A model generated the notes under the pieces. That model saw only the letters and a list, made by a program, of their open reading frames with translations, was not told the DNA's origin and did no database searches. From Sphingobacterium sp. ML3W (lineage in GTDB: Bacteria; Bacteroidota; Bacteroidia; Sphingobacteriales; Sphingobacteriaceae), in the NCBI RefSeq assembly GCF_029542085.1, contig NZ_CP107036.1, forward strand, positions 2,232,001-2,296,000: 64,000 nucleotides of DNA. The letters run 5' to 3'. Below, piece after piece: positions 1 to 64,000 of this stretch. Each line of letters starts with the position of its first letter. Position 1 is the first letter of the stretch. Both the position numbers and the translations under genes were made by a program.

Positions 1-1
1 C

Positions 2-565
2 AATGCGGTACATTCCCCCTGGGGAATCGCTTTTAATGAAAGCCAACGTTTAGCAATTACAGCAGACCGGACCTTCTATGCCAACCATCCCGATGGTGGT
101 AAAAAAGGGCTTAAAGTTGCTCGCTCGATTGCGCTGTTATCCTATCGCAATTATATCACCTATGACCATACACAACGGGATGAGGATGACAGTATAGTGA
201 ATGAGTATAAAGCTGCCTCTTATCAAAATTATCAAGGCGAAAAACTTGTCAAACGCTATAATGCATATAGTTATTTCTACCTGACAAAGGCCATGGACAG
301 TCACAATTTAGCCCGAGGAAGGACTTCTTTGGAGGCAGCATTGTCCGGGATCAGCTGTCCGACATTGGTATTAGCTGTCAATACCGATGTATTGTTCCCG
401 CCAGCCGAACAGCGATTTATAGCGCAGCATATTCCAAATGCAACTTATCAGGAGATCGAATCAAGCTATGGCCATGATGGATTTTTGATAGAGACAAAAA
501 AACTGACGGCTATTATCCATAATTTTTTAAAGAATAAGAAAGCGTATATCAACGAATTAGTCTAA
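2..565 (+). CDS. metX: Homoserine O-acetyltransferase, C-terminal part (partial)
   Basis: The reading frame is already open at base 2 (NAVHSPWGIAFNESQR...) and runs to a stop at 565, giving about 187 residues; the start lies outside the window. The family is the alpha/beta-hydrolase-fold enzyme that acetylates L-homoserine from acetyl-CoA, the first committed step to methionine in the cytoplasm. The visible part holds the late catalytic residues: the Asp in LAVNTDVLFPP and the His in SYGHDGFLIE. The nucleophile serine would lie upstream. An internal ATG at 197 is not the real start, because homology extends upstream of it. Homoserine dehydrogenase follows 39 nt downstream on the same strand, so the pair is probably one operon. 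Confidence 0.9.
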   Translation, partial: NAVHSPWGIAFNESQRLAITADRTFYANHPDGGKKGLKVARSIALLSYRNYITYDHTQRDEDDSIVNEYKAASYQNYQGEKLVKRYNAYSYFYLTKAMDSHNLARGRTSLEAALSGISCPTLVLAVNTDVLFPPAEQRFIAQHIPNATYQEIESSYGHDGFLIETKKLTAIIHNFLKNKKAYINELV

Positions 566-604
566 GAGAAGTAAACAATTATATAAGAGAATTTAAGAAG
601 AGAT

Positions 605-1786
605 ATGAGTAATAAATTAACGATAGGGATGTTTGGGTTTGGCGTGGTAGGCCAAGGTCTCTACGACATTATCAAAACCAAAAATCTGAATCTGGAAATC
701 AAGAAATTTGTCATCAAAAATGCGGACAAAAAACGTACGTTACCAGCGGATCTGTTTTCAACAGATGCTGAGGCAATCCTGGCGGATCCAGAAATCAACA
801 CTGTTGTCGAACTGATCGATGATGCCGAAGCTGCATACAAACTGACTGTACGCGCATTGAAATCAGGCAAAAATGTGGTATCTGCAAATAAAAAGATGAT
901 TGCCAGTCACCTCGAAGAGTTGGTAGATATTCAACATGAATATGGTACCAGCCTACTTTATGAAGGCGCTGTCTGTGGAAGTATTCCTATTATCCGTAAC
1001 TTGGAAGAATACTATGATAACGAGCTTTTGCATTCGGTCAGCGGTATATTCAACGGATCTTCCAACTACATTCTTTCGAAAGTCTTTAATGAAAACCAAC
1101 AGTATGCAGATGCGCTAAAAAAAGCGCAGGAACTGGGTTTTGCTGAAACAGATCCTACTCTTGATGTTGGCGGATATGACCCTAAATTTAAAGTCTGTAT
1201 CGTCGCTTCACATGCTTATGGTATCTATGTCAAACCAAATGATGTCTTCAACATCGGTATTGACAAATTGGGTCAACAGGATATTCGCTTTGCAAAGGAA
1301 AAGAACTTAAAAATCAAGTTGATCCCTACAGCCAAAGAGATCGACGGTAATAAGGTCGTGCTTTATGTACTTCCTCGTTTGGTAGGTAAAGAAAGCATGT
1401 TATACAATGTAGAAAATGAAAATAACGGTGTATTGGTCAAAGCTGCCTTTGCGGATGAGCAATTCTTCTATGGCAAAGGTGCGGGCGGTCACCCTACTGG
1501 CTCGGCAGTATTGTCGGATATTGCCGCATTACGCTACGGTTACCGTTATGAATATAAAAAGCATTTAGAATCCAGTGCCTTAAACTATAGCCAAGATTAT
1601 CTGCTCAAGGTCTATTTAAGATACACTGACGATCAACTGATTGAAAAATTAAATTTCAGTGAGATCACAGAAAGATATTACGCAGCAGATTTCAAATATG
1701 TTATTGGCTATATTAATCTTCAACAAATTGCAGCTCACAAGGCGGATTTGGACCAAGAGGGCAATTTCATTGCTGAGATCGCGTAG
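605..1786 (+). CDS. hom: Homoserine dehydrogenase
   Basis: A 393-residue cytoplasmic NAD(P)-dependent enzyme that reduces aspartate semialdehyde to homoserine, the branch point to threonine and methionine. Seen in sequence: N-terminal Rossmann loop GFGVVGQG (about residues 11-18), the SANKKMIASH segment, GIFNGSSNYILSK (substrate-binding consensus), and GKGAGGHPTGSAVLSDIAAL of the catalytic domain. The sequence ends at about 393 residues without an obvious long ACT extension, so allosteric threonine control through such a domain is not apparent. It follows metX by 39 nt and is closed by a strong hairpin terminator, which supports a metX-hom transcription unit making the precursor that MetX acetylates. 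Confidence 0.92.
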   Translation: MSNKLTIGMFGFGVVGQGLYDIIKTKNLNLEIKKFVIKNADKKRTLPADLFSTDAEAILADPEINTVVELIDDAEAAYKLTVRALKSGKNVVSANKKMIASHLEELVDIQHEYGTSLLYEGAVCGSIPIIRNLEEYYDNELLHSVSGIFNGSSNYILSKVFNENQQYADALKKAQELGFAETDPTLDVGGYDPKFKVCIVASHAYGIYVKPNDVFNIGIDKLGQQDIRFAKEKNLKIKLIPTAKEIDGNKVVLYVLPRLVGKESMLYNVENENNGVLVKAAFADEQFFYGKGAGGHPTGSAVLSDIAALRYGYRYEYKKHLESSALNYSQDYLLKVYLRYTDDQLIEKLNFSEITERYYAADFKYVIGYINLQQIAAHKADLDQEGNFIAEIA

Positions 1787-1812
1787 GCAATCAACAAACC
1801 AACCTACCATTA

Positions 1813-1850
1813 AGGGGTGTTCCAAAGAATTTGGACACCCCTATTTTTTT
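1813..1850 (+). terminator. Rho-independent terminator after hom
   Basis: A hairpin with arms AGGGGTGTtCCAAA and TTTGGACACCCCT (one bulged T, 2-3 nt loop) is followed by a run of seven T. It starts 27 nt after the hom stop and closes the metX-hom unit. Confidence 0.85.
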
Positions 1851-1960
1851 GGAACACATTCCCGGCAGTCTCTTTTTTAATTATTCGATCCCGGGCAAGT
1901 TAGCTTTTACTTTTTGGGTACCTACTGCTATTAATTAGCAACTACATCTATGAACAAACC

Positions 1961-4312
1961 TTAGTTTGTACTAGTGTTGCTTTTTAAATGCACGGTCATT
2001 ACCCCGCCTTTCACTAATTGTTCAAAAGGAAGCTGCCAACCTTTCCAAGGTTTATTATTCAATCGAATCTGACCAACATAAAAACTATCCGGATCCGTCT
2101 TTTTAACCTGAATTGTAAATTTGTTTTTTCGTAAAGTTTTGGGTAGTTGTATCGTAACTTTATCAAACAGAGGAGCTCCTATCTGAAAGGCAGGATTTTC
2201 AGATGTTAAGCTTCTCACATCGAATAAACCGATACCTGACAGTACGTACCAAGCGCCCAATTGGCCTTGATCTTCATCCTGTCCATAGCCATAACCGTGT
2301 ATAGGATCGTTACCATAAAATTCGTTTGAAATAGCCCGTACCCATTTTTGACTGAGGTCAGGTCTTCCTGAGAAATAAAACAACCAGGAGATATGTAAGT
2401 TGGGCTGATTTCCATGGTTATACAAGCTTTCAATTCCTGCGAAGGCATCAATGTGGGTTCCTCCTCCAAAAACGTTCTTTTGTGATACTGTAAATATACT
2501 GTCCAAGCGTTGATTGAATAGATCCTTTCCCACGAGCTTAACCAATTCCTGCGGAACGTGTGGCACATAAAACGTATACTGCCAGGCATTTCCTTCCTGA
2601 AAACCACGCCAAGGTTGATAAGGATTAAAATTTGGAATAAATTTCCCTAAACTGTCTTTTGGTCGCATGAATTTAGTCGATGGATCGTATAATCCTTTCC
2701 AGGCAGTTGAAAGTTCATGAAGTTTTCTGTAGTCTGCATCACGGCCGAGTGATTTTGCATATTGCGCTGCTGCGGCTGCCGAAAATGCATATTCTAACGT
2801 ATGAGAAGCGCCAAAAGGTGATCCGGTGGTCAATAATTCGGGACTCCCGGTATTGTCCTGAATATAGGGAGAATAACCTTTATCGACAAATACCCCCACA
2901 TCGAGCTTACCAGCTCCCGGAATTCGCCCGCGCGATTCAAGTTCATTTTTTCGTACAGCTTCATAGGCGAAATTCGTGTCGTAATCCCGGATCCCAACGT
3001 TATAGGCCGCAGCAATCGCTAATCCTGTAAAGTTAGTCCCCACACCGGAGACATATTTACTATTGGCAATACCATCACCAAGCCAGCCCGCATCGCGGTA
3101 AACCAAGAGTTGGCTCTGTACCCAATCGTTGTAATAATCAGGATAAGCAATCGACCAGAGTTGTGTCAGATTCCAAAATGCCCCCCAGATCGCATCTGTA
3201 TTATAGTGTTGATGAATAGGTTTTCCTTGCGTATTTAAAGCGATCTGGCCAACTGAACCATCATTTTTGGGATAAGCCCCATTGATATCACTGGCAAGTC
3301 CCCGTCCAAGCAGGGCATGGTATAGTCCTGTATAAAATTTTACGCGGTCTGCTTCTTTACCACCTTCCACCAATATCCTCCCCAGTTCGTTGCTCCAGGT
3401 CTTGAGTGCTTCCGTCTTCGCCTGATCAAATGTCAGCTCCTTGGCCTCTTGCTGCAAGTTTAGTCGTGCATTATCTACAGAGGTATAGGACAAGCCCGTC
3501 TTGATTGTAATGGATTCATCGGATTCCGTATCAAACTGAAGAAATATCCCGGCACCCTTCCCTTGTATCGTTTTCTTTTCTTTAAAAATCACCGAATCTT
3601 TAAATGTACCATAGGATTTGGGCAACTTGTTGAGTACTGCAAAGAAATACATCTTTACAGTGGCTCCCTGTTGGTATTTCTGCACATAGACCGGATTAGT
3701 GACCACATAACCCCATACAGACTTTTTATCATAATTGACCTCAGCATCCACCACTGGACCGCTTTCTCCCATGACATGTCCAATATCAAATATAATATTA
3801 GCGGCATCTGTTTTTGGGAAGGTATAACGATGGAAGCCGACTCTTTTGGTTGCAGTCAATTCCGCTAGGACTGCATAATCTTTCAATTTCACCCGATAAT
3901 AGCCTGAGGTAGCAAATTCGTCTCTCTTGTCAAATGATGATCTGTAACCGCTTTGTGGCTGGTCCAGTTTACCTGGAACTGTTTTAAGCTGTCCTACCGA
4001 AGGTGCAAAGGTAATCCCGCCGACTTGAAACTCGTGAAAATTTGCGAAACCTTCGATCGAGTTGTGTCTATCGTCATAGCCCACCGCCTCCCAACCGGAC
4101 TTATTACCATAACTTCCATCAGTGCTTGGTGCCAATTTTGCCATCCCAAAGGGGACTGCTGCTGGCGTGTAAAAAAAATATCTACTATGGACAGATCCAA
4201 TATTCGGCTTTACCAATGTAGTTAAATCAATCTGCTGTTGTCCTTGCGCACAGTTCACACTGAAGAGTATGCAAAAAAAATAAAATATGAGTTGCTTTAC
4301 CATTGTTATCAA
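1961..4312 (-). CDS. Secreted GH92 family glycosidase (alpha-mannosidase type)
   Basis: A 783-residue protein with a signal peptide (MVKQLIFYFFCILF...CAQGQQ), so periplasmic or exported. GH92 enzymes are calcium-dependent inverting exo-alpha-mannosidases. Family blocks seen: FQEGNAWQYTFYVPH (its Glu is the expected general acid), YGQDEDQGQLGAWYVLSGIG (Asp-x-Asp of the expected base), and the two-domain GH92 length. The N-terminal block, usually GFSHTHLSG, reads GFANFHEFQVGG here, and the usual GNEP motif is HGNQP, so substrate or linkage preference may differ from classical alpha-1,2-mannosidases. It is divergent from the glycosidase at 4634 and part of the mannoside locus. The start could be the ATG at 4312 or the one three codons in (4303). 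Confidence 0.85.
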   Translation of the reverse strand: MITMVKQLIFYFFCILFSVNCAQGQQQIDLTTLVKPNIGSVHSRYFFYTPAAVPFGMAKLAPSTDGSYGNKSGWEAVGYDDRHNSIEGFANFHEFQVGGITFAPSVGQLKTVPGKLDQPQSGYRSSFDKRDEFATSGYYRVKLKDYAVLAELTATKRVGFHRYTFPKTDAANIIFDIGHVMGESGPVVDAEVNYDKKSVWGYVVTNPVYVQKYQQGATVKMYFFAVLNKLPKSYGTFKDSVIFKEKKTIQGKGAGIFLQFDTESDESITIKTGLSYTSVDNARLNLQQEAKELTFDQAKTEALKTWSNELGRILVEGGKEADRVKFYTGLYHALLGRGLASDINGAYPKNDGSVGQIALNTQGKPIHQHYNTDAIWGAFWNLTQLWSIAYPDYYNDWVQSQLLVYRDAGWLGDGIANSKYVSGVGTNFTGLAIAAAYNVGIRDYDTNFAYEAVRKNELESRGRIPGAGKLDVGVFVDKGYSPYIQDNTGSPELLTTGSPFGASHTLEYAFSAAAAAQYAKSLGRDADYRKLHELSTAWKGLYDPSTKFMRPKDSLGKFIPNFNPYQPWRGFQEGNAWQYTFYVPHVPQELVKLVGKDLFNQRLDSIFTVSQKNVFGGGTHIDAFAGIESLYNHGNQPNLHISWLFYFSGRPDLSQKWVRAISNEFYGNDPIHGYGYGQDEDQGQLGAWYVLSGIGLFDVRSLTSENPAFQIGAPLFDKVTIQLPKTLRKNKFTIQVKKTDPDSFYVGQIRLNNKPWKGWQLPFEQLVKGGVMTVHLKSNTSTN

Positions 4313-4345
4313 TTAGGTTCAAAAACAAATCTACGAAAAATAAAC

Positions 4346-4359
4346 TATGTATAAACATG
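4346..4359. promoter_or_regulatory. Possible GntR operator before the GH92 gene
   Basis: TATGTATAAACATG matches the palindrome TATGTATATACATA of the symporter promoter at 12 of 14 positions. On the minus strand it lies just upstream of TAGATTTG (4326-4333), a good -7 element for the GH92 gene. Its geometry differs from the two stronger sites, and the DNA is AT-rich, so this is tentative. The rest of the 321-nt divergent spacer (4313-4633) holds the stronger site at 4482-4505 and nothing else I recognise. Confidence 0.4.
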
Positions 4360-4481
4360 AAGGTAAAGTTTATTAAAAAAAGCAGATAACGGCTAGCACT
4401 AAAAAACACCATCAGATTGTAAAAATTTAAATACCATCCCAATTATATCCTATAAAAAGCTTAAAACGATGGTTATTTTTA

Positions 4482-4505
4482 TATTTTTGTTTGTACATAC
4501 ATAAC
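4482..4505 (+). promoter_or_regulatory. -7 element plus probable GntR operator for the 4634 glycosidase
   Basis: TATTTTTG (4482-4489) fits the Bacteroidota -7 consensus TAnnTTTG. It is followed directly by TTTGTACATACATA (4490-4503), which aligns with the operator at the symporter promoter (16 of 18 bases including the preceding TTTG). Both sites occupy the initially transcribed region just after the -7 element, which suits repression by the adjacent GntR/HutC protein. No convincing -33 TTTG is visible here. Confidence 0.6.
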
Positions 4506-4633
4506 AATAAATAACCAAGAAGTTTTAATTCAGAAAGTTCGATCTAAAATCAGTGATCATCACTCTTATTTAACAATATAATACGTAAAGGCTCTGAAAT
4601 GCCTCAACAATTCAACCAATAACAATAGTTCTC

Positions 4634-5962
4634 ATGAAAAGAAAACTGACATTTTTTAGTCTTACATTTATTTTATTCGGAAGCAGCCTGTCCGCTCAAC
4701 AAAAAGCAGCATCAAAAGGGACAGAACTTAAGCTCGCACAAACCATTTTAGCAGATCAAAAGTTAAAATATGTTGACAGTTTGGCCCGACAGGTCATCAA
4801 AGAAGGTTTTAATGCTGGAAGTGGTTATTCACAGATCTGGGCACGGGATCTCAATACATTTATTGAAACTGCATTGGAGGAAAGGTCGCCTGCCGATGTC
4901 CGGGGTGCGATTCTCTTATTTTTCCAAATGCAACAGCCTAACGGCGAGATGGTAGATGGTTATGTGCTCAAGAAAGATTTTACCTGGCATGACGATACGC
5001 CTTATTATTCTAATAATGCACCCGATCATGTTGGATTTAAAAATACAGTCGAGACTGACCAGGAGAGTTCTTTAATTCAGTTACTGGGCAAATACATACA
5101 AAAAACCAATGATTACAGTATCCTTGACGAATCCATCGGTGGACTTTCCGTCAAAGAACGTATACAACTCATGCTGGACTACCTTAAACGAGAGCGGTAC
5201 AATATAAAATATAATCTACTATGGGGTGCAATGACAGCAGATTGGGGTGACGTACAACCACATGACGATTTTGGCTGCGATTGGAACGAACTTTCAAATG
5301 AGGCGATTGACGTATACGACAATGCTATGCTCATCATTGCCCTACAGCTATTGATTGAAATACAACCCAATGCTGCGAAGACCGCTGACTGGAAGGCCTT
5401 TAAAAAAGAGCTTGAAACAAACAGCAGACGCTATCTTTGGGATCAAAAAAGGCAGAAATTTATTCCCCATATCTATCCAAAGTCATCTCCCCTCCCTAAA
5501 GGTTTCGATGAAAATAAGATTCATTACCATGGCGGAACAGCAATTGCGATTGAAGCTGGCTTACTCAAACGGAGCGAAATAGCAACTGTCAATAAGCAGA
5601 TGCTCGAAAATGTACGTCTCTCAGGGATGCCAAGTATTGGTCTTACGCTTTACCCGACCTATCCCGTTGGATTTTTTAAAGGCTGGATGGCTGAGCCTTA
5701 TCACTATCAAAATGGTGGTGACTGGACCTGGTTTGGTGGAAGAATGATTCAGCAGCTTATCCAACACGGTTTCTATCAGGAAGCCTACAATGAACTACAG
5801 CCAATGATTGATCGTGTGGTCAAGAATAAAGGTTTTTATGAGTGGTACGGGAAAAACGACGTCCCAAGTGGATCCGGGAAATTCAAAGGTTCGGCTGGTG
5901 TATTGAGCAAAGCTATCGCAATGATCAATCAATGGGCATCGCAAACGGCTACTCAGCAGTAA
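4634..5962 (+). CDS. Secreted (alpha/alpha)6-barrel glycoside hydrolase
   Basis: A 442-residue protein with a Sec signal peptide (about 21 residues, cleavage near LSA-QQ). It looks like a six-hairpin glycosidase: YSQIWARDLNTFIE near the N-terminus, VETDQESSLIQLLGKYI, TADWGDVQPHDD, VYDNAMLI, IHYHGGTAIAIEAGLL and QNGGDWTWFGGRMIQQL. Acidic residues in WARD, ETDQE and DWGD are candidate catalytic groups. I cannot assign a CAZy family with confidence; it lacks the usual GH125 hallmarks. It is clearly paralogous to the lipoprotein at 10032, with near-identical C-terminal halves. Position beside GH92, a sugar symporter and a mannose-6-phosphate-isomerase-like gene suggests it trims mannose- or glucose-containing oligosaccharides in the periplasm; the substrate is inferred. 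Confidence 0.75.
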   Translation: MKRKLTFFSLTFILFGSSLSAQQKAASKGTELKLAQTILADQKLKYVDSLARQVIKEGFNAGSGYSQIWARDLNTFIETALEERSPADVRGAILLFFQMQQPNGEMVDGYVLKKDFTWHDDTPYYSNNAPDHVGFKNTVETDQESSLIQLLGKYIQKTNDYSILDESIGGLSVKERIQLMLDYLKRERYNIKYNLLWGAMTADWGDVQPHDDFGCDWNELSNEAIDVYDNAMLIIALQLLIEIQPNAAKTADWKAFKKELETNSRRYLWDQKRQKFIPHIYPKSSPLPKGFDENKIHYHGGTAIAIEAGLLKRSEIATVNKQMLENVRLSGMPSIGLTLYPTYPVGFFKGWMAEPYHYQNGGDWTWFGGRMIQQLIQHGFYQEAYNELQPMIDRVVKNKGFYEWYGKNDVPSGSGKFKGSAGVLSKAIAMINQWASQTATQQ

Positions 5963-5976
5963 TAAATCTATCAATG

Positions 5977-6012
5977 AAATGATCCAATAGCTTGCTGCTA
6001 CTGGATCATTTT
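5977..6012. terminator. Bidirectional terminator between convergent genes
   Basis: Arms AAATGATCCAATAG and CTACTGGATCATTT (one mismatch) flank a short loop between the stop of the glycosidase (5962) and the stop of the GntR gene (6018). Flanking A and T bases allow use on either strand. Confidence 0.65.
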
Positions 6013-6017
6013 ATGTT

Positions 6018-6752
6018 TTAATAATCTCTTCGGCTTTCAACTGTATAGGTAAAGCTTTCTGCACGATAGAAACCCAGATTATATTCAATTGGCTTTCCAG
6101 ATTGATCAAAAACAAATCGCTTCCGTGACAAAATAGGATCCCCAATATTAATTTCGAGTTTATCTGCGATAAATTTATTTGCTGCAATGGCGTCAATTTC
6201 CTCTTGCGAAAGATCAGCCACCACATGATAGTCAGCTTCCAATATTTCATATAAAGGACGTTTAAAATCTTCGTCACCTGTCAAGCCGATACGTGGATGG
6301 AAATAAGATATGAAATAGACGAATGGATCATCTTTCTTGCCCCGCAGCCGCTCCAGTTTCAACAGCTTTTGATCCTCATCGACAGCAAAAAATTGTGTAA
6401 CAGCTTTATCTGGTACCACCCAGCTCACGTGTAATTCGAAATTCTTCACCTCGATCCCACGATTCTTCATCTCCTGCGAGAAGCTCAACCAATTTTTGGA
6501 TTTCGAACTGAATTTCGAACTGGCAACTTTGGTGCCGATCCCTTTCTTTCTGATCAGTAGCTCTTCATATACCAGCTTATTAATCGCCAGACGCAAAGTG
6601 GAGCGCGAAATAGCCAAGCGTTTGGCTAGCTCTATTTCATTAGGCAACATCTTCCCCTCAATATATTCCGGCTGTTTTATCAACTCCCGCAATAGATTTT
6701 CTGCTTGTATATGCAGCGGAACTGGACTTTTGTGATCTATTTTTAAATTCAT
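6018..6752 (-). CDS. GntR/HutC family transcriptional regulator
   Basis: A 244-residue DNA-binding regulator. Residues 1-75 form the GntR winged helix (SPVPLHIQAENLLRELI, GKMLPNEIELAKRLAISRST, LRLAINKLVYEELLIRKKGIG). The rest is a UTRA effector domain (DQKLLKLERLRGKKDDPFVYFISYFHP, ending NLGFYRAESFTY), which in this family senses sugar phosphates or related small molecules. It is divergent from the symporter operon and convergent with the first glycosidase. The 14-bp palindrome at 6816-6829, about 64 nt upstream of its start, and the related site at 4490 are its likely operators. A mannose-derived effector would fit the neighbours but is inference. Confidence 0.88.
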   Translation of the reverse strand: MNLKIDHKSPVPLHIQAENLLRELIKQPEYIEGKMLPNEIELAKRLAISRSTLRLAINKLVYEELLIRKKGIGTKVASSKFSSKSKNWLSFSQEMKNRGIEVKNFELHVSWVVPDKAVTQFFAVDEDQKLLKLERLRGKKDDPFVYFISYFHPRIGLTGDEDFKRPLYEILEADYHVVADLSQEEIDAIAANKFIADKLEINIGDPILSRKRFVFDQSGKPIEYNLGFYRAESFTYTVESRRDY

Positions 6753-6783
6753 TACATAATATTACTTAGCTAAAATAAGATTT

Positions 6784-6829
6784 TTTGCATAATTAAAAAA
6801 ATAGATATATGTTTGTATGTATATACATA
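6784..6829 (+). promoter_or_regulatory. Promoter with GntR-type palindromic operator (symporter operon)
   Basis: TTTG (6784-6787), 20 nt, then TATGTTTG (6808-6815) is a full Bacteroidota promoter. The perfect palindrome TATGTATATACATA (6816-6829) follows without a gap, covering the expected start of transcription. HutC-subfamily regulators are known to prefer TGTATATACA-like dyads. Position suggests repression of the symporter operon and possibly effects on the divergent gntR. Confidence 0.75.
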
Positions 6830-6848
6830 TAAAACTTATAAACCAGGT

Positions 6849-8189
6849 ATGTCTAAGAATTTTATCATTATTTTATGCATCGTTTCACTGGGGGGACTGC
6901 TTTTCGGGTTCGATATGGCTGTTATAGCCGGAGCTTTACCGTTGGTCAAGCAGTTTTTCGGACTGTCACCAGCACAGGAAGGTGTTTTTGTTAGTTCAGC
7001 ACTGATCGGATGCATTATAGGTGTATTTTTTACAGGATCTTTTACAGACAAATATGGTCGTAAACAAGCCTTCATTGTTGCGTCCTTACTTTTCTTATTA
7101 TCTGCGATCGGCTGTGGATTCAGTCCCAACTATACTTTATTGATTCTCAGCAGAGGTATTGGTGGACTAGGCGTGGGCATCGCTTCTATCGTTGTGCCAC
7201 TTTATCTTGCCGAAATATCACCCAGTAAATTCAGAGGTAGATCGGTTACCTGTTATCAGCTGGCAATCACCTTTGGTATCCTCATCGCTTATATTAGCAA
7301 TTACTTTATTCTTCAATTGCATTCATTGCCGCAGACAGAACTTTGGCGGGGTATGTTTTTAGTTGGTGCAATCCCTGCTATCCTACTCTGCTTGGGCGTT
7401 TATTTTATTCCAGAAAGTCCCCGTTGGCTTGCAAAAAATGGGCGCAGCGAAGAGGTTGCTGTCATCAGTGCCAAACTTGGTCTGACAGACTTACATGATT
7501 CGCCAAGTCCAGCCAAAGGAAATATAAGAGATTTGTTTTCACCTATTTACCGCAGGGCTTTTCTCTTGGGCTTGTTCTTACCCTTGTTTTCTCAACTCAG
7601 TGGGATCAACGCGATCGTCTATTACGGACCTAGCATCCTCCTTGAATCGGGTATTTCTTTAGCTAATTCCTATCACGCGCAATTGTTTTTCGGCGCTGCA
7701 AATGTCTTATTTACCTGCTTTGCTATTTGGAAGGTAGATAATTGGGGAAGAAGACCTTTATATATTTTAGGTACATTGGGTGCAACCATCAGTTTGATCG
7801 CGACAGGCTATCTTTTCAGTCTGGAACAGACAAATAATGTCGCATTGATTGTTTCCATCCTCTCATTCTTGTTTTTCTTTGCTTTTTCTATCGGTCCATT
7901 GAAATTTGTGGTGGCAGCTGAAATTTTTCCCAATGCCATACGGGCCCGAGCAATGGGGATAAGCATTATGGTCATGTGGATTTCCGATGCTATCGTTGGA
8001 CAGCTGACTCCGATTCTGCTGGCATCCTGGGGTGCTCATTATACCTTTTGGTTATTCGCTTTCTTCTGCGCAATAGCTTTTATCGTTGTATTGGGCTATC
8101 TACCTGAAACAAAAGGAAAACCTTTGGAAGATATTGAAAAATATTGGATTGAAAAATCTAAGAAAAATTCCAGCAATCAAAACGCATAA
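6849..8189 (+). CDS. MFS sugar/proton symporter (sugar porter family)
   Basis: A 446-residue inner-membrane protein of 12 predicted helices. Sugar-porter signatures are clear: GGLLFGFDMAVIAGALP in helix 1, FTDKYGRKQAF in the loop after helix 2, PESPRWLAKNGR at the centre, WGRRPLY, and PETKGKPLEDIEKYW at the C-terminus. It should import a hexose, probably mannose released by the nearby glycosidases, with protons. I chose ATG 6849 rather than the in-frame ATG 6813, because 6813 falls inside the -7 element and operator. It is the first gene of an operon with the isomerase-like gene (62 nt on) and the lipoprotein glycosidase. Confidence 0.88.
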   Translation: MSKNFIIILCIVSLGGLLFGFDMAVIAGALPLVKQFFGLSPAQEGVFVSSALIGCIIGVFFTGSFTDKYGRKQAFIVASLLFLLSAIGCGFSPNYTLLILSRGIGGLGVGIASIVVPLYLAEISPSKFRGRSVTCYQLAITFGILIAYISNYFILQLHSLPQTELWRGMFLVGAIPAILLCLGVYFIPESPRWLAKNGRSEEVAVISAKLGLTDLHDSPSPAKGNIRDLFSPIYRRAFLLGLFLPLFSQLSGINAIVYYGPSILLESGISLANSYHAQLFFGAANVLFTCFAIWKVDNWGRRPLYILGTLGATISLIATGYLFSLEQTNNVALIVSILSFLFFFAFSIGPLKFVVAAEIFPNAIRARAMGISIMVMWISDAIVGQLTPILLASWGAHYTFWLFAFFCAIAFIVVLGYLPETKGKPLEDIEKYWIEKSKKNSSNQNA

Positions 8190-8251
8190 TATCATCTTAA
8201 AAACATCATATCAATTAAGTCAATTTTTACATACGCAATAAATAACATCTT

Positions 8252-10000
8252 ATGTATTCCAATACTCAAACGACATCTTTTCAATACGACATCTTACCGA
8301 CATTTCCAGTTCAGGGCAAATTGTCAAACTCATATTATGAGTTGGTCGATCACCTGATCGAACATAATATACACTGCATAGATGGATTTGTCGGCGTAAA
8401 TTGGGAAATACCAGTGGCACAGATTGAGCAGGAATTTGTTAAACGGGGATTAAAGGTAAGGTTTGTTTCTATGGAAACAGCATTCCTGCCCGAATCAAGC
8501 ATTCAGGAGAAGGTTGCCCCCTATCTGGGTGGCGATGATCCATTATTCGGAAAAAAAGCGTCCCTTCAACTGGCAGCATACTTTGATGGCGTAAAGTTGG
8601 CCGCTTTTGAGGAAATCCTGAATAATGCAGCTGCCAATGAATACATCTTTTTTTACGGTCCGGGAGCAGCACTTTTGGATAACTCCGGTAAAGTAATGTA
8701 CATCGATCTGCCCAAAAATGTACTTATCCAACGGATGCGTGCCGGACAGGCCTGGAATTTGGCTTGTGCTAAGCAAACGAATCAAAAAGAACTTTACAAA
8801 CGTTACTATTTTGTCGACTGGGAGCTCCTCAACCGACACAAACGAACGATATTATCCCGGGTGGAGATCCTGGCCGATCAGCTATCCCTGGGAAATCTAC
8901 CCTGGATTTCAGGAAACGATTTAAAAGAAACCTTACATGCCATGTCCGAAAACTATTTTCGGGTAAGACCAACATTTGAGCCCGGAGTCTGGGGCGGACA
9001 ATGGATGAAGGAACATTTAACGGGTATCGATCAACAGGCAAAAAACTATGCTTGGTCTTTTGAGATGATCGTCCCCGAAAATGGTATATTACTTGAAAGC
9101 AATGGACAGGTGCTCGAAATTTCATTTGACCAACTGATGTTTCAGGAGAGTTCAAATATATTGGGCACTGCACAGCCACGTTTTGATGTTGAGTTCCCAA
9201 TCCGGTTCAATTTTCTTGACACTTTTGATGGCGGCAATCTTTCGATTCAGTGCCACCCCAGTCCAAGTTATGCCAAAACTGAGTTTGGAGAAAATTTCAC
9301 ACAGGACGAATCCTATTACATCGTTGACAGAAAAGGAGATGCTCAGGTTTATCTGGGATTCCAAGAAGATATTGATGCCGACCAATTCCGTACTGTGCTT
9401 GAACAGAGCTTCCATACGGGTGAGCCCATTGCGATTGACAAGTACGTCCAAAAATTTGACTCACAAAAGCATCAGTTGTATCTGATTCCACATGGTACTG
9501 TACATTCTTCAGGTACAAATAACCTCGTGCTAGAAATCAGTGCCACCCCTTATAACTACACCTTTAAGATGTACGACTGGGTACGTCCAGACTTAGATGG
9601 TAAACCACGTCCATTGAATATTGACAGAGCTTTCTCCAATCTCAACTTTAACCGGAAAGGTGATGTTGTAAAAAACACGCTCTTGTCACAGCCTCAGATT
9701 GATGTGCTCGATACACAGTCGATAAAAGTACATTTACCGACACATGAAGATCATTTCTATGATGTTTTCAGGTACGAATTTGAAGATGAAGTGCACATTG
9801 AAACAAAGGGGCAATGCCATATTATGATGCTCGTTGAGGGGGAAGCCGTAGAACTGACGACTGCCAATGGGATGAAAAAAATCTTCCATTATGCGGAGAC
9901 ATTTGCTGTTCCCGCCGCTGCGAAATCTTATTCACTCCGTAATCTGGGAGCTAGCCAAGCGAAGGTCATACAGTCTTTTGTCAAAGACTCTAAATGTTAA
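8252..10000 (+). CDS. Mannose-6-phosphate isomerase class I-like protein with N-terminal degenerate kinase-like domain
   Basis: A 582-residue cytoplasmic protein. From about residue 235 on it matches class I phosphomannose isomerases, zinc cupins that convert mannose 6-phosphate to fructose 6-phosphate: SIQCHPSPSYA (Gln and His ligands), DESYYIVD (Glu ligand), LIPHGTVHSSG (His ligand) and MYDWVRPDLDGKPRPLNID (catalytic Arg block). Residues 1-230 resemble a uridine-kinase-like fold (YIDLPKNVLIQRMRAG, NRHKRTILSRVEILAD) but no GxxGxGKS/T loop is present; the equivalent site reads IDGFVGVNWE, so phosphotransfer is unlikely. Its place between a sugar symporter and a glycosidase suits catabolism of imported mannose. 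A leader segment at 8228-8246 (TACATAC, then CAATAAATAAC) resembles the leader of the 4634 gene. Confidence 0.8.
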   Translation: MYSNTQTTSFQYDILPTFPVQGKLSNSYYELVDHLIEHNIHCIDGFVGVNWEIPVAQIEQEFVKRGLKVRFVSMETAFLPESSIQEKVAPYLGGDDPLFGKKASLQLAAYFDGVKLAAFEEILNNAAANEYIFFYGPGAALLDNSGKVMYIDLPKNVLIQRMRAGQAWNLACAKQTNQKELYKRYYFVDWELLNRHKRTILSRVEILADQLSLGNLPWISGNDLKETLHAMSENYFRVRPTFEPGVWGGQWMKEHLTGIDQQAKNYAWSFEMIVPENGILLESNGQVLEISFDQLMFQESSNILGTAQPRFDVEFPIRFNFLDTFDGGNLSIQCHPSPSYAKTEFGENFTQDESYYIVDRKGDAQVYLGFQEDIDADQFRTVLEQSFHTGEPIAIDKYVQKFDSQKHQLYLIPHGTVHSSGTNNLVLEISATPYNYTFKMYDWVRPDLDGKPRPLNIDRAFSNLNFNRKGDVVKNTLLSQPQIDVLDTQSIKVHLPTHEDHFYDVFRYEFEDEVHIETKGQCHIMMLVEGEAVELTTANGMKKIFHYAETFAVPAAAKSYSLRNLGASQAKVIQSFVKDSKC

Positions 10001-10031
10001 TTTAAGTATACTAACGATAAAAAACAGCATC

Positions 10032-11327
10032 ATGAGAAATTTATATTTCGCGCTATCTACTTCATTGTTAATCTTATCCTGCAATGGCGGAGGAAATAAA
10101 TCTACAGGTAGCAACACACAGCAGAGCACTCCACAGGATAGTAGTTTCCAGCTCGTTAAAGATATGGCGACCAATGTTATCAAAGCTGGGTTCAATGCCG
10201 GGGACGGCTATAGTGAGGTGTGGATCAGAGATTATAATACCTTTATTACGTTGGCGACCAAAGTACATCCCCATGCCCAGATCAAAGATCAGTTGGGTAT
10301 ATTTTTCAAATTACAGGGTGCCGATGGCAATATCGCTGATGGTTTTGTCAAAAAATCCAGCCTAAAGAATGGCGTTTCCGACTATTATACAATCACCAAT
10401 CCCTTGGCACCGGAATATGCTGGGCATAAAAACACGGTTGAAACCGATCAGGAAACATCCCTGATCCAGGCGGTACACAAATATATCATAGCAACTAAGG
10501 ACAGTTCCTTTCTGGCACAGAAAATCGGCGAAACGAGTGTAAAAGATCGTATGGAACAGGCTTTGCAATTCCTAATGGATAAACGCTACAATAGCACCTA
10601 CGGATTATTATGGGGGGCCACAACGGTTGATTGGGGTGATGTTCAACCCGAACATGATTGGGGAGTACATTTAGATGAAAGTTCACATATTGCACTGGAC
10701 ATATACGATAACGCTATGTTTTTAATTGCACTGGACAATTACATTGACCTTTTTCCTGAAAAAAAGGAAAAATGGGGTAAGGTTCGGGAGATGATCGCAA
10801 ACAATACGATGAAACATCTTTGGGATGATAAAAATGAAAAATTCATTCCGCATATTTATATTAAAGGTTCGCCATTTCCGAAGGATTTTGATGAAAACCA
10901 GATCTATTACCATGGTGGAACTGCGATTGCTATTGAAGCAAACCTGCTCAGCAAAGAGCAGATCAAAACGTCTTTGGACAAGATGATCAAAAATGTAAAG
11001 GATGCAGGTGCTGCCACCATTGGTCTAACGGTATACCCGACCTATCCGGCAGGTTTCTTCAAAAACAAAGGCATGTATCCCTATGGTTACCAAAATGGTG
11101 GAGACTGGACCTGGTTTGGGGGAAGAATGATCCAACAATTAGTTAAAAATGGTTTCCAACAGGAAGCCTACGAGCAGATAAAGCCCATGTTGGCTCGTGT
11201 TATTAAAAATAAAGGTTTCTACGAATGGTATACCAAAGACAATAAACCTGAAGGCTCAGGAACTTTCAGAGGCGAGGCTGGTGTACTTTACGATGCGATC
11301 AGCCTATTGGAAAATACCGGGAAATAA
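10032..11327 (+). CDS. Lipoprotein (alpha/alpha)6-barrel glycoside hydrolase, paralogue of the 4634 gene
   Basis: A 431-residue lipoprotein: MRNLYFALSTSLLILSC, with the lipobox Cys at about residue 17 followed by NGGGNKS. It shares with the 4634 protein the motifs YSEVWIRDYNTFI, VETDQETSLIQAVHKYI, TVDWGDVQPEHDW, IYDNAMFLIAL, IYYHGGTAIAIEANLL and QNGGDWTWFGGRMIQQL. WARD is WIRD here, so the acidic residue is kept. An upstream in-frame ATG at 9891 lies inside the isomerase gene, so the start is set at 10032, 31 nt after that stop and directly before the lipoprotein signal. It is the last gene of the symporter operon, before a strong terminator. It is probably membrane-anchored, while the paralogue is soluble. 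Exact substrate unknown. Confidence 0.78.
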   Translation: MRNLYFALSTSLLILSCNGGGNKSTGSNTQQSTPQDSSFQLVKDMATNVIKAGFNAGDGYSEVWIRDYNTFITLATKVHPHAQIKDQLGIFFKLQGADGNIADGFVKKSSLKNGVSDYYTITNPLAPEYAGHKNTVETDQETSLIQAVHKYIIATKDSSFLAQKIGETSVKDRMEQALQFLMDKRYNSTYGLLWGATTVDWGDVQPEHDWGVHLDESSHIALDIYDNAMFLIALDNYIDLFPEKKEKWGKVREMIANNTMKHLWDDKNEKFIPHIYIKGSPFPKDFDENQIYYHGGTAIAIEANLLSKEQIKTSLDKMIKNVKDAGAATIGLTVYPTYPAGFFKNKGMYPYGYQNGGDWTWFGGRMIQQLVKNGFQQEAYEQIKPMLARVIKNKGFYEWYTKDNKPEGSGTFRGEAGVLYDAISLLENTGK

Positions 11328-11353
11328 CCCACAGTATTTATACACGACAAATA

Positions 11354-11390
11354 AAAAAGGGTGTCCGATCTTTTCGGACACCCTTTTTCT
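11354..11390 (+). terminator. Rho-independent terminator of the symporter operon
   Basis: Arms AAAAAGGGTGTCCGA and TCGGACACCCTTTTT form a perfect 15-bp stem with a 5-nt loop, ending in a T-rich tail. The core GGGTGTCC..GGACACCC resembles that of the hom terminator at 1813. Confidence 0.88.
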
Positions 11391-11598
11391 TTCTTCAATT
11401 TTGTTCACATTCCCTACAGCTTCTTTCCAAATATTCTATAAGCGCAATCATCCTCCAATCGCATCTTTCCAATATTCAAAAGTCAGGTTTCCAATATCCT
11501 ATAAGTATTGACTGAGTATTGCTTCAGTATAGACTAAGTATCTATTCAGTCGTATTATCGTCAATGGATAAAACTACTTGCGCTGTACTTTATCATTG

Positions 11599-13035
11599 CT
11601 AGAACCTGACTGTATCCGTAGCGATAAATGGCAATCGGTAATTACCTGTGTCGATACGAACCTTACCATGTAATGCTTTTAAGGCCGTACTGTCCTGGCT
11701 TCCCGTTTGGTAGATATATACATTTTTCAGATTAGGAATATCCTTCAAATTTGACAAACCCTTTGCGGTTACTTTTGTTCCCACCAGATTGAGATAGATC
11801 AACTTTTGCAGTCCTTTCAATTGTGACAAACCTCCATCGGAGACTTTTGTATTCTCGAGATGCAAACGCGAGATGACAGGCATGGATTTTATTGTAGAAA
11901 AAGCCTGATCGGTAATTGCGGTATGCCCTAGTTTCAGCTGAACGATATTCTCTTTAATCGCCAATAGATCTTGCAGATCCTTATCATTAAACTGTGGATA
12001 GTTGATGGCATTGACCAGCACGAGATTATTTTCTTTAGCCACAGGAATAATTTTAATACCTTTTGCCTGCCAGGCATCGACTTTATCCTTTGGTAAATCG
12101 GGTGCTTTGGGAAAATCTGCATACAATACCGGGGAAGCTTCCTGCTCCCCTGTTTCTAACTTTTTCAATATTGCTGCTATTTCTTTGGTCTGTGTGAGTT
12201 GGTTCACTTTTTTATCGAAGTTCGCTCCTTGGTCGATCCACCAGGCGATCAATTTGATCTGATCAGGACTGATTGGTGTGCGCCCTTTTGGTGGCATTCT
12301 TTTTTTGTGCCCTTCCGGTAAGATCAATCGTGCATACAGCTCACTTTCTTTGGACTTGTTATCGACCAGTACTTTACCATTCTCTCCTCCTTTTAGCAGG
12401 CTTTCCTTAGTATGTAAGGCCAATCCTCCCTCCTGTTTACGATCACCATGACAGCTTTGACAACGCTGCTTGAGTATGGGCTGAATAATACCATCATATA
12501 CGGCAGCCTCTTGTACATTCTCAACGATTAATACCTCTTCGCTGCTCTCCTTCACTCCAAAAGTCTTTTTCATTGCTTGCGGCATCGCTTCAATAAAGTA
12601 ACCCTTGCCATGTGTCAGGGTGCCACCGTAGTGTCCTGTAATTCCCAGCAATACGACCAGGATCAAAAATAACCAAAAGCGGAACCTAATGATCTTTTTT
12701 GACCATTGCAACGTTTCACTTTTTTCACGATAGAGCACATAGAGTAATATGCTGCACCCCGCCACCACAATGCCCAACCATTGGTGGTAATTGAGCACCT
12801 GTATTTCATAACCACCATTGCGTGATAGCAGAAATCCTGAGAACGCCGCAAATACAGCTGCTATACTACCTAATAACAAGGATAACCTAATCGCAGGCCG
12901 GTATGGATTTTCCTTCTTGAATAGCTCCAAAAATGCCATCACAAATGCGATCAATAAAATTCCGATGGGTAAATGCACTAAGATGGGATGAAACCGTCCC
13001 AAAAAGGCCATCAATTCTTCAAGGAAAACCATCAT
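11599..13035 (-). CDS. Membrane-bound c-type cytochrome with LRR-like tail
   Basis: A 478-residue protein. Four predicted helices (about 16-36, 50-70, 84-102, 118-136) with conserved-looking His residues (HPILVHLPIG, YHQWLG, GHYGG) form a DUF2231-like membrane domain. A single c-type haem site RCQSCHGD (Cys192, Cys195, His196) follows, within a Planctomycete-cytochrome-like segment, together with MPPKGRTPISPDQIKLIAWW. Residues about 330-450 are leucine-rich repeats (LKSMPVISRLHLENTKVSDGG type). It overlaps the upstream isomerase gene by 4 nt (ATGA). Likely electron transfer across or at the membrane for the DUF1549/DUF1501 cluster; actual reaction unknown. No convincing terminator is visible in the 270 nt to the convergent operon. 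Confidence 0.75.
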   Translation of the reverse strand: MMVFLEELMAFLGRFHPILVHLPIGILLIAFVMAFLELFKKENPYRPAIRLSLLLGSIAAVFAAFSGFLLSRNGGYEIQVLNYHQWLGIVVAGCSILLYVLYREKSETLQWSKKIIRFRFWLFLILVVLLGITGHYGGTLTHGKGYFIEAMPQAMKKTFGVKESSEEVLIVENVQEAAVYDGIIQPILKQRCQSCHGDRKQEGGLALHTKESLLKGGENGKVLVDNKSKESELYARLILPEGHKKRMPPKGRTPISPDQIKLIAWWIDQGANFDKKVNQLTQTKEIAAILKKLETGEQEASPVLYADFPKAPDLPKDKVDAWQAKGIKIIPVAKENNLVLVNAINYPQFNDKDLQDLLAIKENIVQLKLGHTAITDQAFSTIKSMPVISRLHLENTKVSDGGLSQLKGLQKLIYLNLVGTKVTAKGLSNLKDIPNLKNVYIYQTGSQDSTALKALHGKVRIDTGNYRLPFIATDTVRF

Positions 13036-13913
13036 TCTTTATACCTGTCTTTGAGTAAGTTCAACATATATACATTTACCGACCATTGGTCAGCTACGGG
13101 TTGCTGCGTAAAAGGTAGTGTTGGCAGATAGCCCGCCGGACCAAACTCTGTTGTGATGGTCAACACCTTAGCTCCATTTTGTTTATGCTGCTTAACGATC
13201 TCATCCCACCAGGCCAAATGTTGATCTACAGTATTTTTCCATTCTGGTGCCGCAGGATCATTGACCTGTGGTCCTTCAGGGTGTCCGATCCGGGCATGGA
13301 TATGTTCTGTCCGGGCAAGCGCCAAAGCTACCGCTTCTTGCTGGTCACCGAGCAGGGACTCATGTACATTGCACCAATGTGAAATATCCAAAGCAAGCCT
13401 TAAGGAAGGAATCTTTGCTAAGTAATCTTTGGTCAGGTGCGCCGCAAAGCTAAATCTACCACGATGCGTCTCATGGTATACCGGAACATGTTGTTTTTCC
13501 ATGACGACCTGGCCAATATCAATCAATTGTTTATTTTGTTCAAAGGAATAATATTCCTTACCTGTATGGCAGTTGATATAATCAGGTTTCATACCTGCAG
13601 CTTCTTCCAGATTACGTTTAAAGCTTTCACGATACTGTTCGAAGGAAGCTCCAGAACCACCGGAAAGCAAACCTAAGCTCAGACCGTATTTTTGTAGGGC
13701 ATCGATCATTTCCTTCCGTTCTTTCAGATCTCCGGGTAGCCAGGCTTCGACACCTTGATAACCTGCTTTCTTAACACGTTCACAGAATCGATCCCAGGAA
13801 TCGGTATTTCCCCAATTGGTACAATAATATTTGATATGTAGTTTCTCTTGCTTCTGAGCTAAAAGTGTAAAAAAATTGGCCATCAGAAGTATTAGTAATA
13901 GGAATCGTTTCAT
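13032..13913 (-). CDS. Exported TIM-barrel sugar phosphate isomerase/epimerase-like protein
   Basis: A 293-residue protein with a signal peptide (MKRFLLLILLMANFFTLLA-Q). It has the xylose-isomerase-like TIM-barrel pattern with candidate metal ligands: GYQGVEAWLPG, YHETHRGRFSF, LALDISHWCNVHE, HIHARIGHPEGPQV and TITTEFGP. Family members act on sugars or sugar acids with a divalent metal; export means the substrate is probably a free sugar derivative, not a phosphate. It starts 3 nt after the DUF1501 stop and overlaps the next gene by 4 nt, so it is translationally coupled in this cluster. Substrate unknown. Confidence 0.78.
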   Translation of the reverse strand: MKRFLLLILLMANFFTLLAQKQEKLHIKYYCTNWGNTDSWDRFCERVKKAGYQGVEAWLPGDLKERKEMIDALQKYGLSLGLLSGGSGASFEQYRESFKRNLEEAAGMKPDYINCHTGKEYYSFEQNKQLIDIGQVVMEKQHVPVYHETHRGRFSFAAHLTKDYLAKIPSLRLALDISHWCNVHESLLGDQQEAVALALARTEHIHARIGHPEGPQVNDPAAPEWKNTVDQHLAWWDEIVKQHKQNGAKVLTITTEFGPAGYLPTLPFTQQPVADQWSVNVYMLNLLKDRYKE

Positions 13914-13916
13914 TAT

Positions 13917-15416
13917 TTAAATAATCGCTTGTATAAGTTCGCCTTCCACATCCGTCAAACGGAATGGTCGGCCCTGAAATTCATAAGTAAATTTTTCGTG
14001 GTCAAAGCCAAGGAGATGGAGCATGGTTGCGTGGACATCGTGTACGGAAGCCCTTCCTTCAACACCCGCAAAACCGATATCGTCAGTTTGTCCATAACTG
14101 ATGCCATTGCGCACTCCGCCGCCCGCCATCCAAATGGTATAGGCATCGGTATGATGGTCTCTACCCAGAAATGGCATATCACTATTATCCCGGTTCTCCT
14201 GCATCGGCGTGCGTCCAAACTCGCCTCCCCAGACCACCAATGTATCTTCGAGTAGACCACGTTGCTTCAGATCCAAAATCAATGCCGTCATCGGACGATC
14301 AATCTCCCGACATTTATTTCTAAACCCAAGATCTATCGAGTCCGATGCATTGGTACCATGGCTATCCCAGCCCCAATCAAATAACTGTACAAAACGTACC
14401 CCCTGCTCAACGAGCTTGCGGGCCAATAGACAATTATTTGCAAAAGACTCCTTTCCGGGTTCGGTACCATATAACTCATGGATATAAGCTGGTTCATTAT
14501 TGATATTCATCACCTCAGGTACTGCAACCTGCATTTTATAGGCCATTTCATATTGCGCAATCCGGGACAGTGTCTCTGGATCTTTAAATGTGTCATACTC
14601 TGTTTTATTCACATTATTGATCGCATCAATAAGATTTCGCTTCATGTCCCGATCCATGCCCTCGGGGTCAGCAATATACAGAACGGGATCTCCCTTTGAA
14701 CGACATTGAACTCCTTGATAAACCGACGGTAGAAAGCCACTTCCCCAGACACTCTTTCCCGCATCCGGTGTTTTACCACCAGAAGTTAACACCACAAAGC
14801 CTGGTAAATTGCTGTTTTCAGAGCCTAGACCATAGGTCACCCATGAACCGATACTCGGACGTCCCAGACGGGCACTCCCGGTATGCATAAACAGCTGTGC
14901 CGGTCCATGATTAAACTGATCGGTATGAACAGCTTTCAAAAAACTAACATCATCAACTACCTTACTGAAATGTGGTAAATGATCGGATACCCAAGCGCCA
15001 CTTTGACCATATTGCTTGAAGGTAGCCTGTGGTCCCAGCATTTTAGGTACCCCTCGAATAAAGGCGAACTTCTTACCTGCCAAAAGCGATTGTGGACAGG
15101 GTTGATTATGCAGTTTCTGCAATGCAGGCTTATAATCAAATAGTTCAAGCTGTGAAGGGGCTCCCGCCATATGTAGATAGATGACACTTTTGGCCTTGCC
15201 AGGGAAATGTGGCGATTTAGGGATCAATGGATTTAGGGCATTGAGATCCAGACTCCCTTTAGATTTAGATGAATCCCATCCGCCGCAACCAGCCAATAGG
15301 CCTCCAAGTGCAATTCCACCGATACCAGCAACGCAATCTTTCAGGAAATGTCTTCTTGTCACAGCCTTCAATTCAGATTGCTGTGCCTCTTCAATTAGTT
15401 TATTCAGATCTTTCAT
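13917..15416 (-). CDS. DUF1501 family protein (sulfatase/phosphatase-like fold, Tat signal)
   Basis: A 499-residue protein. The N-terminus carries a twin-arginine motif (AVTRRHFLKDC) followed by a hydrophobic stretch ending in a possible lipobox, GLLAGCGG. DUF1501 proteins resemble the alkaline-phosphatase/sulfatase superfamily; visible blocks are KAVHTDQFNHGPAQLFMHTG, QLFDWGWDSHG, VVWGGEFGRTPM, FLGRDHHTDAYTIWMAGGG and VHDVHATMLHLLGFDH, rich in Asp/His suited to metal binding. It is exported, probably folded with cofactor. DUF1501 genes almost always accompany DUF1549/DUF1553 genes, as here. The 185-nt spacer upstream contains the CACT tract. Function unproven. Confidence 0.82.
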   Translation of the reverse strand: MKDLNKLIEEAQQSELKAVTRRHFLKDCVAGIGGIALGGLLAGCGGWDSSKSKGSLDLNALNPLIPKSPHFPGKAKSVIYLHMAGAPSQLELFDYKPALQKLHNQPCPQSLLAGKKFAFIRGVPKMLGPQATFKQYGQSGAWVSDHLPHFSKVVDDVSFLKAVHTDQFNHGPAQLFMHTGSARLGRPSIGSWVTYGLGSENSNLPGFVVLTSGGKTPDAGKSVWGSGFLPSVYQGVQCRSKGDPVLYIADPEGMDRDMKRNLIDAINNVNKTEYDTFKDPETLSRIAQYEMAYKMQVAVPEVMNINNEPAYIHELYGTEPGKESFANNCLLARKLVEQGVRFVQLFDWGWDSHGTNASDSIDLGFRNKCREIDRPMTALILDLKQRGLLEDTLVVWGGEFGRTPMQENRDNSDMPFLGRDHHTDAYTIWMAGGGVRNGISYGQTDDIGFAGVEGRASVHDVHATMLHLLGFDHEKFTYEFQGRPFRLTDVEGELIQAII

Positions 15417-15503
15417 TCAAGTAAATCTTTTGTAACAGCATCATTCTATCAAGAACCTGCTATTATCTTAGTTTATCTATTATTTTAAGCTTCCGTCAAT
15501 CGT

Positions 15504-15577
15504 ACTCACTCACTCACTCACTCACTCACTCACTCACTCACTCACTCACTCACTCACTCACTCACTCACTCACTCAC
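15504..15577. repeat. CACT/AGTG tetranucleotide microsatellite (18.5 copies)
   Basis: A perfect 74-nt tract of period 4 (ACTC on the plus strand, GAGT/GTGA on the transcribed strand). It lies between the stop of the DUF1549 gene (15602) and the start of the DUF1501 gene (15416). In the mRNA sense every reading frame meets TGA each 12 nt, so it cannot code for protein. Uninterrupted tracts of this length are prone to slipped-strand changes in length. Confidence 0.97.
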
Positions 15578-15601
15578 ATCAATTATCTTTGCGTTTATTC
15601 T

Positions 15602-18358
15602 TTATGATTTTGTCAAAAACTCATCTAAATTCAATAAGGCATTTGCCACCAACATGTAAGCGGCTTTGGAGGACAGTTTTTTGCTATTGTCCTTTGCCAA
15701 ATCACCGCCCAGGTATTTCGCGGCTGAAGCTGGTGTTTTGTTAAATTCGGCAAGCGCTTTTTGGTAGAGCAATTCGAGATCAGCAATCTTCTTGGGATCA
15801 GCCTCCCGAAGCATTGCCCTTCGATAGCCTGCACCGATACTATTTTTTGTATTTCCTTTGCCTTCCCGCTCCATGATTTCGCCCAAATGTTTTGCAGCTT
15901 CGAGATATACTGGATCATTGAGCGTCGCCAAAGCCTGCAATGGTGTATTAGTCCGTATACGATCAACCAGACAGACCTCCCTACTGGATGCATCAAAGGA
16001 AACAAAGGATGGATAAGGACTGGTACGTTTTAGGAAGGTATAGACACCGCGTCTAAACTGATCTTCACCCTCACTTTTCACCCAGGACTCACCACTATAC
16101 ACTGTCATCCAGACACCATCCGGTTGATAAGGCATGACACTCGGCCCATACATTTTATTGCTTAACAACCCACTGACGGCCAAAGCCTGATCGCGGATCT
16201 GCTCTGCGGAAAGTCGGAATCGTGGTCCCCTTGCGAGATAATAATTTTGGGGATCTTTTTGTACATTGTCACTATTTAATGTTGACGACTGCCTATAGGT
16301 GCCCGATAGGACGATCTCACGGACCAATTTTTTAATGCTCCATTTTTTTCCGTTCATAAGATCTAGGGCCAGATAATCCAATAATTCACGATGAATCGGT
16401 GGTGTACTCTGTGTACCCATATCGCCTAATGGTTCAACCAGTCCCCGGCCGAAGAGCTGCGCCCAGACACGGTTAACCAAAGTGCGGGCAGTCAATGGAT
16501 TTTCTTTACTAACAATCCACTGTGCGAAGCCCATACGATTTCGAGGGGCTCCCTTTGGAAAATCATTCAGTGACTCCGGAACCATAGGCTGTACTTCCGC
16601 ACCCAAAGACAAACGATTTCCGCGGATAAATACATTGGTTTTCCGCTGCATATCCTTCGGGTTTTCGATCATAACAGGCACTCCTTCGGGCTGTAGATTG
16701 ACGAGCTGCAAAAAGGTACGTTGCAGATGCTGATTTTCCATTGGTTTCCCGAGAGGAAAATCTTCGCGAAAAGCAAACCATTCAATCATACATATTGGCT
16801 GACCAGCTGCAACTGCTGCATTTTTAAAGACCAGGTAGAGATCATGTACACCTGTAGTTGGTACGATCGGTGCTTGAATAACCTGTCTTCCCGAAGTTTT
16901 CGGTAAATCCACATTGGTTAACAGGGGACCATGAGGGTTATTGAGGTGCACCTCCATTTTCCCTCCGACCGCATCGGTCCAGAAATTCATGAAGAGTTGT
17001 TTTTTGCCATCCAATGTAATTGCTTTCAAACGAGCCGATCCGCTATTGCGCACACCAAGCCATTTTGTATCGTACAATGCACCATCCACAATCTGATCAC
17101 TATAATGCGCATGAATCTTGGGTTCTAGTGTATGCAGAAATAGGTCCGCTGATTTAACCACGTTTGCATTTCCGTTGGCCGCCAGCCAATGCTTAATGCT
17201 ATCGATACGTTTTTCGTCCTGTGCAGCGTAAAAACGTAACTTCGGATGATCTCCCTGTGTATCTTCATCCCTTGTATTATTGAAAAATGCCAGCGATTTA
17301 TAGTATTCTTCAAATTTAAACGGGTCATAGGTATGGCTATGGCATTGTACGCATTCAAATGTTGTACTCAACCATACCTGATAACTGGTATTTAAACGGT
17401 CCAGCACGGCCGCCATCCGAAACTCCTCACTATCGGTTCCCCCCTCATCGTTATTCATCGTATTGCGGTGAAAAGCAGTTGCGATGAGCTGATCTTTGGT
17501 TGGTTGTGGCAGAAGATCTCCTGCGAGCTGCTCAACTGTAAATTCGTCGTAAGGCATATCGTTATTTAAGGCTTTGATCACCCAGTCCCGATAAGGCCAA
17601 ATACTACGGGATCCGTCTTTTTCATAACCTTTGGTATCTGCATACCGTGCCATATCCAACCACCAACTGGCCCATTTTTCACCATATTTGGAGGAGGCTA
17701 ATAAGCTATCAACTCTACGGGAATATGCATCGTCGCTCTCATCTTCGATAAAAGCACGGGTTTCGGCTAATGTGGGTGGTATACCGATGAGATCCAGATA
17801 AAGTCTCCTTAATAAAGTAGCTCGGTCGGCTTCATCGGCAAATGTCAGATCTTTGGACTTCAATTTATCCTGAACAAAATAGTCAATGTCATTATTTACC
17901 CCTTTGGGTTTTATTCCAAATAGTCCCGCAAACGAAAAGGTTTTGGGTACTTCAACGTCTTTAGGTAATGTGTAGGCCCAATGTTCACCCCACTTCGCAC
18001 CTTGATCAATCCATTTTTTTAGGATGTCGATCTCATCATCATTCAGTTTGGGTGCATTGTAAGGCATACGTAGTTCGGGATCATCCGACAGCAATCTTTT
18101 CATAAACTCGCTATGTTCCGCATCCCCCGGAATAATCGCCGATTTGCCAGACTCAGCTTTGGCAAAAGCTTCATTTTCGAAAAGAAAACTAAGCCCTCCA
18201 TTTTTCTTCACGCCACCATGACAGGTAATACAGTGTTTATTTAATATCGGTTTGACATCTGCACTAAAATCTATTGTTTCTTCTTTGCGAAATGTAAATA
18301 TTGCAATGCAGGCGACAACTACGGCCAATGATGCTAACACCATTAATTTTCTATTCAT
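15602..18358 (-). CDS. DUF1549/DUF1553 protein with c-type cytochrome domain (PSD1 type)
   Basis: A 918-residue protein. It has an N-terminal membrane anchor (residues 5-22), then a Planctomycete-type cytochrome C domain with CITCHGG at 43-47. DUF1549 (about 150-360) follows, including SSKYGEKWASWWLDMARYAD and WPYRDWVIKALNNDMPYDEF and a second haem-type motif CVQCHSH. A middle beta-rich segment (about 440-550) looks like a carbohydrate-binding-module fold (MEVHLNNPHG, GVHDLYLVFKN). DUF1553 ends the protein (NPLTARTLVNRVWAQLFGRG, SGTYRQSS, NTPLQALATLNDPVYLEAA). It is the first gene of the minus-strand cluster and is abundant in Planctomycetes; proposed roles involve periplasmic redox attack on glycans, unproven. 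Confidence 0.85.
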   Translation of the reverse strand: MNRKLMVLASLAVVVACIAIFTFRKEETIDFSADVKPILNKHCITCHGGVKKNGGLSFLFENEAFAKAESGKSAIIPGDAEHSEFMKRLLSDDPELRMPYNAPKLNDDEIDILKKWIDQGAKWGEHWAYTLPKDVEVPKTFSFAGLFGIKPKGVNNDIDYFVQDKLKSKDLTFADEADRATLLRRLYLDLIGIPPTLAETRAFIEDESDDAYSRRVDSLLASSKYGEKWASWWLDMARYADTKGYEKDGSRSIWPYRDWVIKALNNDMPYDEFTVEQLAGDLLPQPTKDQLIATAFHRNTMNNDEGGTDSEEFRMAAVLDRLNTSYQVWLSTTFECVQCHSHTYDPFKFEEYYKSLAFFNNTRDEDTQGDHPKLRFYAAQDEKRIDSIKHWLAANGNANVVKSADLFLHTLEPKIHAHYSDQIVDGALYDTKWLGVRNSGSARLKAITLDGKKQLFMNFWTDAVGGKMEVHLNNPHGPLLTNVDLPKTSGRQVIQAPIVPTTGVHDLYLVFKNAAVAAGQPICMIEWFAFREDFPLGKPMENQHLQRTFLQLVNLQPEGVPVMIENPKDMQRKTNVFIRGNRLSLGAEVQPMVPESLNDFPKGAPRNRMGFAQWIVSKENPLTARTLVNRVWAQLFGRGLVEPLGDMGTQSTPPIHRELLDYLALDLMNGKKWSIKKLVREIVLSGTYRQSSTLNSDNVQKDPQNYYLARGPRFRLSAEQIRDQALAVSGLLSNKMYGPSVMPYQPDGVWMTVYSGESWVKSEGEDQFRRGVYTFLKRTSPYPSFVSFDASSREVCLVDRIRTNTPLQALATLNDPVYLEAAKHLGEIMEREGKGNTKNSIGAGYRRAMLREADPKKIADLELLYQKALAEFNKTPASAAKYLGGDLAKDNSKKLSSKAAYMLVANALLNLDEFLTKS

Positions 18359-18906
18359 AGCAATAAGGTCTATTCTATATTAGTCAGTTATTAGGTTTAT
18401 TTATAATTCTTATTTCACTATTCCAGTATCAGTTAATGGGATAGCTACAAGTAAATCAACATCAGAATGGATATTTATTTATTGTTATAAAAATAAAGAA
18501 GAACAATGGGATATACTAGAACTAGATTAACAGAAATATAATCTATATTACCCTCACATAGGCTAATCTTCGTTTTTACCCCCATTCGTGCGATACGGTT
18601 CCCATCAGCACCCTATAACAATTTGGTTACGATATCGTAGTCAGCATTGCTTTTTATATTTTTAATCTGGTGCTAAACTGATATTCTTTCTATCTTATGA
18701 TCTATTTATTCTGTCTTTCTAAGCGATAGCTGATAAGGCTGGCTACTGTTGACGAGTCACAGCTTGGAAGCATGCAATTTGCTATTGGATACAGCAAGTG
18801 GAAAATGAGATGCAACAAAGGTAAAATAAGCTATAAAAAAGCCTAAATAGTGTCAGCCTTTGATTGTGGTGACCACTAAATTTGTAAAACCATATCCACA
18901 TAAATT
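18359..18906. other. Intergenic region between divergent DUF1549 and GH95-like genes
   Basis: 548 nt with no ORF I can support. Near the plus-strand gene, TAAATTTG (18877-18884) fits the -7 consensus, 23 nt before the start codon, and is immediately preceded by the small perfect palindrome GTGGTGACCAC (18866-18876), a possible operator. A TTTG at 18859 is only 14 nt from the -7 element, too close for a normal -33. The remainder shows nothing recognisable. Confidence 0.5.
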
Positions 18907-21144
18907 ATGAAATACGTCTTTCTTATATTACTATTTTTCGCAGCGCGTCTGGTTATCGCCCAACCGTCCCCTGCTTATAATCTCCATTTCAAAGATCTTG
19001 CAACACGATGGGATGAAGCCATCCCTTTGGGTAATGGTCAGCTGGGTGCATTGATCTGGAAAAAGGAAAATGCCATCCGGCTATCCTTGGACCGTGCTGA
19101 TCTTTGGGATGAACGAAAAGCTTTTGAGATAGAAAAACATGATTTTAAATGGGTACAGCAGCAATTGAAAAACAACAGCTATCAGGCGGCCCAACAATGG
19201 GGCGATTCACCCTATGACCGTTCTCCCTATCCTACCAAACTTCCTGCGGCGGCGATGACCTTAAACTTAGCTAAATTCGGAAAGGTCGTATCCAATGTAC
19301 TAGATATACAAACTGCTGTACATACACTGAAATTCGACGACGGAAAAATACTTACCTCTTTTGTCCATGCGACCAGTCCAATGGGCTATTTTGAAATCAC
19401 AGCGAAGAACATTAGCGACCTTGGTCCAGAGCTTATTCCACATGAATATGAAACCAAGACCAATACGGATGAGCAAAAAAGTGTTGTCGATGGTCAAAGT
19501 TTAGCCAGGTTGGGCTATAAACAGGGAAATATTGTTAAAATGGGGAATGCGCAGCTATTACATCAGGAAACTTATGATCATCACTTTTTTGAGGTCATGT
19601 TATGTTGGGAAAAAGTCTCATCGACCAAATTGATCGGCTATTGGACAATCAGTAATGATGAAAAGGTCAAGAAACAACCGCTATCACTCGAACAATTTGA
19701 AAAAGCAAAGCGAAGCCATCTCGCATGGTGGACAAGCTATTGGTCTAAATCTAACATTTCCATCCCTGAAAAAGATCTCGAAAAACAATACTATCTGGAG
19801 CTTTATAAATTAGGGGCCACAGCACGCCAAGGAGCTCCGGCAATAACCTTGCAGGCTGTTTGGACAGCAGATAATGGTGGACTACCACCTTGGAAAGGCG
19901 ACTTCCACAATGATCTCAATACCCAACTGAGTTATTGGCCGGCTTATACCGCCAACCGAATGAATGAAGCACAAAGTTATACGGATTGGTTATGGAAAAT
20001 CAGACCGAAAAACCTTGCTTACACTCGACAGTATTTTGGTGTTGACGGATTGAATATCCCGGGTGTGCTGACCTTGAACGGCTACCCTATGGGAGGTTGG
20101 ATCCAATACTCCCTTTCGCCTACGGTCAGTGCCTGGACCGCCCAACATTTTTATTGGCAATGGAAATACAGTATGGATCCCAATTTCTTAAAAAAACAGG
20201 CCTATCCTTATATTATAGAAGCAGCGACCTATCTAAAAAATATTACCTATCTCAAAGATGGGAGACGCTATCTACCCCTGAGCAGTAGTCCAGAATATAA
20301 TGATAACGGCACTGCCGCCTGGTTTAATAGTTGGACCAATTTTGATCTCAGCCTGGCACATTATTTATTCGCTATAGCAGCCGAGGTCAGTACAGCTAAC
20401 GGCAAAACTGAAGCAGCAAAAGAATGGACACGATATGGCGCCGAATTGCCCAATTTTGCCACAGATGAAACTGGTCTCCGCGTTGCAGAGGATCTGAGCA
20501 TGAAGCATTCACATCGGCATATGTCACCATATATGGCTATTTATCCCTTAGGAATACTTGACATCAATAATACGCAAGACAAATCGTTGATTGAAAAATC
20601 GCTGTCACATTTAGAGCAATTGGGCACCAGAGCCTGGGTAGGATATTCGTTCTCATGGATGGCCTGTCTCCATGCGCGGGCGAAACAAAGCAAACAAGCT
20701 GTCAGCAACCTACAGAAGTTTGCCCATAACTTTTGTTCCATCAATTCATTTCACCTCAACGGCGACCAAAACGGTGGTCAATATTCTGATTTTACTTATC
20801 GCCCTTTTACATTGGAGGGAAATTTTGCCTTTGCACAGGGGGTTCATGAATTGTTAATTCAGAGCAAAAATGATTATATCGAAGTTTTTCCGGCCACTCC
20901 TGAGGAATGGAAAGATATATCTTTTAAAAACCTGAGAACAACGGGCGGATTTATTGTCAGCGCTAACAAGAACAACAACAAGATCACCTTATTAAAAATA
21001 ACCGCTAGCCAAGATGGTATCTTCCGCATTTTTGAAAATACAGACCTTCAGGATATTTCAACTAAAAAGCGGCTTTCAAAAGATAAGAATTTGCAATATA
21101 TTAAACTGAAAAAAGGTCAAACAGTTCATCTAAGTAGCATCTAA
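18907..21144 (+). CDS. GH95-like glycoside hydrolase
   Basis: A 745-residue secreted protein (signal peptide ending near LVIAQ). It shows the GH95 layout: N-terminal beta domain starting ATRWDEAIPLGNGQLGALIW, linker, then an (alpha/alpha)6 domain with PWKGDFHNDLNTQLSYWPAY, LSSSPEYNDNG (expected general acid Glu), HSHRHMSPYMAIYPLG and FTLEGNFAFAQGVHELLIQS. GH95 enzymes are inverting alpha-L-fucosidases or alpha-L-galactosidases. The usual NIN motif reads DLN and the usual IDGNFG/IDANFG reads LEGNFA, so two positions of the base-activating network are changed (Asn to Asp, Asp to Glu). The substrate may differ. The metallophosphoesterase gene starts 24 nt downstream. Confidence 0.8.
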   Translation: MKYVFLILLFFAARLVIAQPSPAYNLHFKDLATRWDEAIPLGNGQLGALIWKKENAIRLSLDRADLWDERKAFEIEKHDFKWVQQQLKNNSYQAAQQWGDSPYDRSPYPTKLPAAAMTLNLAKFGKVVSNVLDIQTAVHTLKFDDGKILTSFVHATSPMGYFEITAKNISDLGPELIPHEYETKTNTDEQKSVVDGQSLARLGYKQGNIVKMGNAQLLHQETYDHHFFEVMLCWEKVSSTKLIGYWTISNDEKVKKQPLSLEQFEKAKRSHLAWWTSYWSKSNISIPEKDLEKQYYLELYKLGATARQGAPAITLQAVWTADNGGLPPWKGDFHNDLNTQLSYWPAYTANRMNEAQSYTDWLWKIRPKNLAYTRQYFGVDGLNIPGVLTLNGYPMGGWIQYSLSPTVSAWTAQHFYWQWKYSMDPNFLKKQAYPYIIEAATYLKNITYLKDGRRYLPLSSSPEYNDNGTAAWFNSWTNFDLSLAHYLFAIAAEVSTANGKTEAAKEWTRYGAELPNFATDETGLRVAEDLSMKHSHRHMSPYMAIYPLGILDINNTQDKSLIEKSLSHLEQLGTRAWVGYSFSWMACLHARAKQSKQAVSNLQKFAHNFCSINSFHLNGDQNGGQYSDFTYRPFTLEGNFAFAQGVHELLIQSKNDYIEVFPATPEEWKDISFKNLRTTGGFIVSANKNNNKITLLKITASQDGIFRIFENTDLQDISTKKRLSKDKNLQYIKLKKGQTVHLSSI

Positions 21145-21168
21145 TAAAATCCGTATTATCAATTCGTT

Positions 21169-22167
21169 ATGATCAACCGAAAAAAATTCATCCAGTTAGG
21201 AGGTCTAGGCATAGGTGGTCTCTTGGTCAACAAGAGCCTTGCCAGTGCGTCTATAACCTCGACAAAAAGCACTGTACTCAAAACTGACAAAGTTAAATTT
21301 GGCGTTATCGCAGATCTCCATCATGATCTCATGCACGACGGTGCCCGTCGGGCTAAACTCTTTATTGACGCGATGAAGCGTGAAAATCCCGACTTTATTA
21401 TTTCCTTAGGTGATTTTTGTTTCCCAAAAGCCGAAAATAAAGAATTAATGGATATCTGGAGTGGTTTTACAGGAGAAAGGCACTTTGTCATCGGCAATCA
21501 TGATACTGATGGCGGATTCACAAAAAAACAGGTAACCGATTTCTGGAATAGCCCTGCTCCATACTATTCGTTTGACAAACAGGGATTTCATTTTGTTATC
21601 CTAGATGGTAATGAAAAAAGCCAAACCAAGAAAATTGAAGGTTACCCCCGCAGTATCAGTCAGCAGCAATTGGAATGGTTAAAAAAAGATATCGGAAGTA
21701 CCAAAAACCGGGTGATCATCTTTTGCCATCAAGGGTTGGACAATGACGATGGTGGATTGGAAAATGGAATGGCCGTAAGGTACCTGTTAGAGCAGCTGAA
21801 TATCGAAGCCGGATTCAATAAGATTTTACTTGTCCTGACTGGCCACCACCATCTCAACTATCATAATGAGATCAATGGAATTCACTATGTACAAATCAAT
21901 AGCGCCTCCTATTACTGGGCCGGTGATACATTTGAAAGCAAAGCATTTGATGGGGAGTTCTACAAAAAGCATAACATTCTAAGACGGACATTGGTCTATC
22001 AAGATCCTATCTGGGCAACTGTTAGCATAGATCATAAAAAAAATATCCATATCCAAGGAGCTGAAACCACAATGGCCGGAATCCCCTTGTCTCAGGTAGG
22101 TATAGATATCCACAAAGATGTATATCCCATCAGTTCAAAGATCGATGACAGGCACCTGCGGTACTAA
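21169..22167 (+). CDS. Exported calcineurin-like metallophosphoesterase
   Basis: A 332-residue protein. The dinuclear-metal phosphoesterase signature is complete: GVIADLHHD (DxH), ISLGDFCF (GD), VIGNHDTDGG (GNHD), IIFCHQGLD (H) and LTGHHHLNYH (GHxH). The N-terminus MINRKKFIQLGGLGIGGLL looks Tat-like but has RK instead of RR; export is still likely. It probably removes phosphate from a periplasmic phosphodiester or phosphomonoester; the substrate is unknown. It is in an operon with the GH95-like gene 24 nt upstream and is closed by a hairpin. Confidence 0.82.
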   Translation: MINRKKFIQLGGLGIGGLLVNKSLASASITSTKSTVLKTDKVKFGVIADLHHDLMHDGARRAKLFIDAMKRENPDFIISLGDFCFPKAENKELMDIWSGFTGERHFVIGNHDTDGGFTKKQVTDFWNSPAPYYSFDKQGFHFVILDGNEKSQTKKIEGYPRSISQQQLEWLKKDIGSTKNRVIIFCHQGLDNDDGGLENGMAVRYLLEQLNIEAGFNKILLVLTGHHHLNYHNEINGIHYVQINSASYYWAGDTFESKAFDGEFYKKHNILRRTLVYQDPIWATVSIDHKKNIHIQGAETTMAGIPLSQVGIDIHKDVYPISSKIDDRHLRY

Positions 22168-22195
22168 CCGCAATCTATCGCTAGTGTGGTAATGT

Positions 22196-22240
22196 AATGG
22201 TCAAAAAGAGTGCTTACCATCTTTTTGGCCATTCTTATTA
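22196..22240 (+). terminator. Rho-independent terminator after metallophosphoesterase
   Basis: Arms AATGGTCAAAAAGA and TCTTTTTGGCCATT (one wobble pair) with a 10-nt loop and a T-rich tail, 28 nt after the stop codon. Confidence 0.7.
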
Positions 22241-22299
22241 TAACCCCGCAAACCGCATATTCGCTGGATAATACAACTTAAAAAATGAATAAATAAAGT

Positions 22300-22330
22300 T
22301 TTGAAAAATATAATAGGAGTAATACCTTTG
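22300..22330 (+). promoter_or_regulatory. Consensus promoter of the TonB-dependent receptor
   Basis: TTTG (22300-22303), 19 nt, TACCTTTG (22323-22330): an exact Bacteroidota sigma-ABfr-type promoter, placing the start of transcription near 22337 and leaving a leader of about 20-33 nt. No obvious Fur box was recognised. Confidence 0.75.
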
Positions 22331-22357
22331 TGTTGTTTATAATTAATCTAATTAAGA

Positions 22358-24781
22358 ATGCAAACCAGCATGAATAAAATTATCATCTACCTCCTGTTGT
22401 TCATTCCGGGCACCCTCCTAGCCCAAGGACAGCACAAAGCCGAAGTTTACGGCAAAATTTTCTCTTCAGATGGCAAACCCATCCCGGGAATAACAGTGAA
22501 ATTGCTTCCTCAGGACATCACAGTATCCTCCCGAACCAATGGCTCTTATCAATTTAAATCTTTAAAACCCGGACCTGCACGGCTTGAAATATCGGCTGTA
22601 GGCCTACAATCTTTAGTTCGAGAAATTCAGATTGCAGACGACAAAAATAGGATTTCAGATATTTACCTCAACGAGAACCAATCTACCCTACAGGAGATTG
22701 TCATTAATGGGAATGGAGCTAATAAATACACAAAAAAACAGAGCCTCTATGTATCGAAAATGCCACTTAACAATCTCGAAAACTCCCAGTCCTATACCGT
22801 CATTACTAAAGAATTATTAAAAAGCCAGCTTAATACCAATTACGATGATGCTTTGGCAAATGTTTCAGGTATAGACAAATTATGGGCTTCAACAGGCAGA
22901 CCCGGTGATGGAGTCACCTATTATACACTACGGGGCTTTAGCACACAGGTCGCAATGGTCGATGGTGTAGTTGGCATCGCCAGTACCAGCCCCGACCCAG
23001 CCAATCTCGAGTCTATCGAAGTTATCAAAGGGCCATCAGGTTCGCTTTATGGCGGTGCAGCTGTTGGCTTTGGTGGACTCATCAATAATATTACCAAGAA
23101 GCCTCTGGATACTGTCGGCGGCCGTGTCAATTATCTATTCGGCAGCTATGCACAGCATCGTGTCACAGCGGATGTATATGGACCGCTGACAACGGACAAA
23201 AAACTTTTAGGTCGTGTGAATACAGCTTTCTCAAATGTTGGTAATTATCAGGATGCTGGTTTTAACAGATCCTTTTTTATCGCACCGTCGTTACTTTACC
23301 GACCAAATGAAAAACTGGACATTCAATTATATGTCGATCTTTTTCAAAGTAAGGCGACCAATCCTTTAATGGTATTTCTCAATCGTTCTCGCCAGCTTTT
23401 TGCCAGAACACCTGATGAACTACAATTTGATTTCAATAAATCGTATACCAACGACGATGTGACCTTTAAAAATCCAACCACGAATGTACGAGGCAATGTG
23501 ACCTACCGCTTCAACGAACAGTGGACATCGAATACCACAGTAAACTATAATCGACGCAAGTCAGATGGCTATTTTCAATATATCATGTACCTTCAGGAAA
23601 AAAATGATACATTGATCGACCGCTATGTTGCTGATCAGAATTATACTGCCAATAACTTCAATGCACAGCAAAATTTTGTGGGAGACTTTCATATTGGTGA
23701 ACTTCGAAACAGATTGCTTGTCGGCGTTGACTATCTTTACCAACAAGCTGAAAGTCATAATTCACCTTATATTTTATTTGATCAGCTCAACACCTCAATT
23801 GATGATCCCAGATATACCAGATTCAATGCCGCAAATATTGAAGCTGCCATAGCAGCTTCAACTGGGGTCAAGACAAACACAAGAAGCCGCAATCAGGTTT
23901 TGGGCGCCTATGTCTCCGATATATTGGATCTTACACCGCAGTTACATCTGAATGTTGCTTTACGCGTGGATTACTTTGACAATAAGGGAACTTATAATTT
24001 TGATAAAGACACCACGATGGGGGCTTATAATCAAACTGCTTTTTCTCCTCGTGCGGGTTTAGTGTATGAATTTGTCAAAGATAAAGTGTCATTTTTTGCC
24101 AATTATCAAAATGGATTTAAGAATGTAGCCCCAATCCCGCCACCACATCCAAGTGTATCGGGAGACTTTAAACCGCAACAGGCCTCACAATGGGAAACCG
24201 GGGTTAAATTTAACCTACTCAACAATAAACTTGGTCTAACGGCAAGTTACTACGACATCACTGTTGATAATATGCTGCGTACTGAATCAAGGGTTATTGA
24301 TGGACAGACCTACAATATTACTGTTCAAGATGGAACCCGTCTGAGCCGCGGTATAGATTTTGATTTAACAGCCGCCCCTATCCAAGGTTTGAATGTTATA
24401 TTCAGTTATAGCTTTAACGACAGCAAAACAACAAAAGCGGCTGCAAGTGTGAATAATTTGCGACCAACAGAAGCTGGACCAAAACATCTTTCGAATTTAT
24501 GGGCCAACTATATTGTACAAAAAGGAACATTAAAGGGTTTCGGTATCGGAGCAGGACTCAATTACGCAAGTGAGAATCTAATTACAAACAGTGTACCTAC
24601 TGGCATTTTTACTTTACCCTCCTATATGCTATTCAATGCAAGCCTTTCCTACGGTTATAAGCAATTTGAATTTGCTGTAAAGGGGAATAACCTGACCAAT
24701 CAAACCTATTTCAAAGGTTGGACCACTGTAAATCCTCAAATGCCGAGAAATATTCTAGGTAGTGTAGCCTATCAATTTTAA
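22358..24781 (+). CDS. TonB-dependent siderophore receptor
   Basis: An 807-residue outer-membrane receptor with a signal peptide (MNKIIIYLLLFIPGTLLA-Q). Residues about 25-100 form a carboxypeptidase-regulatory-like beta-sandwich (GKIFSSDGKPIPGITVKLLP). The plug follows: SYTVITKELLKSQ, VTYYTLRGFSTQVAMVDGV and SIEVIKGPSGSLYGG. A 22-strand barrel ends in Phe (PRNILGSVAYQF). The TVITKELL...LRGF pattern is typical of ferric hydroxamate/siderophore receptors, not SusC. It takes up a ligand with TonB-ExbBD energy. Translation may start at 22358 or, closer to the signal peptide, at 22370. The transcript stands alone, between a consensus promoter and a very long hairpin. Confidence 0.87.
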   Translation: MQTSMNKIIIYLLLFIPGTLLAQGQHKAEVYGKIFSSDGKPIPGITVKLLPQDITVSSRTNGSYQFKSLKPGPARLEISAVGLQSLVREIQIADDKNRISDIYLNENQSTLQEIVINGNGANKYTKKQSLYVSKMPLNNLENSQSYTVITKELLKSQLNTNYDDALANVSGIDKLWASTGRPGDGVTYYTLRGFSTQVAMVDGVVGIASTSPDPANLESIEVIKGPSGSLYGGAAVGFGGLINNITKKPLDTVGGRVNYLFGSYAQHRVTADVYGPLTTDKKLLGRVNTAFSNVGNYQDAGFNRSFFIAPSLLYRPNEKLDIQLYVDLFQSKATNPLMVFLNRSRQLFARTPDELQFDFNKSYTNDDVTFKNPTTNVRGNVTYRFNEQWTSNTTVNYNRRKSDGYFQYIMYLQEKNDTLIDRYVADQNYTANNFNAQQNFVGDFHIGELRNRLLVGVDYLYQQAESHNSPYILFDQLNTSIDDPRYTRFNAANIEAAIAASTGVKTNTRSRNQVLGAYVSDILDLTPQLHLNVALRVDYFDNKGTYNFDKDTTMGAYNQTAFSPRAGLVYEFVKDKVSFFANYQNGFKNVAPIPPPHPSVSGDFKPQQASQWETGVKFNLLNNKLGLTASYYDITVDNMLRTESRVIDGQTYNITVQDGTRLSRGIDFDLTAAPIQGLNVIFSYSFNDSKTTKAAASVNNLRPTEAGPKHLSNLWANYIVQKGTLKGFGIGAGLNYASENLITNSVPTGIFTLPSYMLFNASLSYGYKQFEFAVKGNNLTNQTYFKGWTTVNPQMPRNILGSVAYQF

Positions 24782-24791
24782 TGAAAGGAAC

Positions 24792-24851
24792 AAGAGCTAA
24801 AGACACAGAAAAGGGGCGATATATCGTCCCTTTTCTGTGTCTTTAGCTCTT
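24792..24851. terminator. 29-bp near-perfect hairpin, bidirectional terminator
   Basis: Arms at 24792-24820 and 24823-24851 pair over 29 bp with one G-T wobble and a 2-nt loop. It lies between the converging receptor gene (stop 24781) and nitroreductase gene (stop 24900). The stem is far longer than the other terminators in the window. Confidence 0.75.
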
Positions 24852-24899
24852 ATTGCATTCCAACTTACTTCTACACAGTATGATTTATAACCACGACTG

Positions 24900-25535
24900 T
24901 TATGGTAGTTGAATCAAAAACTCGTCTTTCGGCAATCTAAATTTTTTCAATTTCAATAACCAATCCTCCTCACCCAGGCGATAACCTAATGGTAGCAAAA
25001 CAACACTTTTTAAGCCTTTTTTATCCAAGCCCAGTAATTTATCCAATTCGACGTTAGAAAATCCTTCCATCGGTGTAGCGTCTACTTTCAATTCTGCGGC
25101 TTGAGCAATAGCCATTCCAAAAGAAATATAAGCTTGTTTAGCTGCATGTGCAGCCTGCTGTTCTTCAGTAAGTGCAGCGAACATCTCTTTCAACCTATTT
25201 TTATATTCGTCGGTTGTATCCAACGGGAGGCCTCTATGGTTGTTCATATGATCAAAAGTCGCATCAATGCGTTCGTCTGTGTATTTATCCCATGCCGCAA
25301 AAATCAGGAGATGTGAGCTTTCTGCAATTATTTGCTGCCCCCAAGCAACAGGTACAATCTGCTCTTTCAACTGTTGATCCGTGATCAGCACAACACGAAA
25401 CGGTTGCAAACCAGAGGAACTCGGTGCCATACGCGCTGCTTCGATAATTTTGTCTACGTCATTCTGATCAACTTTCTTTGTTGAATCGTATTTTTTGGTT
25501 GCATAACGCCATTCAAGTGTTTCTAATAATGCCAT
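24900..25535 (-). CDS. NfsB-type nitroreductase / NAD(P)H-dependent oxidoreductase
   Basis: A 211-residue cytoplasmic FMN enzyme, the usual length for the family. Seen: RYATKKYDSTKKV, EAARMAPSSSGLQPFRVVLI (FMN-binding SS..QP), YISFGMAIAQAAELKVDATPMEGF and LPLGYRLGEEDW. Family members transfer electrons from NAD(P)H to nitroaromatics, quinones or flavins. It stands alone, with a 12-bp perfect palindrome in its upstream region suggesting repressor control. No regulator gene is adjacent. Confidence 0.88.
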   Translation of the reverse strand: MALLETLEWRYATKKYDSTKKVDQNDVDKIIEAARMAPSSSGLQPFRVVLITDQQLKEQIVPVAWGQQIIAESSHLLIFAAWDKYTDERIDATFDHMNNHRGLPLDTTDEYKNRLKEMFAALTEEQQAAHAAKQAYISFGMAIAQAAELKVDATPMEGFSNVELDKLLGLDKKGLKSVVLLPLGYRLGEEDWLLKLKKFRLPKDEFLIQLP

Positions 25536-25570
25536 TTTCTTTTGTTTATTTACTGTCTATTTTATTTTTC

Positions 25571-25592
25571 AACGTCCTAATATTAGGTTGTT
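25571..25592. promoter_or_regulatory. Palindromic operator candidate upstream of nitroreductase
   Basis: The perfect palindrome CCTAATATTAGG (25576-25587) is flanked symmetrically by AAC and GTT with 2-nt gaps, making a 22-bp dyad about 40 nt upstream of the start codon. MarR-, HxlR- and TetR-type repressors often use such sites at redox-enzyme genes. The remainder of the spacer 25593-25794 is AT-rich with no gene seen. Confidence 0.5.
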
Positions 25593-25794
25593 ATCTATTA
25601 TAAATTTGATAAAAAAAATTAGATCTGGAAATAGTGTTCGAACGATTGTCCATATTTTTAAATTTTTATTTATATCATAAATATAGTAAATATTTAGATG
25701 TTCAAACATTTAAAAGAATTTAATGACAAAATTGTGTTTGGATTCTAGTAAAGTTGATCTTTCACACATTTCTGATGATTAGTGGCTCATTATA

Positions 25795-26772
25795 CTAACG
25801 CCTTTTTTTCGCAAAAGGATTAAAAGAAAGTCCGACGTTCACATAAAAAGATGGATCTGCAGAAGCTTCCCAAACATAATTATTTTGACGTTCACTTTTT
25901 TCAAATACTCTTGACCTTGGAATGGTCTTCATACCTGATTTGACTGTTGCAATAAATGATCTTCCCAAATTATGTTCGTAGGTCAATCCTGAATTAATCT
26001 CCATCTGATTAAGGGTATAAACCTTATCTGACCCCAAAAAGTCATAGAGATAAAATATCGTAGTATTGAGGTCCGTGCCCAGTGAAAGTCGACCATTCCG
26101 CAACATCGTTTTACGTACAAAAGCGCCTTTTGGTAATAACACATCTACCATCCAACCATCAGCATACTGTTGCTTATAGGTAAAGGTGGGAATAACAGGA
26201 ACAATAGCCCCCGGATCCACAAAACCCAACAATCCGATTGTCACTTGTACATCCTTCGACGCCTTTAATACTAAAGTTCCAGTCAACATGCCCCGCACCC
26301 GTTCAATCCCCTTTTCACTTCCATCCGTCATGATACTGGCCGAATAAATAGCCATTTTACCAAATAACTTTGAGAAGTAAGAGAAATTAAGCGATTCATA
26401 ATGGTAATGGAAATCCTTTGAACGCATTTTTAAAGGTTGTGCGCTTAAATCCGATTCTTGTAGATTCAATGTGGTATACTGATATCCAAGGCTAGTCCCC
26501 AAAGCCCAGTTACGCCGGTTTAAAAAATTGACATTTAAACTCCCCCCAGCCTGATGGAATGATTCCACCCTACCTTGGGTGCTGGCAGCCCCCTTAGCGT
26601 TAGCTGAATATTTGTAGCCGCTATTGTATTCATAACTTAGATTCAGTACTCTCGCTGCGGGAAATTTGTCAGCAACAATGGCCTGTACTTTTTGGGGAAT
26701 ACTGTCTTTTGTCTGTGCGGAAGCACTGCATATCAGGGCAAAGCTCCCAAACAACACGAAACTCTTTTTCAT
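25795..26772 (-). CDS. DUF6268 family outer-membrane beta-barrel-like protein
   Basis: A 325-residue protein with a signal peptide (MKKSFVLFGSFALICSASA-Q). It has alternating hydrophobic strands with aromatic ends (NWALGTSLGYQYTTLNL, DFHYHYESLNFSYFSKL, MEINSGLTYEHNLG, FYVNVGLSFNPFAKK), typical of a small outer-membrane barrel; it matches what I know of DUF6268 proteins from Bacteroidota. Function unknown. It is divergent from the LytS/LytTR pair and carries matching tandem GTATAAAA repeats at its own promoter, so it is a likely direct target of that system. Confidence 0.72.
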   Translation of the reverse strand: MKKSFVLFGSFALICSASAQTKDSIPQKVQAIVADKFPAARVLNLSYEYNSGYKYSANAKGAASTQGRVESFHQAGGSLNVNFLNRRNWALGTSLGYQYTTLNLQESDLSAQPLKMRSKDFHYHYESLNFSYFSKLFGKMAIYSASIMTDGSEKGIERVRGMLTGTLVLKASKDVQVTIGLLGFVDPGAIVPVIPTFTYKQQYADGWMVDVLLPKGAFVRKTMLRNGRLSLGTDLNTTIFYLYDFLGSDKVYTLNQMEINSGLTYEHNLGRSFIATVKSGMKTIPRSRVFEKSERQNNYVWEASADPSFYVNVGLSFNPFAKKRR

Positions 26773-26865
26773 TTGGATATTTGTTTTTGTCTATCTATTC
26801 TTTTTCAATTAAATACTCCGCGAAAACTGCTCTTTTGGAAATCCGAGCTGAGCTTTAGCTTGTTA

Positions 26866-27047
26866 CAAGAATAGATCAATTGGGTACGCCCATTTATTTT
26901 TTTATACAAAAGGGTCAATATTTTATACAAAAACAAGCGCTGTTAAAACGGTTCCTCCCCAGCCTAATTACTGAATTTACTTTAGTATAAAAAAAAGCGG
27001 TCTTCGTATAAAAGAAAGCCATTTTGAAACAAAAAAAATTACTTTTG
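26866..27047. promoter_or_regulatory. Divergent promoters with two tandem LytTR-type operator pairs
   Basis: Toward the plus-strand kinase gene: GTATAAAAAAAAGC at 26985 and GTATAAAAGAAAGC at 27006 (21-bp period), then -7 TACTTTTG at 27040. Toward DUF6268 on the minus strand: TTTTGTATAAAA twice (plus coordinates 26921-26932 and 26900-26911, also 21-bp period), then TATTCTTG at 26873-26866. In both directions the G of the proximal GTATAAAA lies exactly 34 bp before the first base of the -7 element, and no proper -33 TTTG is present. LytTR regulators are known to bind tandem repeats about two helical turns apart, so activation by the adjacent regulator is likely. Confidence 0.75.
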
Positions 27048-27076
27048 CTGAATTAGGGTCAGTAATCCAGATCAAT

Positions 27077-28138
27077 ATGCAAGACTGCAACAATCGTATT
27101 ATTTTACGCTACTTAACGGAAAAGAAGTTCAGGCATTTACGACATGGCCTGTTTTTGGTTGGCCTGCTTATTCTTTTTGCCAATGCCAATACAAATAACC
27201 AATTTCTGGGTAACTATAAAACCTACTTCTCTTTGGCACTCTGGACGGTTTTCGTGGCCATGTTTTATATCAATATGTATGTGTTGATCCCGCAGTATTT
27301 TTTCAAGGGAAAATATGAAATCTATACCATCTTGCTTATTCTGCTGGTGACAGCGAGCCTACTCGTGGTCATGCAAATTGCGATATATATTTTTAGTATC
27401 CATATCCCGACGATCGAAAGACAACGAACCAATACAATGGGTTTTGTCAGCGGTTTATTTATCTGTATTCCCATTATCTTGACCACCACCACTTTTAAGC
27501 TCTTTAAGCGTTGGATCGAGGATAATAAACGTATTTCAGATCTAAAAAACCTGGCGTTGACAACGGAGTTAAATGCGTTAAAGAATCAGATTCAGCCACA
27601 TTTTTTGTTTAATATGCTCAACAATGTGAAGGCATTAATTCGGAAAGACCCCAGTATGGCCACCGAGGTTATTATCAAACTTTCCGATTTTTTGCGCTAT
27701 CAGCTCTATGAAAACGATACAGATAAAACGCTTTTAAAATCCGAAATAAACTTTATTTTCAATTTTCTAAAACTTGAGGAAATACGTCGGGATAACTTGA
27801 GAACGTCATTGTCCTGCACGGCGGAATTAGAAAGGCAAAGTATTTTCCTGCCGCCACATCTTTTTACTGCCTTTATCGAGAACGCGATCAAACATAGCGT
27901 GAACTTACGTGACGAGCATACGTTTATTGCCATTCATTTTACGCAGACAGATGAACAACTTTGTTTCGAATGTGAAAATTCGATCGATCCAGATCTTTCG
28001 AATACCCGTTCTAAGTATGGTGGACTGGGATTAGTCAATGCCAAACGACGGCTGGATTTGCTGTATGGTGATAATTACGAACTTACAATATCAAAAAATG
28101 ACCTGCTGTATCAGGTAAAATTAAAAATTCCATTATGA
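27077..28138 (+). CDS. LytS-type sensor histidine kinase
   Basis: A 353-residue inner-membrane kinase. About four helices lie within residues 20-155, with almost no periplasmic sensor domain. The His_kinase domain follows, with the phosphoacceptor in NQIQPHFLFNMLNNVK, then an HATPase domain (FTAFIENAIKHSV and YGGLGLVNAKRRLDLLYG). It should phosphorylate the LytTR regulator encoded next, with which it overlaps by 4 nt (ATGA). The signal is unknown; membrane or envelope state is common for the family. Its promoter carries tandem GTATAAAA repeats, implying autoregulation. Confidence 0.9.
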   Translation: MQDCNNRIILRYLTEKKFRHLRHGLFLVGLLILFANANTNNQFLGNYKTYFSLALWTVFVAMFYINMYVLIPQYFFKGKYEIYTILLILLVTASLLVVMQIAIYIFSIHIPTIERQRTNTMGFVSGLFICIPIILTTTTFKLFKRWIEDNKRISDLKNLALTTELNALKNQIQPHFLFNMLNNVKALIRKDPSMATEVIIKLSDFLRYQLYENDTDKTLLKSEINFIFNFLKLEEIRRDNLRTSLSCTAELERQSIFLPPHLFTAFIENAIKHSVNLRDEHTFIAIHFTQTDEQLCFECENSIDPDLSNTRSKYGGLGLVNAKRRLDLLYGDNYELTISKNDLLYQVKLKIPL

Positions 28139-28848
28139 ATTGTATCATTGTAGATGATGAACCCTTAGCAAGGGAAGAAATGAGAAATCTGGTCGAAGAA
28201 ATTTCAGCTATAGAAATTATGGGTGAGTTTTCCAATGCCCTATCTGCTATGGAATATCTTGCGACCACATCTGTTGATCTCATTTTTCTCGATATCGAGA
28301 TGCCTACTGTCAATGGATTGGATTTTGCACAATCCTTACCTAAGGATGTGCTGGTGATACTGACGACAGCCTATACACAATATGCCTTGAGGGGTTTTGA
28401 ACTGGATGCACTCGACTACCTCCTTAAACCTATCAAAAAAGATCGCTTGGCCAAGGCAATCGATAAAGCGCTGACCTATAAAAATCTGCTCAATTTAAAG
28501 GAAAATCAAAGCACCTTTGAAGATGCGAATGAAGATGCTGTATTTATCAAATCGGATCGAAAATACTACAAGATCTTATTTGGCGATATTCGATTTATTG
28601 AGGCACTCAAAGATTATGTTGTTATTTATACGCGCACTAATAAACTTATTACGGCAATGAATCTAAAAACAATGCATCAAAAACTACCAGCCCATATATT
28701 TGTTCGGGTTAGCAAATCCTATTTGATCAATTTGTCTTTTATTGATTCTTTTGACAACCATACGATATACATTGACAAGTTCGAGATCCCGATTGGCGAG
28801 ATTTATCGCGAGCCGTTTTTTAAGCAATATACAGGCGGGCTATTGTAA
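28135..28848 (+). CDS. LytTR family response regulator
   Basis: A 237-residue cytoplasmic regulator. The receiver domain (1-115) has the acidic pair IVDDEP, the phosphoacceptor Asp in LIFLDIEMPTVNG, TTAYTQYAL and the conserved Lys in YLLKPIKK. The C-terminal LytTR DNA-binding domain (about 140-237) starts DAVFIKSDRKYYKILFGDI and contains HIFVRVSKSYLINLSFI. Its start overlaps the kinase stop. Likely binding sites are the 21-bp-spaced repeats at 26900-27019. Confidence 0.92.
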   Translation: MNCIIVDDEPLAREEMRNLVEEISAIEIMGEFSNALSAMEYLATTSVDLIFLDIEMPTVNGLDFAQSLPKDVLVILTTAYTQYALRGFELDALDYLLKPIKKDRLAKAIDKALTYKNLLNLKENQSTFEDANEDAVFIKSDRKYYKILFGDIRFIEALKDYVVIYTRTNKLITAMNLKTMHQKLPAHIFVRVSKSYLINLSFIDSFDNHTIYIDKFEIPIGEIYREPFFKQYTGGLL

Positions 28849-28876
28849 GATCGTCTGTACTGTGCTTTGAATAGCA

Positions 28877-29116
28877 TTAGGCCAATACAAAGCGATCTAG
28901 AAAATCTACTTTTATACCATGCTTATGCAGCAAAGCTGTCAGTAGATCAACGGAACATTCTTCTGTTTCTACCCGAAATATAGCGTCTTCGTCATCCAGA
29001 TCCAAGGTCGCCGACTGTATCTGTGGCAGGTGGAGCTTTAACAACTGCATCAGGAACGTCTTCTTCTCTTTTGTTCGCACAGAGCTTTTAAAAATTAATA
29101 TCTGCTTTGCTTTCAT
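28877..29116 (-). CDS. Small HMA-like protein without metal motif (copy A)
   Basis: 79 residues, no signal peptide or membrane segment. The pattern suggests the beta-alpha-beta-beta-alpha-beta fold of heavy-metal-associated domains (ILIFKSSV, a helix, then IQSATLDLDDEDAIFRVE, a helix, then GIKVDFLD), but the CxxC metal site is absent. The P-x-I...LDLDD stretch is shared with the small proteins at 30192 and 45558, forming a three-member set in this window. It lies between the LytTR regulator (convergent) and the methionine aminopeptidase (divergent). Function unknown; ligand binding or protein interaction is possible. Confidence 0.65.
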   Translation of the reverse strand: MKAKQILIFKSSVRTKEKKTFLMQLLKLHLPQIQSATLDLDDEDAIFRVETEECSVDLLTALLHKHGIKVDFLDRFVLA

Positions 29117-29343
29117 TTTGTAAATTTAAAATTGTATCCACCTTCTTCTCGGTTTATATTTATCCGGGATTTTCACAAATCTATTATTTCAGGCTTTCAC
29201 TGGCTGGGATTTTATACGAAAGCAGGCGTTTATTATACCAAAGGTCTGAGCCAGATCGCCCCCCTACTTTTCTTTATCTGATTATCTATTTTTTTTAAGA
29301 CCTTTGTATATCTTTAATTGAACAAGCAAATACAAAAAGCAGG

Positions 29344-30108
29344 ATGTCTATTACCAACGAGAACGAATTGACCGGAATGCAAAAAGCGAGTGCGGCAGTT
29401 GCCCAGACGCTTAAAGCGATGTGCGACTATGCTAAGGTGGGCATGTCAACCAAAGAATTGGATGAGTACGGGGCGAAGATATTAGAACAATTTGGTGCAA
29501 AGTCAGCACCAGCGCTGACCTATAACTTTCCGGGTTGGACATGTATCAGTGTAGACAACGAGTTTTGCCACGGCGTTCCGTCTGCGGATCGCTTATTACA
29601 GGAAGGAGAACTTATCAATATCGATGTATCAGCGGAACTAGATGGTTTTTGGGCTGATAATGGGGCTTCTTTTGTGGTTGGTGAGGATATTCATCATCAT
29701 CAAAAATTGGTGGACGCTTCAAAGGAAATACTTCAAAAAACGATAAAAAATATACGTGGTGGTGTTAAAATTGCGGACATTGGCCAACTGATGGAAACGG
29801 AAGCAAAAAAGAGAGGCTATAAAGTGATCAAGAATCTCGGTGGTCATGGTATCGGACGCAGTTTACACGAAGATCCAGATGAGCTGCTCAATTATAGGAA
29901 CAAATTTGATCAAAGGCGGTTTAGAAAAAATTCAATTGTTGCGATCGAAACATTTATCTCGACAACATCTACCTATGCAACGGAATTAAATGATGGCTGG
30001 ACGATGGTCGGTGACAAAGGTGGATACATGGCGCAACATGAACATACAATCATGATTACCGATGGTGACCCAATTATTTTAACGGCAGAAAATGGTATTT
30101 TCTGTTAG
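29344..30108 (+). CDS. map: Methionine aminopeptidase, type I
   Basis: A 254-residue cytoplasmic dinuclear metalloprotease that removes N-terminal methionine. All five metal ligands are visible: Asp in NIDVSAELDG, Asp in GFWADNGASF, His in GGHGIGRSLHEDPDE, Glu in IVAIETFIS and Glu in AQHEHTIMI. The His of FCHGVP lines the active site. There is no N-terminal zinc-finger extension. It stands apart from ribosomal-protein genes, so it may be an extra copy to the housekeeping enzyme; that cannot be settled from this window. Confidence 0.9.
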   Translation: MSITNENELTGMQKASAAVAQTLKAMCDYAKVGMSTKELDEYGAKILEQFGAKSAPALTYNFPGWTCISVDNEFCHGVPSADRLLQEGELINIDVSAELDGFWADNGASFVVGEDIHHHQKLVDASKEILQKTIKNIRGGVKIADIGQLMETEAKKRGYKVIKNLGGHGIGRSLHEDPDELLNYRNKFDQRRFRKNSIVAIETFISTTSTYATELNDGWTMVGDKGGYMAQHEHTIMITDGDPIILTAENGIFC

Positions 30109-30117
30109 GAAATTATA

Positions 30118-30164
30118 CCCGAAGAGCTATTGTCTTTTACTGTCTCAGACGATACCTCTTCGGG
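30118..30164. terminator. Possible hairpin between convergent genes
   Basis: CCCGAAGAG and CTCTTCGGG form a 9-bp stem with a long loop (29 nt) that contains a small inner GTCT/AGAC stem. It lies between map and the minus-strand small gene. There is no strong T run, so terminator function is uncertain. Confidence 0.35.
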
Positions 30165-30191
30165 ATAAATTACCTTTATAGGGAACTCTTT

Positions 30192-30431
30192 TTACACTGG
30201 TCTCTCCATAAAATCTAAAAGACTTATCTTCAACTGTTTTTGCTCCATCAAACGAAGAATCAATTCATCCACCTTTTTTGTCGATTTGACCACCATGGTA
30301 AATAACTTATCATCGAGATCAAAGGAGATGGATATCACTGTCGGAACGAGCAAAAAAATATATGTTTCCAGTTCTTTCCTGCGTAGTAGCACTCCTCTTC
30401 CTACTGCAAATAATTGTATATAACGCATCAT
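30192..30431 (-). CDS. Small HMA-like protein without metal motif (copy B, efflux-linked)
   Basis: 79 residues. Its core VPTVISISFDLDDKLFTMVV followed by a helix and LKISLLDFM aligns with the proteins at 28877 and 45558 (P-x-I/V...LDD signature, hydrophobic strands, no CxxC). It sits 27 nt downstream of another small gene, the same partner type and order as at 45558-46089. The pair follows the RND operon on the same strand, so it is probably its distal part. Function unknown. Confidence 0.6.
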   Translation of the reverse strand: MMRYIQLFAVGRGVLLRRKELETYIFLLVPTVISISFDLDDKLFTMVVKSTKKVDELILRLMEQKQLKISLLDFMERPV

Positions 30432-30458
30432 AATTATTCAATATAAATCCTACCTTGA

Positions 30459-30731
30459 TTACCTAGCTATTCCTAATTTTACCCCATAGCATTCAACAGC
30501 AATGCGATAAGATGAATGTACATTACAAAACAGCTGATTCAATCCCTCCAAGTGCTGCATGATGATCACTTTTTGCTTTCTTTTTTCGAGTATTAGTGCC
30601 AGATGATCTGCAAAATCCAGATCATCATCAATAAGTATAAACCGATCGGCGCTAAGCGCGGCAGCCATCTTTTCTATTTTCTCGCTGCTGTGACTTGGAT
30701 TGATCAGAATCAGCATGTTTGTTGTTTTCAT
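30459..30731 (-). CDS. Small alpha/beta protein, partner of the HMA-like protein (copy B)
   Basis: 90 residues from ATG 30731 (MKTTNMLILINPS). An upstream in-frame ATG at 30779 overlaps the outer-membrane factor gene and gives an unlikely N-terminus. Two beta-alpha units are visible (NMLILINPS, RFILIDDDLDFADHLALILE, KVIIMQHLEGL). The segment DRFILI...ADHLALILE aligns with DCYLLV...LDELALALE of the protein at 45796. It starts 23 nt after the stop of the efflux outer-membrane factor and ends 27 nt before the HMA-like gene. I recognise no known family. Confidence 0.6.
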   Translation of the reverse strand: MKTTNMLILINPSHSSEKIEKMAAALSADRFILIDDDLDFADHLALILEKRKQKVIIMQHLEGLNQLFCNVHSSYRIAVECYGVKLGIAR

Positions 30732-30753
30732 TTCGAGTATTAAGATCGTGAGA

Positions 30754-32181
30754 TTAGAGCCATCCGCCTCCCAAGGCACGGTAAAGGGATGTTATGGCAT
30801 TAATTTTTTGTGCTTTCACTGTAGCCTGATCCAATTCGGCCTGCAGCCTATTGGTCTGTGCGACGATCACTTCCAGATAAGTTGCCTCATTAAATTTATA
30901 AAGCAGCATTGCATTTTGAACCAGCTTGTCCGAACGCTCTACCTGCAAGTTGGATGTCTCCAGTTGTTCCCCCAGTTTATCAATCTGAATCAGTGCATCA
31001 GACACTTCACCAACGGCTTTTAACATGGTCTGTTTGAAATTCAATTCCATTTGGTCCTTTGCAATTTTTGACTGCTCCAAACGTGTCTTTAATTGTCTGC
31101 CGTTCAGAATGGGCTGTACAATTGTCCCGGTTGCAGCGGCAAACAGTGACCCCGGTAGATTGAACCAATTATTTGCTTTAAATGCATTTAACCCTCCCTG
31201 TGCAGTGATATTTAAATTTGGATACATACTTGCTCGTGCCACGTGTATCGTTGCCAGGCTCCGCCGGATATCTAATTCGCTACTGCGCAGATCCGGCCGA
31301 TAGCTCAACAGGTTTGCAGGGACACCCAGTGAGAGATTTGCCGACGACTCCACCTGATCCAATCGCATGATCCTTTTTACTGGCCCCGGCACTTCCCCAA
31401 CCAAAATACTTAAAGCATTTTCCTGCACCTGAATCCCAGCCTCTAAGGCTGGAATCCGTTTGGCAATCTGATCCCGTGTCACTTCCTGCTGTTGTACCGA
31501 CAAGATATTTGCCATCCCCAATTCGACCTGTTTGTTAAGGATAAATAAGGTGCTATCTGCAAATGCTAAATTGCGCTGCGATATTTCCAGCTGCCGATCC
31601 AACAGCAGCAGGTTGTAGTAGCCTTGAACAACCTCAGCGACCAAACGTGTTTTGATCGCGCGGACAGCTTCCTGAGTTTTGAGAAGATCCACCAAACTCT
31701 CCTGCTTTTGTCCATTCAATTTACCCCAAATATCAGCCTCCCAAGAAATCTGAATTGAGGAGGTATAATCCATGGTATATTTTTGGCCCATAAATTGACT
31801 GGCCATCATACCGTTCATACTGTTGCCCGAAGGACGGTTAATTCCCACATTAGCAAGATTCGCATTCACAAGTGGCACATTCAGCCACTTGGATTGCTTA
31901 TACCCTTCTGAAGCAAATTCAATCTGCTTTAGGGCAACTTTCAAATCATTATTTTTCTTTAATGCGCTATCCAGTAGCGCAACGAGCATCTCATCTTTAA
32001 AAAAATCACGATAGGAGATCTTCGCGATACTACTATCAGCTTCATGCTCGTCCTGATTTCGGAAATGATCAATCGGTTTAATTTCCGTTCCGGTATAGTG
32101 TGGTACACGGCAGGCATTCACCCCTATTACCGTTGTCAGAAAGACTACACTATACCAGCAATTTCTTTTTATCTGTTTCAT
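30754..32181 (-). CDS. RND efflux outer-membrane factor (TolC/NodT type)
   Basis: A 475-residue outer-membrane lipoprotein-type channel. The N-terminus has a hydrophobic signal ending VIGVNACRVP, with a plausible lipid-attachment Cys. Paired OEP repeats include ISWEADIWGKLNGQK, ARASMYPNLNITAQGG and LYKFNEATYLEVIVAQTN. The protein forms the trimeric exit duct for the pump encoded upstream (16 nt). It is the third gene of the MFP-RND-OMF operon. Confidence 0.9.
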   Translation of the reverse strand: MKQIKRNCWYSVVFLTTVIGVNACRVPHYTGTEIKPIDHFRNQDEHEADSSIAKISYRDFFKDEMLVALLDSALKKNNDLKVALKQIEFASEGYKQSKWLNVPLVNANLANVGINRPSGNSMNGMMASQFMGQKYTMDYTSSIQISWEADIWGKLNGQKQESLVDLLKTQEAVRAIKTRLVAEVVQGYYNLLLLDRQLEISQRNLAFADSTLFILNKQVELGMANILSVQQQEVTRDQIAKRIPALEAGIQVQENALSILVGEVPGPVKRIMRLDQVESSANLSLGVPANLLSYRPDLRSSELDIRRSLATIHVARASMYPNLNITAQGGLNAFKANNWFNLPGSLFAAATGTIVQPILNGRQLKTRLEQSKIAKDQMELNFKQTMLKAVGEVSDALIQIDKLGEQLETSNLQVERSDKLVQNAMLLYKFNEATYLEVIVAQTNRLQAELDQATVKAQKINAITSLYRALGGGWL

Positions 32182-32197
32182 TTTATCTGATCATTAA

Positions 32198-35100
32198 TTA
32201 GTAGTCCCACTCGCTTTCATCCAACTCGCGTCCATTCAATCGTTCGTGGAAGTACTGAAATACCACAAAGAGTACAGGTGTAAGGAATATCCCCAATACC
32301 GTACCCACCAGCATGCCGAAAATAGCGGCATAACCAATGGAATGATTCCCCATTGCCGAAGGTCCCACGACAAAAACGAGTGGCACGATCCCCGTAATAA
32401 AAGCCAATGAAGTCATTAAAATAGGTCTTAGCCGTGCTTTTGCACCTTCTACCGCGGCAGCAATCAAACTTTTCCCCGCTTTCCGACGCTGACTCGAAAA
32501 TTCTACAATCAATATCCCATTTTTTGCCAATAGCCCAATGAGCATCACCATTGCGATCTGTACATAAATATTGTTTGCTATCCCAGCCATACCAATTCCC
32601 ATAAATACCCCCGAAAGTCCCACCGGAATGGACAGCAATACGGAAAATGGTAATATGTAGCTTTCATATTGAGCAGATAACAAGAAGTAAACAAATACAA
32701 TACAGAGCACAAAAATGACTGTCGTTTGCGATGTCGCCGTACTTTCTTCACGACTCATGCCCTTATAATCGAAGGTATATCCTGGTGGAAGCAGCTGTTT
32801 GGCCACCTCCTGTATGGCTGACATGGCTTGCCCGGTACTATACCCCGGAGCCGGCATTACAGTAAGGTTTGACGCGTTGAATAGGTTGAACCGCTCTACA
32901 ACCTCGGGTCCGGTAACAGGTTGAACCCGCACCAACGTACTGATCGGAATCATTTCTTGTCGGCTATTTTTCACGAAAACCCCTTGTAAGGACTGTTCGT
33001 TGGTTCTGGTTTCTGCCGTAGCCTGAACCAGTACGCGATAATATTTGCCAAAACGATTGAAGTCCGAAGCCTGTATACTGCCATAGTATCCCTGCATAAC
33101 GCCGAGTACATCACTAACGGCTACGCCAAGCTGTGCTGCCTTCGCTTCATCTACCACTACCTCATATTGGGGGTAGGAAACATCAAATGTGGTAAAGGCC
33201 ATAGCAATCTCCGGCCGCTGCATCAAAGCGCCCATCATGCCATAAGATATATTGCCTAGCTTCTGTAATTCCGCATTCGTTCGGTCCTGTAGAACCAGTT
33301 CCATTCCACTCGAATTACCAAACCCATCTACCGTAGGTGTATTTAAAACTAGAAAGTTGGCTCGCTTATCTTGTCCTAGTATCCCCTGTAACTCTCCCAT
33401 AACGGCCCCAAGATTACTCACTTTGCCTCTTTCTTTTTCAGCTTTCAGGCGAATAAAGAACGTACCGGCAGCAGATGACATTGCTCCAGTGAACAGGCTT
33501 AACCCATTCACGGAGATTACTTCGCGAACAGCAGGATGAGCCATTAACTTGTTTTCAGTATCTGACATCAATACTGTTGTCCGGTCTTTTGATGTTCCAG
33601 CGGCCAAATTGGCGGTAACAATGATAAATGACTGATCCTCATCAGGGATAAAGCCTTTTGGTGTATTCATCGTGTACCAGGCAAACAATCCGCCAAACAC
33701 TGCCAAAAGCGAAAATGCGATCCACTTGCGTTTGATCATGATTAGAATTGCCTTTCCATAGCGAAACGTAAGTTTATCAAAAGCGGCATTAAATCCGGTG
33801 AAAAAGCGCTCCTTGAATGTAGCCTTATGATTTTCGTCGGAATGGGCTGCATGAGATTTCAAAAGGATTGCACATAAAGCTGGGCTAAGTGTCAAGGCAT
33901 TCACCGCTGAGATGACAATCGCGATAGCCAATGTCAGCGCAAATTGTTGATAAAATAAACCTGTAGAACCGTCCATAAATGCGACCGGTACAAACACAGC
34001 AGACATCACCAAGGTAATCGAAACAATAGCACCCGATATTTCCCCCATAGCTGACATCGTAGCCGCTTTGGCATTTAGTTTCCGTCGTTCCATTTTGGCG
34101 TGTACGGCCTCTACAACAACAATGGCGTCATCCACGACTATACCAATTGCGAGGACAAGGGCGAAAAGCGTCAGTATATTGATCGAAAACCCAAATATTT
34201 TCATGAAGAAAAATGTCCCTACAATTGATACAGGTACAGCAATGGCCGGAATTAAGGTAGAACGGAAATCTTGTAAAAAGATAAAGACGACGATAAATAC
34301 CAAAATAAAAGCTTCAATCAAGGTTTTGATGACCTGGTCAATTGACTGATCCAGCGATTCCTTGGTTGCATAAGGTATCTTATATTCCATGGTTCCCGGG
34401 AAAGACTTTTCCAATTCTTCCATTCGCTTTTGTAATGCAATTTGCACCTCATTGGCATTCGATCCACTCATCTGAAAAATGGCCATGGTAACGGCAGGTT
34501 TCTTATTATAGTTGGATGCTACGGTATAGCTATAAGCCGCAAATTCAACCTTGGCAACATCTTTCAGTCGTAATACCGAACCATCATTTTGGGCCCTGAT
34601 AACAATATTTTCGTATTGCTGAGGTTCGGTGAATTTCCCTTTATAACGCATCACATATTCCTTTACCTCGGTACTCTGTTCACCGAACCGACCGGGAGCG
34701 GCTTCCAGGTTTTGGGACTGTATGGCACGTGATACATCACCAGGTGTCAAGTTATATGTATTGAGTTTGCTGGGGTCCAACCATACACGCATCGCGTAAT
34801 CTTTATTGCCATATACCATCGCGTCCCCTACTCCTTTGATACGCTTAAGTTCGGGTACTACGTTGATCTTACTGTAGTTTTCCAGGAAAAGGTCATCCAT
34901 TGTACCATCTTTGCTGGTTAAGGTGACCATCGCGATCATACTATTTTGACGTTTTAAGGTCGTGATCCCGCTTTGAATAACTTCTGCAGGCAACTGGTTG
35001 GTAACCTGGGCTACGCGGTTCTGGACATTGATGGCGGCTTGATCCGGATCTGTTCCCAATTTGAAGATTACGGTAATATTTAATGTTCCATCATTACTTG

Positions 35101-35344
35101 CTGTCGATGAAATATAATCCATATTCTCGACACCATTGATAGCATTTTCAATGGGTGGTGCGACTGACCGTGCAATTGTTTCGGCATTTGCTCCCGGATA
35201 CACAGCTGTCACCATAACAGTAGGTGGTGCAATATCCGGAAATTTGGTAATGGGTAAGCTGAGCATACCGACCACACCAAGAATGACCAATAAGACAGAA
35301 ATCACGGTGGCCAATACTGGTCGTTTAATTATTTTTTTTAACAT
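32198..35344 (-). CDS. RND multidrug efflux transporter (HAE-1/AcrB family)
   Basis: A 1048-residue inner-membrane proton/drug antiporter, the normal length. Seen: N-terminal helix (RPVLATVISVLLVILGVVG), NVQNRVAQVTNQLP porter segment, GIVVDDAIVVVEAV in helix 4 with the proton-relay Asp pair, FLQDFRSTLIPAIAVP, and GLLAKNGILIVEF in helix 10 (relay Lys). It forms the pump trimer with the periplasmic adaptor (12 nt upstream) and the outer-membrane factor (16 nt downstream). Likely substrates are hydrophobic drugs or antibiotics; not determinable here. Confidence 0.95.
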   Translation of the reverse strand: MLKKIIKRPVLATVISVLLVILGVVGMLSLPITKFPDIAPPTVMVTAVYPGANAETIARSVAPPIENAINGVENMDYISSTASNDGTLNITVIFKLGTDPDQAAINVQNRVAQVTNQLPAEVIQSGITTLKRQNSMIAMVTLTSKDGTMDDLFLENYSKINVVPELKRIKGVGDAMVYGNKDYAMRVWLDPSKLNTYNLTPGDVSRAIQSQNLEAAPGRFGEQSTEVKEYVMRYKGKFTEPQQYENIVIRAQNDGSVLRLKDVAKVEFAAYSYTVASNYNKKPAVTMAIFQMSGSNANEVQIALQKRMEELEKSFPGTMEYKIPYATKESLDQSIDQVIKTLIEAFILVFIVVFIFLQDFRSTLIPAIAVPVSIVGTFFFMKIFGFSINILTLFALVLAIGIVVDDAIVVVEAVHAKMERRKLNAKAATMSAMGEISGAIVSITLVMSAVFVPVAFMDGSTGLFYQQFALTLAIAIVISAVNALTLSPALCAILLKSHAAHSDENHKATFKERFFTGFNAAFDKLTFRYGKAILIMIKRKWIAFSLLAVFGGLFAWYTMNTPKGFIPDEDQSFIIVTANLAAGTSKDRTTVLMSDTENKLMAHPAVREVISVNGLSLFTGAMSSAAGTFFIRLKAEKERGKVSNLGAVMGELQGILGQDKRANFLVLNTPTVDGFGNSSGMELVLQDRTNAELQKLGNISYGMMGALMQRPEIAMAFTTFDVSYPQYEVVVDEAKAAQLGVAVSDVLGVMQGYYGSIQASDFNRFGKYYRVLVQATAETRTNEQSLQGVFVKNSRQEMIPISTLVRVQPVTGPEVVERFNLFNASNLTVMPAPGYSTGQAMSAIQEVAKQLLPPGYTFDYKGMSREESTATSQTTVIFVLCIVFVYFLLSAQYESYILPFSVLLSIPVGLSGVFMGIGMAGIANNIYVQIAMVMLIGLLAKNGILIVEFSSQRRKAGKSLIAAAVEGAKARLRPILMTSLAFITGIVPLVFVVGPSAMGNHSIGYAAIFGMLVGTVLGIFLTPVLFVVFQYFHERLNGRELDESEWDY

Positions 35345-35355
35345 GAATTGCTGTT

Positions 35356-36501
35356 TTATTTTTTGTTTTGAGTTTGCTTTTGCGCAACAACCGGCATTCC
35401 GGGCTGCAAGCGTTCGAATCCTTGAGCGATATAACGGTCACCCTGTTTTAATCCTTCGCGAATGATAAAATTATCTTCAGATTTCCCGGAAATAGCTACA
35501 GGTATCTGTACGACTTTATTTTCCTTATCGACAGCATAGGCAAAGACCTTGTCTTGGTAGGACACTGTCGATGCAATAGGTAATAAGGGCATTTCTTTCA
35601 ATTGTTGATACATCACAATTTTGCCTGTATTACCACTTCGCAGCTCTGCGCGAGGGTTATCAAATTTTGCACGCAAAGTAATGGAGCCCGTATTTTTATT
35701 GAACTGACCTTCAACGGCATCTATTCTCCCTTTGGTATGATACTCCTGTCCATCCGAGAGTAACAGTGCAACGGGTGCTGCATTTTTCAATTTCTCCGCA
35801 ACCGTATTTCCTGTATGTTCGCGCTGAAATCGCACAAAATCGTTCTCACTCAAGCTAAAATAGGCATACACTTGATGGTTATCAGAAACAACTGTAATGG
35901 CATCTTGATTTGAGGCAGACAGCAAACTTCCCAAGCGGTAGTTGAAGCGTCCGATATACCCATTCACTGGTGACTTGATGACTGAAAAATCCAGATTGAT
36001 CTGTGCGGAGGCAATAGCTGATCTCGCTTGCGCTACAGATGCTTTTGCGGCTGCATAACTTGCTTGAGCTTCCTGCATCTGAATATCGGAAACGATACGG
36101 TTTTTGGTCAGCTCAGTTTTTCGATCCAGCTCAATTTTGGCGGTCAATAAATTCGATTCGGCAACAGACAAGGCCGCCCGCGCATTGGTTAACTGCTCCT
36201 GAAAGATCCGATCTTCAATTTTAAATAGAGCCTGTCCGGCACGGACGTAGTCCCCTTCATCCACAAATATCTTTTGGAGATAACCGGTCACCTGTGGTCG
36301 TATTTCTATATTGGACACGCCTTCTATGGCACTTGCATACTCATTTCGGATCGTTGCATCGCCTGTTGTTACAGTGCCGAAAAGGACCTCTGCAGGCCCT
36401 TGCTGATATCCACCATCCTGTTGTTTACCTGTACAACTGGATAACAATACCAGCGCAATAAACAAGTTCGTGGCGCGCTTTTTAACAACGTTTTGCTTCA
36501 T
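35356..36501 (-). CDS. RND efflux periplasmic adaptor (membrane fusion protein)
   Basis: A 381-residue lipoprotein: ATNLFIALVLLSSC gives the lipobox Cys at about residue 23. The lipoyl half-motifs are GVSNIEIRPQVTGYLQKIFV and DGDYVRAGQ-like DEGDYVRAGQALFKI. An alpha-hairpin (ARAALSVAESNLLTAKIELD...) and a beta-barrel domain follow. Start set at ATG 36501, since the in-frame ATG at 36534 adds a charged stretch before the signal and falls near the predicted start of transcription. First gene of the efflux operon, with an AraC-type operator array upstream. Confidence 0.92.
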   Translation of the reverse strand: MKQNVVKKRATNLFIALVLLSSCTGKQQDGGYQQGPAEVLFGTVTTGDATIRNEYASAIEGVSNIEIRPQVTGYLQKIFVDEGDYVRAGQALFKIEDRIFQEQLTNARAALSVAESNLLTAKIELDRKTELTKNRIVSDIQMQEAQASYAAAKASVAQARSAIASAQINLDFSVIKSPVNGYIGRFNYRLGSLLSASNQDAITVVSDNHQVYAYFSLSENDFVRFQREHTGNTVAEKLKNAAPVALLLSDGQEYHTKGRIDAVEGQFNKNTGSITLRAKFDNPRAELRSGNTGKIVMYQQLKEMPLLPIASTVSYQDKVFAYAVDKENKVVQIPVAISGKSEDNFIIREGLKQGDRYIAQGFERLQPGMPVVAQKQTQNKK

Positions 36502-36539
36502 AATGGATTTTGCTTTTATTTTTATGTGTAGCAAAAGTC

Positions 36540-36623
36540 CAAAAAAACCGATGTCTGAATTCGGCGCAAAGACGCCAAAATTTGTTTAAAAGACGCCAAA
36601 AGCATATAAACCTGATGCCAAAA
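36540..36623 (-). promoter_or_regulatory. Efflux operon promoter with three AraC-type direct repeats
   Basis: Plus-strand repeats GACGCCAAAA (36571-36580), GACGCCAAAA (36592-36601) and GATGCCAAAA (36614-36623) are spaced 21 and 22 bp. On the transcribed strand they abut TTTG (36570-36567), followed 19 nt later by TTTTTTTG (36547-36540), a -7 element lacking the TA. AraC-family activators are known to bind two half-sites about 21 bp apart just upstream of a weak promoter, which this fits well. Confidence 0.7.
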
Positions 36624-36626
36624 ATA

Positions 36627-36663
36627 AAGGTGCTTTTCCTGTTATAGATAGGAAAAGCACCTT
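36627..36663 (-). terminator. Terminator of the AraC regulator gene
   Basis: A perfect 14-bp stem, AAGGTGCTTTTCCT and AGGAAAAGCACCTT, with a 9-nt loop and TTATTTTT on the minus-strand exit side. It lies 33 nt after the regulator stop and separates it from the efflux promoter. Confidence 0.8.
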
Positions 36664-36696
36664 CATCTGAGCAAAGATTGAAATGATAAAAATGAC

Positions 36697-37596
36697 CTAG
36701 AAAAGGTCATCCATTTTGTAGTCACTGGGATTTCTTTCAGTATGTTTTTTGAAGAACTTGCTGAAGACGGTTTGATCTGAAAAGTTCAGCAAACAGGCCA
36801 CCTGATTAACGTTATTCGCCGAATTCTTTAAGAGAATCTTTGCTTCAATAAGTAGGATCTGGTTGATAATCTCTTTGGGTGTACGCAACATCGCTTTCTT
36901 AACAACCTTCGTGAGATATTTTCTACTGACAAATAGGCGATCGGCGTAAAACTGAACATCGTGATGTTCGACATAATATTCCCGTACAAGCGCAAAAAAA
37001 GCGCTTGTAATCTCTTCTTCACGGGAAGAAAAACTGGCCTGCTGCCGAAAATTTTTGGAATAATTTTCGATATCATACATCAATAAGGAAAAGTAATGCC
37101 AGATCATCTCATTACTATAATAGACCGGATTCTTAAAATCGTTGAGATAAGCAAGTTCTTTTATATAAAATGCCAATCGTTTGTAGAGGTGTTGCTCACC
37201 ACGAATAATATAAGAGGGGTTATTGGAAAAGTTCTTTAACATATCATTTGAGCGATAATTAAAGCCGGCATCTGATAGCATATCTATGGAAAAGAAAATT
37301 TGCTTTTGCTTGATATCCGCGGAAAAGTAAATGATTTTGAACACCTCCTGTGGGACACAAAAAAGAATGTCACCTTTTTGAAGCTCATACTCAAAGTCCC
37401 CCACCCGATAATAGGAAATACCCTCCTCTGCCAGCAGCACTCCAAAAAAAGAAGCACGATAATGGCAATTGCGCTGTATTTGCATATTGTCACTTGTAGA
37501 CTCTAGCACCATGTATTCCTTGCTACGCTGTGGAAACAGCAGCTCACGCGTCATATCCTCCATTTTTAAAGAAATGACGTACTCCTTTTTTTTCAT
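36697..37596 (-). CDS. AraC family transcriptional regulator (efflux-linked)
   Basis: A 299-residue protein. The N-terminal half looks like a cupin sensor (GISYYRVGDFEYELQKGDIL, VPQEVFKIIYF). The C-terminal AraC double helix-turn-helix runs from about 195: FYADRLFVSRKYLTKVVKKAM, PKEIINQILLIEAKILL, NQVACLLNFSDQTVFSKFFKKHTERNPSDYK. It lies upstream of and in the same direction as the RND operon but is closed by its own terminator. The three direct repeats next to the efflux promoter are its likely binding sites. Confidence 0.88.
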   Translation of the reverse strand: MKKKEYVISLKMEDMTRELLFPQRSKEYMVLESTSDNMQIQRNCHYRASFFGVLLAEEGISYYRVGDFEYELQKGDILFCVPQEVFKIIYFSADIKQKQIFFSIDMLSDAGFNYRSNDMLKNFSNNPSYIIRGEQHLYKRLAFYIKELAYLNDFKNPVYYSNEMIWHYFSLLMYDIENYSKNFRQQASFSSREEEITSAFFALVREYYVEHHDVQFYADRLFVSRKYLTKVVKKAMLRTPKEIINQILLIEAKILLKNSANNVNQVACLLNFSDQTVFSKFFKKHTERNPSDYKMDDLF

Positions 37597-38185
37597 TATG
37601 TTGCGTTGACCTTAAAATAACTTCTATTGAAGCAATCAAAAATAGTCGATTAACAAGTGTAAAAAATCATATCACAGTCCTGATTTGGAATTTGACAAAA
37701 AAGAAATAAAAGATTTGTTCAATAGCATCGCGCCCAACAAGCGCTGCTTTCAGCATCTTTCAGAAGTATACCAGATGCTAAATTGAAGACTATAAAAAAT
37801 ATAAGGGGCCTCTCTTGACGAGAAAACCCCCAAATAATATATTTTAATATGGCTATTCAATCTTTCCTATATCAATCAAATAGTTCCTTTTTTAAGGAGA
37901 AGAAATGTAATGTAACTTTTAATATGTATTCAAGTGGGATGAATGTCAATATTTAAGTTTTGCCTATTTGATTATGACATAAAGGTAAATCAATTCTTTA
38001 AATAAAAAAGTGACGAAAATCACATTTCACATAAAACTCTAAATTATTTTAAAAAATATTTTTATCCGAACTGTTAAATGAATGATAAGGAATCCAATTG
38101 CTCCATTATGTTGATGCAAGATTGTACATATAGCTCTATATTTAGCTTTAAGATTAGTACTTTTGACTGATAAAGTATACTGCTA
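37597..38185. other. Intergenic region between divergent AraC genes
   Basis: 589 nt of AT-rich DNA between the two regulator genes. I find no supported ORF, RNA or clear operator. Confidence 0.5.
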
Positions 38186-39037
38186 TTGAGAACGATAAAA
38201 TTCCATAAAGGTGAATGCGGTGTTGAATTTCTATTAAACGTACTAAATCAACAAGAAACGGACTATACCCATCGCGAGACCTATCATAAAGACTTTTTTG
38301 AAATTTTGTTTTTCAAAAAGGCTAAAGGGCGTTTGCGATTGGGGCAGGAAGTCATCGAATTAACGGACAACAACATTATCTTTATTTCTGCCTTTCAGAA
38401 GCATACCTGGGAACTGGACCCCACCAATCTTGAATTCACCACATTGATTTTTCAGGAAGATTTTCTCAATGAGTTTTTCGCAGATAAGCTTTTTACGTAT
38501 CGACTGCTGTATTTCTATCAGTTGCACCATACGGTAAAAATAGCTGTAGATGATGTACATCTATCTAAATTTTACACACTGCTTGCGGAAATAAAATCAG
38601 AACTTATTCAGACAGAGGCAGACAGTGCACATATTATCCGCTCTTTGCTCTATTATTTGCTACAGACCTTGAATCGAAAATATGCTCGGTTGAATGGACT
38701 TTCTTTGCAAAAACCTGAGAATAATTTTGCTTATCAGTTCAGGATGCTACTCGAACAGCATATTCAACAGAAACAACGGATCAACGAATATACGGTACTG
38801 ATGGGCATTAGTCGCATCACACTGAATCATGCCGTTAAAGCACAGTTCAATACCACAGCAACACAATTGCTCAAACAGCGATTATTATTTGAAGTGCAGG
38901 AGTTACTGATACATTCAGACAAATCTATCAGTGAAATTGCTTTTGAACTGAATTTTTCCGAAGCTAACCACCTGATGCGTTTTTTTAAGGCGCAGACAGG
39001 TAAGACCATCAGTGCATTTATCCAAGAATTACGGTAA
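38186..39037 (+). CDS. AraC family transcriptional regulator
   Basis: 283 residues if the TTG at 38186 is used. No in-frame ATG occurs near the N-terminus and a stop lies at 38171, so TTG (or CTG 38180) is the likely start. The N-terminal cupin-like domain includes HRETYHKDFFEILFFKKAKG and NNIIFISAFQKHTWEL. The C-terminal HTH pair is RINEYTVLMGISRITLNHAV and SISEIAFELNFSEANHLMRF. It is followed by a hairpin shared with the isochorismatase-type gene, to which it is convergent. Target genes are not evident. Confidence 0.85.
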   Translation: MRTIKFHKGECGVEFLLNVLNQQETDYTHRETYHKDFFEILFFKKAKGRLRLGQEVIELTDNNIIFISAFQKHTWELDPTNLEFTTLIFQEDFLNEFFADKLFTYRLLYFYQLHHTVKIAVDDVHLSKFYTLLAEIKSELIQTEADSAHIIRSLLYYLLQTLNRKYARLNGLSLQKPENNFAYQFRMLLEQHIQQKQRINEYTVLMGISRITLNHAVKAQFNTTATQLLKQRLLFEVQELLIHSDKSISEIAFELNFSEANHLMRFFKAQTGKTISAFIQELR

Positions 39038-39082
39038 AAGGCCTATTACTGGTTGTCCCTAACCGGTTACCCCTGTAATTAC

Positions 39083-39128
39083 AAAAAAAGCTGACAGTGT
39101 ATAACAACATTGTTATACACTGCCAGCT
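39083..39128 (-). terminator. Terminator of the isochorismatase-type gene
   Basis: Arms AGCTGACAGTGTATAACA and TGTTATACACTGCCAGCT (one mismatch, 4-nt loop). On the minus strand the stem is followed by a run of seven T (plus 39083-39089). It may also serve the convergent AraC gene. Confidence 0.75.
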
Positions 39129-39136
39129 TAGATCAT

Positions 39137-39691
39137 TTAGTTTTGTGCGAGGTAGATTTCTGTCATCTGAATCTGCGCATAGAAGAATTCCAATGCTGCA
39201 AGAAAAGCATGATGCACATCGTCAGCTTTCACCGTAACACCGTTAATTTCTAGGTCACGTGTTGCACAGGCATCCCCTATTACTGTACATGAGAAGCCAA
39301 AATCAACCGCAGCCCGCGTCGTGGCATCTATACACATATGCGTCATCATGCCAACAACAACAAGTTCAGTAATTTGATTGGCTTTCAGATAATCAAAAAG
39401 TTCGGTTTCCCTAAAACTATTTGGAAAGTGTTTTTGGATCACTTTCTCTCCCAATAGTGGTTTAACGTTGGGATGGATATCAGCAGCAACCGTACCCGCT
39501 ATAAAAAATGGCATTTTCGTTGGATCGGGAGAAATATGCTGAATATGTATAATCGGTGCTTTTATTTCTCTAAAATGGCCAATTATTTTTCCGGCATTTA
39601 CGCTTGCGGCAATTGGATTTACAAGTTCCATTCCGCCATTTTCAAAATATTCATTTTGAATGTCTATGACAATTAACGCTGTAGTATTCAT
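39137..39691 (-). CDS. Isochorismatase-family cysteine hydrolase
   Basis: A 184-residue cytoplasmic hydrolase. Catalytic triad positions are visible: Asp in LIVIDIQNEYF, Lys in LGEKVIQKHFPNSF and the nucleophile Cys in VVGMMTHMCIDATTRAA. The family includes nicotinamidases, N-carbamoyl hydrolases and isochorismatases; the exact substrate cannot be told. It stands alone, divergent from the esterase gene. Confidence 0.85.
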   Translation of the reverse strand: MNTTALIVIDIQNEYFENGGMELVNPIAASVNAGKIIGHFREIKAPIIHIQHISPDPTKMPFFIAGTVAADIHPNVKPLLGEKVIQKHFPNSFRETELFDYLKANQITELVVVGMMTHMCIDATTRAAVDFGFSCTVIGDACATRDLEINGVTVKADDVHHAFLAALEFFYAQIQMTEIYLAQN

Positions 39692-39850
39692 TTGTTATCT
39701 ATTATTATGTTTTCGTTACTACAAAATTAGCTTGTCAACCACGGAAGCCACTACCAAATAAATCATCGACCCTACCATTTTGATAAGAAGGGATGTTTTA
39801 GCTATCTTAGCCATCGAGAATGGCCTTTGTAAAGCCACTTCAATTCGTTT

Positions 39851-39858
39851 AAAGGAGA
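39851..39858 (+). promoter_or_regulatory. Shine-Dalgarno site fixing the esterase start
   Basis: AAAGGAGA lies 8 nt before GTG 39867. Strong sites are rare in this window, so it supports GTG over the in-frame ATG at 39780. Confidence 0.7.
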
Positions 39859-39866
39859 GAAATATC

Positions 39867-40646
39867 GTGAAAGAATTACTACACAGCAAAATATACGGCG
39901 CAGAAAATGGTGGGACACCGCTTGTTGTTCTGCATGGCCTTTTTGGTATGGCGGACAACTGGGGATCTTTTGGCCGTAGCTTTGGAGAAAAAAGACAGAT
40001 ACATTTACTTGACCTGCGCAATCATGGTCGAAGTTTTCACAGTGACGGCATGTCCGTTGAGGAAATGGTTGAAGACTTGGGCGCATATATTGCTTCAATC
40101 GGTGCAGAAAAAGTCTTATTATTGGGCCATTCTCTCGGCGGTAAAGTTGCCATGCAATTTGCCATTGAGCATCCGGAACAGGTTGAAAAATTGATTATTG
40201 CGGATATAGCTCCCAAGGCTTATCCACCACATCATGAAGATATTTTTAACGCTCTTTGTGCGGTTGATATCAATAGTATGGACAACCGAAAAGATGTACA
40301 GACAAAACTCGAAAGCTACCTTGATGATCCTGGAGTAATTCAATTTTTGTTAAAAAACGTCTTTATTAAAGAAGACCGTAAATTGGGTTGGCGTTTCAAC
40401 CTGGATGTTCTACAGCGGAAATATGCAGATTTCATTACAATAGGTGTAAAAGCTGGAATTTATGCTGGCCCTGCCCTTTTTCTAGCAGGCGAAAAATCGC
40501 GCTACATTCTTCCTGAAGATAAAGTCAAAATCAAGGAGCAATTTCCAGATGTCAGCTTTGAAACAATACCAAATGCGGGACACTGGGTACAAGCTGAAAA
40601 CCCACAAGCATTCGACGCTTTTGTTGCTGCTTTTTTGGATCAATAA
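39867..40646 (+). CDS. Alpha/beta hydrolase (YbfF-like esterase)
   Basis: 259 residues from GTG 39867, chosen because an AAAGGAG site precedes it and homology begins there (LLHSKIYG...PLVVLHGLFGMADNWG). Nucleophile Ser is in LLGHSLGGKVAM, catalytic His in NAGHWVQAENP. Oxyanion-hole region HGLFG and the DLRNHGRS segment match short-chain esterases of the YbfF type. Cytoplasmic; natural substrate unknown. It is divergent from the isochorismatase-type gene and convergent with the photolyase. Confidence 0.85.
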   Translation: MKELLHSKIYGAENGGTPLVVLHGLFGMADNWGSFGRSFGEKRQIHLLDLRNHGRSFHSDGMSVEEMVEDLGAYIASIGAEKVLLLGHSLGGKVAMQFAIEHPEQVEKLIIADIAPKAYPPHHEDIFNALCAVDINSMDNRKDVQTKLESYLDDPGVIQFLLKNVFIKEDRKLGWRFNLDVLQRKYADFITIGVKAGIYAGPALFLAGEKSRYILPEDKVKIKEQFPDVSFETIPNAGHWVQAENPQAFDAFVAAFLDQ

Positions 40647-40660
40647 AAAATCCACTATTA

Positions 40661-40710
40661 GATAGACCAATCCCATCTAAGCCGATCAGATATGGTGGGA
40701 TTGATCTATC
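40661..40710. terminator. Hairpin between convergent esterase and photolyase genes
   Basis: GATAGACCAATCCCA and TGGGATTGATCTATC pair with one wobble and a loop of about 20 nt. The minus-strand exit has TTTTTT about 9 nt away; no clear tail on the plus strand. Confidence 0.5.
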
Positions 40711-40722
40711 CTAATTCATCGT

Positions 40723-42021
40723 TTACTTCAATGCTGCTGCATAAGTTTTTAGCGCACGTTCTCTAGCGATCGGATGTGCTATAATAGGTTCGGGATAATC
40801 TATTGTCCCAAGTTCGGGAATCCATTGTCTACTATATTCTTGTTTTTTATCAAATTTTTCGGCCTGAATGATTGGGTTAAACACCCTAAAATATGGAGCG
40901 GCATCGCAACCACTCCCTGCTGCCCATTGCCAGTTCCCGTTATTCGCAGATAAATCATAATCATTGAGCTTTTGCGCAAAATAGGCCTCTCCCCATCGCC
41001 AATCAATCAATAAATGCTTGCATAGAAAACTAGCAGCAACCATACGTACACGATTATGCATACAACCGGTACTGTTCAATTGCCGCATACCCGCATCGAC
41101 CAAAGGGTAACCTGTTTTTCCTTGACACCAGCGTTCAAAATCCGTTTCATCGTTGCGCCACAGGATATCGTCGTATTTCTTTTTAAAGGATTCGTTGACC
41201 ACATTTGGAAAATGAAATAAGATCTGCATAAAAAACTCCCGCCAGATCAATTCAGACAGCCAGACCTCATTATGCTGTTTTGCAAAAGCAACACAGCGAC
41301 GAATACTAATTGTTCCGAAACGAAGCGCAATACCCAAGTTGGTCGTTCCTTGTAAGGCAGGATAATCACGATACCTATCGTAGGTATTAATAATAGCTGC
41401 ATTCAGATGTGGCGGTTCAAAAGTCAAATCCGTCTTTTTAAACCCTATTTTTTCCAAGGGAATTATCGGCGCGTACGTCTGCCGAAAAAAATGCCCCTCT
41501 ATTTGATCTGTGGATTGATAATCTTCTACCGTTAATTTCTCCCGCCATCTTTTTGCATAAGGTGTATAAACGGTGTAGGGTGTACCATCATTTTTCAATA
41601 GTTCATGTTTATCAAAAATAACCTGATCTTTTACAGCATTAAATGGAATTCCAGCAGCATTGAAAAATTCAACGATCGTTCGATCCCGTCGGATCGCTTT
41701 AGGTTCGTAATCGCTATTACAATAGACTTCCTGAATATTGTATTGCTCATGCAATGCTTTAAAAATTGCCAAAGGACTACCATGAAAGGTCGTTAAAGTA
41801 GCCCCATATTCCCTTAATTTTTTATTTATTCCATCAAGAGCCTGATGGATATAATCTACACGTCGGTCCAACTTATCTTCCAATCGGCCTAAAATATCTT
41901 CATCGAATATAAATATCGGCAACACAGGAAACCCCTTCCCCAATGCCTGAGATAATCCTACATTGTCTTCCAAACGAAGGTCCCGACGGAACCAAAACAC
42001 CACAACTTTACTTTTCTCCAT
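40723..42021 (-). CDS. phrB: Deoxyribodipyrimidine photolyase / cryptochrome family
   Basis: A 432-residue flavoprotein that splits UV-induced cyclobutane pyrimidine dimers with blue light. Visible: N-terminal antenna domain start VFWFRRDLRLEDNVGLSQAL, FAD domain with LIWREFFMQILFHFPN, TGYPLVDAGMRQLNSTGCMHNRVRM, LLIDWRWGEAYFAQKLNDYD and NGNWQWAAGSGCDAAPYFRVFNP. The Trp residues of the electron-transfer chain appear present in the last blocks. No linked antenna-cofactor gene is nearby. Confidence 0.93.
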   Translation of the reverse strand: MEKSKVVVFWFRRDLRLEDNVGLSQALGKGFPVLPIFIFDEDILGRLEDKLDRRVDYIHQALDGINKKLREYGATLTTFHGSPLAIFKALHEQYNIQEVYCNSDYEPKAIRRDRTIVEFFNAAGIPFNAVKDQVIFDKHELLKNDGTPYTVYTPYAKRWREKLTVEDYQSTDQIEGHFFRQTYAPIIPLEKIGFKKTDLTFEPPHLNAAIINTYDRYRDYPALQGTTNLGIALRFGTISIRRCVAFAKQHNEVWLSELIWREFFMQILFHFPNVVNESFKKKYDDILWRNDETDFERWCQGKTGYPLVDAGMRQLNSTGCMHNRVRMVAASFLCKHLLIDWRWGEAYFAQKLNDYDLSANNGNWQWAAGSGCDAAPYFRVFNPIIQAEKFDKKQEYSRQWIPELGTIDYPEPIIAHPIARERALKTYAAALK

Positions 42022-42112
42022 AAAAATAGAGGTAACTCGATCAACTACCGGCGAGCCCCATCTGTTTAATTTGATAACAAAAAAATAAATCCAAAAAAAA
42101 CGCTGATTGATC

Positions 42113-42170
42113 GGACAAAGCTAAGCCTATACTAGACTGGGAAGCATTTTTTCTTGGTTTAGCTTTGTCC
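42113..42170. terminator. Inverted repeat downstream of alcohol dehydrogenase
   Basis: GGACAAAGCTAAGCC and GGTTTAGCTTTGTCC pair (one wobble) around a 28-nt loop, starting 10 nt after the dehydrogenase stop on the minus strand. It lacks a strong T run; terminator or mRNA-protecting stem. Confidence 0.4.
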
Positions 42171-42179
42171 CAGCTGACT

Positions 42180-43238
42180 TTAATTGTTTTTTAAACTATC
42201 CATATCGATAACAAAACGATATTTCACATCGCTCTTTAACAATCTGTCGTAAGCCAGATTGATATCCTGCATACGTATTAATTCTATATCTGAAGTGATA
42301 TTATGCTTTCCGCAGAAATCCAGCATTTCTTGCGTTTCGGCAATACCGCCGATCATCGATCCGGAGAAACTTTTACGTGTAGGGATTAAGCTAAATGGAG
42401 CTACTGGCAGTGGATGTTCAGGAGCACCGACAAGTGTCAGTGAGCCGTCGCGTTTCAATAGGCTCAAGTAGGCGTTGATATCGTGTTGCGCGGAGACACA
42501 ATCCAAAATAAAATGCAAAGTACCAGCATTCTTTTTCATCTGTTCCTGATCGGTAGACAAGATGACTTCATCCGCACCCAGGCGTTTGGCATCTTCTACT
42601 TTACTTGCAGAAGTTGTGATCACGACGACATGCGCGCCCATTGCTTTGGCTATTTTCACGCCCATATGTCCCAAACCACCAATGCCCACGATGCCTACTT
42701 TTTGTCCGGGACCAACCTTCCAATGCCGTAATGGCGAATATGTTGTGATACCTGCACAAAGTAGAGGCGCAGTCGCTGCTAAATCCAAGTTTTCGGGAAT
42801 ATGTAATACAAAATCCTGATCCACCACGACACGCTCCGAATATCCGCCAAAGGTCTGTTTGTCCAAATGCTTATCATGGCCATTGTATGTTTGGATATTT
42901 CCATTCTCACAATATTGCTCCAATCCCTCTTTACAACTCTCACATTCACGACAACTGTCAACCATGCAGCCAACACCGGCAAGATCGCCAACTTTAAATT
43001 TCGTCACATTGGATCCTACTTGTGTAATCCGTCCCACGATCTCATGACCAGGAACATTGGGGTAAATTGTTCCACCCCATTCATTACGTGCCGTATGTAA
43101 GTCAGAGTGACAAACGCCACAGTATAGAATATCAATTTCTACATCTTTTGCCGTGACCGCACGACGTTGTACCTCCAGTTGTTTTAAGTCTGCCGTCGGG
43201 GCCTCGGTTCCGAAAGCTTTTATTGAAAATGTACTCAT
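42180..43238 (-). CDS. Zinc-dependent NAD(P)-dependent alcohol/aldehyde dehydrogenase
   Basis: A 352-residue cytoplasmic MDR enzyme of the cinnamyl-alcohol-dehydrogenase/YahK type. Catalytic zinc ligands: CGVCHSDLH and PGHEIVG. Structural zinc cysteines: CRECESCKEGLEQYC. Cofactor loop: GIGGLGHMGVKIAKAMGAH. Members reduce a broad range of aldehydes with NADPH. Single gene, on the same strand as the LytTR gene 141 nt upstream; no operator recognised. Confidence 0.92.
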   Translation of the reverse strand: MSTFSIKAFGTEAPTADLKQLEVQRRAVTAKDVEIDILYCGVCHSDLHTARNEWGGTIYPNVPGHEIVGRITQVGSNVTKFKVGDLAGVGCMVDSCRECESCKEGLEQYCENGNIQTYNGHDKHLDKQTFGGYSERVVVDQDFVLHIPENLDLAATAPLLCAGITTYSPLRHWKVGPGQKVGIVGIGGLGHMGVKIAKAMGAHVVVITTSASKVEDAKRLGADEVILSTDQEQMKKNAGTLHFILDCVSAQHDINAYLSLLKRDGSLTLVGAPEHPLPVAPFSLIPTRKSFSGSMIGGIAETQEMLDFCGKHNITSDIELIRMQDINLAYDRLLKSDVKYRFVIDMDSLKNN

Positions 43239-43378
43239 ATTAAAATAAATGATCTATGATGAATTGTTTCGTTAAAAATAACCCTTGGTAATCAAAAAAG
43301 TTTAGTTTAGAACAGTAATGTTTGAAAAATAATCTGATTAGACTCAGTATCAGTACACAATATATTGGAGTCCAAATA

Positions 43379-44104
43379 CTACTTTTGGAAATACAGCAGA
43401 AGCTCCCGCCGGTAAGTCGACCCAATCGGCAATTTCTCCCCAGAATCTAGCTCGGCCGAACCACCTGAAATTTTACTGACACGCTCCAGTGAGACAATAT
43501 ATGATTTATGTATTCGCATAAAAAGATCTTTGTCTAACTTTTGTTCCATTTCAGCTGTTGTTAGCGAACTCACAAAGGATCCTGATGTGGTGAAAATCTT
43601 AACATAATTGCCCCAGCTTTGGATATATATGATGTCTTTACACATAATCCTAACAAAGTCGCCATCCACTTTGACTACAACAGAGGAGGTTGCCGTGGTG
43701 GCAAGCACTACAGGATGATCCAATACCGTAGGTTTGACTGAGGGATATCTGGAGAAAACGTTATCAATCGCTGACATAAACCGCCTGATATCAAAGGGTT
43801 TCACCAGGTAATCGACCGCTCTATATTCGTAACTTTCCAAAGCATATTCTTTATAAGCTGTTGTTAAAATTACCAAGGGAGGATTAGACAGCGCTCTTAA
43901 CATCTCCAAGCCATTCAATCCGGGCATATTGATATCCAGAAAAATAAGATCAACTTCATGATCATACATATAATCCATTGCTTCAACTGGATGATAGAAT
44001 GAAGCTTTTAGATCCAATTTTTTGATATCCTTGATATAATGATGAAGGACTAGATGTGCCCCTTCTTCATCATCAACCACAATGCAGCTCAAACGCTCAT
44101 TCAT
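43379..44104 (-). CDS. LytTR family response regulator (second system)
   Basis: 241 residues. Receiver domain with IVVDDEEGAH, phosphoacceptor in LIFLDINMPGLNG, TTAYKEYALESYE and YLVKPFD. The C-terminal LytTR domain spans about 140-241 (VVVKVDGDFVRIMCKDIIYI, LFMRIHKSYIVSLERV). It overlaps its kinase gene by 8 nt. Targets unknown; the 21-bp-spaced repeats found for the first system were not seen upstream of this pair. Confidence 0.92.
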   Translation of the reverse strand: MNERLSCIVVDDEEGAHLVLHHYIKDIKKLDLKASFYHPVEAMDYMYDHEVDLIFLDINMPGLNGLEMLRALSNPPLVILTTAYKEYALESYEYRAVDYLVKPFDIRRFMSAIDNVFSRYPSVKPTVLDHPVVLATTATSSVVVKVDGDFVRIMCKDIIYIQSWGNYVKIFTTSGSFVSSLTTAEMEQKLDKDLFMRIHKSYIVSLERVSKISGGSAELDSGEKLPIGSTYRRELLLYFQK

Positions 44105-45155
44105 ATGCTGAAGATTTTAAATTTAATGTTAAAACAGTATGGTAATCATGCGCTATTTCAACACAATGCAATTTGTATTGCGCAGGATAAAGCAATGCCA
44201 AACGTTGGTGCGTATTCACTAAACCGAGACCTGTGGAATTATTCTTTAGCAGTTTGTCCGCCAACGAATTTTTGATATCCACTGTCAATGAACCGTTGAT
44301 AAAAGTAATTAGGATATCTACGTACCATTTCCTTTGGTTTGTAAGACTATGTTTAAAGGCATTTTCAATCAATGTGATCAAAAGTAATGGTGCAATCCGA
44401 TAGTGGTTAAATTCATCATCCTCCCCCGATACTGTATACCTTATCGCACAGCGTTTGCCAATACGTTCTTTCTCCATAGCAACGTAATTAGCGATAAAAG
44501 CAACTTCCTCCTTTAAACTAATTGTATCTCTATTGGCATTTTCCAACTGATATCGCATCAATTGCGATAGTTTCAAGATCAATTCAGGTGTACGGGACGG
44601 CTCAGTTAAGCTCACCCCATAAAGGTTGTTGAACATATTAAAGAAAAAATGGGGATTTAGCTGTGCATGTAAATATTTCACATTGATCTCACTTAACATC
44701 AGTTGTGCTTCATTTCTTTTCTCAACCTCATTGGCGTATTGACGTAAGAGGAAAAAAGATAGCATTGTAAATGTACTTATCACACATAGCATAATTTGGT
44801 AGGCAAAATCCTGGAATACGGATATCTCCCCTCTTTCATAATAGGCAGTATCTATCCAAAAATAATTAACAACAACCAAGAGGGCTGCTCCAGTTAAAGT
44901 CGAAAAAACAGCACCGATCACATAGATAAAATACTTTTTCTTAATGAAGAATGAGAAAAAGAAGTGACGGTGCAACTGTGCCTGCATATACAATAGGCTA
45001 AAAAATACTAAGCCTTTGATAAAATCAATAATGGTGTCAATTTTCATCCATTCATGGAGCATGGTCAGCAAAAACATGGCGGTAAACAGTATAAACTCCT
45101 GTAAATACCGCTTTGAATACCACCGACCTTTGTTTGTCACGAGACGTTCTTCCAT
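44097..45155 (-). CDS. LytS-type sensor histidine kinase (second system)
   Basis: A 352-residue inner-membrane kinase. Four hydrophobic segments lie within about residues 18-140, then the His_kinase box AQLNPHFFFNMFNNLYG and an HATPase region (LLLITLIENAFKHSL, NSTGLGLVNTHQRLALLY). It pairs with the overlapping downstream LytTR regulator. A strong hairpin lies 39 nt upstream of the start, so its promoter must be very close or read through. Signal unknown. Confidence 0.9.
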   Translation of the reverse strand: MEERLVTNKGRWYSKRYLQEFILFTAMFLLTMLHEWMKIDTIIDFIKGLVFFSLLYMQAQLHRHFFFSFFIKKKYFIYVIGAVFSTLTGAALLVVVNYFWIDTAYYERGEISVFQDFAYQIMLCVISTFTMLSFFLLRQYANEVEKRNEAQLMLSEINVKYLHAQLNPHFFFNMFNNLYGVSLTEPSRTPELILKLSQLMRYQLENANRDTISLKEEVAFIANYVAMEKERIGKRCAIRYTVSGEDDEFNHYRIAPLLLITLIENAFKHSLTNQRKWYVDILITFINGSLTVDIKNSLADKLLKNNSTGLGLVNTHQRLALLYPAQYKLHCVEIAHDYHTVLTLNLKSSAYE

Positions 45156-45193
45156 ATCCTGAAGTAAAATTCAACTATTTATAGGTAATATGC

Positions 45194-45230
45194 AAAAAAT
45201 CATGATGAACTGAGTTCATCATGATTTTTT
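45194..45230. terminator. Perfect 17-bp terminator hairpin
   Basis: AAAAAATCATGATGAAC and GTTCATCATGATTTTTT with a TGA loop; T-rich on both exits. On the minus strand it ends transcription from the small-gene cassette and the decayed regulator before the second LytS gene. Confidence 0.85.
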
Positions 45231-45252
45231 TGTCAGTTCCGCCTCCATATCA

Positions 45253-45484
45253 TCATATAGGATTTCTTTCCCAAAGGTCTCCTAAGAGATTGCTGCGCGA
45301 TGCTAAACCCAGAATATTCAAAAAAGAGGAACCATCGTATCCACTTTGAACTGAACTTGTACTTAAACCATATTCTTGTTTTACCTGCCGAATATAAGGT
45401 AACCTGTCAGCTGCTTTTAATGTTCCGTTTTTGATGTTTTTCTTCGATTTTGGAAGTGAACACCTTATATTTATACTTCTTCAT
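45253..45484 (-). pseudogene. Remnant of a GntR/MocR-type regulator (N-terminal winged helix only)
   Basis: From ATG 45484 the minus strand reads MKKYKYKVFTSKIEEKHQK. A one-base shift near the A-rich stretch then gives NGTLKAADRLPYIRQVKQEY and GLSTSSVQSGYD, ending soon after at a stop (45253). Together this is the GntR winged helix typical of MocR-type, aminotransferase-fused regulators (usual text: NGTLKxGDRLPSxR...STxSVxxGY). The wing is degraded and the aminotransferase domain is missing. It is a frameshifted, truncated relic, or possibly the end of an older deletion. It fills most of the 45156-45557 gap. Confidence 0.6.
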
Positions 45485-45557
45485 CGACCGAATCGAAAAC
45501 TAGGACGTGTGAATTTATGAGTTATAACAATGCGTTGAACAGGATGGCCGCAGATCT

Positions 45558-45788
45558 TCAGTCTACATCTTCCACCTGGACAAACTGCATGGTAATTCCC
45601 CGCTGCTGACAAATATTTAAAATTGAAAATTCTAAACGGCTATTAATTTTAACAACAAGTAAAAACTGTCGGTCATCCAACAATAAATCAATATTCTTGA
45701 TCTCTGGAAAACTCTGATATAGGAAATGATATAGCTCACTTGCCTTCCATTTCAATTTGCGCGATAGGGAGTAAACAACTTTATACAT
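45558..45788 (-). CDS. Small HMA-like protein without metal motif (copy C, TetR-linked)
   Basis: 76 residues. FPEIKNIDLLLDDRQFLLVV aligns with VPTVISISFDLDDKLFTMVV of the 30192 protein and with LPQIQSATLDLDDEDAIFRV of the 28877 protein. No CxxC. It starts 7 nt after the stop of its partner gene, so the two are almost certainly co-translated. Upstream lies a TetR gene with a matching operator before the pair. Function unknown. Confidence 0.65.
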   Translation of the reverse strand: MYKVVYSLSRKLKWKASELYHFLYQSFPEIKNIDLLLDDRQFLLVVKINSRLEFSILNICQQRGITMQFVQVEDVD

Positions 45789-45795
45789 AATAGAC

Positions 45796-46089
45796 TTATT
45801 TCAATATCTTAACAGTAATTTGATTTAACTGATCAATCAAAATTCCTTTGTCCTTCAATTCATTAAAATTGCGAGCCAATCGAACTTCTTTATCTGTATT
45901 TTCTAATGCAAGCGCCAATTCATCCAGTCGTTCAATTTCTTGATGCACCAGTAGATAACAATCAAACTCCGAATTCAACAACCCGGTAGACTCCGGACGT
46001 ATATTCTCATCCGTTTCAACCAATACGAGCACATATTTTTGCGCAGTTAACGTCCTTCGTACCCTTCCTATTTTTGCATTTAATATCAT
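45796..46089 (-). CDS. Small alpha/beta protein, partner of the HMA-like protein (copy C)
   Basis: 97 residues from ATG 46089 (MILNAKIGRV); the in-frame ATG at 46131 gives an atypical extension. Predicted strand-helix units: KYVLVLVETD, DCYLLVHQEIERLDELALAL, KEVRLARNFNELKDKG. The D-x-(F/Y)-(I/L)-L...D-x-LAL-x-LE core is shared with the 30459 protein. It is the first gene of the pair, 62 nt downstream of a 21-bp dyad that matches the one at the tetR promoter. No known family recognised. Confidence 0.62.
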   Translation of the reverse strand: MILNAKIGRVRRTLTAQKYVLVLVETDENIRPESTGLLNSEFDCYLLVHQEIERLDELALALENTDKEVRLARNFNELKDKGILIDQLNQITVKILK

Positions 46090-46150
46090 GTTATTTCCTA
46101 TTTTTGTTAGACATTCCAATTGCCACATCAAACAAATACCTATTCAAATA

Positions 46151-46171
46151 GACATATTTTGTATTTATGTC
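46151..46171. promoter_or_regulatory. Probable TetR operator before the small-gene cassette
   Basis: A 21-bp dyad with ends GACATA and TATGTC. It matches the reverse complement of the 21-bp site at 46835-46855 at 18 of 21 positions. On the minus strand it sits between TTCG (46174-46171) and TCTATTTG (46152-46145), a weak -33/-7 pair 18 nt apart, so bound repressor would block the promoter. Confidence 0.65.
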
Positions 46172-46241
46172 GAAATCTATCGTTAAAAAAACGAGCAAAT
46201 GCTCATCTATTTACTAGGGTGTGAAAACGTCTAAAATCAGC

Positions 46242-46829
46242 TTATTTTAACCCCTTTACACATATACTAGTCAACCAGGCAAGCCGCGCCTCAAAGTCAG
46301 GAAACCGATCAAAAAGCAATACTTCCTGCTCAAAACAACGGGATGTCGTTACCAACATCTCTGAGAGAAACAGAATATCCTTTTCTTCAAGAAACTGGAT
46401 TTCCCCTTTGGCAATAGCGACCCTGATCATATTACGAATCAATTCAATTTCATCATCCAACATATAACGTGTCTTGGAGACCATCAAAGCCGGATCGGAT
46501 TTCATATCCTCAAAAGCCAAGTGAAAACGTTTGGTAATCAAATTGATCTCACGCAATTTAGCCCTTAGAAAACCAACCAGATTCTCCTCTAGAGAAGCTT
46601 CCCGGCTATAACTTTCTTTGGCTATTGTAAACACTTGCTGACATAAACATTCGGCTATCGCGTCAAAAACGTCCATCTTGCTCGTAAAATAATAATACAG
46701 TGTACTACGTCCCTTACCACAGGCTTTAGAAATATCCTGCATAGAAACCCGCGTAAAACCATAAGTTTCAAACACTTTCATCGACGAAAGAATAATTTCT
46801 TCCCTAATATTTTCCTGTTGCATTGTCAT
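46242..46829 (-). CDS. TetR/AcrR family transcriptional regulator
   Basis: 195 residues from ATG 46829. The upstream in-frame ATG at 46865 lies in the promoter. The N-terminal HTH is typical: IREEIILSSMKVFETYGFTRV, SMQDISKACGKGRSTLYYYF, TSKMDVFDAI. The C-terminal ligand-binding domain is variable. A 21-bp dyad overlaps its own -7 element, and a near-identical one precedes the small-gene pair downstream, so autoregulation and control of that pair are likely. It is divergent from a GNAT gene. Confidence 0.9.
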   Translation of the reverse strand: MTMQQENIREEIILSSMKVFETYGFTRVSMQDISKACGKGRSTLYYYFTSKMDVFDAIAECLCQQVFTIAKESYSREASLEENLVGFLRAKLREINLITKRFHLAFEDMKSDPALMVSKTRYMLDDEIELIRNMIRVAIAKGEIQFLEEKDILFLSEMLVTTSRCFEQEVLLFDRFPDFEARLAWLTSICVKGLK

Positions 46830-46834
46830 TACTA

Positions 46835-46866
46835 GACAAACATACAAAAAATGTCGAAAATTCAAA
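46835..46866 (-). promoter_or_regulatory. tetR promoter with overlapping autoregulatory operator
   Basis: On the minus strand TTTG (46866-46863), 18 nt, TATGTTTG (46844-46837). The operator-like dyad at 46835-46855 (GACA...TGTC) covers the -7 element. The start codon follows only 7 nt after the -7 element, so the mRNA is probably leaderless or nearly so. Confidence 0.65.
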
Positions 46867-46908
46867 TCATCATTCTGCTTTTGAACATATTTTATTATTT
46901 TTACTGTT

Positions 46909-47487
46909 ATGATATTGGATACTTTCCCAATTTTAACAACAGAACGTCTTTATTTACGTCAAATCCAACATTCGGATGCTCCTGCTCTATTTTCTTATTT
47001 TTCAAAAGATGAGGTAACATTATATTTCGATTTACCAACCTTCCGGCATATGGACGAGGCTTATGAGCTTGTAAAAACCTGGCAGAAAAATTTTATACAA
47101 AAAGAGGCCATCCGTTGGGCGATTTGTTTAAAGGACAATCCGGATCAGCTCATTGGTTCTTGTGGTTTTCATAATTTTTCCAACGAGCATTTCCGTGCAG
47201 AGATCGGCTATGAACTTCATCCTGACTTCTGGCAACAGGGCATTATGACAGAAGCTATTTCCACTATTATTTCTTTTGGTTTCGACAGTTATAAACTCAA
47301 TCGTATAGAGGCTTTTATTGACCCGGACAACTTAGCTTCCCGTAGGTTGCTTGAAAAAATGAATCTTGTTTCCGAAGGAATTCTCCATGACTATTTCTTT
47401 GAGAAGGGGCGTTTCGTAGATGGTGAGATATTTGCCTTGCTTAAAAAGAACTATATCCAGCCTACTTCCTTTCGCCAGATCGTATAA
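46909..47487 (+). CDS. GNAT acetyltransferase (RimJ/RimL type)
   Basis: 192 residues. The protein begins TERLYLRQIQHSDAPALFSYF. Acetyl-CoA site: HPDFWQQGIMTEAISTIISF, followed by RIEAFIDPDNLASRRLLEKM. It resembles ribosomal-protein N-acetyltransferases or their small-molecule relatives; substrate unknown. Its 3' end overlaps the convergent gene by 37 nt. Confidence 0.88.
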   Translation: MILDTFPILTTERLYLRQIQHSDAPALFSYFSKDEVTLYFDLPTFRHMDEAYELVKTWQKNFIQKEAIRWAICLKDNPDQLIGSCGFHNFSNEHFRAEIGYELHPDFWQQGIMTEAISTIISFGFDSYKLNRIEAFIDPDNLASRRLLEKMNLVSEGILHDYFFEKGRFVDGEIFALLKKNYIQPTSFRQIV

Positions 47488-48017
47488 TCCATATCCTGCT
47501 GATCCAAAGTCGTCAGCTGATCTAAATCATACACTGTATCAAGTTTTACCTGTGAAAGCTCGGGTAAATTCATCTGCAAACGCTGTTTATTGAGGTTCTC
47601 TTTGTCCTCGACTGGATAGATTCTGCCATCAGTGGTCAGTTGTGTTCCAAAACGCTGTGGTTTGCTCTTAAAATAATGTATTCTATCGTATAAATAGGCT
47701 ATATGAGCAGGGTTGATGTCCTCTTTTTCATTGATCATCAGTTGATAGCAGTGTTGCATGAAATCGGGTTCTGAGATAGCATGTTGGACAATTAACCATG
47801 CCGCCTCACTGGCCTTTGTTCCTACTTTTGAAATACCTGGATAACCTATCTCGGTAATTATTCCGCGTAATCGCTTCGCGTTATCACGGTGAACAGCCTC
47901 CATTGCGGGATGATAGCCCTTTTGAAGTTCCCCCTTCCCGGCCAGTTCATTCCGTAATATGAGATCATCCTCTGCTAATCGAAGCAGTTCGTTCGCTAAC
48001 TTGTCGTATAATATCAT
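47451..48017 (-). CDS. DUF6624-like protein of unknown function
   Basis: 188 residues, soluble, no signal peptide. Features: NAKRLRGIITEIGYPGISKV, AAWLIVQHAISEPDFMQHC, YDRIHYFKSKPQRFGTQL and PVEDKENLNKQRLQMNLPEL. This arrangement (GxP, QHxxxDxxF, RxGTQ, RR/KQR) is what I recall for DUF6624, which has no known role. The last 37 nt overlap the end of the GNAT gene on the other strand, so the two mRNAs can pair at their 3' ends. Confidence 0.65.
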   Translation of the reverse strand: MILYDKLANELLRLAEDDLILRNELAGKGELQKGYHPAMEAVHRDNAKRLRGIITEIGYPGISKVGTKASEAAWLIVQHAISEPDFMQHCYQLMINEKEDINPAHIAYLYDRIHYFKSKPQRFGTQLTTDGRIYPVEDKENLNKQRLQMNLPELSQVKLDTVYDLDQLTTLDQQDMDYTIWRKEVGWI

Positions 48018-48104
48018 GCCGATTGTCTCTTATATACCCCCAACTTTATGCTATTGTTTGGTCAAATGCCAAGAAAATTCACTTTTGTCATGCAAACCCA
48101 TGTT

Positions 48105-48941
48105 TTATAGCAACTTTATCATTTCAACTTGATTGATGCCATTGACCAGTCCCTGTTTTTCCAAAAATAATTTCACATTTTTTGCTTTCGCATCAACGTT
48201 GTTGAAACTTATTTTTTCCGCTGGCATTTCTTTTTTAAGGGCCTGAAAAAGCTGCGTTCCAATTCCTTTCCGCCTACATTCGGCTGCCACAGCGACTTGG
48301 TATATCCGCTTGTTTCCAGGATTAAAAAGAATATACCCCACAAGTTTTTCGTCGATATATGCTCCTAACGCACTAGGTTGCAAACTATCCATACTCTGTA
48401 CTGCGCTTTGCCAACTTGGTAAAATATCCCAAAACGATTGAAATTCCTGCCAAGAGAAATCAGACAGCGGCTGGATTCTCGCCACATTGCTCACCGTAGC
48501 CGGCTGAATGGCACCACTGAAACATAGCAATTGTCTGTTGATCGAAAAACCACTTTTCTCATAGGCACGGATGGCCGCTCCGTTACTTTCTATTGCTTCC
48601 AAAAGAATCCGCTTGACCTTGTTCTCATTAAAAAACGGGATTAGATAACGATACATTTTTCCCACTAACCCATGCCCCCGAAATTCAGGCAGTACACCCG
48701 TTCCACCATTGTAGACCACAAATTGACGATCTATTTCCCGCAGACCATGTATCATAAATGCGACAAGTTTGTTCTCCGCAAACACAGCAACAGACCAAGT
48801 TAACTGAATATCTTCCGTTCTGATTTTCTGTCGCAATTGTTCTATATCTAGCTGAAATGGAACAATATAATCCTTAAAAGCTTCATTAATAGTTTGCAGC
48901 AGCTCAGCAATATCTGATTGTGTTAATTGTCGTATTTTCAT
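48105..48941 (-). CDS. Protein with two GNAT acetyltransferase domains
   Basis: 278 residues. The first GNAT domain (about 1-150) has TGVLPEFRGHGLVGKMYRYL and AIRAYEKSGF. The second (about 160-278) has VAVAAECRRKGIGTQLFQAL and ending EKQGLVNGINQVEMIKLL. Both carry the R/Q-x-x-G-x-G/A acetyl-CoA loop, though the first reads RGHGLV. Substrate unknown. One of four acetyltransferases within 4.2 kb. Confidence 0.85.
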   Translation of the reverse strand: MKIRQLTQSDIAELLQTINEAFKDYIVPFQLDIEQLRQKIRTEDIQLTWSVAVFAENKLVAFMIHGLREIDRQFVVYNGGTGVLPEFRGHGLVGKMYRYLIPFFNENKVKRILLEAIESNGAAIRAYEKSGFSINRQLLCFSGAIQPATVSNVARIQPLSDFSWQEFQSFWDILPSWQSAVQSMDSLQPSALGAYIDEKLVGYILFNPGNKRIYQVAVAAECRRKGIGTQLFQALKKEMPAEKISFNNVDAKAKNVKLFLEKQGLVNGINQVEMIKLL

Positions 48942-49038
48942 TGAGATATCATTTGTTTATTACCAAAAAACAAAACAGTTCGGAGTACAGACAGAATCCA
49001 GACAATAGGACTGTTCTGAACAAGGCGATTTCTTAGAA

Positions 49039-49710
49039 TTATACCTGAGATTTAAGAACTGTCCCGATATCCCTACAATATGCCTCCAATGTCGCAATCA
49101 ATTTAGCGACATGTATTCCATCACAGACAGCATGATGCACCTGAATTGCTATAGGCATTAAGATTTCATCAGCTTGTTGCTGATATTTTCCAATTGTAAA
49201 GGAAGGTGCAAAATAATCTGTAAAGTCGGCAATATGAAGGTTAAAGCTATCAAAATTGATCCATGGAATTGCTGAAATATTAAAATGATTCTCTGGAGGT
49301 GCCTCCGGAAAAAAACGTAAATCATTGGCATGTCTTTCGGCTACACGATTGTAATTGGCCATAAACGCTGCAAAATCCTTATCGTATACAGTCGATAGCG
49401 CTGAAAAAGTTTCCGTTTCTGGATGTAGCACAGTATATATCGGATTTACATGGTCCCAAACGATGAGTTCCTCTTCCTTCATTGCCATCTTAAAAGCGTC
49501 ATGATTGTTTACGGCCCTTGTAATTAGGTAAATCATGACAGGATAAAATTTATAGCCATTTTCCTTTATAAAAGGAAGCAGGTTAGTGATATTAATTTTT
49601 GTTGTAAGGCTAAAGCCGCATTTCATCTGGCTACGATAGACCGAAAAGTGCTCTTTTCGTTTCCAGTCCACTAAATTTATTTTCTTATAAGCTGATTCTA
49701 TTTTTTCCAT
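49039..49710 (-). CDS. Chloramphenicol acetyltransferase-like protein (type A fold)
   Basis: 223 residues, the usual length of trimeric CAT enzymes, which acetylate the 3-hydroxyl of chloramphenicol from acetyl-CoA. Catalytic block: PIAIQVHHAVCDGIHVAKLI, with the His and the structural Asp of HHxxxDG. Other family blocks: NLVDWKRKEHFSVY, YPVMIYLITRAVNNHDAFKM, NISAIPWINFDSFNLHI and APSFTIGKY. True resistance activity is likely but not proven, since xenobiotic relatives exist. It is in line with a deaminase-like gene 50 nt upstream. Confidence 0.87.
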   Translation of the reverse strand: MEKIESAYKKINLVDWKRKEHFSVYRSQMKCGFSLTTKINITNLLPFIKENGYKFYPVMIYLITRAVNNHDAFKMAMKEEELIVWDHVNPIYTVLHPETETFSALSTVYDKDFAAFMANYNRVAERHANDLRFFPEAPPENHFNISAIPWINFDSFNLHIADFTDYFAPSFTIGKYQQQADEILMPIAIQVHHAVCDGIHVAKLIATLEAYCRDIGTVLKSQV

Positions 49711-49759
49711 TTTATTCCACTAATTATTTAATTTATACGAATTGGTCCCATTCTGAAAA

Positions 49760-50155
49760 TCACCAATTCCTGTCGAGATCATCTTTCCAGTCAAAAGGCA
49801 ATAATTCCTTTAAGGATTTGAATACTCCATTTTTCACTTCCACGATTGCATCAAGATTAGTCTTGGTAAGCTGGCTTATCAATTCTCTACAACGCCCACA
49901 GGGAGGAACGGCATTTCCCGTAGCATCCACCGCAACAAATGCCCTGACTTGAAATTCATGGTGTTTCAGCATTTCGGCAACAGCGCTATGCTCAGCGCAA
50001 AATCCCATGGAGCAAGCCGTATCAATGCTGATTCCAGTATAAATATTACCTGCCACTGTTTCTATAGCAGCTGCCACACCAGCATATTCAACAAAGTCAT
50101 TTAATTTTTTTGTACCGGCAAGCCCGCTTGCTATTTCTTTTAATTTGTTTGTCAT
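49760..50155 (-). CDS. Cytidine deaminase-like zinc enzyme
   Basis: 131 residues. Zinc and catalytic motifs: GFCAEHSAVAEML (C/H-A-E type, catalytic Glu) and VPPCGRCRELISQ (PCxxC). The chain starts with a short helix and AAAIETVAGNIYTGISIDTACS. The ending LKELLPFDWKDDL resembles both short tetrameric cytidine deaminases and blasticidin-S deaminases. Acts on a free (deoxy)cytidine-like nucleoside; which one is open. Located between the GNAT and CAT-like genes. Confidence 0.82.
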   Translation of the reverse strand: MTNKLKEIASGLAGTKKLNDFVEYAGVAAAIETVAGNIYTGISIDTACSMGFCAEHSAVAEMLKHHEFQVRAFVAVDATGNAVPPCGRCRELISQLTKTNLDAIVEVKNGVFKSLKELLPFDWKDDLDRNW

Positions 50156-50174
50156 ATCTTCCTCCTATCCGATT

Positions 50175-51083
50175 CTAGGTATGCGATAAGGTCGCCACTT
50201 TCATGCGCTCTTCTTCAAAAAACGACAATAGCTCTCGCGTAACAAATAGTTGCAGATCGTCTTCTTTCCATATTCGCCATTCGAGACCTTCTGTATGCTT
50301 CGGTGTGAATCCGAAAACAACCTCTGTAAACGAAAAATCAGCAAAAGAACTGATCACTGCGTTCAGATCAACTTCATTCGTGGAAAACAGTTCTATCATA
50401 TACAAAATATTATTTTCCACTTGTACCACGACAGCACAGTTTAACTCTTCAATATAATAAATTGATTCTTTAAATCCCATTGTGGGATAAGCATAGCAAT
50501 AGAAAAGGGCTAGACCTTTACTTCTAGTTTGAAATTGTGTATTAGAAACAGCCTGTTCTACCAAGTTTTCAAATAGCTTCAGATCCTCTGCATTGTCGAG
50601 GTTCAGCTTACGTTTGGTCAATACTGTGGTCATATTCGTATTTTTAACGGTTTGAAATACGGTATATTCCGGGACTGGGAAAAAGTCAAATTTTGGATAA
50701 AAATCCAGCACCTTATTATTCGCAAACAAAAACATACCTTTAGTTTGATGCACAAAATCGTTACTAATCCGTCGTAACAGAAAACTGCTCAAGCCTTGAC
50801 GCTGGTAATTTTCATCAGTCATTACTGTTCCTAGTTGGAGTAATTTTTTCCCTTCTTGTTCAAACAGACTTACTGTGGCGTGTGCTACTATTTTATCCTC
50901 ATCAAATAGAGAATACAAGATACAATTATCATCCCAAAAACCAGATTGATAATAATTTTCAAAATCAAACTCCCAAAAATGTTGTGTCATTCGATTAAAT
51001 TCCAATCGTAACGTTTCGTTGTCCTGATAACCAATGTACAGCGTATAGTTCTTATCCTTAATCAGTATGTTTTCCGTGATCAT
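50175..51083 (-). CDS. GNAT family acetyltransferase
   Basis: 302 residues. The N-terminal GNAT core is recognisable by IVAHATVSLFEQEGKKLLQLGTV-type strands and the acetyl-CoA loop NYQRQGLSSFLLRRI, then FLFANNKVLDFYPKFDF. The C-terminal half (about 165-302) is a second, less clear domain. Its ATG overlaps the stop of the broken GrpB gene (TAATG), and GGAGAGG precedes it, so it was designed for translational coupling with that gene. Confidence 0.78.
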   Translation of the reverse strand: MITENILIKDKNYTLYIGYQDNETLRLEFNRMTQHFWEFDFENYYQSGFWDDNCILYSLFDEDKIVAHATVSLFEQEGKKLLQLGTVMTDENYQRQGLSSFLLRRISNDFVHQTKGMFLFANNKVLDFYPKFDFFPVPEYTVFQTVKNTNMTTVLTKRKLNLDNAEDLKLFENLVEQAVSNTQFQTRSKGLALFYCYAYPTMGFKESIYYIEELNCAVVVQVENNILYMIELFSTNEVDLNAVISSFADFSFTEVVFGFTPKHTEGLEWRIWKEDDLQLFVTRELLSFFEEERMKVATLSHT

Positions 51084-51679
51084 TAGATCCTCTCCTTGTA
51101 CCAGGCCAAAGCGATTTTTTCCTGTGCTTTTAAAAATAGATCTTTCCCCATATTATAATCATTTCCATCCTTCCAATCGAGTTGAGTTAATTTTTCTTTG
51201 AGCTCCTGATAGCTTTCCCGGATCGTTGGGTGTGCGATTAGATAGTCGCGTAATGCGAGGTGTCTTTTCCAATCGGACGAACCCTTTACAAATGCATGCA
51301 AATGTGCGATACGAAGGTCATGATCATGCAAGATCGCCGGTATATCATCCCCAATTTTTACGACATCCGAAACGCCAATTTTATATATAGGTTTTTTCAG
51401 TAATATAAAAAATCGGCGTTCTGGTCAGTCCTGATTATATTTTTCATAGTAAACAATATTCGGTAGTTTCAATAAACCCGGTAACCAGTCTAAATCAGTT
51501 TCGTTTTCCACCCCGATCTGTATATCAATAATTGGTTTCGCTGAAAGACCTTCCACCGCAGTACTGCCGATATGATCAATTTGAGGGTTTAACGGTTTCA
51601 ATAGAAATTGTAGCTCTAGTTTAATGGATTCAAATTGTTTTTTCCATTTTGGATCATAGGGTTCAAAAGGTAATATCAT
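51083..51679 (-). pseudogene. GrpB family protein gene interrupted by one in-frame TGA
   Basis: Residues 1-84 (ILPFEPYDPKWKKQFESIK, IDHIGSTAVEGLSAKPIIDI) and the downstream part (RFFILLKKP, HLHAFVKGSSDWKRHLALRD, LIAHPTIRESY) are two halves of one GrpB (UPF0157, nucleotidyltransferase-like) protein. They are in the same frame; only TGA at plus 51425-51427 separates NQD from PERRFF. A TGG Trp at that point would restore about 198 codons. The change is a single nonsense mutation, with no frameshift. Truncated product or restart at the internal ATG 51331 is possible. Confidence 0.85.
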
Positions 51680-52210
51680 TTAAATAATTGTTTAAAATTC
51701 AATACATAGTTTGTTTTATACTGGCCTAATCTATCCAGTTTTTCACACCGAACAGTACTTGCTCTGATAGATTGGATTACCCCTTAATTAAATAGATTGA
51801 AGCCGCATAATAAAGCCAAACTTTGGAGGCAAAATTAAAGCTTTTCGATTTGAAATAAGCATCCATTTTTTTGCATAATGTGTGCATATTATAAGATTTT
51901 AAAGATTACAACTTCTTTTTAAAGCGTAAGCCACATCCTCACTGCTATGGAACACAGCGCTTGTTGTCGCCATGTAGATGTTTCTCTACAGGAAAAACTT
52001 CATTCATTAAACAATACTTCTTAAACAAAAAGTTCCATTTAATTTTGCGTCAGAAAAGCATTTGCCATAATCGCTATCATATTACTGACACATAAAAAAA
52101 TACACAGCTTTTACTTAAATATTTTTGGATAAGGGTATAGCTAAAAGCTTGGTATATAACATAAAATTACATTAAAATAAAGAAATCCATTACATAAAAT
52201 ATCTAATTAC
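51680..52210. other. Intergenic region before the fimbrillin-like gene
   Basis: 531 nt without a supported gene. It contains an 18-bp near-palindrome, ATAATGTGTGCATATTAT (51875-51892), and TATTTTTG (52120-52127), a possible -7 element for the lipoprotein gene without a clear -33. Nothing else is recognised. Confidence 0.45.
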
Positions 52211-53830
52211 ATGAATTTAAAGTCTTATCGTAATCTGAAAAACATACTAATGCTAACATGCATTGTACTAACGGGCTCAAGCCTTTACTCTTGTAAAAAG
52301 AGTGGTGAAACTACAGATTTAACAGGAGAAACAGTCGTTAAGATCAATCTACAGGGTATTGAAGCCTATACTGAGAACGATGGTAACGCTGTAGGTCAAA
52401 AACAGGGATCCACAAAAGCGTCTCTTGCGTCAAACAATACATCAGATGTTCAGGAAATGACCGTCCCTTTTGGTAACGGATGCTCCATTGATGTTGTTCT
52501 GACAAACAGTTCAGCGGCTGCTGTAAAGAAAGGATTAGTTGCTGCATCGAGTCCAAAAGTTGCAGCTGCACAAGTAACAGAAAAACCACTGGACAAAGAT
52601 ATCAAGTATAAAGTTGTTGTTTATGACAACCAAGGTACCTATGTTACTGAAAAGACATACAGCTATGGCGGTGAATCAACTGCAGCTGGCATCGCTCTTG
52701 ACGCAGGGAAAACCTATACCTTCATTGCTTATTCCATTAACAGTACAAGCACAGTACCCAATATCAATAACCAAAACAAACTGTCTTCAGCGAGTTTAGA
52801 TAATATCAGCGGAGATTTAATGTTTTTTACAGGAAACTTGAAATTGAATACGGGTGTAAACAACTTAAATGTTGTGTTAAAACACCGCTTCAGTCAGATT
52901 ATCACGACCTTGACAATGGATCCGAACATGACCGGTGCAATCACCAAACTTGAAAATGCAGTCTTTAAACCAAGCCATTCTACAGCGAATTTCAAACTAT
53001 CGGATGAGGCTCTTACTTACAATGGACTGAACAATGCGGGTGTATTGACACAATTTCCGAGCTTAGGAACAGGCTTACGTACAGTAGTTAGTTCTCCTTC
53101 CCTATTGATTCATCCTGGGACTAGCACCGGAACACTTAACTTAGGAACGCTGACGATCGATGGTGAAACCAAGTCAAATGTTAGCATCCCAAATGTAAAG
53201 ATCAATCCAGGACAGAGATATGACCTCAAACTTAACTTCAAAACCTGTACACAGAACGTGACAAGTGATGGACTAAACTGGAGTTATCCTGAAACCACTT
53301 CCGGTCGCAGAAAAGGAATTATAAAAGATGGTACATTCTATGCAAATGGCAGTACGATTGAACGCAGCTTCACCGCACCGGTAGCAGATTATGGTTTTGT
53401 ATTTGATATTACTGAATTGGACAACGCTTTCAATATGGAGGTAAATGGTATCAAATTGGCGAAACAGGAAATTCAATTCCAGAATGCAGGCGCATCTTCA
53501 ACGCAAAATATCCAGTTTGCTGACGGTAGTAAATATGAAGGCACGGATGTTCAAACAAATAAAAGAGTCGGTAACATCTATGACTTAAGAGGTACAGCAA
53601 CAAAACCGTTGATAAAACTTGTGATCAGCAGAACTGGCCAGGTGACTATGTTTGGTAGCAAGACCTCCGGTGGTGAGTTGTATCCACTTGTATTAACCAA
53701 TGGTAATGCATTCAATACTTTCCCATGGAATGGTACACAAAGTAATGCAGTGAAAGTTACCCAACTGGTAGATGGTAGAACAGTGATTAAAGGTGTGGGT
53801 GCCGGCAAGAAGAAAATACCTTGTAATTAA
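52211..53830 (+). CDS. Fimbrillin-like surface lipoprotein
   Basis: A 539-residue lipoprotein: signal ending TGSSLYSCKKSG, Cys at about residue 28. Beta-rich, with features of Bacteroidota fimbrillin (Mfa-like/FimA) proteins: NNLNVVLKHRFSQIITTLTM in the middle, GKTYTFIAYSIN, and repeated Thr/Asn-rich strands. The C-terminal half (about 360-539) looks like a separate beta domain. Probably exposed at the cell surface as a pilin or stalk-like protein. It stands alone, between a long upstream spacer and a strong terminator; no assembly genes nearby. Confidence 0.68.
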   Translation: MNLKSYRNLKNILMLTCIVLTGSSLYSCKKSGETTDLTGETVVKINLQGIEAYTENDGNAVGQKQGSTKASLASNNTSDVQEMTVPFGNGCSIDVVLTNSSAAAVKKGLVAASSPKVAAAQVTEKPLDKDIKYKVVVYDNQGTYVTEKTYSYGGESTAAGIALDAGKTYTFIAYSINSTSTVPNINNQNKLSSASLDNISGDLMFFTGNLKLNTGVNNLNVVLKHRFSQIITTLTMDPNMTGAITKLENAVFKPSHSTANFKLSDEALTYNGLNNAGVLTQFPSLGTGLRTVVSSPSLLIHPGTSTGTLNLGTLTIDGETKSNVSIPNVKINPGQRYDLKLNFKTCTQNVTSDGLNWSYPETTSGRRKGIIKDGTFYANGSTIERSFTAPVADYGFVFDITELDNAFNMEVNGIKLAKQEIQFQNAGASSTQNIQFADGSKYEGTDVQTNKRVGNIYDLRGTATKPLIKLVISRTGQVTMFGSKTSGGELYPLVLTNGNAFNTFPWNGTQSNAVKVTQLVDGRTVIKGVGAGKKKIPCN

Positions 53831-53934
53831 TTACTAGGGTATACATTATAAACGCAGCTCCATAACGTATCTATGACATGCCAGCGATAACAACAATCGC
53901 ACAGTCTATGAGGAATCGTTTCTGATACTGCATC

Positions 53935-53986
53935 ACAACAAAGCCAGCAAAAAACATTTAATGTTTTTGCTGGCTTTGTTGTTTTT
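53935..53986 (+). terminator. Terminator of the fimbrillin-like gene
   Basis: Arms ACAACAAAGCCAGCAAAAA and TTTTTGCTGGCTTTGTTGT (one bulged A, short AT loop) followed by TTTTT. It ends next to the convergent AraC stop. Confidence 0.85.
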
Positions 53987-53988
53987 CT

Positions 53989-54780
53989 TTAGACCTCTTT
54001 CCCCAAGATCTTGGTCAGATGACTGACATCTGTCAATCCAAACTCATCAGCAATTTCCTTTAAAATCATTCGTCCAGCGGCAATGCGTTGCCGAATAAGT
54101 GTATTCCGATATTGGTGGATATAAGTCCTAATGGTCATACCAACCTGACGTTTGAAATAGGTACCCAAATAGTCAGCAGCAATATTGAAATGAGGGGCCA
54201 TTACCTGAGATCTCAACAGGTTTGGCGTATATATATTTTTATGGATATAACAAAACATTGCCTGTAGGTCGCGACTTCTAGTACCATCCATCTGTAATTC
54301 GGGCATATTTCTCACCAGCAGCATTGAAATGCTGAGCAGCTGATGCCATATTAAATCTTGATTCGCAAAGATATCGTGTTTTAGGGAGGCAATCACATTA
54401 AACAACAGACGAACAGTCTGTAGATCAGCTGCAAGAATAGGGAAACCATGCTGATGAGTTTCCCTGCTTTTTATTAAATACTCCAATTGACGAGTTAAAT
54501 GGCCCGATTCGGCCGTAGTCCGATAGATGTAAGCATCTGTAAATTTTAAATAAATAAAATGCGTCTCCTGCTTAATATCAAAATAGTGATACTCTTCTGG
54601 TCCGATAAAGAAAACAGTATCACTTTGATAAGGTACGGCATAGCCATTGATCACATGACTTCCCTCCCCACTCAAAATAAAGATAAGTTCGTAGTGATTG
54701 TGATTATGCTCCGGATGTGTCCAAGCGCTGGATTTAAATTCCGAGATCAGGATAGGTTCAAATTGTCGATAGCGTTCCAT
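53989..54780 (-). CDS. AraC family transcriptional regulator (divergent to PRISE reductase)
   Basis: 263 residues. Cupin-like N-terminus: HPEHNHNHYELIFILSGEGS, QSDTVFFIGPEEYHYFDI. The C-terminal HTH pair runs about 165-262 (LRSQVMAPHFNIAADYLGTYF, then GRMILKEIADEFGLTDVSHL); the last part looks slightly short. It is divergent from the reductase gene with 81 nt between starts, and a 9-bp inverted repeat in that spacer could be its site. Confidence 0.86.
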   Translation of the reverse strand: MERYRQFEPILISEFKSSAWTHPEHNHNHYELIFILSGEGSHVINGYAVPYQSDTVFFIGPEEYHYFDIKQETHFIYLKFTDAYIYRTTAESGHLTRQLEYLIKSRETHQHGFPILAADLQTVRLLFNVIASLKHDIFANQDLIWHQLLSISMLLVRNMPELQMDGTRSRDLQAMFCYIHKNIYTPNLLRSQVMAPHFNIAADYLGTYFKRQVGMTIRTYIHQYRNTLIRQRIAAGRMILKEIADEFGLTDVSHLTKILGKEV

Positions 54781-54791
54781 TCCAGAAATTT

Positions 54792-54846
54792 ACAAAATTA
54801 TAGCCGATTTTTACCTCTCTTCGATTCAAAGCAATGCTAATTTTGT
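54792..54846. promoter_or_regulatory. Inverted repeat in the AraC/PRISE divergent promoter
   Basis: ACAAAATTA (54792-54800) and TAATTTTGT (54838-54846) are exact inverted repeats, with similar flanks (TTT and AAA), one near each start codon. AT-rich, so a chance match is possible. Confidence 0.4.
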
Positions 54847-54861
54847 CAAAAAGCAGTTTAT

Positions 54862-55917
54862 ATGAAAACTATAAAAAATACGGCATTGATTGTGGGCGCC
54901 AATGGTGTTATTAGCACAAATCTTATTGAACATCTTAGCAGTCTTGGAAACTGGGATATTATCGGTCTCTCCCGTCGTGGCGGGACCGATCATGACCAGA
55001 TTCGTTATATCGCTGTAGATTTACTGGATTTAACAGACACGGTCAACAAACTAAGTGCATTGACCACTGTAACGCATATCTTTTATGCCGCTTATCAGGA
55101 CAAAGACAGTTGGGCAGCATTGGTCGAGCCCAATTTGAGGATGTTGGTCAATGTAATAACGGCTATTGAGCCAGTAGCCAAATCCCTGCAACATGTTAGT
55201 CTTATGCAAGGTTATAAGGTTTATGGCGCCCACCTCGGCCCATTTAAAACACCGGCCAAAGAATCTGATGCTGGTCATATGCCACCCGAATTTAATACCA
55301 GCCAGCTACAATACCTTCAACAGCAACAAATTGGCAAACAGTGGACTTGGTCCGCTATCCGGCCATCGGTTGTGGGTGGAACGGCACCTGGAAACCCAAT
55401 GAACCTTGCACTGTTGATAGCTGTATACGCTACTATTTCCAAGAAATTAAATATTCCGCTTCGTTTTCCAGGCAAAATTGGCGCATACCACACCTTACTC
55501 GAGATGACAGACGCTACTTTATTGGCAAAGGCAACTGTATGGGCAGCAACAGAACCTCAAGCGACCAACCAGGCGTTTAATATTAACAATGGAGATTTAT
55601 TTCGCTGGAAAGATCTCTGGCCCAAAATTGCAAAATATTTTAATATGGAAGTCGACGCGCCCCTCCCCTTAAACCTACAAACTATGATGTCCGATAAAGA
55701 AAATATATGGGAAGACATACAGAAACAACAGGGATTGAATTATAATTATCAGGAAGTCTCCGCCTGGGCATTCGGCGACTTTGTCTTCTCTTGGGATTAC
55801 GACTTTTTTGCGGACGGTAGCAAAGCACGAAGATTCGGTTTCCATGAATACATTGATACCGAGCAGATGTTTTTTCGGTTATTCGATGAGATGCGGAACA
55901 AACAGATCATTCCTTAA
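54862..55917 (+). CDS. PRISE-type SDR reductase (progesterone 5-beta-reductase/iridoid synthase-like)
   Basis: A 351-residue NADPH-dependent extended short-chain dehydrogenase. Cofactor loop: TALIVGANGVISTNLIEHL, then IIGLSRR. Mid-protein MQGYKVYGAHLGPFKTPAKE and WTWSAIRPSVVGGTAPGNPMN match PRISE enzymes, which reduce enones (C=C of alpha,beta-unsaturated carbonyls). FNINNGDLFRWKDLWPKIAKYF closes the family pattern. Bacterial substrate unknown; detoxification of enones is plausible. Likely controlled by the divergent AraC gene. Confidence 0.82.
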   Translation: MKTIKNTALIVGANGVISTNLIEHLSSLGNWDIIGLSRRGGTDHDQIRYIAVDLLDLTDTVNKLSALTTVTHIFYAAYQDKDSWAALVEPNLRMLVNVITAIEPVAKSLQHVSLMQGYKVYGAHLGPFKTPAKESDAGHMPPEFNTSQLQYLQQQQIGKQWTWSAIRPSVVGGTAPGNPMNLALLIAVYATISKKLNIPLRFPGKIGAYHTLLEMTDATLLAKATVWAATEPQATNQAFNINNGDLFRWKDLWPKIAKYFNMEVDAPLPLNLQTMMSDKENIWEDIQKQQGLNYNYQEVSAWAFGDFVFSWDYDFFADGSKARRFGFHEYIDTEQMFFRLFDEMRNKQIIP

Positions 55918-55924
55918 AGAGAAA

Positions 55925-55963
55925 CCTGTTTCATGGTGGTCTTTATTGCTGCCATGAAACGGG
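55925..55963. terminator. Hairpin between convergent reductase and DUF4421 genes
   Basis: CCTGTTTCATGG and CCATGAAACGGG form a 12-bp stem with one wobble and a 15-nt loop, 8 nt after the reductase stop. No T run follows, so it is only a candidate. Confidence 0.4.
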
Positions 55964-56004
55964 AAATGAAGTCCAGCATTTCAAGCAGCTAGCTATTTGA
56001 AATA

Positions 56005-56904
56005 TTAAAATGAAAAATTGATTTGTCTGGTTACAGACAACTGTAGATTTACATTCGTGACTGTATAGTCCTTTTTTGTCTCAAAAAAGTTCATTTTATT
56101 ATTGATCATCATTCCGTAAGTGAAAGACCAATCATTCTTGGTGTAACTGGCCACTGTCCTGGCCAATACAGTTGGGTATACTTTAAAACGAAAGTTCCGA
56201 AAATTTTCGACATCGTTTCCAATGTTAAAACCAATCGTTGTATATGCCGTGATGAGCCAATGCTGACCCAGGGCCCAGGAATGTGCATACCCTCCTTGTG
56301 CTCCGACTTGAAGATTGTCAAGATTTTGCACAAAACTACCGTCAAGCCCTTCAAAATCCCGCAGTTGATGCCAATACACATTGGCTCCTAGCAGGAAGCT
56401 CCCTGCACTCTGAACCTGTTGCTCGCTTCGTTCAAAGGCTGCTTTTAATGAAAACCGCGTGTGATTGAACACATAGGTCTGCTCGAGTCCCATCTGATTG
56501 ATTTTCATCGCAGGAAAAAGCTTAGTATTCTTTCCATCCACGGCAAAGAATCCTTTATAACGCTGAAAATAGATATCTGTTACAAATTTTCGACCATAGC
56601 GATGCACCTGAAAGTCTGTCGAACTCGTTTTACCGTATGTCTTGTCTTTTAATGAAACAATCTTTGTGCCCACAAGAAAATTAATCATTGTATTCCGGAT
56701 CCCCAATCCCACTCCGATTTTCAAGGGGTTATTCGGTTCAAAAGTTTTATCTTCAGTGGTCATATTGACTGCGCTTGTAGAGAGATAACTCGTTATCCAG
56801 GATGCATTGGGATAGGTATAAATAAATGTTGTGTCTATCTCCTGCCCCTTCGTGTAATGACAGAATAAACATAGGATAAAGAACAGCAATAAATTCCTGC
56901 GCAT
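56005..56904 (-). CDS. DUF4421-like outer-membrane protein
   Basis: 299 residues from ATG 56904 (MRRNLLLFFILCLFCHYTKG-Q signal); an in-frame ATG at 56928 adds 8 residues before the signal. Pattern of a small beta-barrel with DUF4421 hallmarks: NPLKIGVGLGIRNTMINFLVG, TDFQVHRYGRKFVTDIYFQ and YFQRYKGFF, ending VTNVNLQLSVTRQINFSF. Role unknown. Stand-alone gene, convergent with the reductase. Confidence 0.72.
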   Translation of the reverse strand: MRRNLLLFFILCLFCHYTKGQEIDTTFIYTYPNASWITSYLSTSAVNMTTEDKTFEPNNPLKIGVGLGIRNTMINFLVGTKIVSLKDKTYGKTSSTDFQVHRYGRKFVTDIYFQRYKGFFAVDGKNTKLFPAMKINQMGLEQTYVFNHTRFSLKAAFERSEQQVQSAGSFLLGANVYWHQLRDFEGLDGSFVQNLDNLQVGAQGGYAHSWALGQHWLITAYTTIGFNIGNDVENFRNFRFKVYPTVLARTVASYTKNDWSFTYGMMINNKMNFFETKKDYTVTNVNLQLSVTRQINFSF

Positions 56905-57137
56905 CAATAATGGGCATAAAGTTTTCAATAGTACAATCTGTATGAATCTATCCAGTGAATATACAGCTTATCTCGTAAAAACAATGAGTTTCCGGCGAGG
57001 TCCTTATCACATTCTTTTTTTTCGAACCAAGAAATCCAATGAAATTAGAAAACAAAACAAACTAAATCAGTTAGATAAATAATTTAAAATATTTATTTTT
57101 AAATTATTGCAACCTAAATTTCACTTATGGGTCTTAT

Positions 57138-57746
57138 TTGTCCGTGAACACAGAAACAGCTATACAACGTCAAGCAGACCGGGAACTAGTCTCTCAGATC
57201 CTCCAACGGGATCCGCATGCTTTCCGTAAGCTTATCGTTGATCATGAGAAGCTCGTCGCGCATTTGGTTTACAAAATGATCCCCGTCGCTGCAGATCGCC
57301 GGGACATTGTACAGGATGTCTATATTAAAGTTCACAATAATCTAAGACAATTCCGTTTTCAGAGCAAATTATCGACCTGGATCGGACAGATTACGTATAA
57401 CACCTGTTTGCATTATCTTCAGAAAAAACGCCCTATCCTCATGGAAAGTTTTTTTGAAAATGCTGATTCGTCTTATACAGATTATAAAATGTTACAAGCA
57501 GCTAGCAACGAAACAGAAAATAGGCTTTTTGCTCGCGAACTCAGCCAGACAATAGCACAGGCTGTGGCACAGCTCTCCACATTATACCAAACCCTGATCG
57601 GATTACATTACCAACAGGAATTGAGTCTACAGGAGATTTCAGAAATCACACAATTACCGGAGGGTACCATAAAATCTTATTTGTTTCGCGCACGCAAGCA
57701 ATTAAAAGATATTCTACTCAAATCACAAAAAAGAGAGGAACTATGA
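57138..57746 (+). CDS. ECF RNA polymerase sigma factor
   Basis: 202 residues. Sigma-70 region 2: LIVDHEKLVAHLVYKMIPVA, DRRDIVQDVYIKVHNNLRQF, KLSTWIGQITYNTCLHYLQ. Region 4: LSLQEISEITQLPEGTIKSY, LFRARKQLKDIL. No ATG is in frame; TTG 57138 or GTG 57144 must be the start, since the ATG at 57127 is out of frame and stops at once. The stop overlaps the next gene's start (ATGA). It should be held by the membrane anti-sigma protein encoded next and direct transcription when released. Confidence 0.9.
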   Translation: MSVNTETAIQRQADRELVSQILQRDPHAFRKLIVDHEKLVAHLVYKMIPVAADRRDIVQDVYIKVHNNLRQFRFQSKLSTWIGQITYNTCLHYLQKKRPILMESFFENADSSYTDYKMLQAASNETENRLFARELSQTIAQAVAQLSTLYQTLIGLHYQQELSLQEISEITQLPEGTIKSYLFRARKQLKDILLKSQKREEL

Positions 57747-58219
57747 ACAGTACACATTTAACAGAAGAACAGTTGCAGGCTCTTGCTGATTCCACTGACG
57801 ATACAACAAGATTGGAAATGGATCATATTTCCACCTGTGCAGTATGCAGAATCAAATTTGAAAACTATCAGTTGATCAACTCTACTATCCAAGAATTACC
57901 CATAGCAAGCTTTGATCCTGATCTACCCGATTATATTGTCGGCATGCTAATCCCCAAAAAGGCTCCAATTCATTGGGCAGCCCTCCTTGTGGCAGCCTTA
58001 GGTGGTATATTGGTTACAGTTGCTGCTGTTATCTACGGGAAACAATTTATCACGTTATTTATTCAGCTTCCCAATATTTTACGCTATTGCTTTGCCCTCC
58101 TCCCACTTTCTTTAATCAGCGTACAGACCATACTATCCCTCATCAGATATCGACAAAAAATGAACACCATCATAAAAAAAACAGATTCCTTGCAACCTAA
58201 ATTGGATTGGTGGGTCTGA
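57743..58219 (+). CDS. Membrane anti-sigma factor with zinc-finger motif
   Basis: 158 residues. Residues 1-45 hold a zf-HC2-like site, MDHISTCAVCRIKFE (H-x3-C-x2-C), the usual sigma-binding anti-sigma domain. Two or three hydrophobic segments follow (about 75-98, 105-130), ending in a basic cytoplasmic tail. It overlaps the sigma gene by 4 nt. Likely sequesters the sigma factor at the inner membrane. Confidence 0.75.
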   Translation: MNSTHLTEEQLQALADSTDDTTRLEMDHISTCAVCRIKFENYQLINSTIQELPIASFDPDLPDYIVGMLIPKKAPIHWAALLVAALGGILVTVAAVIYGKQFITLFIQLPNILRYCFALLPLSLISVQTILSLIRYRQKMNTIIKKTDSLQPKLDWWV

Positions 58220-58239
58220 TATACTATAAAATCAATTGT

Positions 58240-58683
58240 ATGAAACGCATTTTGAACTTAACATTGGTGCTGCTTACAGTCAACACTATGCCGACGATGG
58301 CTGCACAACAAGCTACTTCAGTGATGGAAGATAAGGAAGTTGTTTTTTTCTCGCTCAACGCGATTGCTGTTTTGCTGTCCATTTGGATTGCTTCCTCTTT
58401 TTTGCTTAAGCTCGTCAAGCTCTTCTTAAACGATCGTTTGCGCAGAACCCTGATTGAAAGGAATGCACCTTTGGAGATCGTTACTGAGATCCTTCCGAAA
58501 GAAAACAATATTGTAGAACTAGCCTTAAGCTGGTGCTGTGTATTATTTGCGGGATCTGTCGGACTCACGTTATGCTATTTTACCCAACCCCTTGGTTTTC
58601 ACTCAGCCATTATCCTGAGTATGAGCTTAGCATTCGGTTTACTCGTTTACTATTTCATCCGTAAACATAAAAATCAATCATGA
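58240..58683 (+). CDS. Small membrane protein of the sigma operon
   Basis: 147 residues from ATG 58240 (MKRILNLTLVLLTVNTMP...AAQQ signal); an in-frame ATG at 58207 overlaps the anti-sigma gene and precedes no sensible signal. After the signal come three hydrophobic helices (about 35-57, 92-112, 118-138) separated by a basic loop (FLNDRLRRTLIERNAPLEIV). Last codon overlaps the next gene (ATGA). No known family recognised; possibly a sensor or partner of the anti-sigma protein. Confidence 0.65.
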   Translation: MKRILNLTLVLLTVNTMPTMAAQQATSVMEDKEVVFFSLNAIAVLLSIWIASSFLLKLVKLFLNDRLRRTLIERNAPLEIVTEILPKENNIVELALSWCCVLFAGSVGLTLCYFTQPLGFHSAIILSMSLAFGLLVYYFIRKHKNQS

Positions 58684-59093
58684 AAACAAATTACACCCTT
58701 ATCGCAATAGCTATGCTATGTATTGGCTTATTCGTATCTGGTAAAAAGCTATTTGATCAATTTGCTCTCAATCATTCCAAGACTACTGTTATTTACAATG
58801 AAGTTGGCCCGCTCTGTACCTTAACGGCTAGTTTTCCAAAAGCAAAAACTGCATCAATTGGCCAATACATTAAATCCTGGAGCGAAGAAGCTGGTAAAGC
58901 TTTGGTTTTGTCAGGAGATACGGCGATATTATCATCCGTTAATGGCCCCCATTACAAGCTCTATATGGATGAAACAAACCTAAAAATCATCGCAAATCGC
59001 AATCAATTTGACCGGACTGCATATACCCTCATGAAAGACGACTACAAATTGCTTACAGATTTTATTACAAAGGGAAGTGAGCCAAGCAATTAA
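58680..59093 (+). CDS. Membrane-anchored periplasmic protein of the sigma operon
   Basis: 137 residues with one N-terminal hydrophobic anchor (NYTLIAIAMLCIGLFVSG) and a soluble periplasmic part of about 110 residues (VGPLCTLTASFPKAKT, KALVLSGDTAILSSVNGPHY, KDDYKLLTDFITKG). Overlaps the previous gene by 4 nt and precedes the protease gene by 12 nt. No family recognised. Confidence 0.65.
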   Translation: MKTNYTLIAIAMLCIGLFVSGKKLFDQFALNHSKTTVIYNEVGPLCTLTASFPKAKTASIGQYIKSWSEEAGKALVLSGDTAILSSVNGPHYKLYMDETNLKIIANRNQFDRTAYTLMKDDYKLLTDFITKGSEPSN

Positions 59094-59105
59094 AAGATAA
59101 AACAG

Positions 59106-60392
59106 ATGAAAATAACAACACAGCTTCTCGCCCTTAGTTTGAGTTTTGCCGTGTTTATTACCTCCAAAACTCAAGGCCAACAAAATCTACCTGTGATTCA
59201 GGCCAGCAAGCCTATGGTAAGTATCCGTGATGGAAAGTTATTAGCTAAGGATGTATGGAAATTAACCCCGACAACCGCACCTGATATTTACTATGCACAG
59301 GTGCCGAGAGCAGAACGTAAGATCACATTTATTACTGATAAGGATTCCATTTCTTTTACGACTACTTATGGTAAAACCTATGATTTTATTATATTAATGA
59401 ACGGACAGGATCGTATTCTGACGCGCATATCGGCCAATTATGAGCAACTATTAAATCCGACCGTACGCTCTAAACCCGCGATACAATCGTCGGATACCAT
59501 TCCCTTTTTTATGAAAAATAGTCGTCTTTATTTTAAGGGAAATCTCAATGGCTACAAAAACTTGACGATCATGTTTGATCTAGGGGCGGGTATCACCTGC
59601 CTCAGTGAGCAATCTCCTGCAAAAGCGGCCGTCAAATTTGATGGTCACATCAGCGTCCAGAATACGGATGGGACAAACAATGAACCCAGCGCCAGTACCA
59701 ATAGTTTAGAAATTGGTGGATTACGCTGGGATAAAGTTCCGTTGGTACAAATCCGAAATCTAGCAGATGGTGAAGATATGATCATTGGAAATTCACTGTT
59801 CCGGGACAAGATTATCGAAGTTGATTACGAGAAAAAGATTATGATCCTAAGCGATCATATAAACAAGAATCTACAGGGTTATCAAGTTCACTATGTTGAC
59901 TATTTCCAACATCGCCCCCGATTTGAAGTCAATATCAAAGTCGGAGAACGGGATTATCCCTTTCATTTTCTATTTGATACCGGTCGGGATGGCAGTATGC
60001 TTATTGGGGACGATTTTACAAATCGTTATCATCTCTGGAGCAAATATCATTCGTTATTTTCTTTTGGCAGAAAAAAGATCATTGTCATCCCGGAGCTCAA
60101 AATCGGGAGCCAGGTATTTAAAAACATTGTAACCAATACCAATAATCCCGATTATCCGAATGCCAAGCAAAGTTTATTGGGTAATAAAATATTAAATCAA
60201 TTTAATTTTATCCTAGATAACCGCAGCGGCAAAATATATTTGAAAGCAAACAAATACCAAAATGACAACTACAGCGCATACAATGAGTTTAAGCTGGCAA
60301 GGATGTTAATTGTAATCTTGATTATCGGACTGTTGCTCTTTATAGGCTATCGTATCCGAAAGTCATATCTTCGAAAAAGGTCCTTGCTATAA
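59106..60392 (+). CDS. Two-lobed retropepsin-like aspartic protease, membrane-anchored
   Basis: 428 residues: signal peptide (LLALSLSFAVFITSKTQG-Q), N-terminal domain of about 120 residues, then two retropepsin lobes. Lobe 1: LTIMFDLGAGITCLS (DLG where DTG is usual) and the second motif MIIGNSLFRDKIIEVDY. Lobe 2: FHFLFDTGRDGSMLIGDD (intact DTG) and SLLGNKILNQFNFILDN. A transmembrane helix near the C-terminus (RMLIVILIIGLLLFIGY) is followed by a basic tail, putting the lobes in the periplasm. Retropepsins act as dimers; here one chain carries both halves. As the last gene of the sigma operon it could cleave the anti-sigma or operon proteins; that is inference. The T-to-L change may alter activity. 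Confidence 0.8.
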   Translation: MKITTQLLALSLSFAVFITSKTQGQQNLPVIQASKPMVSIRDGKLLAKDVWKLTPTTAPDIYYAQVPRAERKITFITDKDSISFTTTYGKTYDFIILMNGQDRILTRISANYEQLLNPTVRSKPAIQSSDTIPFFMKNSRLYFKGNLNGYKNLTIMFDLGAGITCLSEQSPAKAAVKFDGHISVQNTDGTNNEPSASTNSLEIGGLRWDKVPLVQIRNLADGEDMIIGNSLFRDKIIEVDYEKKIMILSDHINKNLQGYQVHYVDYFQHRPRFEVNIKVGERDYPFHFLFDTGRDGSMLIGDDFTNRYHLWSKYHSLFSFGRKKIIVIPELKIGSQVFKNIVTNTNNPDYPNAKQSLLGNKILNQFNFILDNRSGKIYLKANKYQNDNYSAYNEFKLARMLIVILIIGLLLFIGYRIRKSYLRKRSLL

Positions 60393-60410
60393 ACTCAATT
60401 TTCACGCTGC

Positions 60411-60860
60411 CTACATTTCAGGAAACCTATCTCCTACGAGATTAAGCAAGATATTAAATTCTAAATATGCTTTCAGATTGGCCAAAACGAGTGTAAACCC
60501 TTCGGTGCTATCGCGCACCTCAGCGATCAGCTTTTCGGGCGTATCATGTTTGATTTCATTGGTTACGGATACAAATGTTCCTCCTTTAATTTTATTGAAT
60601 TTCCATTCAACAATGGAGGGGCTGTCGTGATTACGCCAATTGAAAATAATTTTTTGGTTTTCAACGATTTCCAGTACATCAACATTAACCTTATGGTTAT
60701 ACATCTCCCACTCCCATTCAATATTCTTTCCTTTTTCTAATTTTCCCGAACTCTTGGTAAACCAGATTTTAGTAGTAATCGCAGGGTCTACCATCGCTTG
60801 AAACACTTCAGCGACATCTTTCCGGATAAACATTTCTGCTTTTGCAAAATTCTTATTCAT
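60411..60860 (-). CDS. AHSA1/SRPBCC domain protein
   Basis: 149 residues, single START-like domain: AEMFIRKDVAEVFQAMVDPA, TKIWFTKSSGKLEKGK, WEWEMYNHKVNVDVLEIVEN, IIFNWRNHD, VEWKFNKIKGGTFVSVTNE, GFTLVLANLKAYLE. Such proteins bind hydrophobic ligands or act as Hsp90-activator-like domains; no specific role can be set. Stand-alone, convergent with the sigma operon. Confidence 0.88.
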   Translation of the reverse strand: MNKNFAKAEMFIRKDVAEVFQAMVDPAITTKIWFTKSSGKLEKGKNIEWEWEMYNHKVNVDVLEIVENQKIIFNWRNHDSPSIVEWKFNKIKGGTFVSVTNEIKHDTPEKLIAEVRDSTEGFTLVLANLKAYLEFNILLNLVGDRFPEM

Positions 60861-61057
60861 TTCTCTATATTTTGTGACGGATAATGTATCTATTTATTCA
60901 AATGGAGAACTCATCAAATTTCGATCAGTTTTAGGATGCGATATCTCTATCTATAATACATTTAAAAATAGTAATTTTCTTGACAAACAGATAATTCGTA
61001 AATATTGTGCAATCCATTGAGATTGACATCAGCCGACCATAAGCTGTTTAAATAACG

Positions 61058-61094
61058 TACAAAAGAACGATGTGATAAAGCTCGTTCTTTTGTA
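61058..61094 (-). terminator. Hairpin directly after the 61097 lipoprotein gene
   Basis: A perfect 13-bp stem, TACAAAAGAACGA and TCGTTCTTTTGTA, with an 11-nt loop, starting 2 nt after the stop codon on the minus strand. No strong T run follows. Confidence 0.5.
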
Positions 61095-61096
61095 TG

Positions 61097-62230
61097 TTAA
61101 TTGCCTATAGTCACAAAATCATTTAATAAAGTGACACTACCAGGGACGATAAAAACTTCATCATAACCTTCCCCCCATTGTTCTTCACCAACAGAAAGTA
61201 CACCAACGATGCGTTCTCCCGGCAAAAAGCTGTAATCTGTCAAATCTTTAAAAAAGCCTAAACGACCATATCTTCCGCTGTTTGGCAGGGCGGGAAAAAT
61301 GTCTTCTGCGGTCCATTTTTTATAGGAATAAGGTACTATATTTTTTCCCTTCCTGACTACATCATAAGTATAAATTTTCCCTTCTGGCAGTGGGGGTAAT
61401 TCAACGGTCACAAATGATTGTGATAGGGGTATGCTAACTCTTAGTTCTGGACTTAAATGTGTCACTTCTTCTGTCATTTGGTCCCGTATGTAAAAAACGA
61501 GATCCACATCCCCGCCTAAAAACGTACTTTGTCCAAATTCGATTACGGGTTTGAATTTGAAAGTCAATGACATACCTTTTGGATTTTTTAAAGCAGGTAA
61601 TGTCATGTTCTCAAGCACCTTTTCTCCATCCAACAAGAATTTCAGTGTCTTATTTGAATCGGCATCCATGAGTGTTTTGGTAAAAATCACCTCATTCTTA
61701 CCTTTAATTTTGACCGAAAGCTCTCTTTTTTGATCTTTATCTAGGGGAATTTCTAATTTACGGGTAAGTTGTCCCCCAGAAAAGGTTTGAGCGACTATTT
61801 TCCCATCTATGAAAAATTCTACATCCCTATCAATTGGATTTACATATAAATTGTAAAATATACTTTTATCATATATTTTGCCATTATCATACAATATTCC
61901 AATTTGATGATTGAAAATAGCAGGGTCAATGTCATAACTTCTTAATATTGTAGTTTTCCCTTTTTCTCGAACTTGAACTTTTTGATCTCCTTTTACAATA
62001 TTTACTTTCATTGATTTGGGAAATGTGTGAGATGCTCCTTTTGTGCTGTCTAAAATCACATTATTATAGACAAATTCCAAGGGTACTGAAGTAGACCCAT
62101 TAAAGGTTACTTCCACAATCTTCGCACTAGCCGCGTCATAAAGCTCTCCTTTCTGACAGGCCTGTAAGAAAATTAAGAAGAATCCTAAAAGGCTTATTAG
62201 TCTAATTAATGCTTTATTGTTGGTTTTCAT
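61097..62230 (-). CDS. Lipoprotein of unknown function
   Basis: 377 residues with a lipoprotein signal: LISLLGFFLIFLQACQKGEL, Cys at about residue 25. The rest is beta-rich and looks like several Ig-like or DUF4397-like repeats (EVTFNGSTSVPLEFVYNNV, VEFFIDGKIVAQTFSGGQL, KRELSVKIKGKNEVIFTKT). The C-terminal part (RVSIPLSQSFVTVELPPLPE onward) is a further domain. Probably periplasmic or surface. On the same strand as the beta-helix lipoprotein 150 nt upstream but separated by a terminator. Family not recognised. Confidence 0.65.
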   Translation of the reverse strand: MKTNNKALIRLISLLGFFLIFLQACQKGELYDAASAKIVEVTFNGSTSVPLEFVYNNVILDSTKGASHTFPKSMKVNIVKGDQKVQVREKGKTTILRSYDIDPAIFNHQIGILYDNGKIYDKSIFYNLYVNPIDRDVEFFIDGKIVAQTFSGGQLTRKLEIPLDKDQKRELSVKIKGKNEVIFTKTLMDADSNKTLKFLLDGEKVLENMTLPALKNPKGMSLTFKFKPVIEFGQSTFLGGDVDLVFYIRDQMTEEVTHLSPELRVSIPLSQSFVTVELPPLPEGKIYTYDVVRKGKNIVPYSYKKWTAEDIFPALPNSGRYGRLGFFKDLTDYSFLPGERIVGVLSVGEEQWGEGYDEVFIVPGSVTLLNDFVTIGN

Positions 62231-62320
62231 TTAGATGATTTACTTTTAGAATATGTTATGGCATTCAATTGTATTCAAATTTTAACAGTGTACAAATCTA
62301 TTACCATATTCATTGGTTGC

Positions 62321-62355
62321 AAAAAACCGGGTGGCGATTAAATCATCACCACCCG
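62321..62355 (-). terminator. Terminator of the beta-helix lipoprotein gene
   Basis: Arms CGGGTGGCGAT and ATCACCACCCG (one wobble, 6-nt loop) followed on the minus strand by GTTTTTT. It lies 26 nt after the stop. Confidence 0.85.
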
Positions 62356-62380
62356 ATAAATATTTTAAATCTACAAAAGC

Positions 62381-63682
62381 TTAATAGTTAAATTTTGCCC
62401 AAGTATATGTAAGACCTGGATTAAATCCAGCTTTATTAAAGAACGGTTGTGGAATACCAAATGCTGGAGCAGGAGCGCCGACCGGAGCAATTGTATTACT
62501 GCCCAAATCATTGTAACCCGCAGTTGCAGCCAAGGTAAATCCATGTATTGAAGTACTTTGAACACTGGTTGAAGCAGCAGTTGCATCACTATTGATTTGC
62601 AATCCTGTTTTATAACCTGTAATTTTTGAGTTTACTAAAGCTAATTCTGCACCACGACGCACAAACACACCAGATTTGAAACCAGGGGCAGTGATGCCAG
62701 TCTCATCCTCCGTACCAATAATGCGAACATTGCTGAATGTAGGTTTTGTTTTCGGCGTTAAAGTGAATCCGGTCGGATGGTTATCAATTTCAGAACCATT
62801 TGAATCACTGTTTGCAGGATTTGAACTCGAAGCACTATGTGAAGATGTTTTATTTGCAATTGCAATTGAGTTCGATATTGTACCTTGATAACCTAGGTCA
62901 AAATCAAACTGATCATCATCATTGGAGAACGCAACAAGATCAGAAGCATTCACACGACCTCCGAAAAATTCGAAACCATCATCCAAACCCCAAGCTACCT
63001 CCACATTGTTTAAAACTGTACCCGAACCAACAGCACCCAAAGTCAAACCATTGACCTCATTGTCAGCAGACAATTTGTATCCAGCGTACTCAATACGTAC
63101 ATATCTAAACACACCACTACTTTCGGCATTGTTGGCGTCTGTGTTACTTCCATAATAATTTGCAGGAATATCTTGCAATCCTTCGATCAATTTGCTACCA
63201 TTATTTGTAGGCTCATTCGTACGTGCATTTCCCAAGATAATTACACCACCAAAATCACCGGCTTTTCCAACAGTCGCATTATTACCATCCAACAGGTTAC
63301 GGCTTGTGAAGACAATTGGATTAGTAGGTGTTCCCGAAGCGTTAATTTTAGCACCTTTTGCAATTACCAAAACACCATTTGCGGTGCCACCAACAGTATT
63401 GGCAGTTGACTTAATATAAGTACCAGCTTGGATAGTCAATGTTACCCCACTTTTTACAGTTACAATTCCAGAGATTTCATACACATTGCCCGAAGTCCAA
63501 GTTGTATTAGATGTAATATCTCCAGAAACGGTCACCACAGGTAGTGATGACTGCGTGTAATCAGCAGCGGCAGTACTGCGTTTCTCAAAAGTATCATCTT
63601 GCAGGGCATTGTCCTTATTACATGCAGTTAAAGCTGTTGATGCGATTGCTAGGATCGCTAAAGTTTTATTTAGAGTTTTCAT
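62381..63682 (-). CDS. Beta-helix-type surface lipoprotein
   Basis: 433 residues with a lipoprotein signal (LAILAIASTALTACNKDN, Cys about 21). The body is a right-handed parallel beta-helix by pattern: GIVTVKSGVTLTIQAGTYI, ANGVLVIAKGAKINASGTP, PIVFTSRN, GGVIILGNA, FRYVRIEYAGY, NNVEVAWGLDDGFEFFGG, DDDQFDFDLGYQG. Asp-rich loops may bind calcium. Widespread in Bacteroidota near TonB receptors; function not established. The end of a TonB receptor gene lies upstream on the same strand with a 27-codon ORF between, suggesting a receptor-lipoprotein uptake unit. Confidence 0.75.
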   Translation of the reverse strand: MKTLNKTLAILAIASTALTACNKDNALQDDTFEKRSTAAADYTQSSLPVVTVSGDITSNTTWTSGNVYEISGIVTVKSGVTLTIQAGTYIKSTANTVGGTANGVLVIAKGAKINASGTPTNPIVFTSRNLLDGNNATVGKAGDFGGVIILGNARTNEPTNNGSKLIEGLQDIPANYYGSNTDANNAESSGVFRYVRIEYAGYKLSADNEVNGLTLGAVGSGTVLNNVEVAWGLDDGFEFFGGRVNASDLVAFSNDDDQFDFDLGYQGTISNSIAIANKTSSHSASSSNPANSDSNGSEIDNHPTGFTLTPKTKPTFSNVRIIGTEDETGITAPGFKSGVFVRRGAELALVNSKITGYKTGLQINSDATAASTSVQSTSIHGFTLAATAGYNDLGSNTIAPVGAPAPAFGIPQPFFNKAGFNPGLTYTWAKFNY

Positions 63683-63792
63683 TATTTTTAAATTTGATAT
63701 TGTGTTAAAAGATTATTAATTTGTTGCCAAATACTTAGCAAGTCGGCTTGTTCATCGCCCTTGGCGATTTGCAAATTGGTTTGGTTTTCTTT

Positions 63793-63876
63793 TTAGGAAG
63801 CACATGACTTGTATATGCATTCAAGCGAGAGGTCCGTTTCAGCAAAGCCTTTCGCTTTTTTATTATAGTCTTCCAC
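63793..63876 (-). CDS. Candidate 27-residue peptide with strong Shine-Dalgarno site
   Basis: The minus strand reads GTG 63876 to TAA 63793, product starting MEDYNKKAKGFAETDLS and ending IYKSCAS, with two Cys. GAAAGGAGG lies 5 nt before the GTG, the best ribosome site in the window, in a phylum where such sites are rare. It starts 29 nt after the stop of a TonB receptor and ends 110 nt before the beta-helix lipoprotein, all on one strand. No signal peptide, no known family. A real small protein or a leader peptide are both possible. Confidence 0.5.
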   Translation of the reverse strand: MEDYNKKAKGFAETDLSLECIYKSCAS

Positions 63877-63905
63877 TTTATCCTCCTTTCTATTTGTCGA
63901 TTTTT

Positions 63906-64000
63906 TTAAAATTTATATGTAATTGATGTTCCGAAGCTTCTTCCAAATCTTTGTTTGAACATGATAATATCCCCTTCATCATAATTTATATCACTGTATC
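63906..64000 (-). CDS. TonB-dependent receptor, C-terminal end (partial)
   Basis: The last 31 residues are visible on the minus strand, ending in MFKQRFGRSFGTSITYKF and a TAA at 63908-63906. An aromatic-ended last strand finishing in Phe, with the RSFG-x-S-x-x-YKF text, is typical of outer-membrane TonB receptors. The rest of the gene lies beyond the window. It is the likely first gene of the unit containing the 27-codon ORF and the beta-helix lipoprotein. Confidence 0.7.
   Translation of the reverse strand, partial: YSDINYDEGDIIMFKQRFGRSFGTSITYKF

Follow-up and report, generated by a model that had tools for sequence, protein, structure and literature searches.

In Staphylococcus aureus, the agr promoter P2 drives agrA's own operon. 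Its product AgrA is a LytTR regulator that acts on direct repeats upstream of P2 and P3 in the agr intergenic region (PMC4227749). The LytTR Regulatory Systems (LRS) HdrRM and BrsRM of Streptococcus mutans have tandem direct repeats, mostly of 9 bp with 11-13 bp between them, just upstream of the promoter; both are positively autoregulated, and repeat-dependent binding was shown for HdrR (PMC6193735). Two LRS-like examples from Bacteroides, with 11-bp repeats 11 bp apart, are described in the same paper; they are the only Bacteroidota LytTR operators in the literature consulted, and the genome analysed here has 17 LytTR domains. In gamma-proteobacteria, the BtsS/BtsR and YpdA/YpdB systems answer to pyruvate and regulate genes for transporters (PMC5552118). 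In Flavobacterium johnsoniae coevolved with Burkholderia thailandensis, FJOH_RS09515/RS09520 were mutated across five lines, the LytTR regulator in lines 2 and 5 and the histidine kinase (the next locus tag) in lines 1, 3 and 4 (PMC10197871, Table 2); this pair is a possible orthologue of the system described below. Titles and abstracts of the PMC library were searched, and no paper describing the motif or regulon reported below was found.

The locus lies in a stretch of 64,000 nucleotides from Sphingobacterium sp. ML3W (contig NZ_CP107036.1, positions 2,232,001 to 2,296,000), the whole of which is called the window. In Bacteroidetes promoters, the consensus of the -7 element is TAnnTTTG and that of the -33 element is TTTG. 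The features, numbered by position in the window, are the following.

25795..26772, minus strand: predicted outer-membrane beta-barrel protein, 325 aa, called DUF6268 in an earlier note on this DNA
26866..26873, minus strand: -7 element TATTCTTG of the outer-membrane-gene promoter, with one mismatch to TAnnTTTG; the proximal half-site starts 34 bp away
26900..26932, minus strand: tandem candidate LytTR operator, outer-membrane-gene side; half-sites at 26928-26921 and 26907-26900, both GTATAAAA
26981..27013, plus strand: tandem candidate LytTR operator, kinase-operon side; TTTA-GTATAAAA (26985-26992) and TTC-GTATAAAA (27006-27013)
27040..27047, plus strand: -7 element TACTTTTG of the kinase promoter; the proximal half-site starts 34 bp away, and there is no proper -33 box
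27077..28138, plus strand: LytS-type histidine kinase, 353 aa, His_kinase PF06580 (E 2e-22)
28135..28848, plus strand: LytTR response regulator, 237 aa, Response_reg (1e-22) and LytTR (1.1e-15)
28877..29116, minus strand: 79-aa protein with a predicted HMA (ferredoxin-like) fold and no CxxC, the third putative target
29176..29183, minus strand: -7 element of the third promoter, TAGATTTG; the proximal half-site starts at 29217, once more exactly 34 bp away
29210..29242, minus strand: third tandem candidate operator; GTATAATA (29238-29231) and GTATAAAA (29217-29210), with one mismatch in the pair

The kinase and regulator genes overlap by 4 bp, and the locus has the parts of a LytS/LytTR two-component system, namely a kinase domain, receiver and LytTR domains, and tandem repeats about two helical turns apart. 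The phospho-acceptor region PHFLFN of the kinase is invariant across 21 aligned relatives, as is D53 of the regulator in 21 alignment rows. Among NCBIfam models, the regulator matches BtsR best, at 138.7 bits and below the cut-off of 246 bits. An LRS has no kinase and consists of a LytTR gene with a gene for a membrane inhibitor behind it; here the regulator gene comes after a histidine kinase gene, both in the window and in 19 of the 20 loci L031-L050 (for the 20th, L040, the script gave no order), so the window system is not an LRS. It is very probable that this LytS/LytTR system controls its own promoter, with binding at the tandem operator replacing the -33 element and activating its own operon, the barrel gene and the HMA-fold gene.

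The earlier note had described four copies of GTATAAAA in the divergent region (26866-27047), two per strand, with a 21-bp period and 34 bp to the -7 element in both directions, and direct reading found this to be exact. It had also reported that neither divergent promoter has a proper -33, which was borne out, since none of the three window promoters has a TTTG that ends 16-23 bp before its -7 element; at the kinase promoter, a TTTG is present just 13 bp upstream of the -7 element. The two divergent promoters stand as probable targets, and the third site, which has the same geometry, had been overlooked; it lies 2.2 kb from the divergent region and faces the 79-aa gene directly behind the regulator gene. 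A second LytTR domain is found in the same window at 43397-43654 on the minus strand (G000:C1:2275397-2275654), adjoining a reading frame of kinase size (L278), and no tandem operator of the 21-bp/34-bp geometry is present at that locus.

Mismatch-free pairs of GTATAAAA at 21 bp occur twice in the 6.55-Mb genome, and these are the two divergent pairs. A fuller pattern, with two flanking T's per half-site and a -7 element at 34 bp, gave five matches at up to three mismatches in the own genome and none in the control. A search independent of the motif, for 21-bp tandem repeats of whatever sequence with a -7 element equally far off, recovered the three window sites and the site of a paralogous system described below; one mismatch was allowed in the -7 element, and an exact -7 misses the window barrel site and the paralogous site. 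The same search found none at the 15 other LytTR loci of the genome and two in 300 shuffled loci.

Looser counts were less telling. GTATAAAA alone occurs nine times in the window, with 4.2 expected, and nine was reached in 6 of 100 shuffles; the octamer is only mildly over-represented, and its abundance was dropped as evidence. Pairs at up to two mismatches numbered 56 in the own genome and 69 for the reversed-pattern control, so loose matches carry no meaning, and the two-mismatch scans of the own genome were discarded. Both counts would fit repeats that arose from chance or from curvature in A-rich promoter DNA and have no cognate protein, but this is scarcely credible given that the fuller patterns have zero control matches, that conservation holds at 39-47% kinase identity, and that the flanking TT is retained though it lies outside the selection of the motif profile.

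Each of the 8 close Sphingobacterium loci retrieved with the kinase (L031-L038; kinases 88-99% identical to the window kinase) has all three sites, and 24 of 24 distances are 34 bp. Twelve distant orthologous loci (L039-L050), with kinases at the 39-47% identity given above, come from Mucilaginibacter, Pedobacter, Flavobacterium, Paenimyroides and others; counting a pair of up to two mismatches with a -7 element of up to one mismatch 30-37 bp on, at least one site is present in 11 of them (kinase side 8, divergent side 9). The exception is L043, where the pairs facing either way are degenerate. Under this rule the kinase-side site is absent in L043, L046, L047 and L048, and two further clear orthologues are without a kinase-side site, L163 (G058) and L176 (the second copy in G089). 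With up to one mismatch per half-site, the upstream regions hold 16 pairs at 21 bp in the eight close loci, 8 in the twelve distant loci, and 0 in eight remoter loci (L051-L058) and at 50 weaker kinase relatives (L059-L108).

A family set was made of 27 kinases at E<=1e-80 from 151 family genomes, 19 of which had a match. At up to two mismatches, 18 of the 27 kinases have a 21-bp pair, followed by spacings of 30 bp (5 kinases) and 19 bp (3); at up to three mismatches the counts are 20 at 21 bp, 6 at 30 bp and 9 at 19 bp. All those 20, one of which (in G089) appears doubtful, are among the 22 kinases of at least 354 bits, and the five weakest kinases have none. The set is not wholly independent, as the search profile A1 contained 10 of the 27 kinases, nine of these found via the motif; among the kinases outside A1, 11 of 17 have a 21-bp pair (up to two mismatches). 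A Flavobacterium-centred sample of 150 genomes supplied 10 new kinases, of which 4 have a 21-bp pair when the kinase strand alone is counted and 5 when both strands are, and other spacings reach up to 3 (up to two mismatches); this is weaker than in the family set.

Whole-pattern scans were also run. At up to two mismatches, 42 places were found in 34 of the 151 family genomes and 10 places in the control; many of the 42 are probably chance. The 18 named genomes that were picked for holding the kinase have 38 places and 5 for the control, and 17 of them have a match, F. rivuli alone being without one. At up to one mismatch, a class sample gave five places in 3 of 395 genomes and none in the control; three of these are the window's own, one, in G062, adjoins a related system of the same family, and the single match outside the family (380 genomes; G383) is perhaps chance. 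With one outside-family match in the class sample, the case for wide conservation depends on loci to which the kinase led. The earlier note had let its reading depend on conservation upstream of orthologues, and the repeats are kept at most of those tested, more weakly in the Flavobacterium sample. It is directly established that the sequence geometry exists, that it is conserved and that, among the loci tested, it is confined to this sub-family, and the comparative support as a whole appears good, not uniform.

A different DNA-binding protein, for instance another of the 17 LytTR proteins, could be the cognate regulator, and the number of the latter leaves room for such an assignment; this is very improbable, as the operator tracks relatives of this kinase-regulator pair across genera, the 15 other LytTR loci have no such tandem operator, the 50 weaker kinase relatives have no 21-bp pair, and the sole paralogous system with a similar operator has a different base before TATAA. 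The adjacent LytTR regulator is the preferred candidate.

A motif profile was built from 56 pairs (up to two mismatches) in 25 hand-picked sequences, 42 of the pairs having a -7 element (up to one mismatch) at 33-36 bp. Exact TAnnTTTG, sought 20-59 bp from the 56 pairs, occurs only at 33 bp (2), 34 bp (17), 35 bp (5) and 36 bp (1). Conservation of GTATAA in the 56-pair profile is partly by construction, as the pairs were selected on GTATAA; the TT before it, outside the selection, is present in at least 41 of 42 sites at each of the four columns. No column between the operator and the -7 element of the 42-site profile shows a -33 box. The same regulator might bind and mainly repress, or switch between repression and activation with phosphorylation, and the sequence contains nothing that speaks against repression outright. 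This is improbable, however, because the -7 element is preceded by the entire operator, each of the three promoters is without a proper -33 box and by itself would be weak, the spacing from operator to -7 element is tightly held, and S. mutans LytTR systems of this layout activate (PMC6193735).

Activation by the adjacent regulator would proceed as follows. The membrane kinase would phosphorylate the LytTR regulator at the conserved Asp53, and two regulator molecules would bind head to tail on TTnGTATAAWA-N10-TTnGTATAAWA, whose 21-bp period, about two turns, would place them on the same face of the DNA, with the -7 element TAnnTTTG 34 bp beyond the start of the proximal GTATAAWA. Once bound, the two molecules would substitute for the missing -33 box and recruit RNA polymerase. 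Activation of the own kinase-regulator operon would form a positive feedback loop, the divergent outer-membrane barrel gene and the downstream small HMA-fold gene would be co-activated, and in relatives an RND efflux operon may be activated as well. Binding by this regulator, activation, phosphorylation dependence and a physiological role are what we infer from the sequence. The earlier note had proposed LytTR regulation of the own operon and of a divergent outer-membrane gene; the repeats it relied on are conserved, its gene name DUF6268 had to be given up, and binding and activation keep this conditional standing.

The 325-aa product of the divergent gene has an N-terminus that resembles a signal peptide (by eye) and was modelled as a beta-barrel (pLDDT 83.4). 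It is assigned to the barrel class only, because Foldseek placed the model against many barrels at a TM of about 0.2-0.4. Pfam gave no match up to E 10 and NCBIfam none close to its cut-off, and the single match to PF19783 (DUF6268) that exceeds the cut-off in this genome lies away from the window locus, at C1:2816133-2816981; a DUF6268 identity of the barrel gene was therefore ruled out. That over-cutoff DUF6268 gene is tail to tail with another LytTR regulator gene (G000:C1:2815831-2816981; L276), and the pairing of a LytTR gene with a barrel gene may recur outside the present system.

In HMA domains, CxxC is the metal-binding motif. For the 79-aa protein, AlphaFold2 predicted a beta-alpha-beta-beta-alpha-beta HMA fold (pLDDT 92.9), and the best Foldseek match is the copper chaperone CCS (E 1.1e-4, TMq 0.82). 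No Pfam match was found up to E 10, and CxxC is absent in 10 of 10 aligned members.

The operator in relatives precedes kinase operons, and in L143 and L147 it stands before operons of an unnamed protein of about 150 aa, the barrel and the HMA-like protein. The HMA-like gene, where it is separated from the barrel gene, comes with a site to itself, and the operator stands before it alone (window, L144 and L049). TolC-MFP-RND operons carry the operator separately in L143 and L144 and behind the barrel gene in L152 and L221 (Mucilaginibacter). The RND gene of L144 is split into two reading frames (L144:9565-12689), and some targets occur a single time, among them the gene that follows the L150 site. 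Because the same operator precedes the same genes, the protein of about 150 aa and the TolC-MFP-RND operon in relatives, the output of the system is probably a transport or stress response of the envelope; the combination of a barrel, a metal-free HMA-fold protein and the relatives' RND pump suggests an envelope export response.

The best homologue of that pump in the own genome is 44% identical (C1:2147659-2150721); no site was listed near it, and the RND pump was dropped as a target in this genome and kept as a target in relatives only. A TolC-like gene and an RND-type gene are also found near the system, at 30754-35344 on the minus strand of the window. The RND protein there is 28% identical to the operator-bearing pump of relatives, and no site precedes this RND-type gene in the window.

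In a second branch of related systems, the operator stands before TonB-dependent receptor and lipoprotein genes (L225, L228, L219); the targets in L228, the one locus of that branch so checked, are a TonB receptor and DUF4249 by Pfam. The own genome has a paralogous kinase-regulator pair (G000:C1:615021-616833), tail to tail with a TonB receptor-DUF4249 pair, and the operator that stands before the latter is as follows.

G000:C1:620181-620246 (L249:10244), minus strand: paralogous operator with CTATAAWA half-sites TTCCTATAATA and TTGCTATAAAA and -7 element TATTTTCG; 21-bp period, 34 bp to the -7 element

This operator was found in all five Sphingobacterium genomes searched, and none such was seen at the paralogous kinase's own promoter. 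The 21-bp period and the 34-bp distance are the same as in the window system; the TonB receptor-DUF4249 target differs, and so does the base before TATAA, which is C at the paralogous site and G at the three window sites. Over the 42 profile sites, this base is G in 37 distal and 38 proximal half-sites and otherwise A or C. The LytTR contact motif, taken at the equivalent of AgrA residues 196-202 (PMC4227749), is FVRINKS in 4 of 4 aligned paralogues and FxRVSKS in 16 of 19 window-type regulators, and differs in both outgroups. Our hypothesis is that the operator base before TATAA and the regulator contact residue co-vary. It is conceivable, and put forward here tentatively, that these systems form an old Bacteroidota LytS/LytTR sub-family in which the operator grammar (21-bp tandem half-sites, about 34 bp to the -7 element, no -33) is fixed and the targets are swapped (barrel, metal-free HMA protein and RND pump in one, TonB receptor and DUF4249 lipoprotein in the other), with the paralogous circuits insulated by the one base before TATAA (G or C) matched to FVRVSKS or FVRINKS. 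The window and paralogous systems are a natural pair for working out base recognition by LytTR domains. Comparison alone sufficed to bring out the motif, the promoter geometry and a coherent set of targets, so that gel shifts, deletions and reporters can address them directly, and the operator grammar gives annotators a rule for seeking targets.

Set against the described systems, the mechanism is of a known kind, and the regulon itself was not met in the titles and abstracts of the PMC library search. The layout of tandem repeats is like that of HdrRM and BrsRM, as is autoregulation, which is here proposed; those systems pair the LytTR regulator with a membrane inhibitor, whereas the present one pairs it with a histidine kinase. 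The operator is closer to the promoter than in the Bacteroides examples, where the start of the proximal repeat is 45 bp from the -7 element (values of Table 3 added, PMC6193735); with the GTAT cores aligned, we infer a distance of about 41 bp there and 34 bp here. A LytS-type kinase with a LytTR regulator and operator motifs kept across genera are common to BtsS/BtsR, YpdA/YpdB and the present system. The likeness to AgrA lies in a LytTR regulator with direct repeats upstream of promoters; in the agr system, the promoter-proximal repeats are centred near -60, and the contact motif is FFRCHNS (PMC4227749), whereas it is FVRVSKS here.
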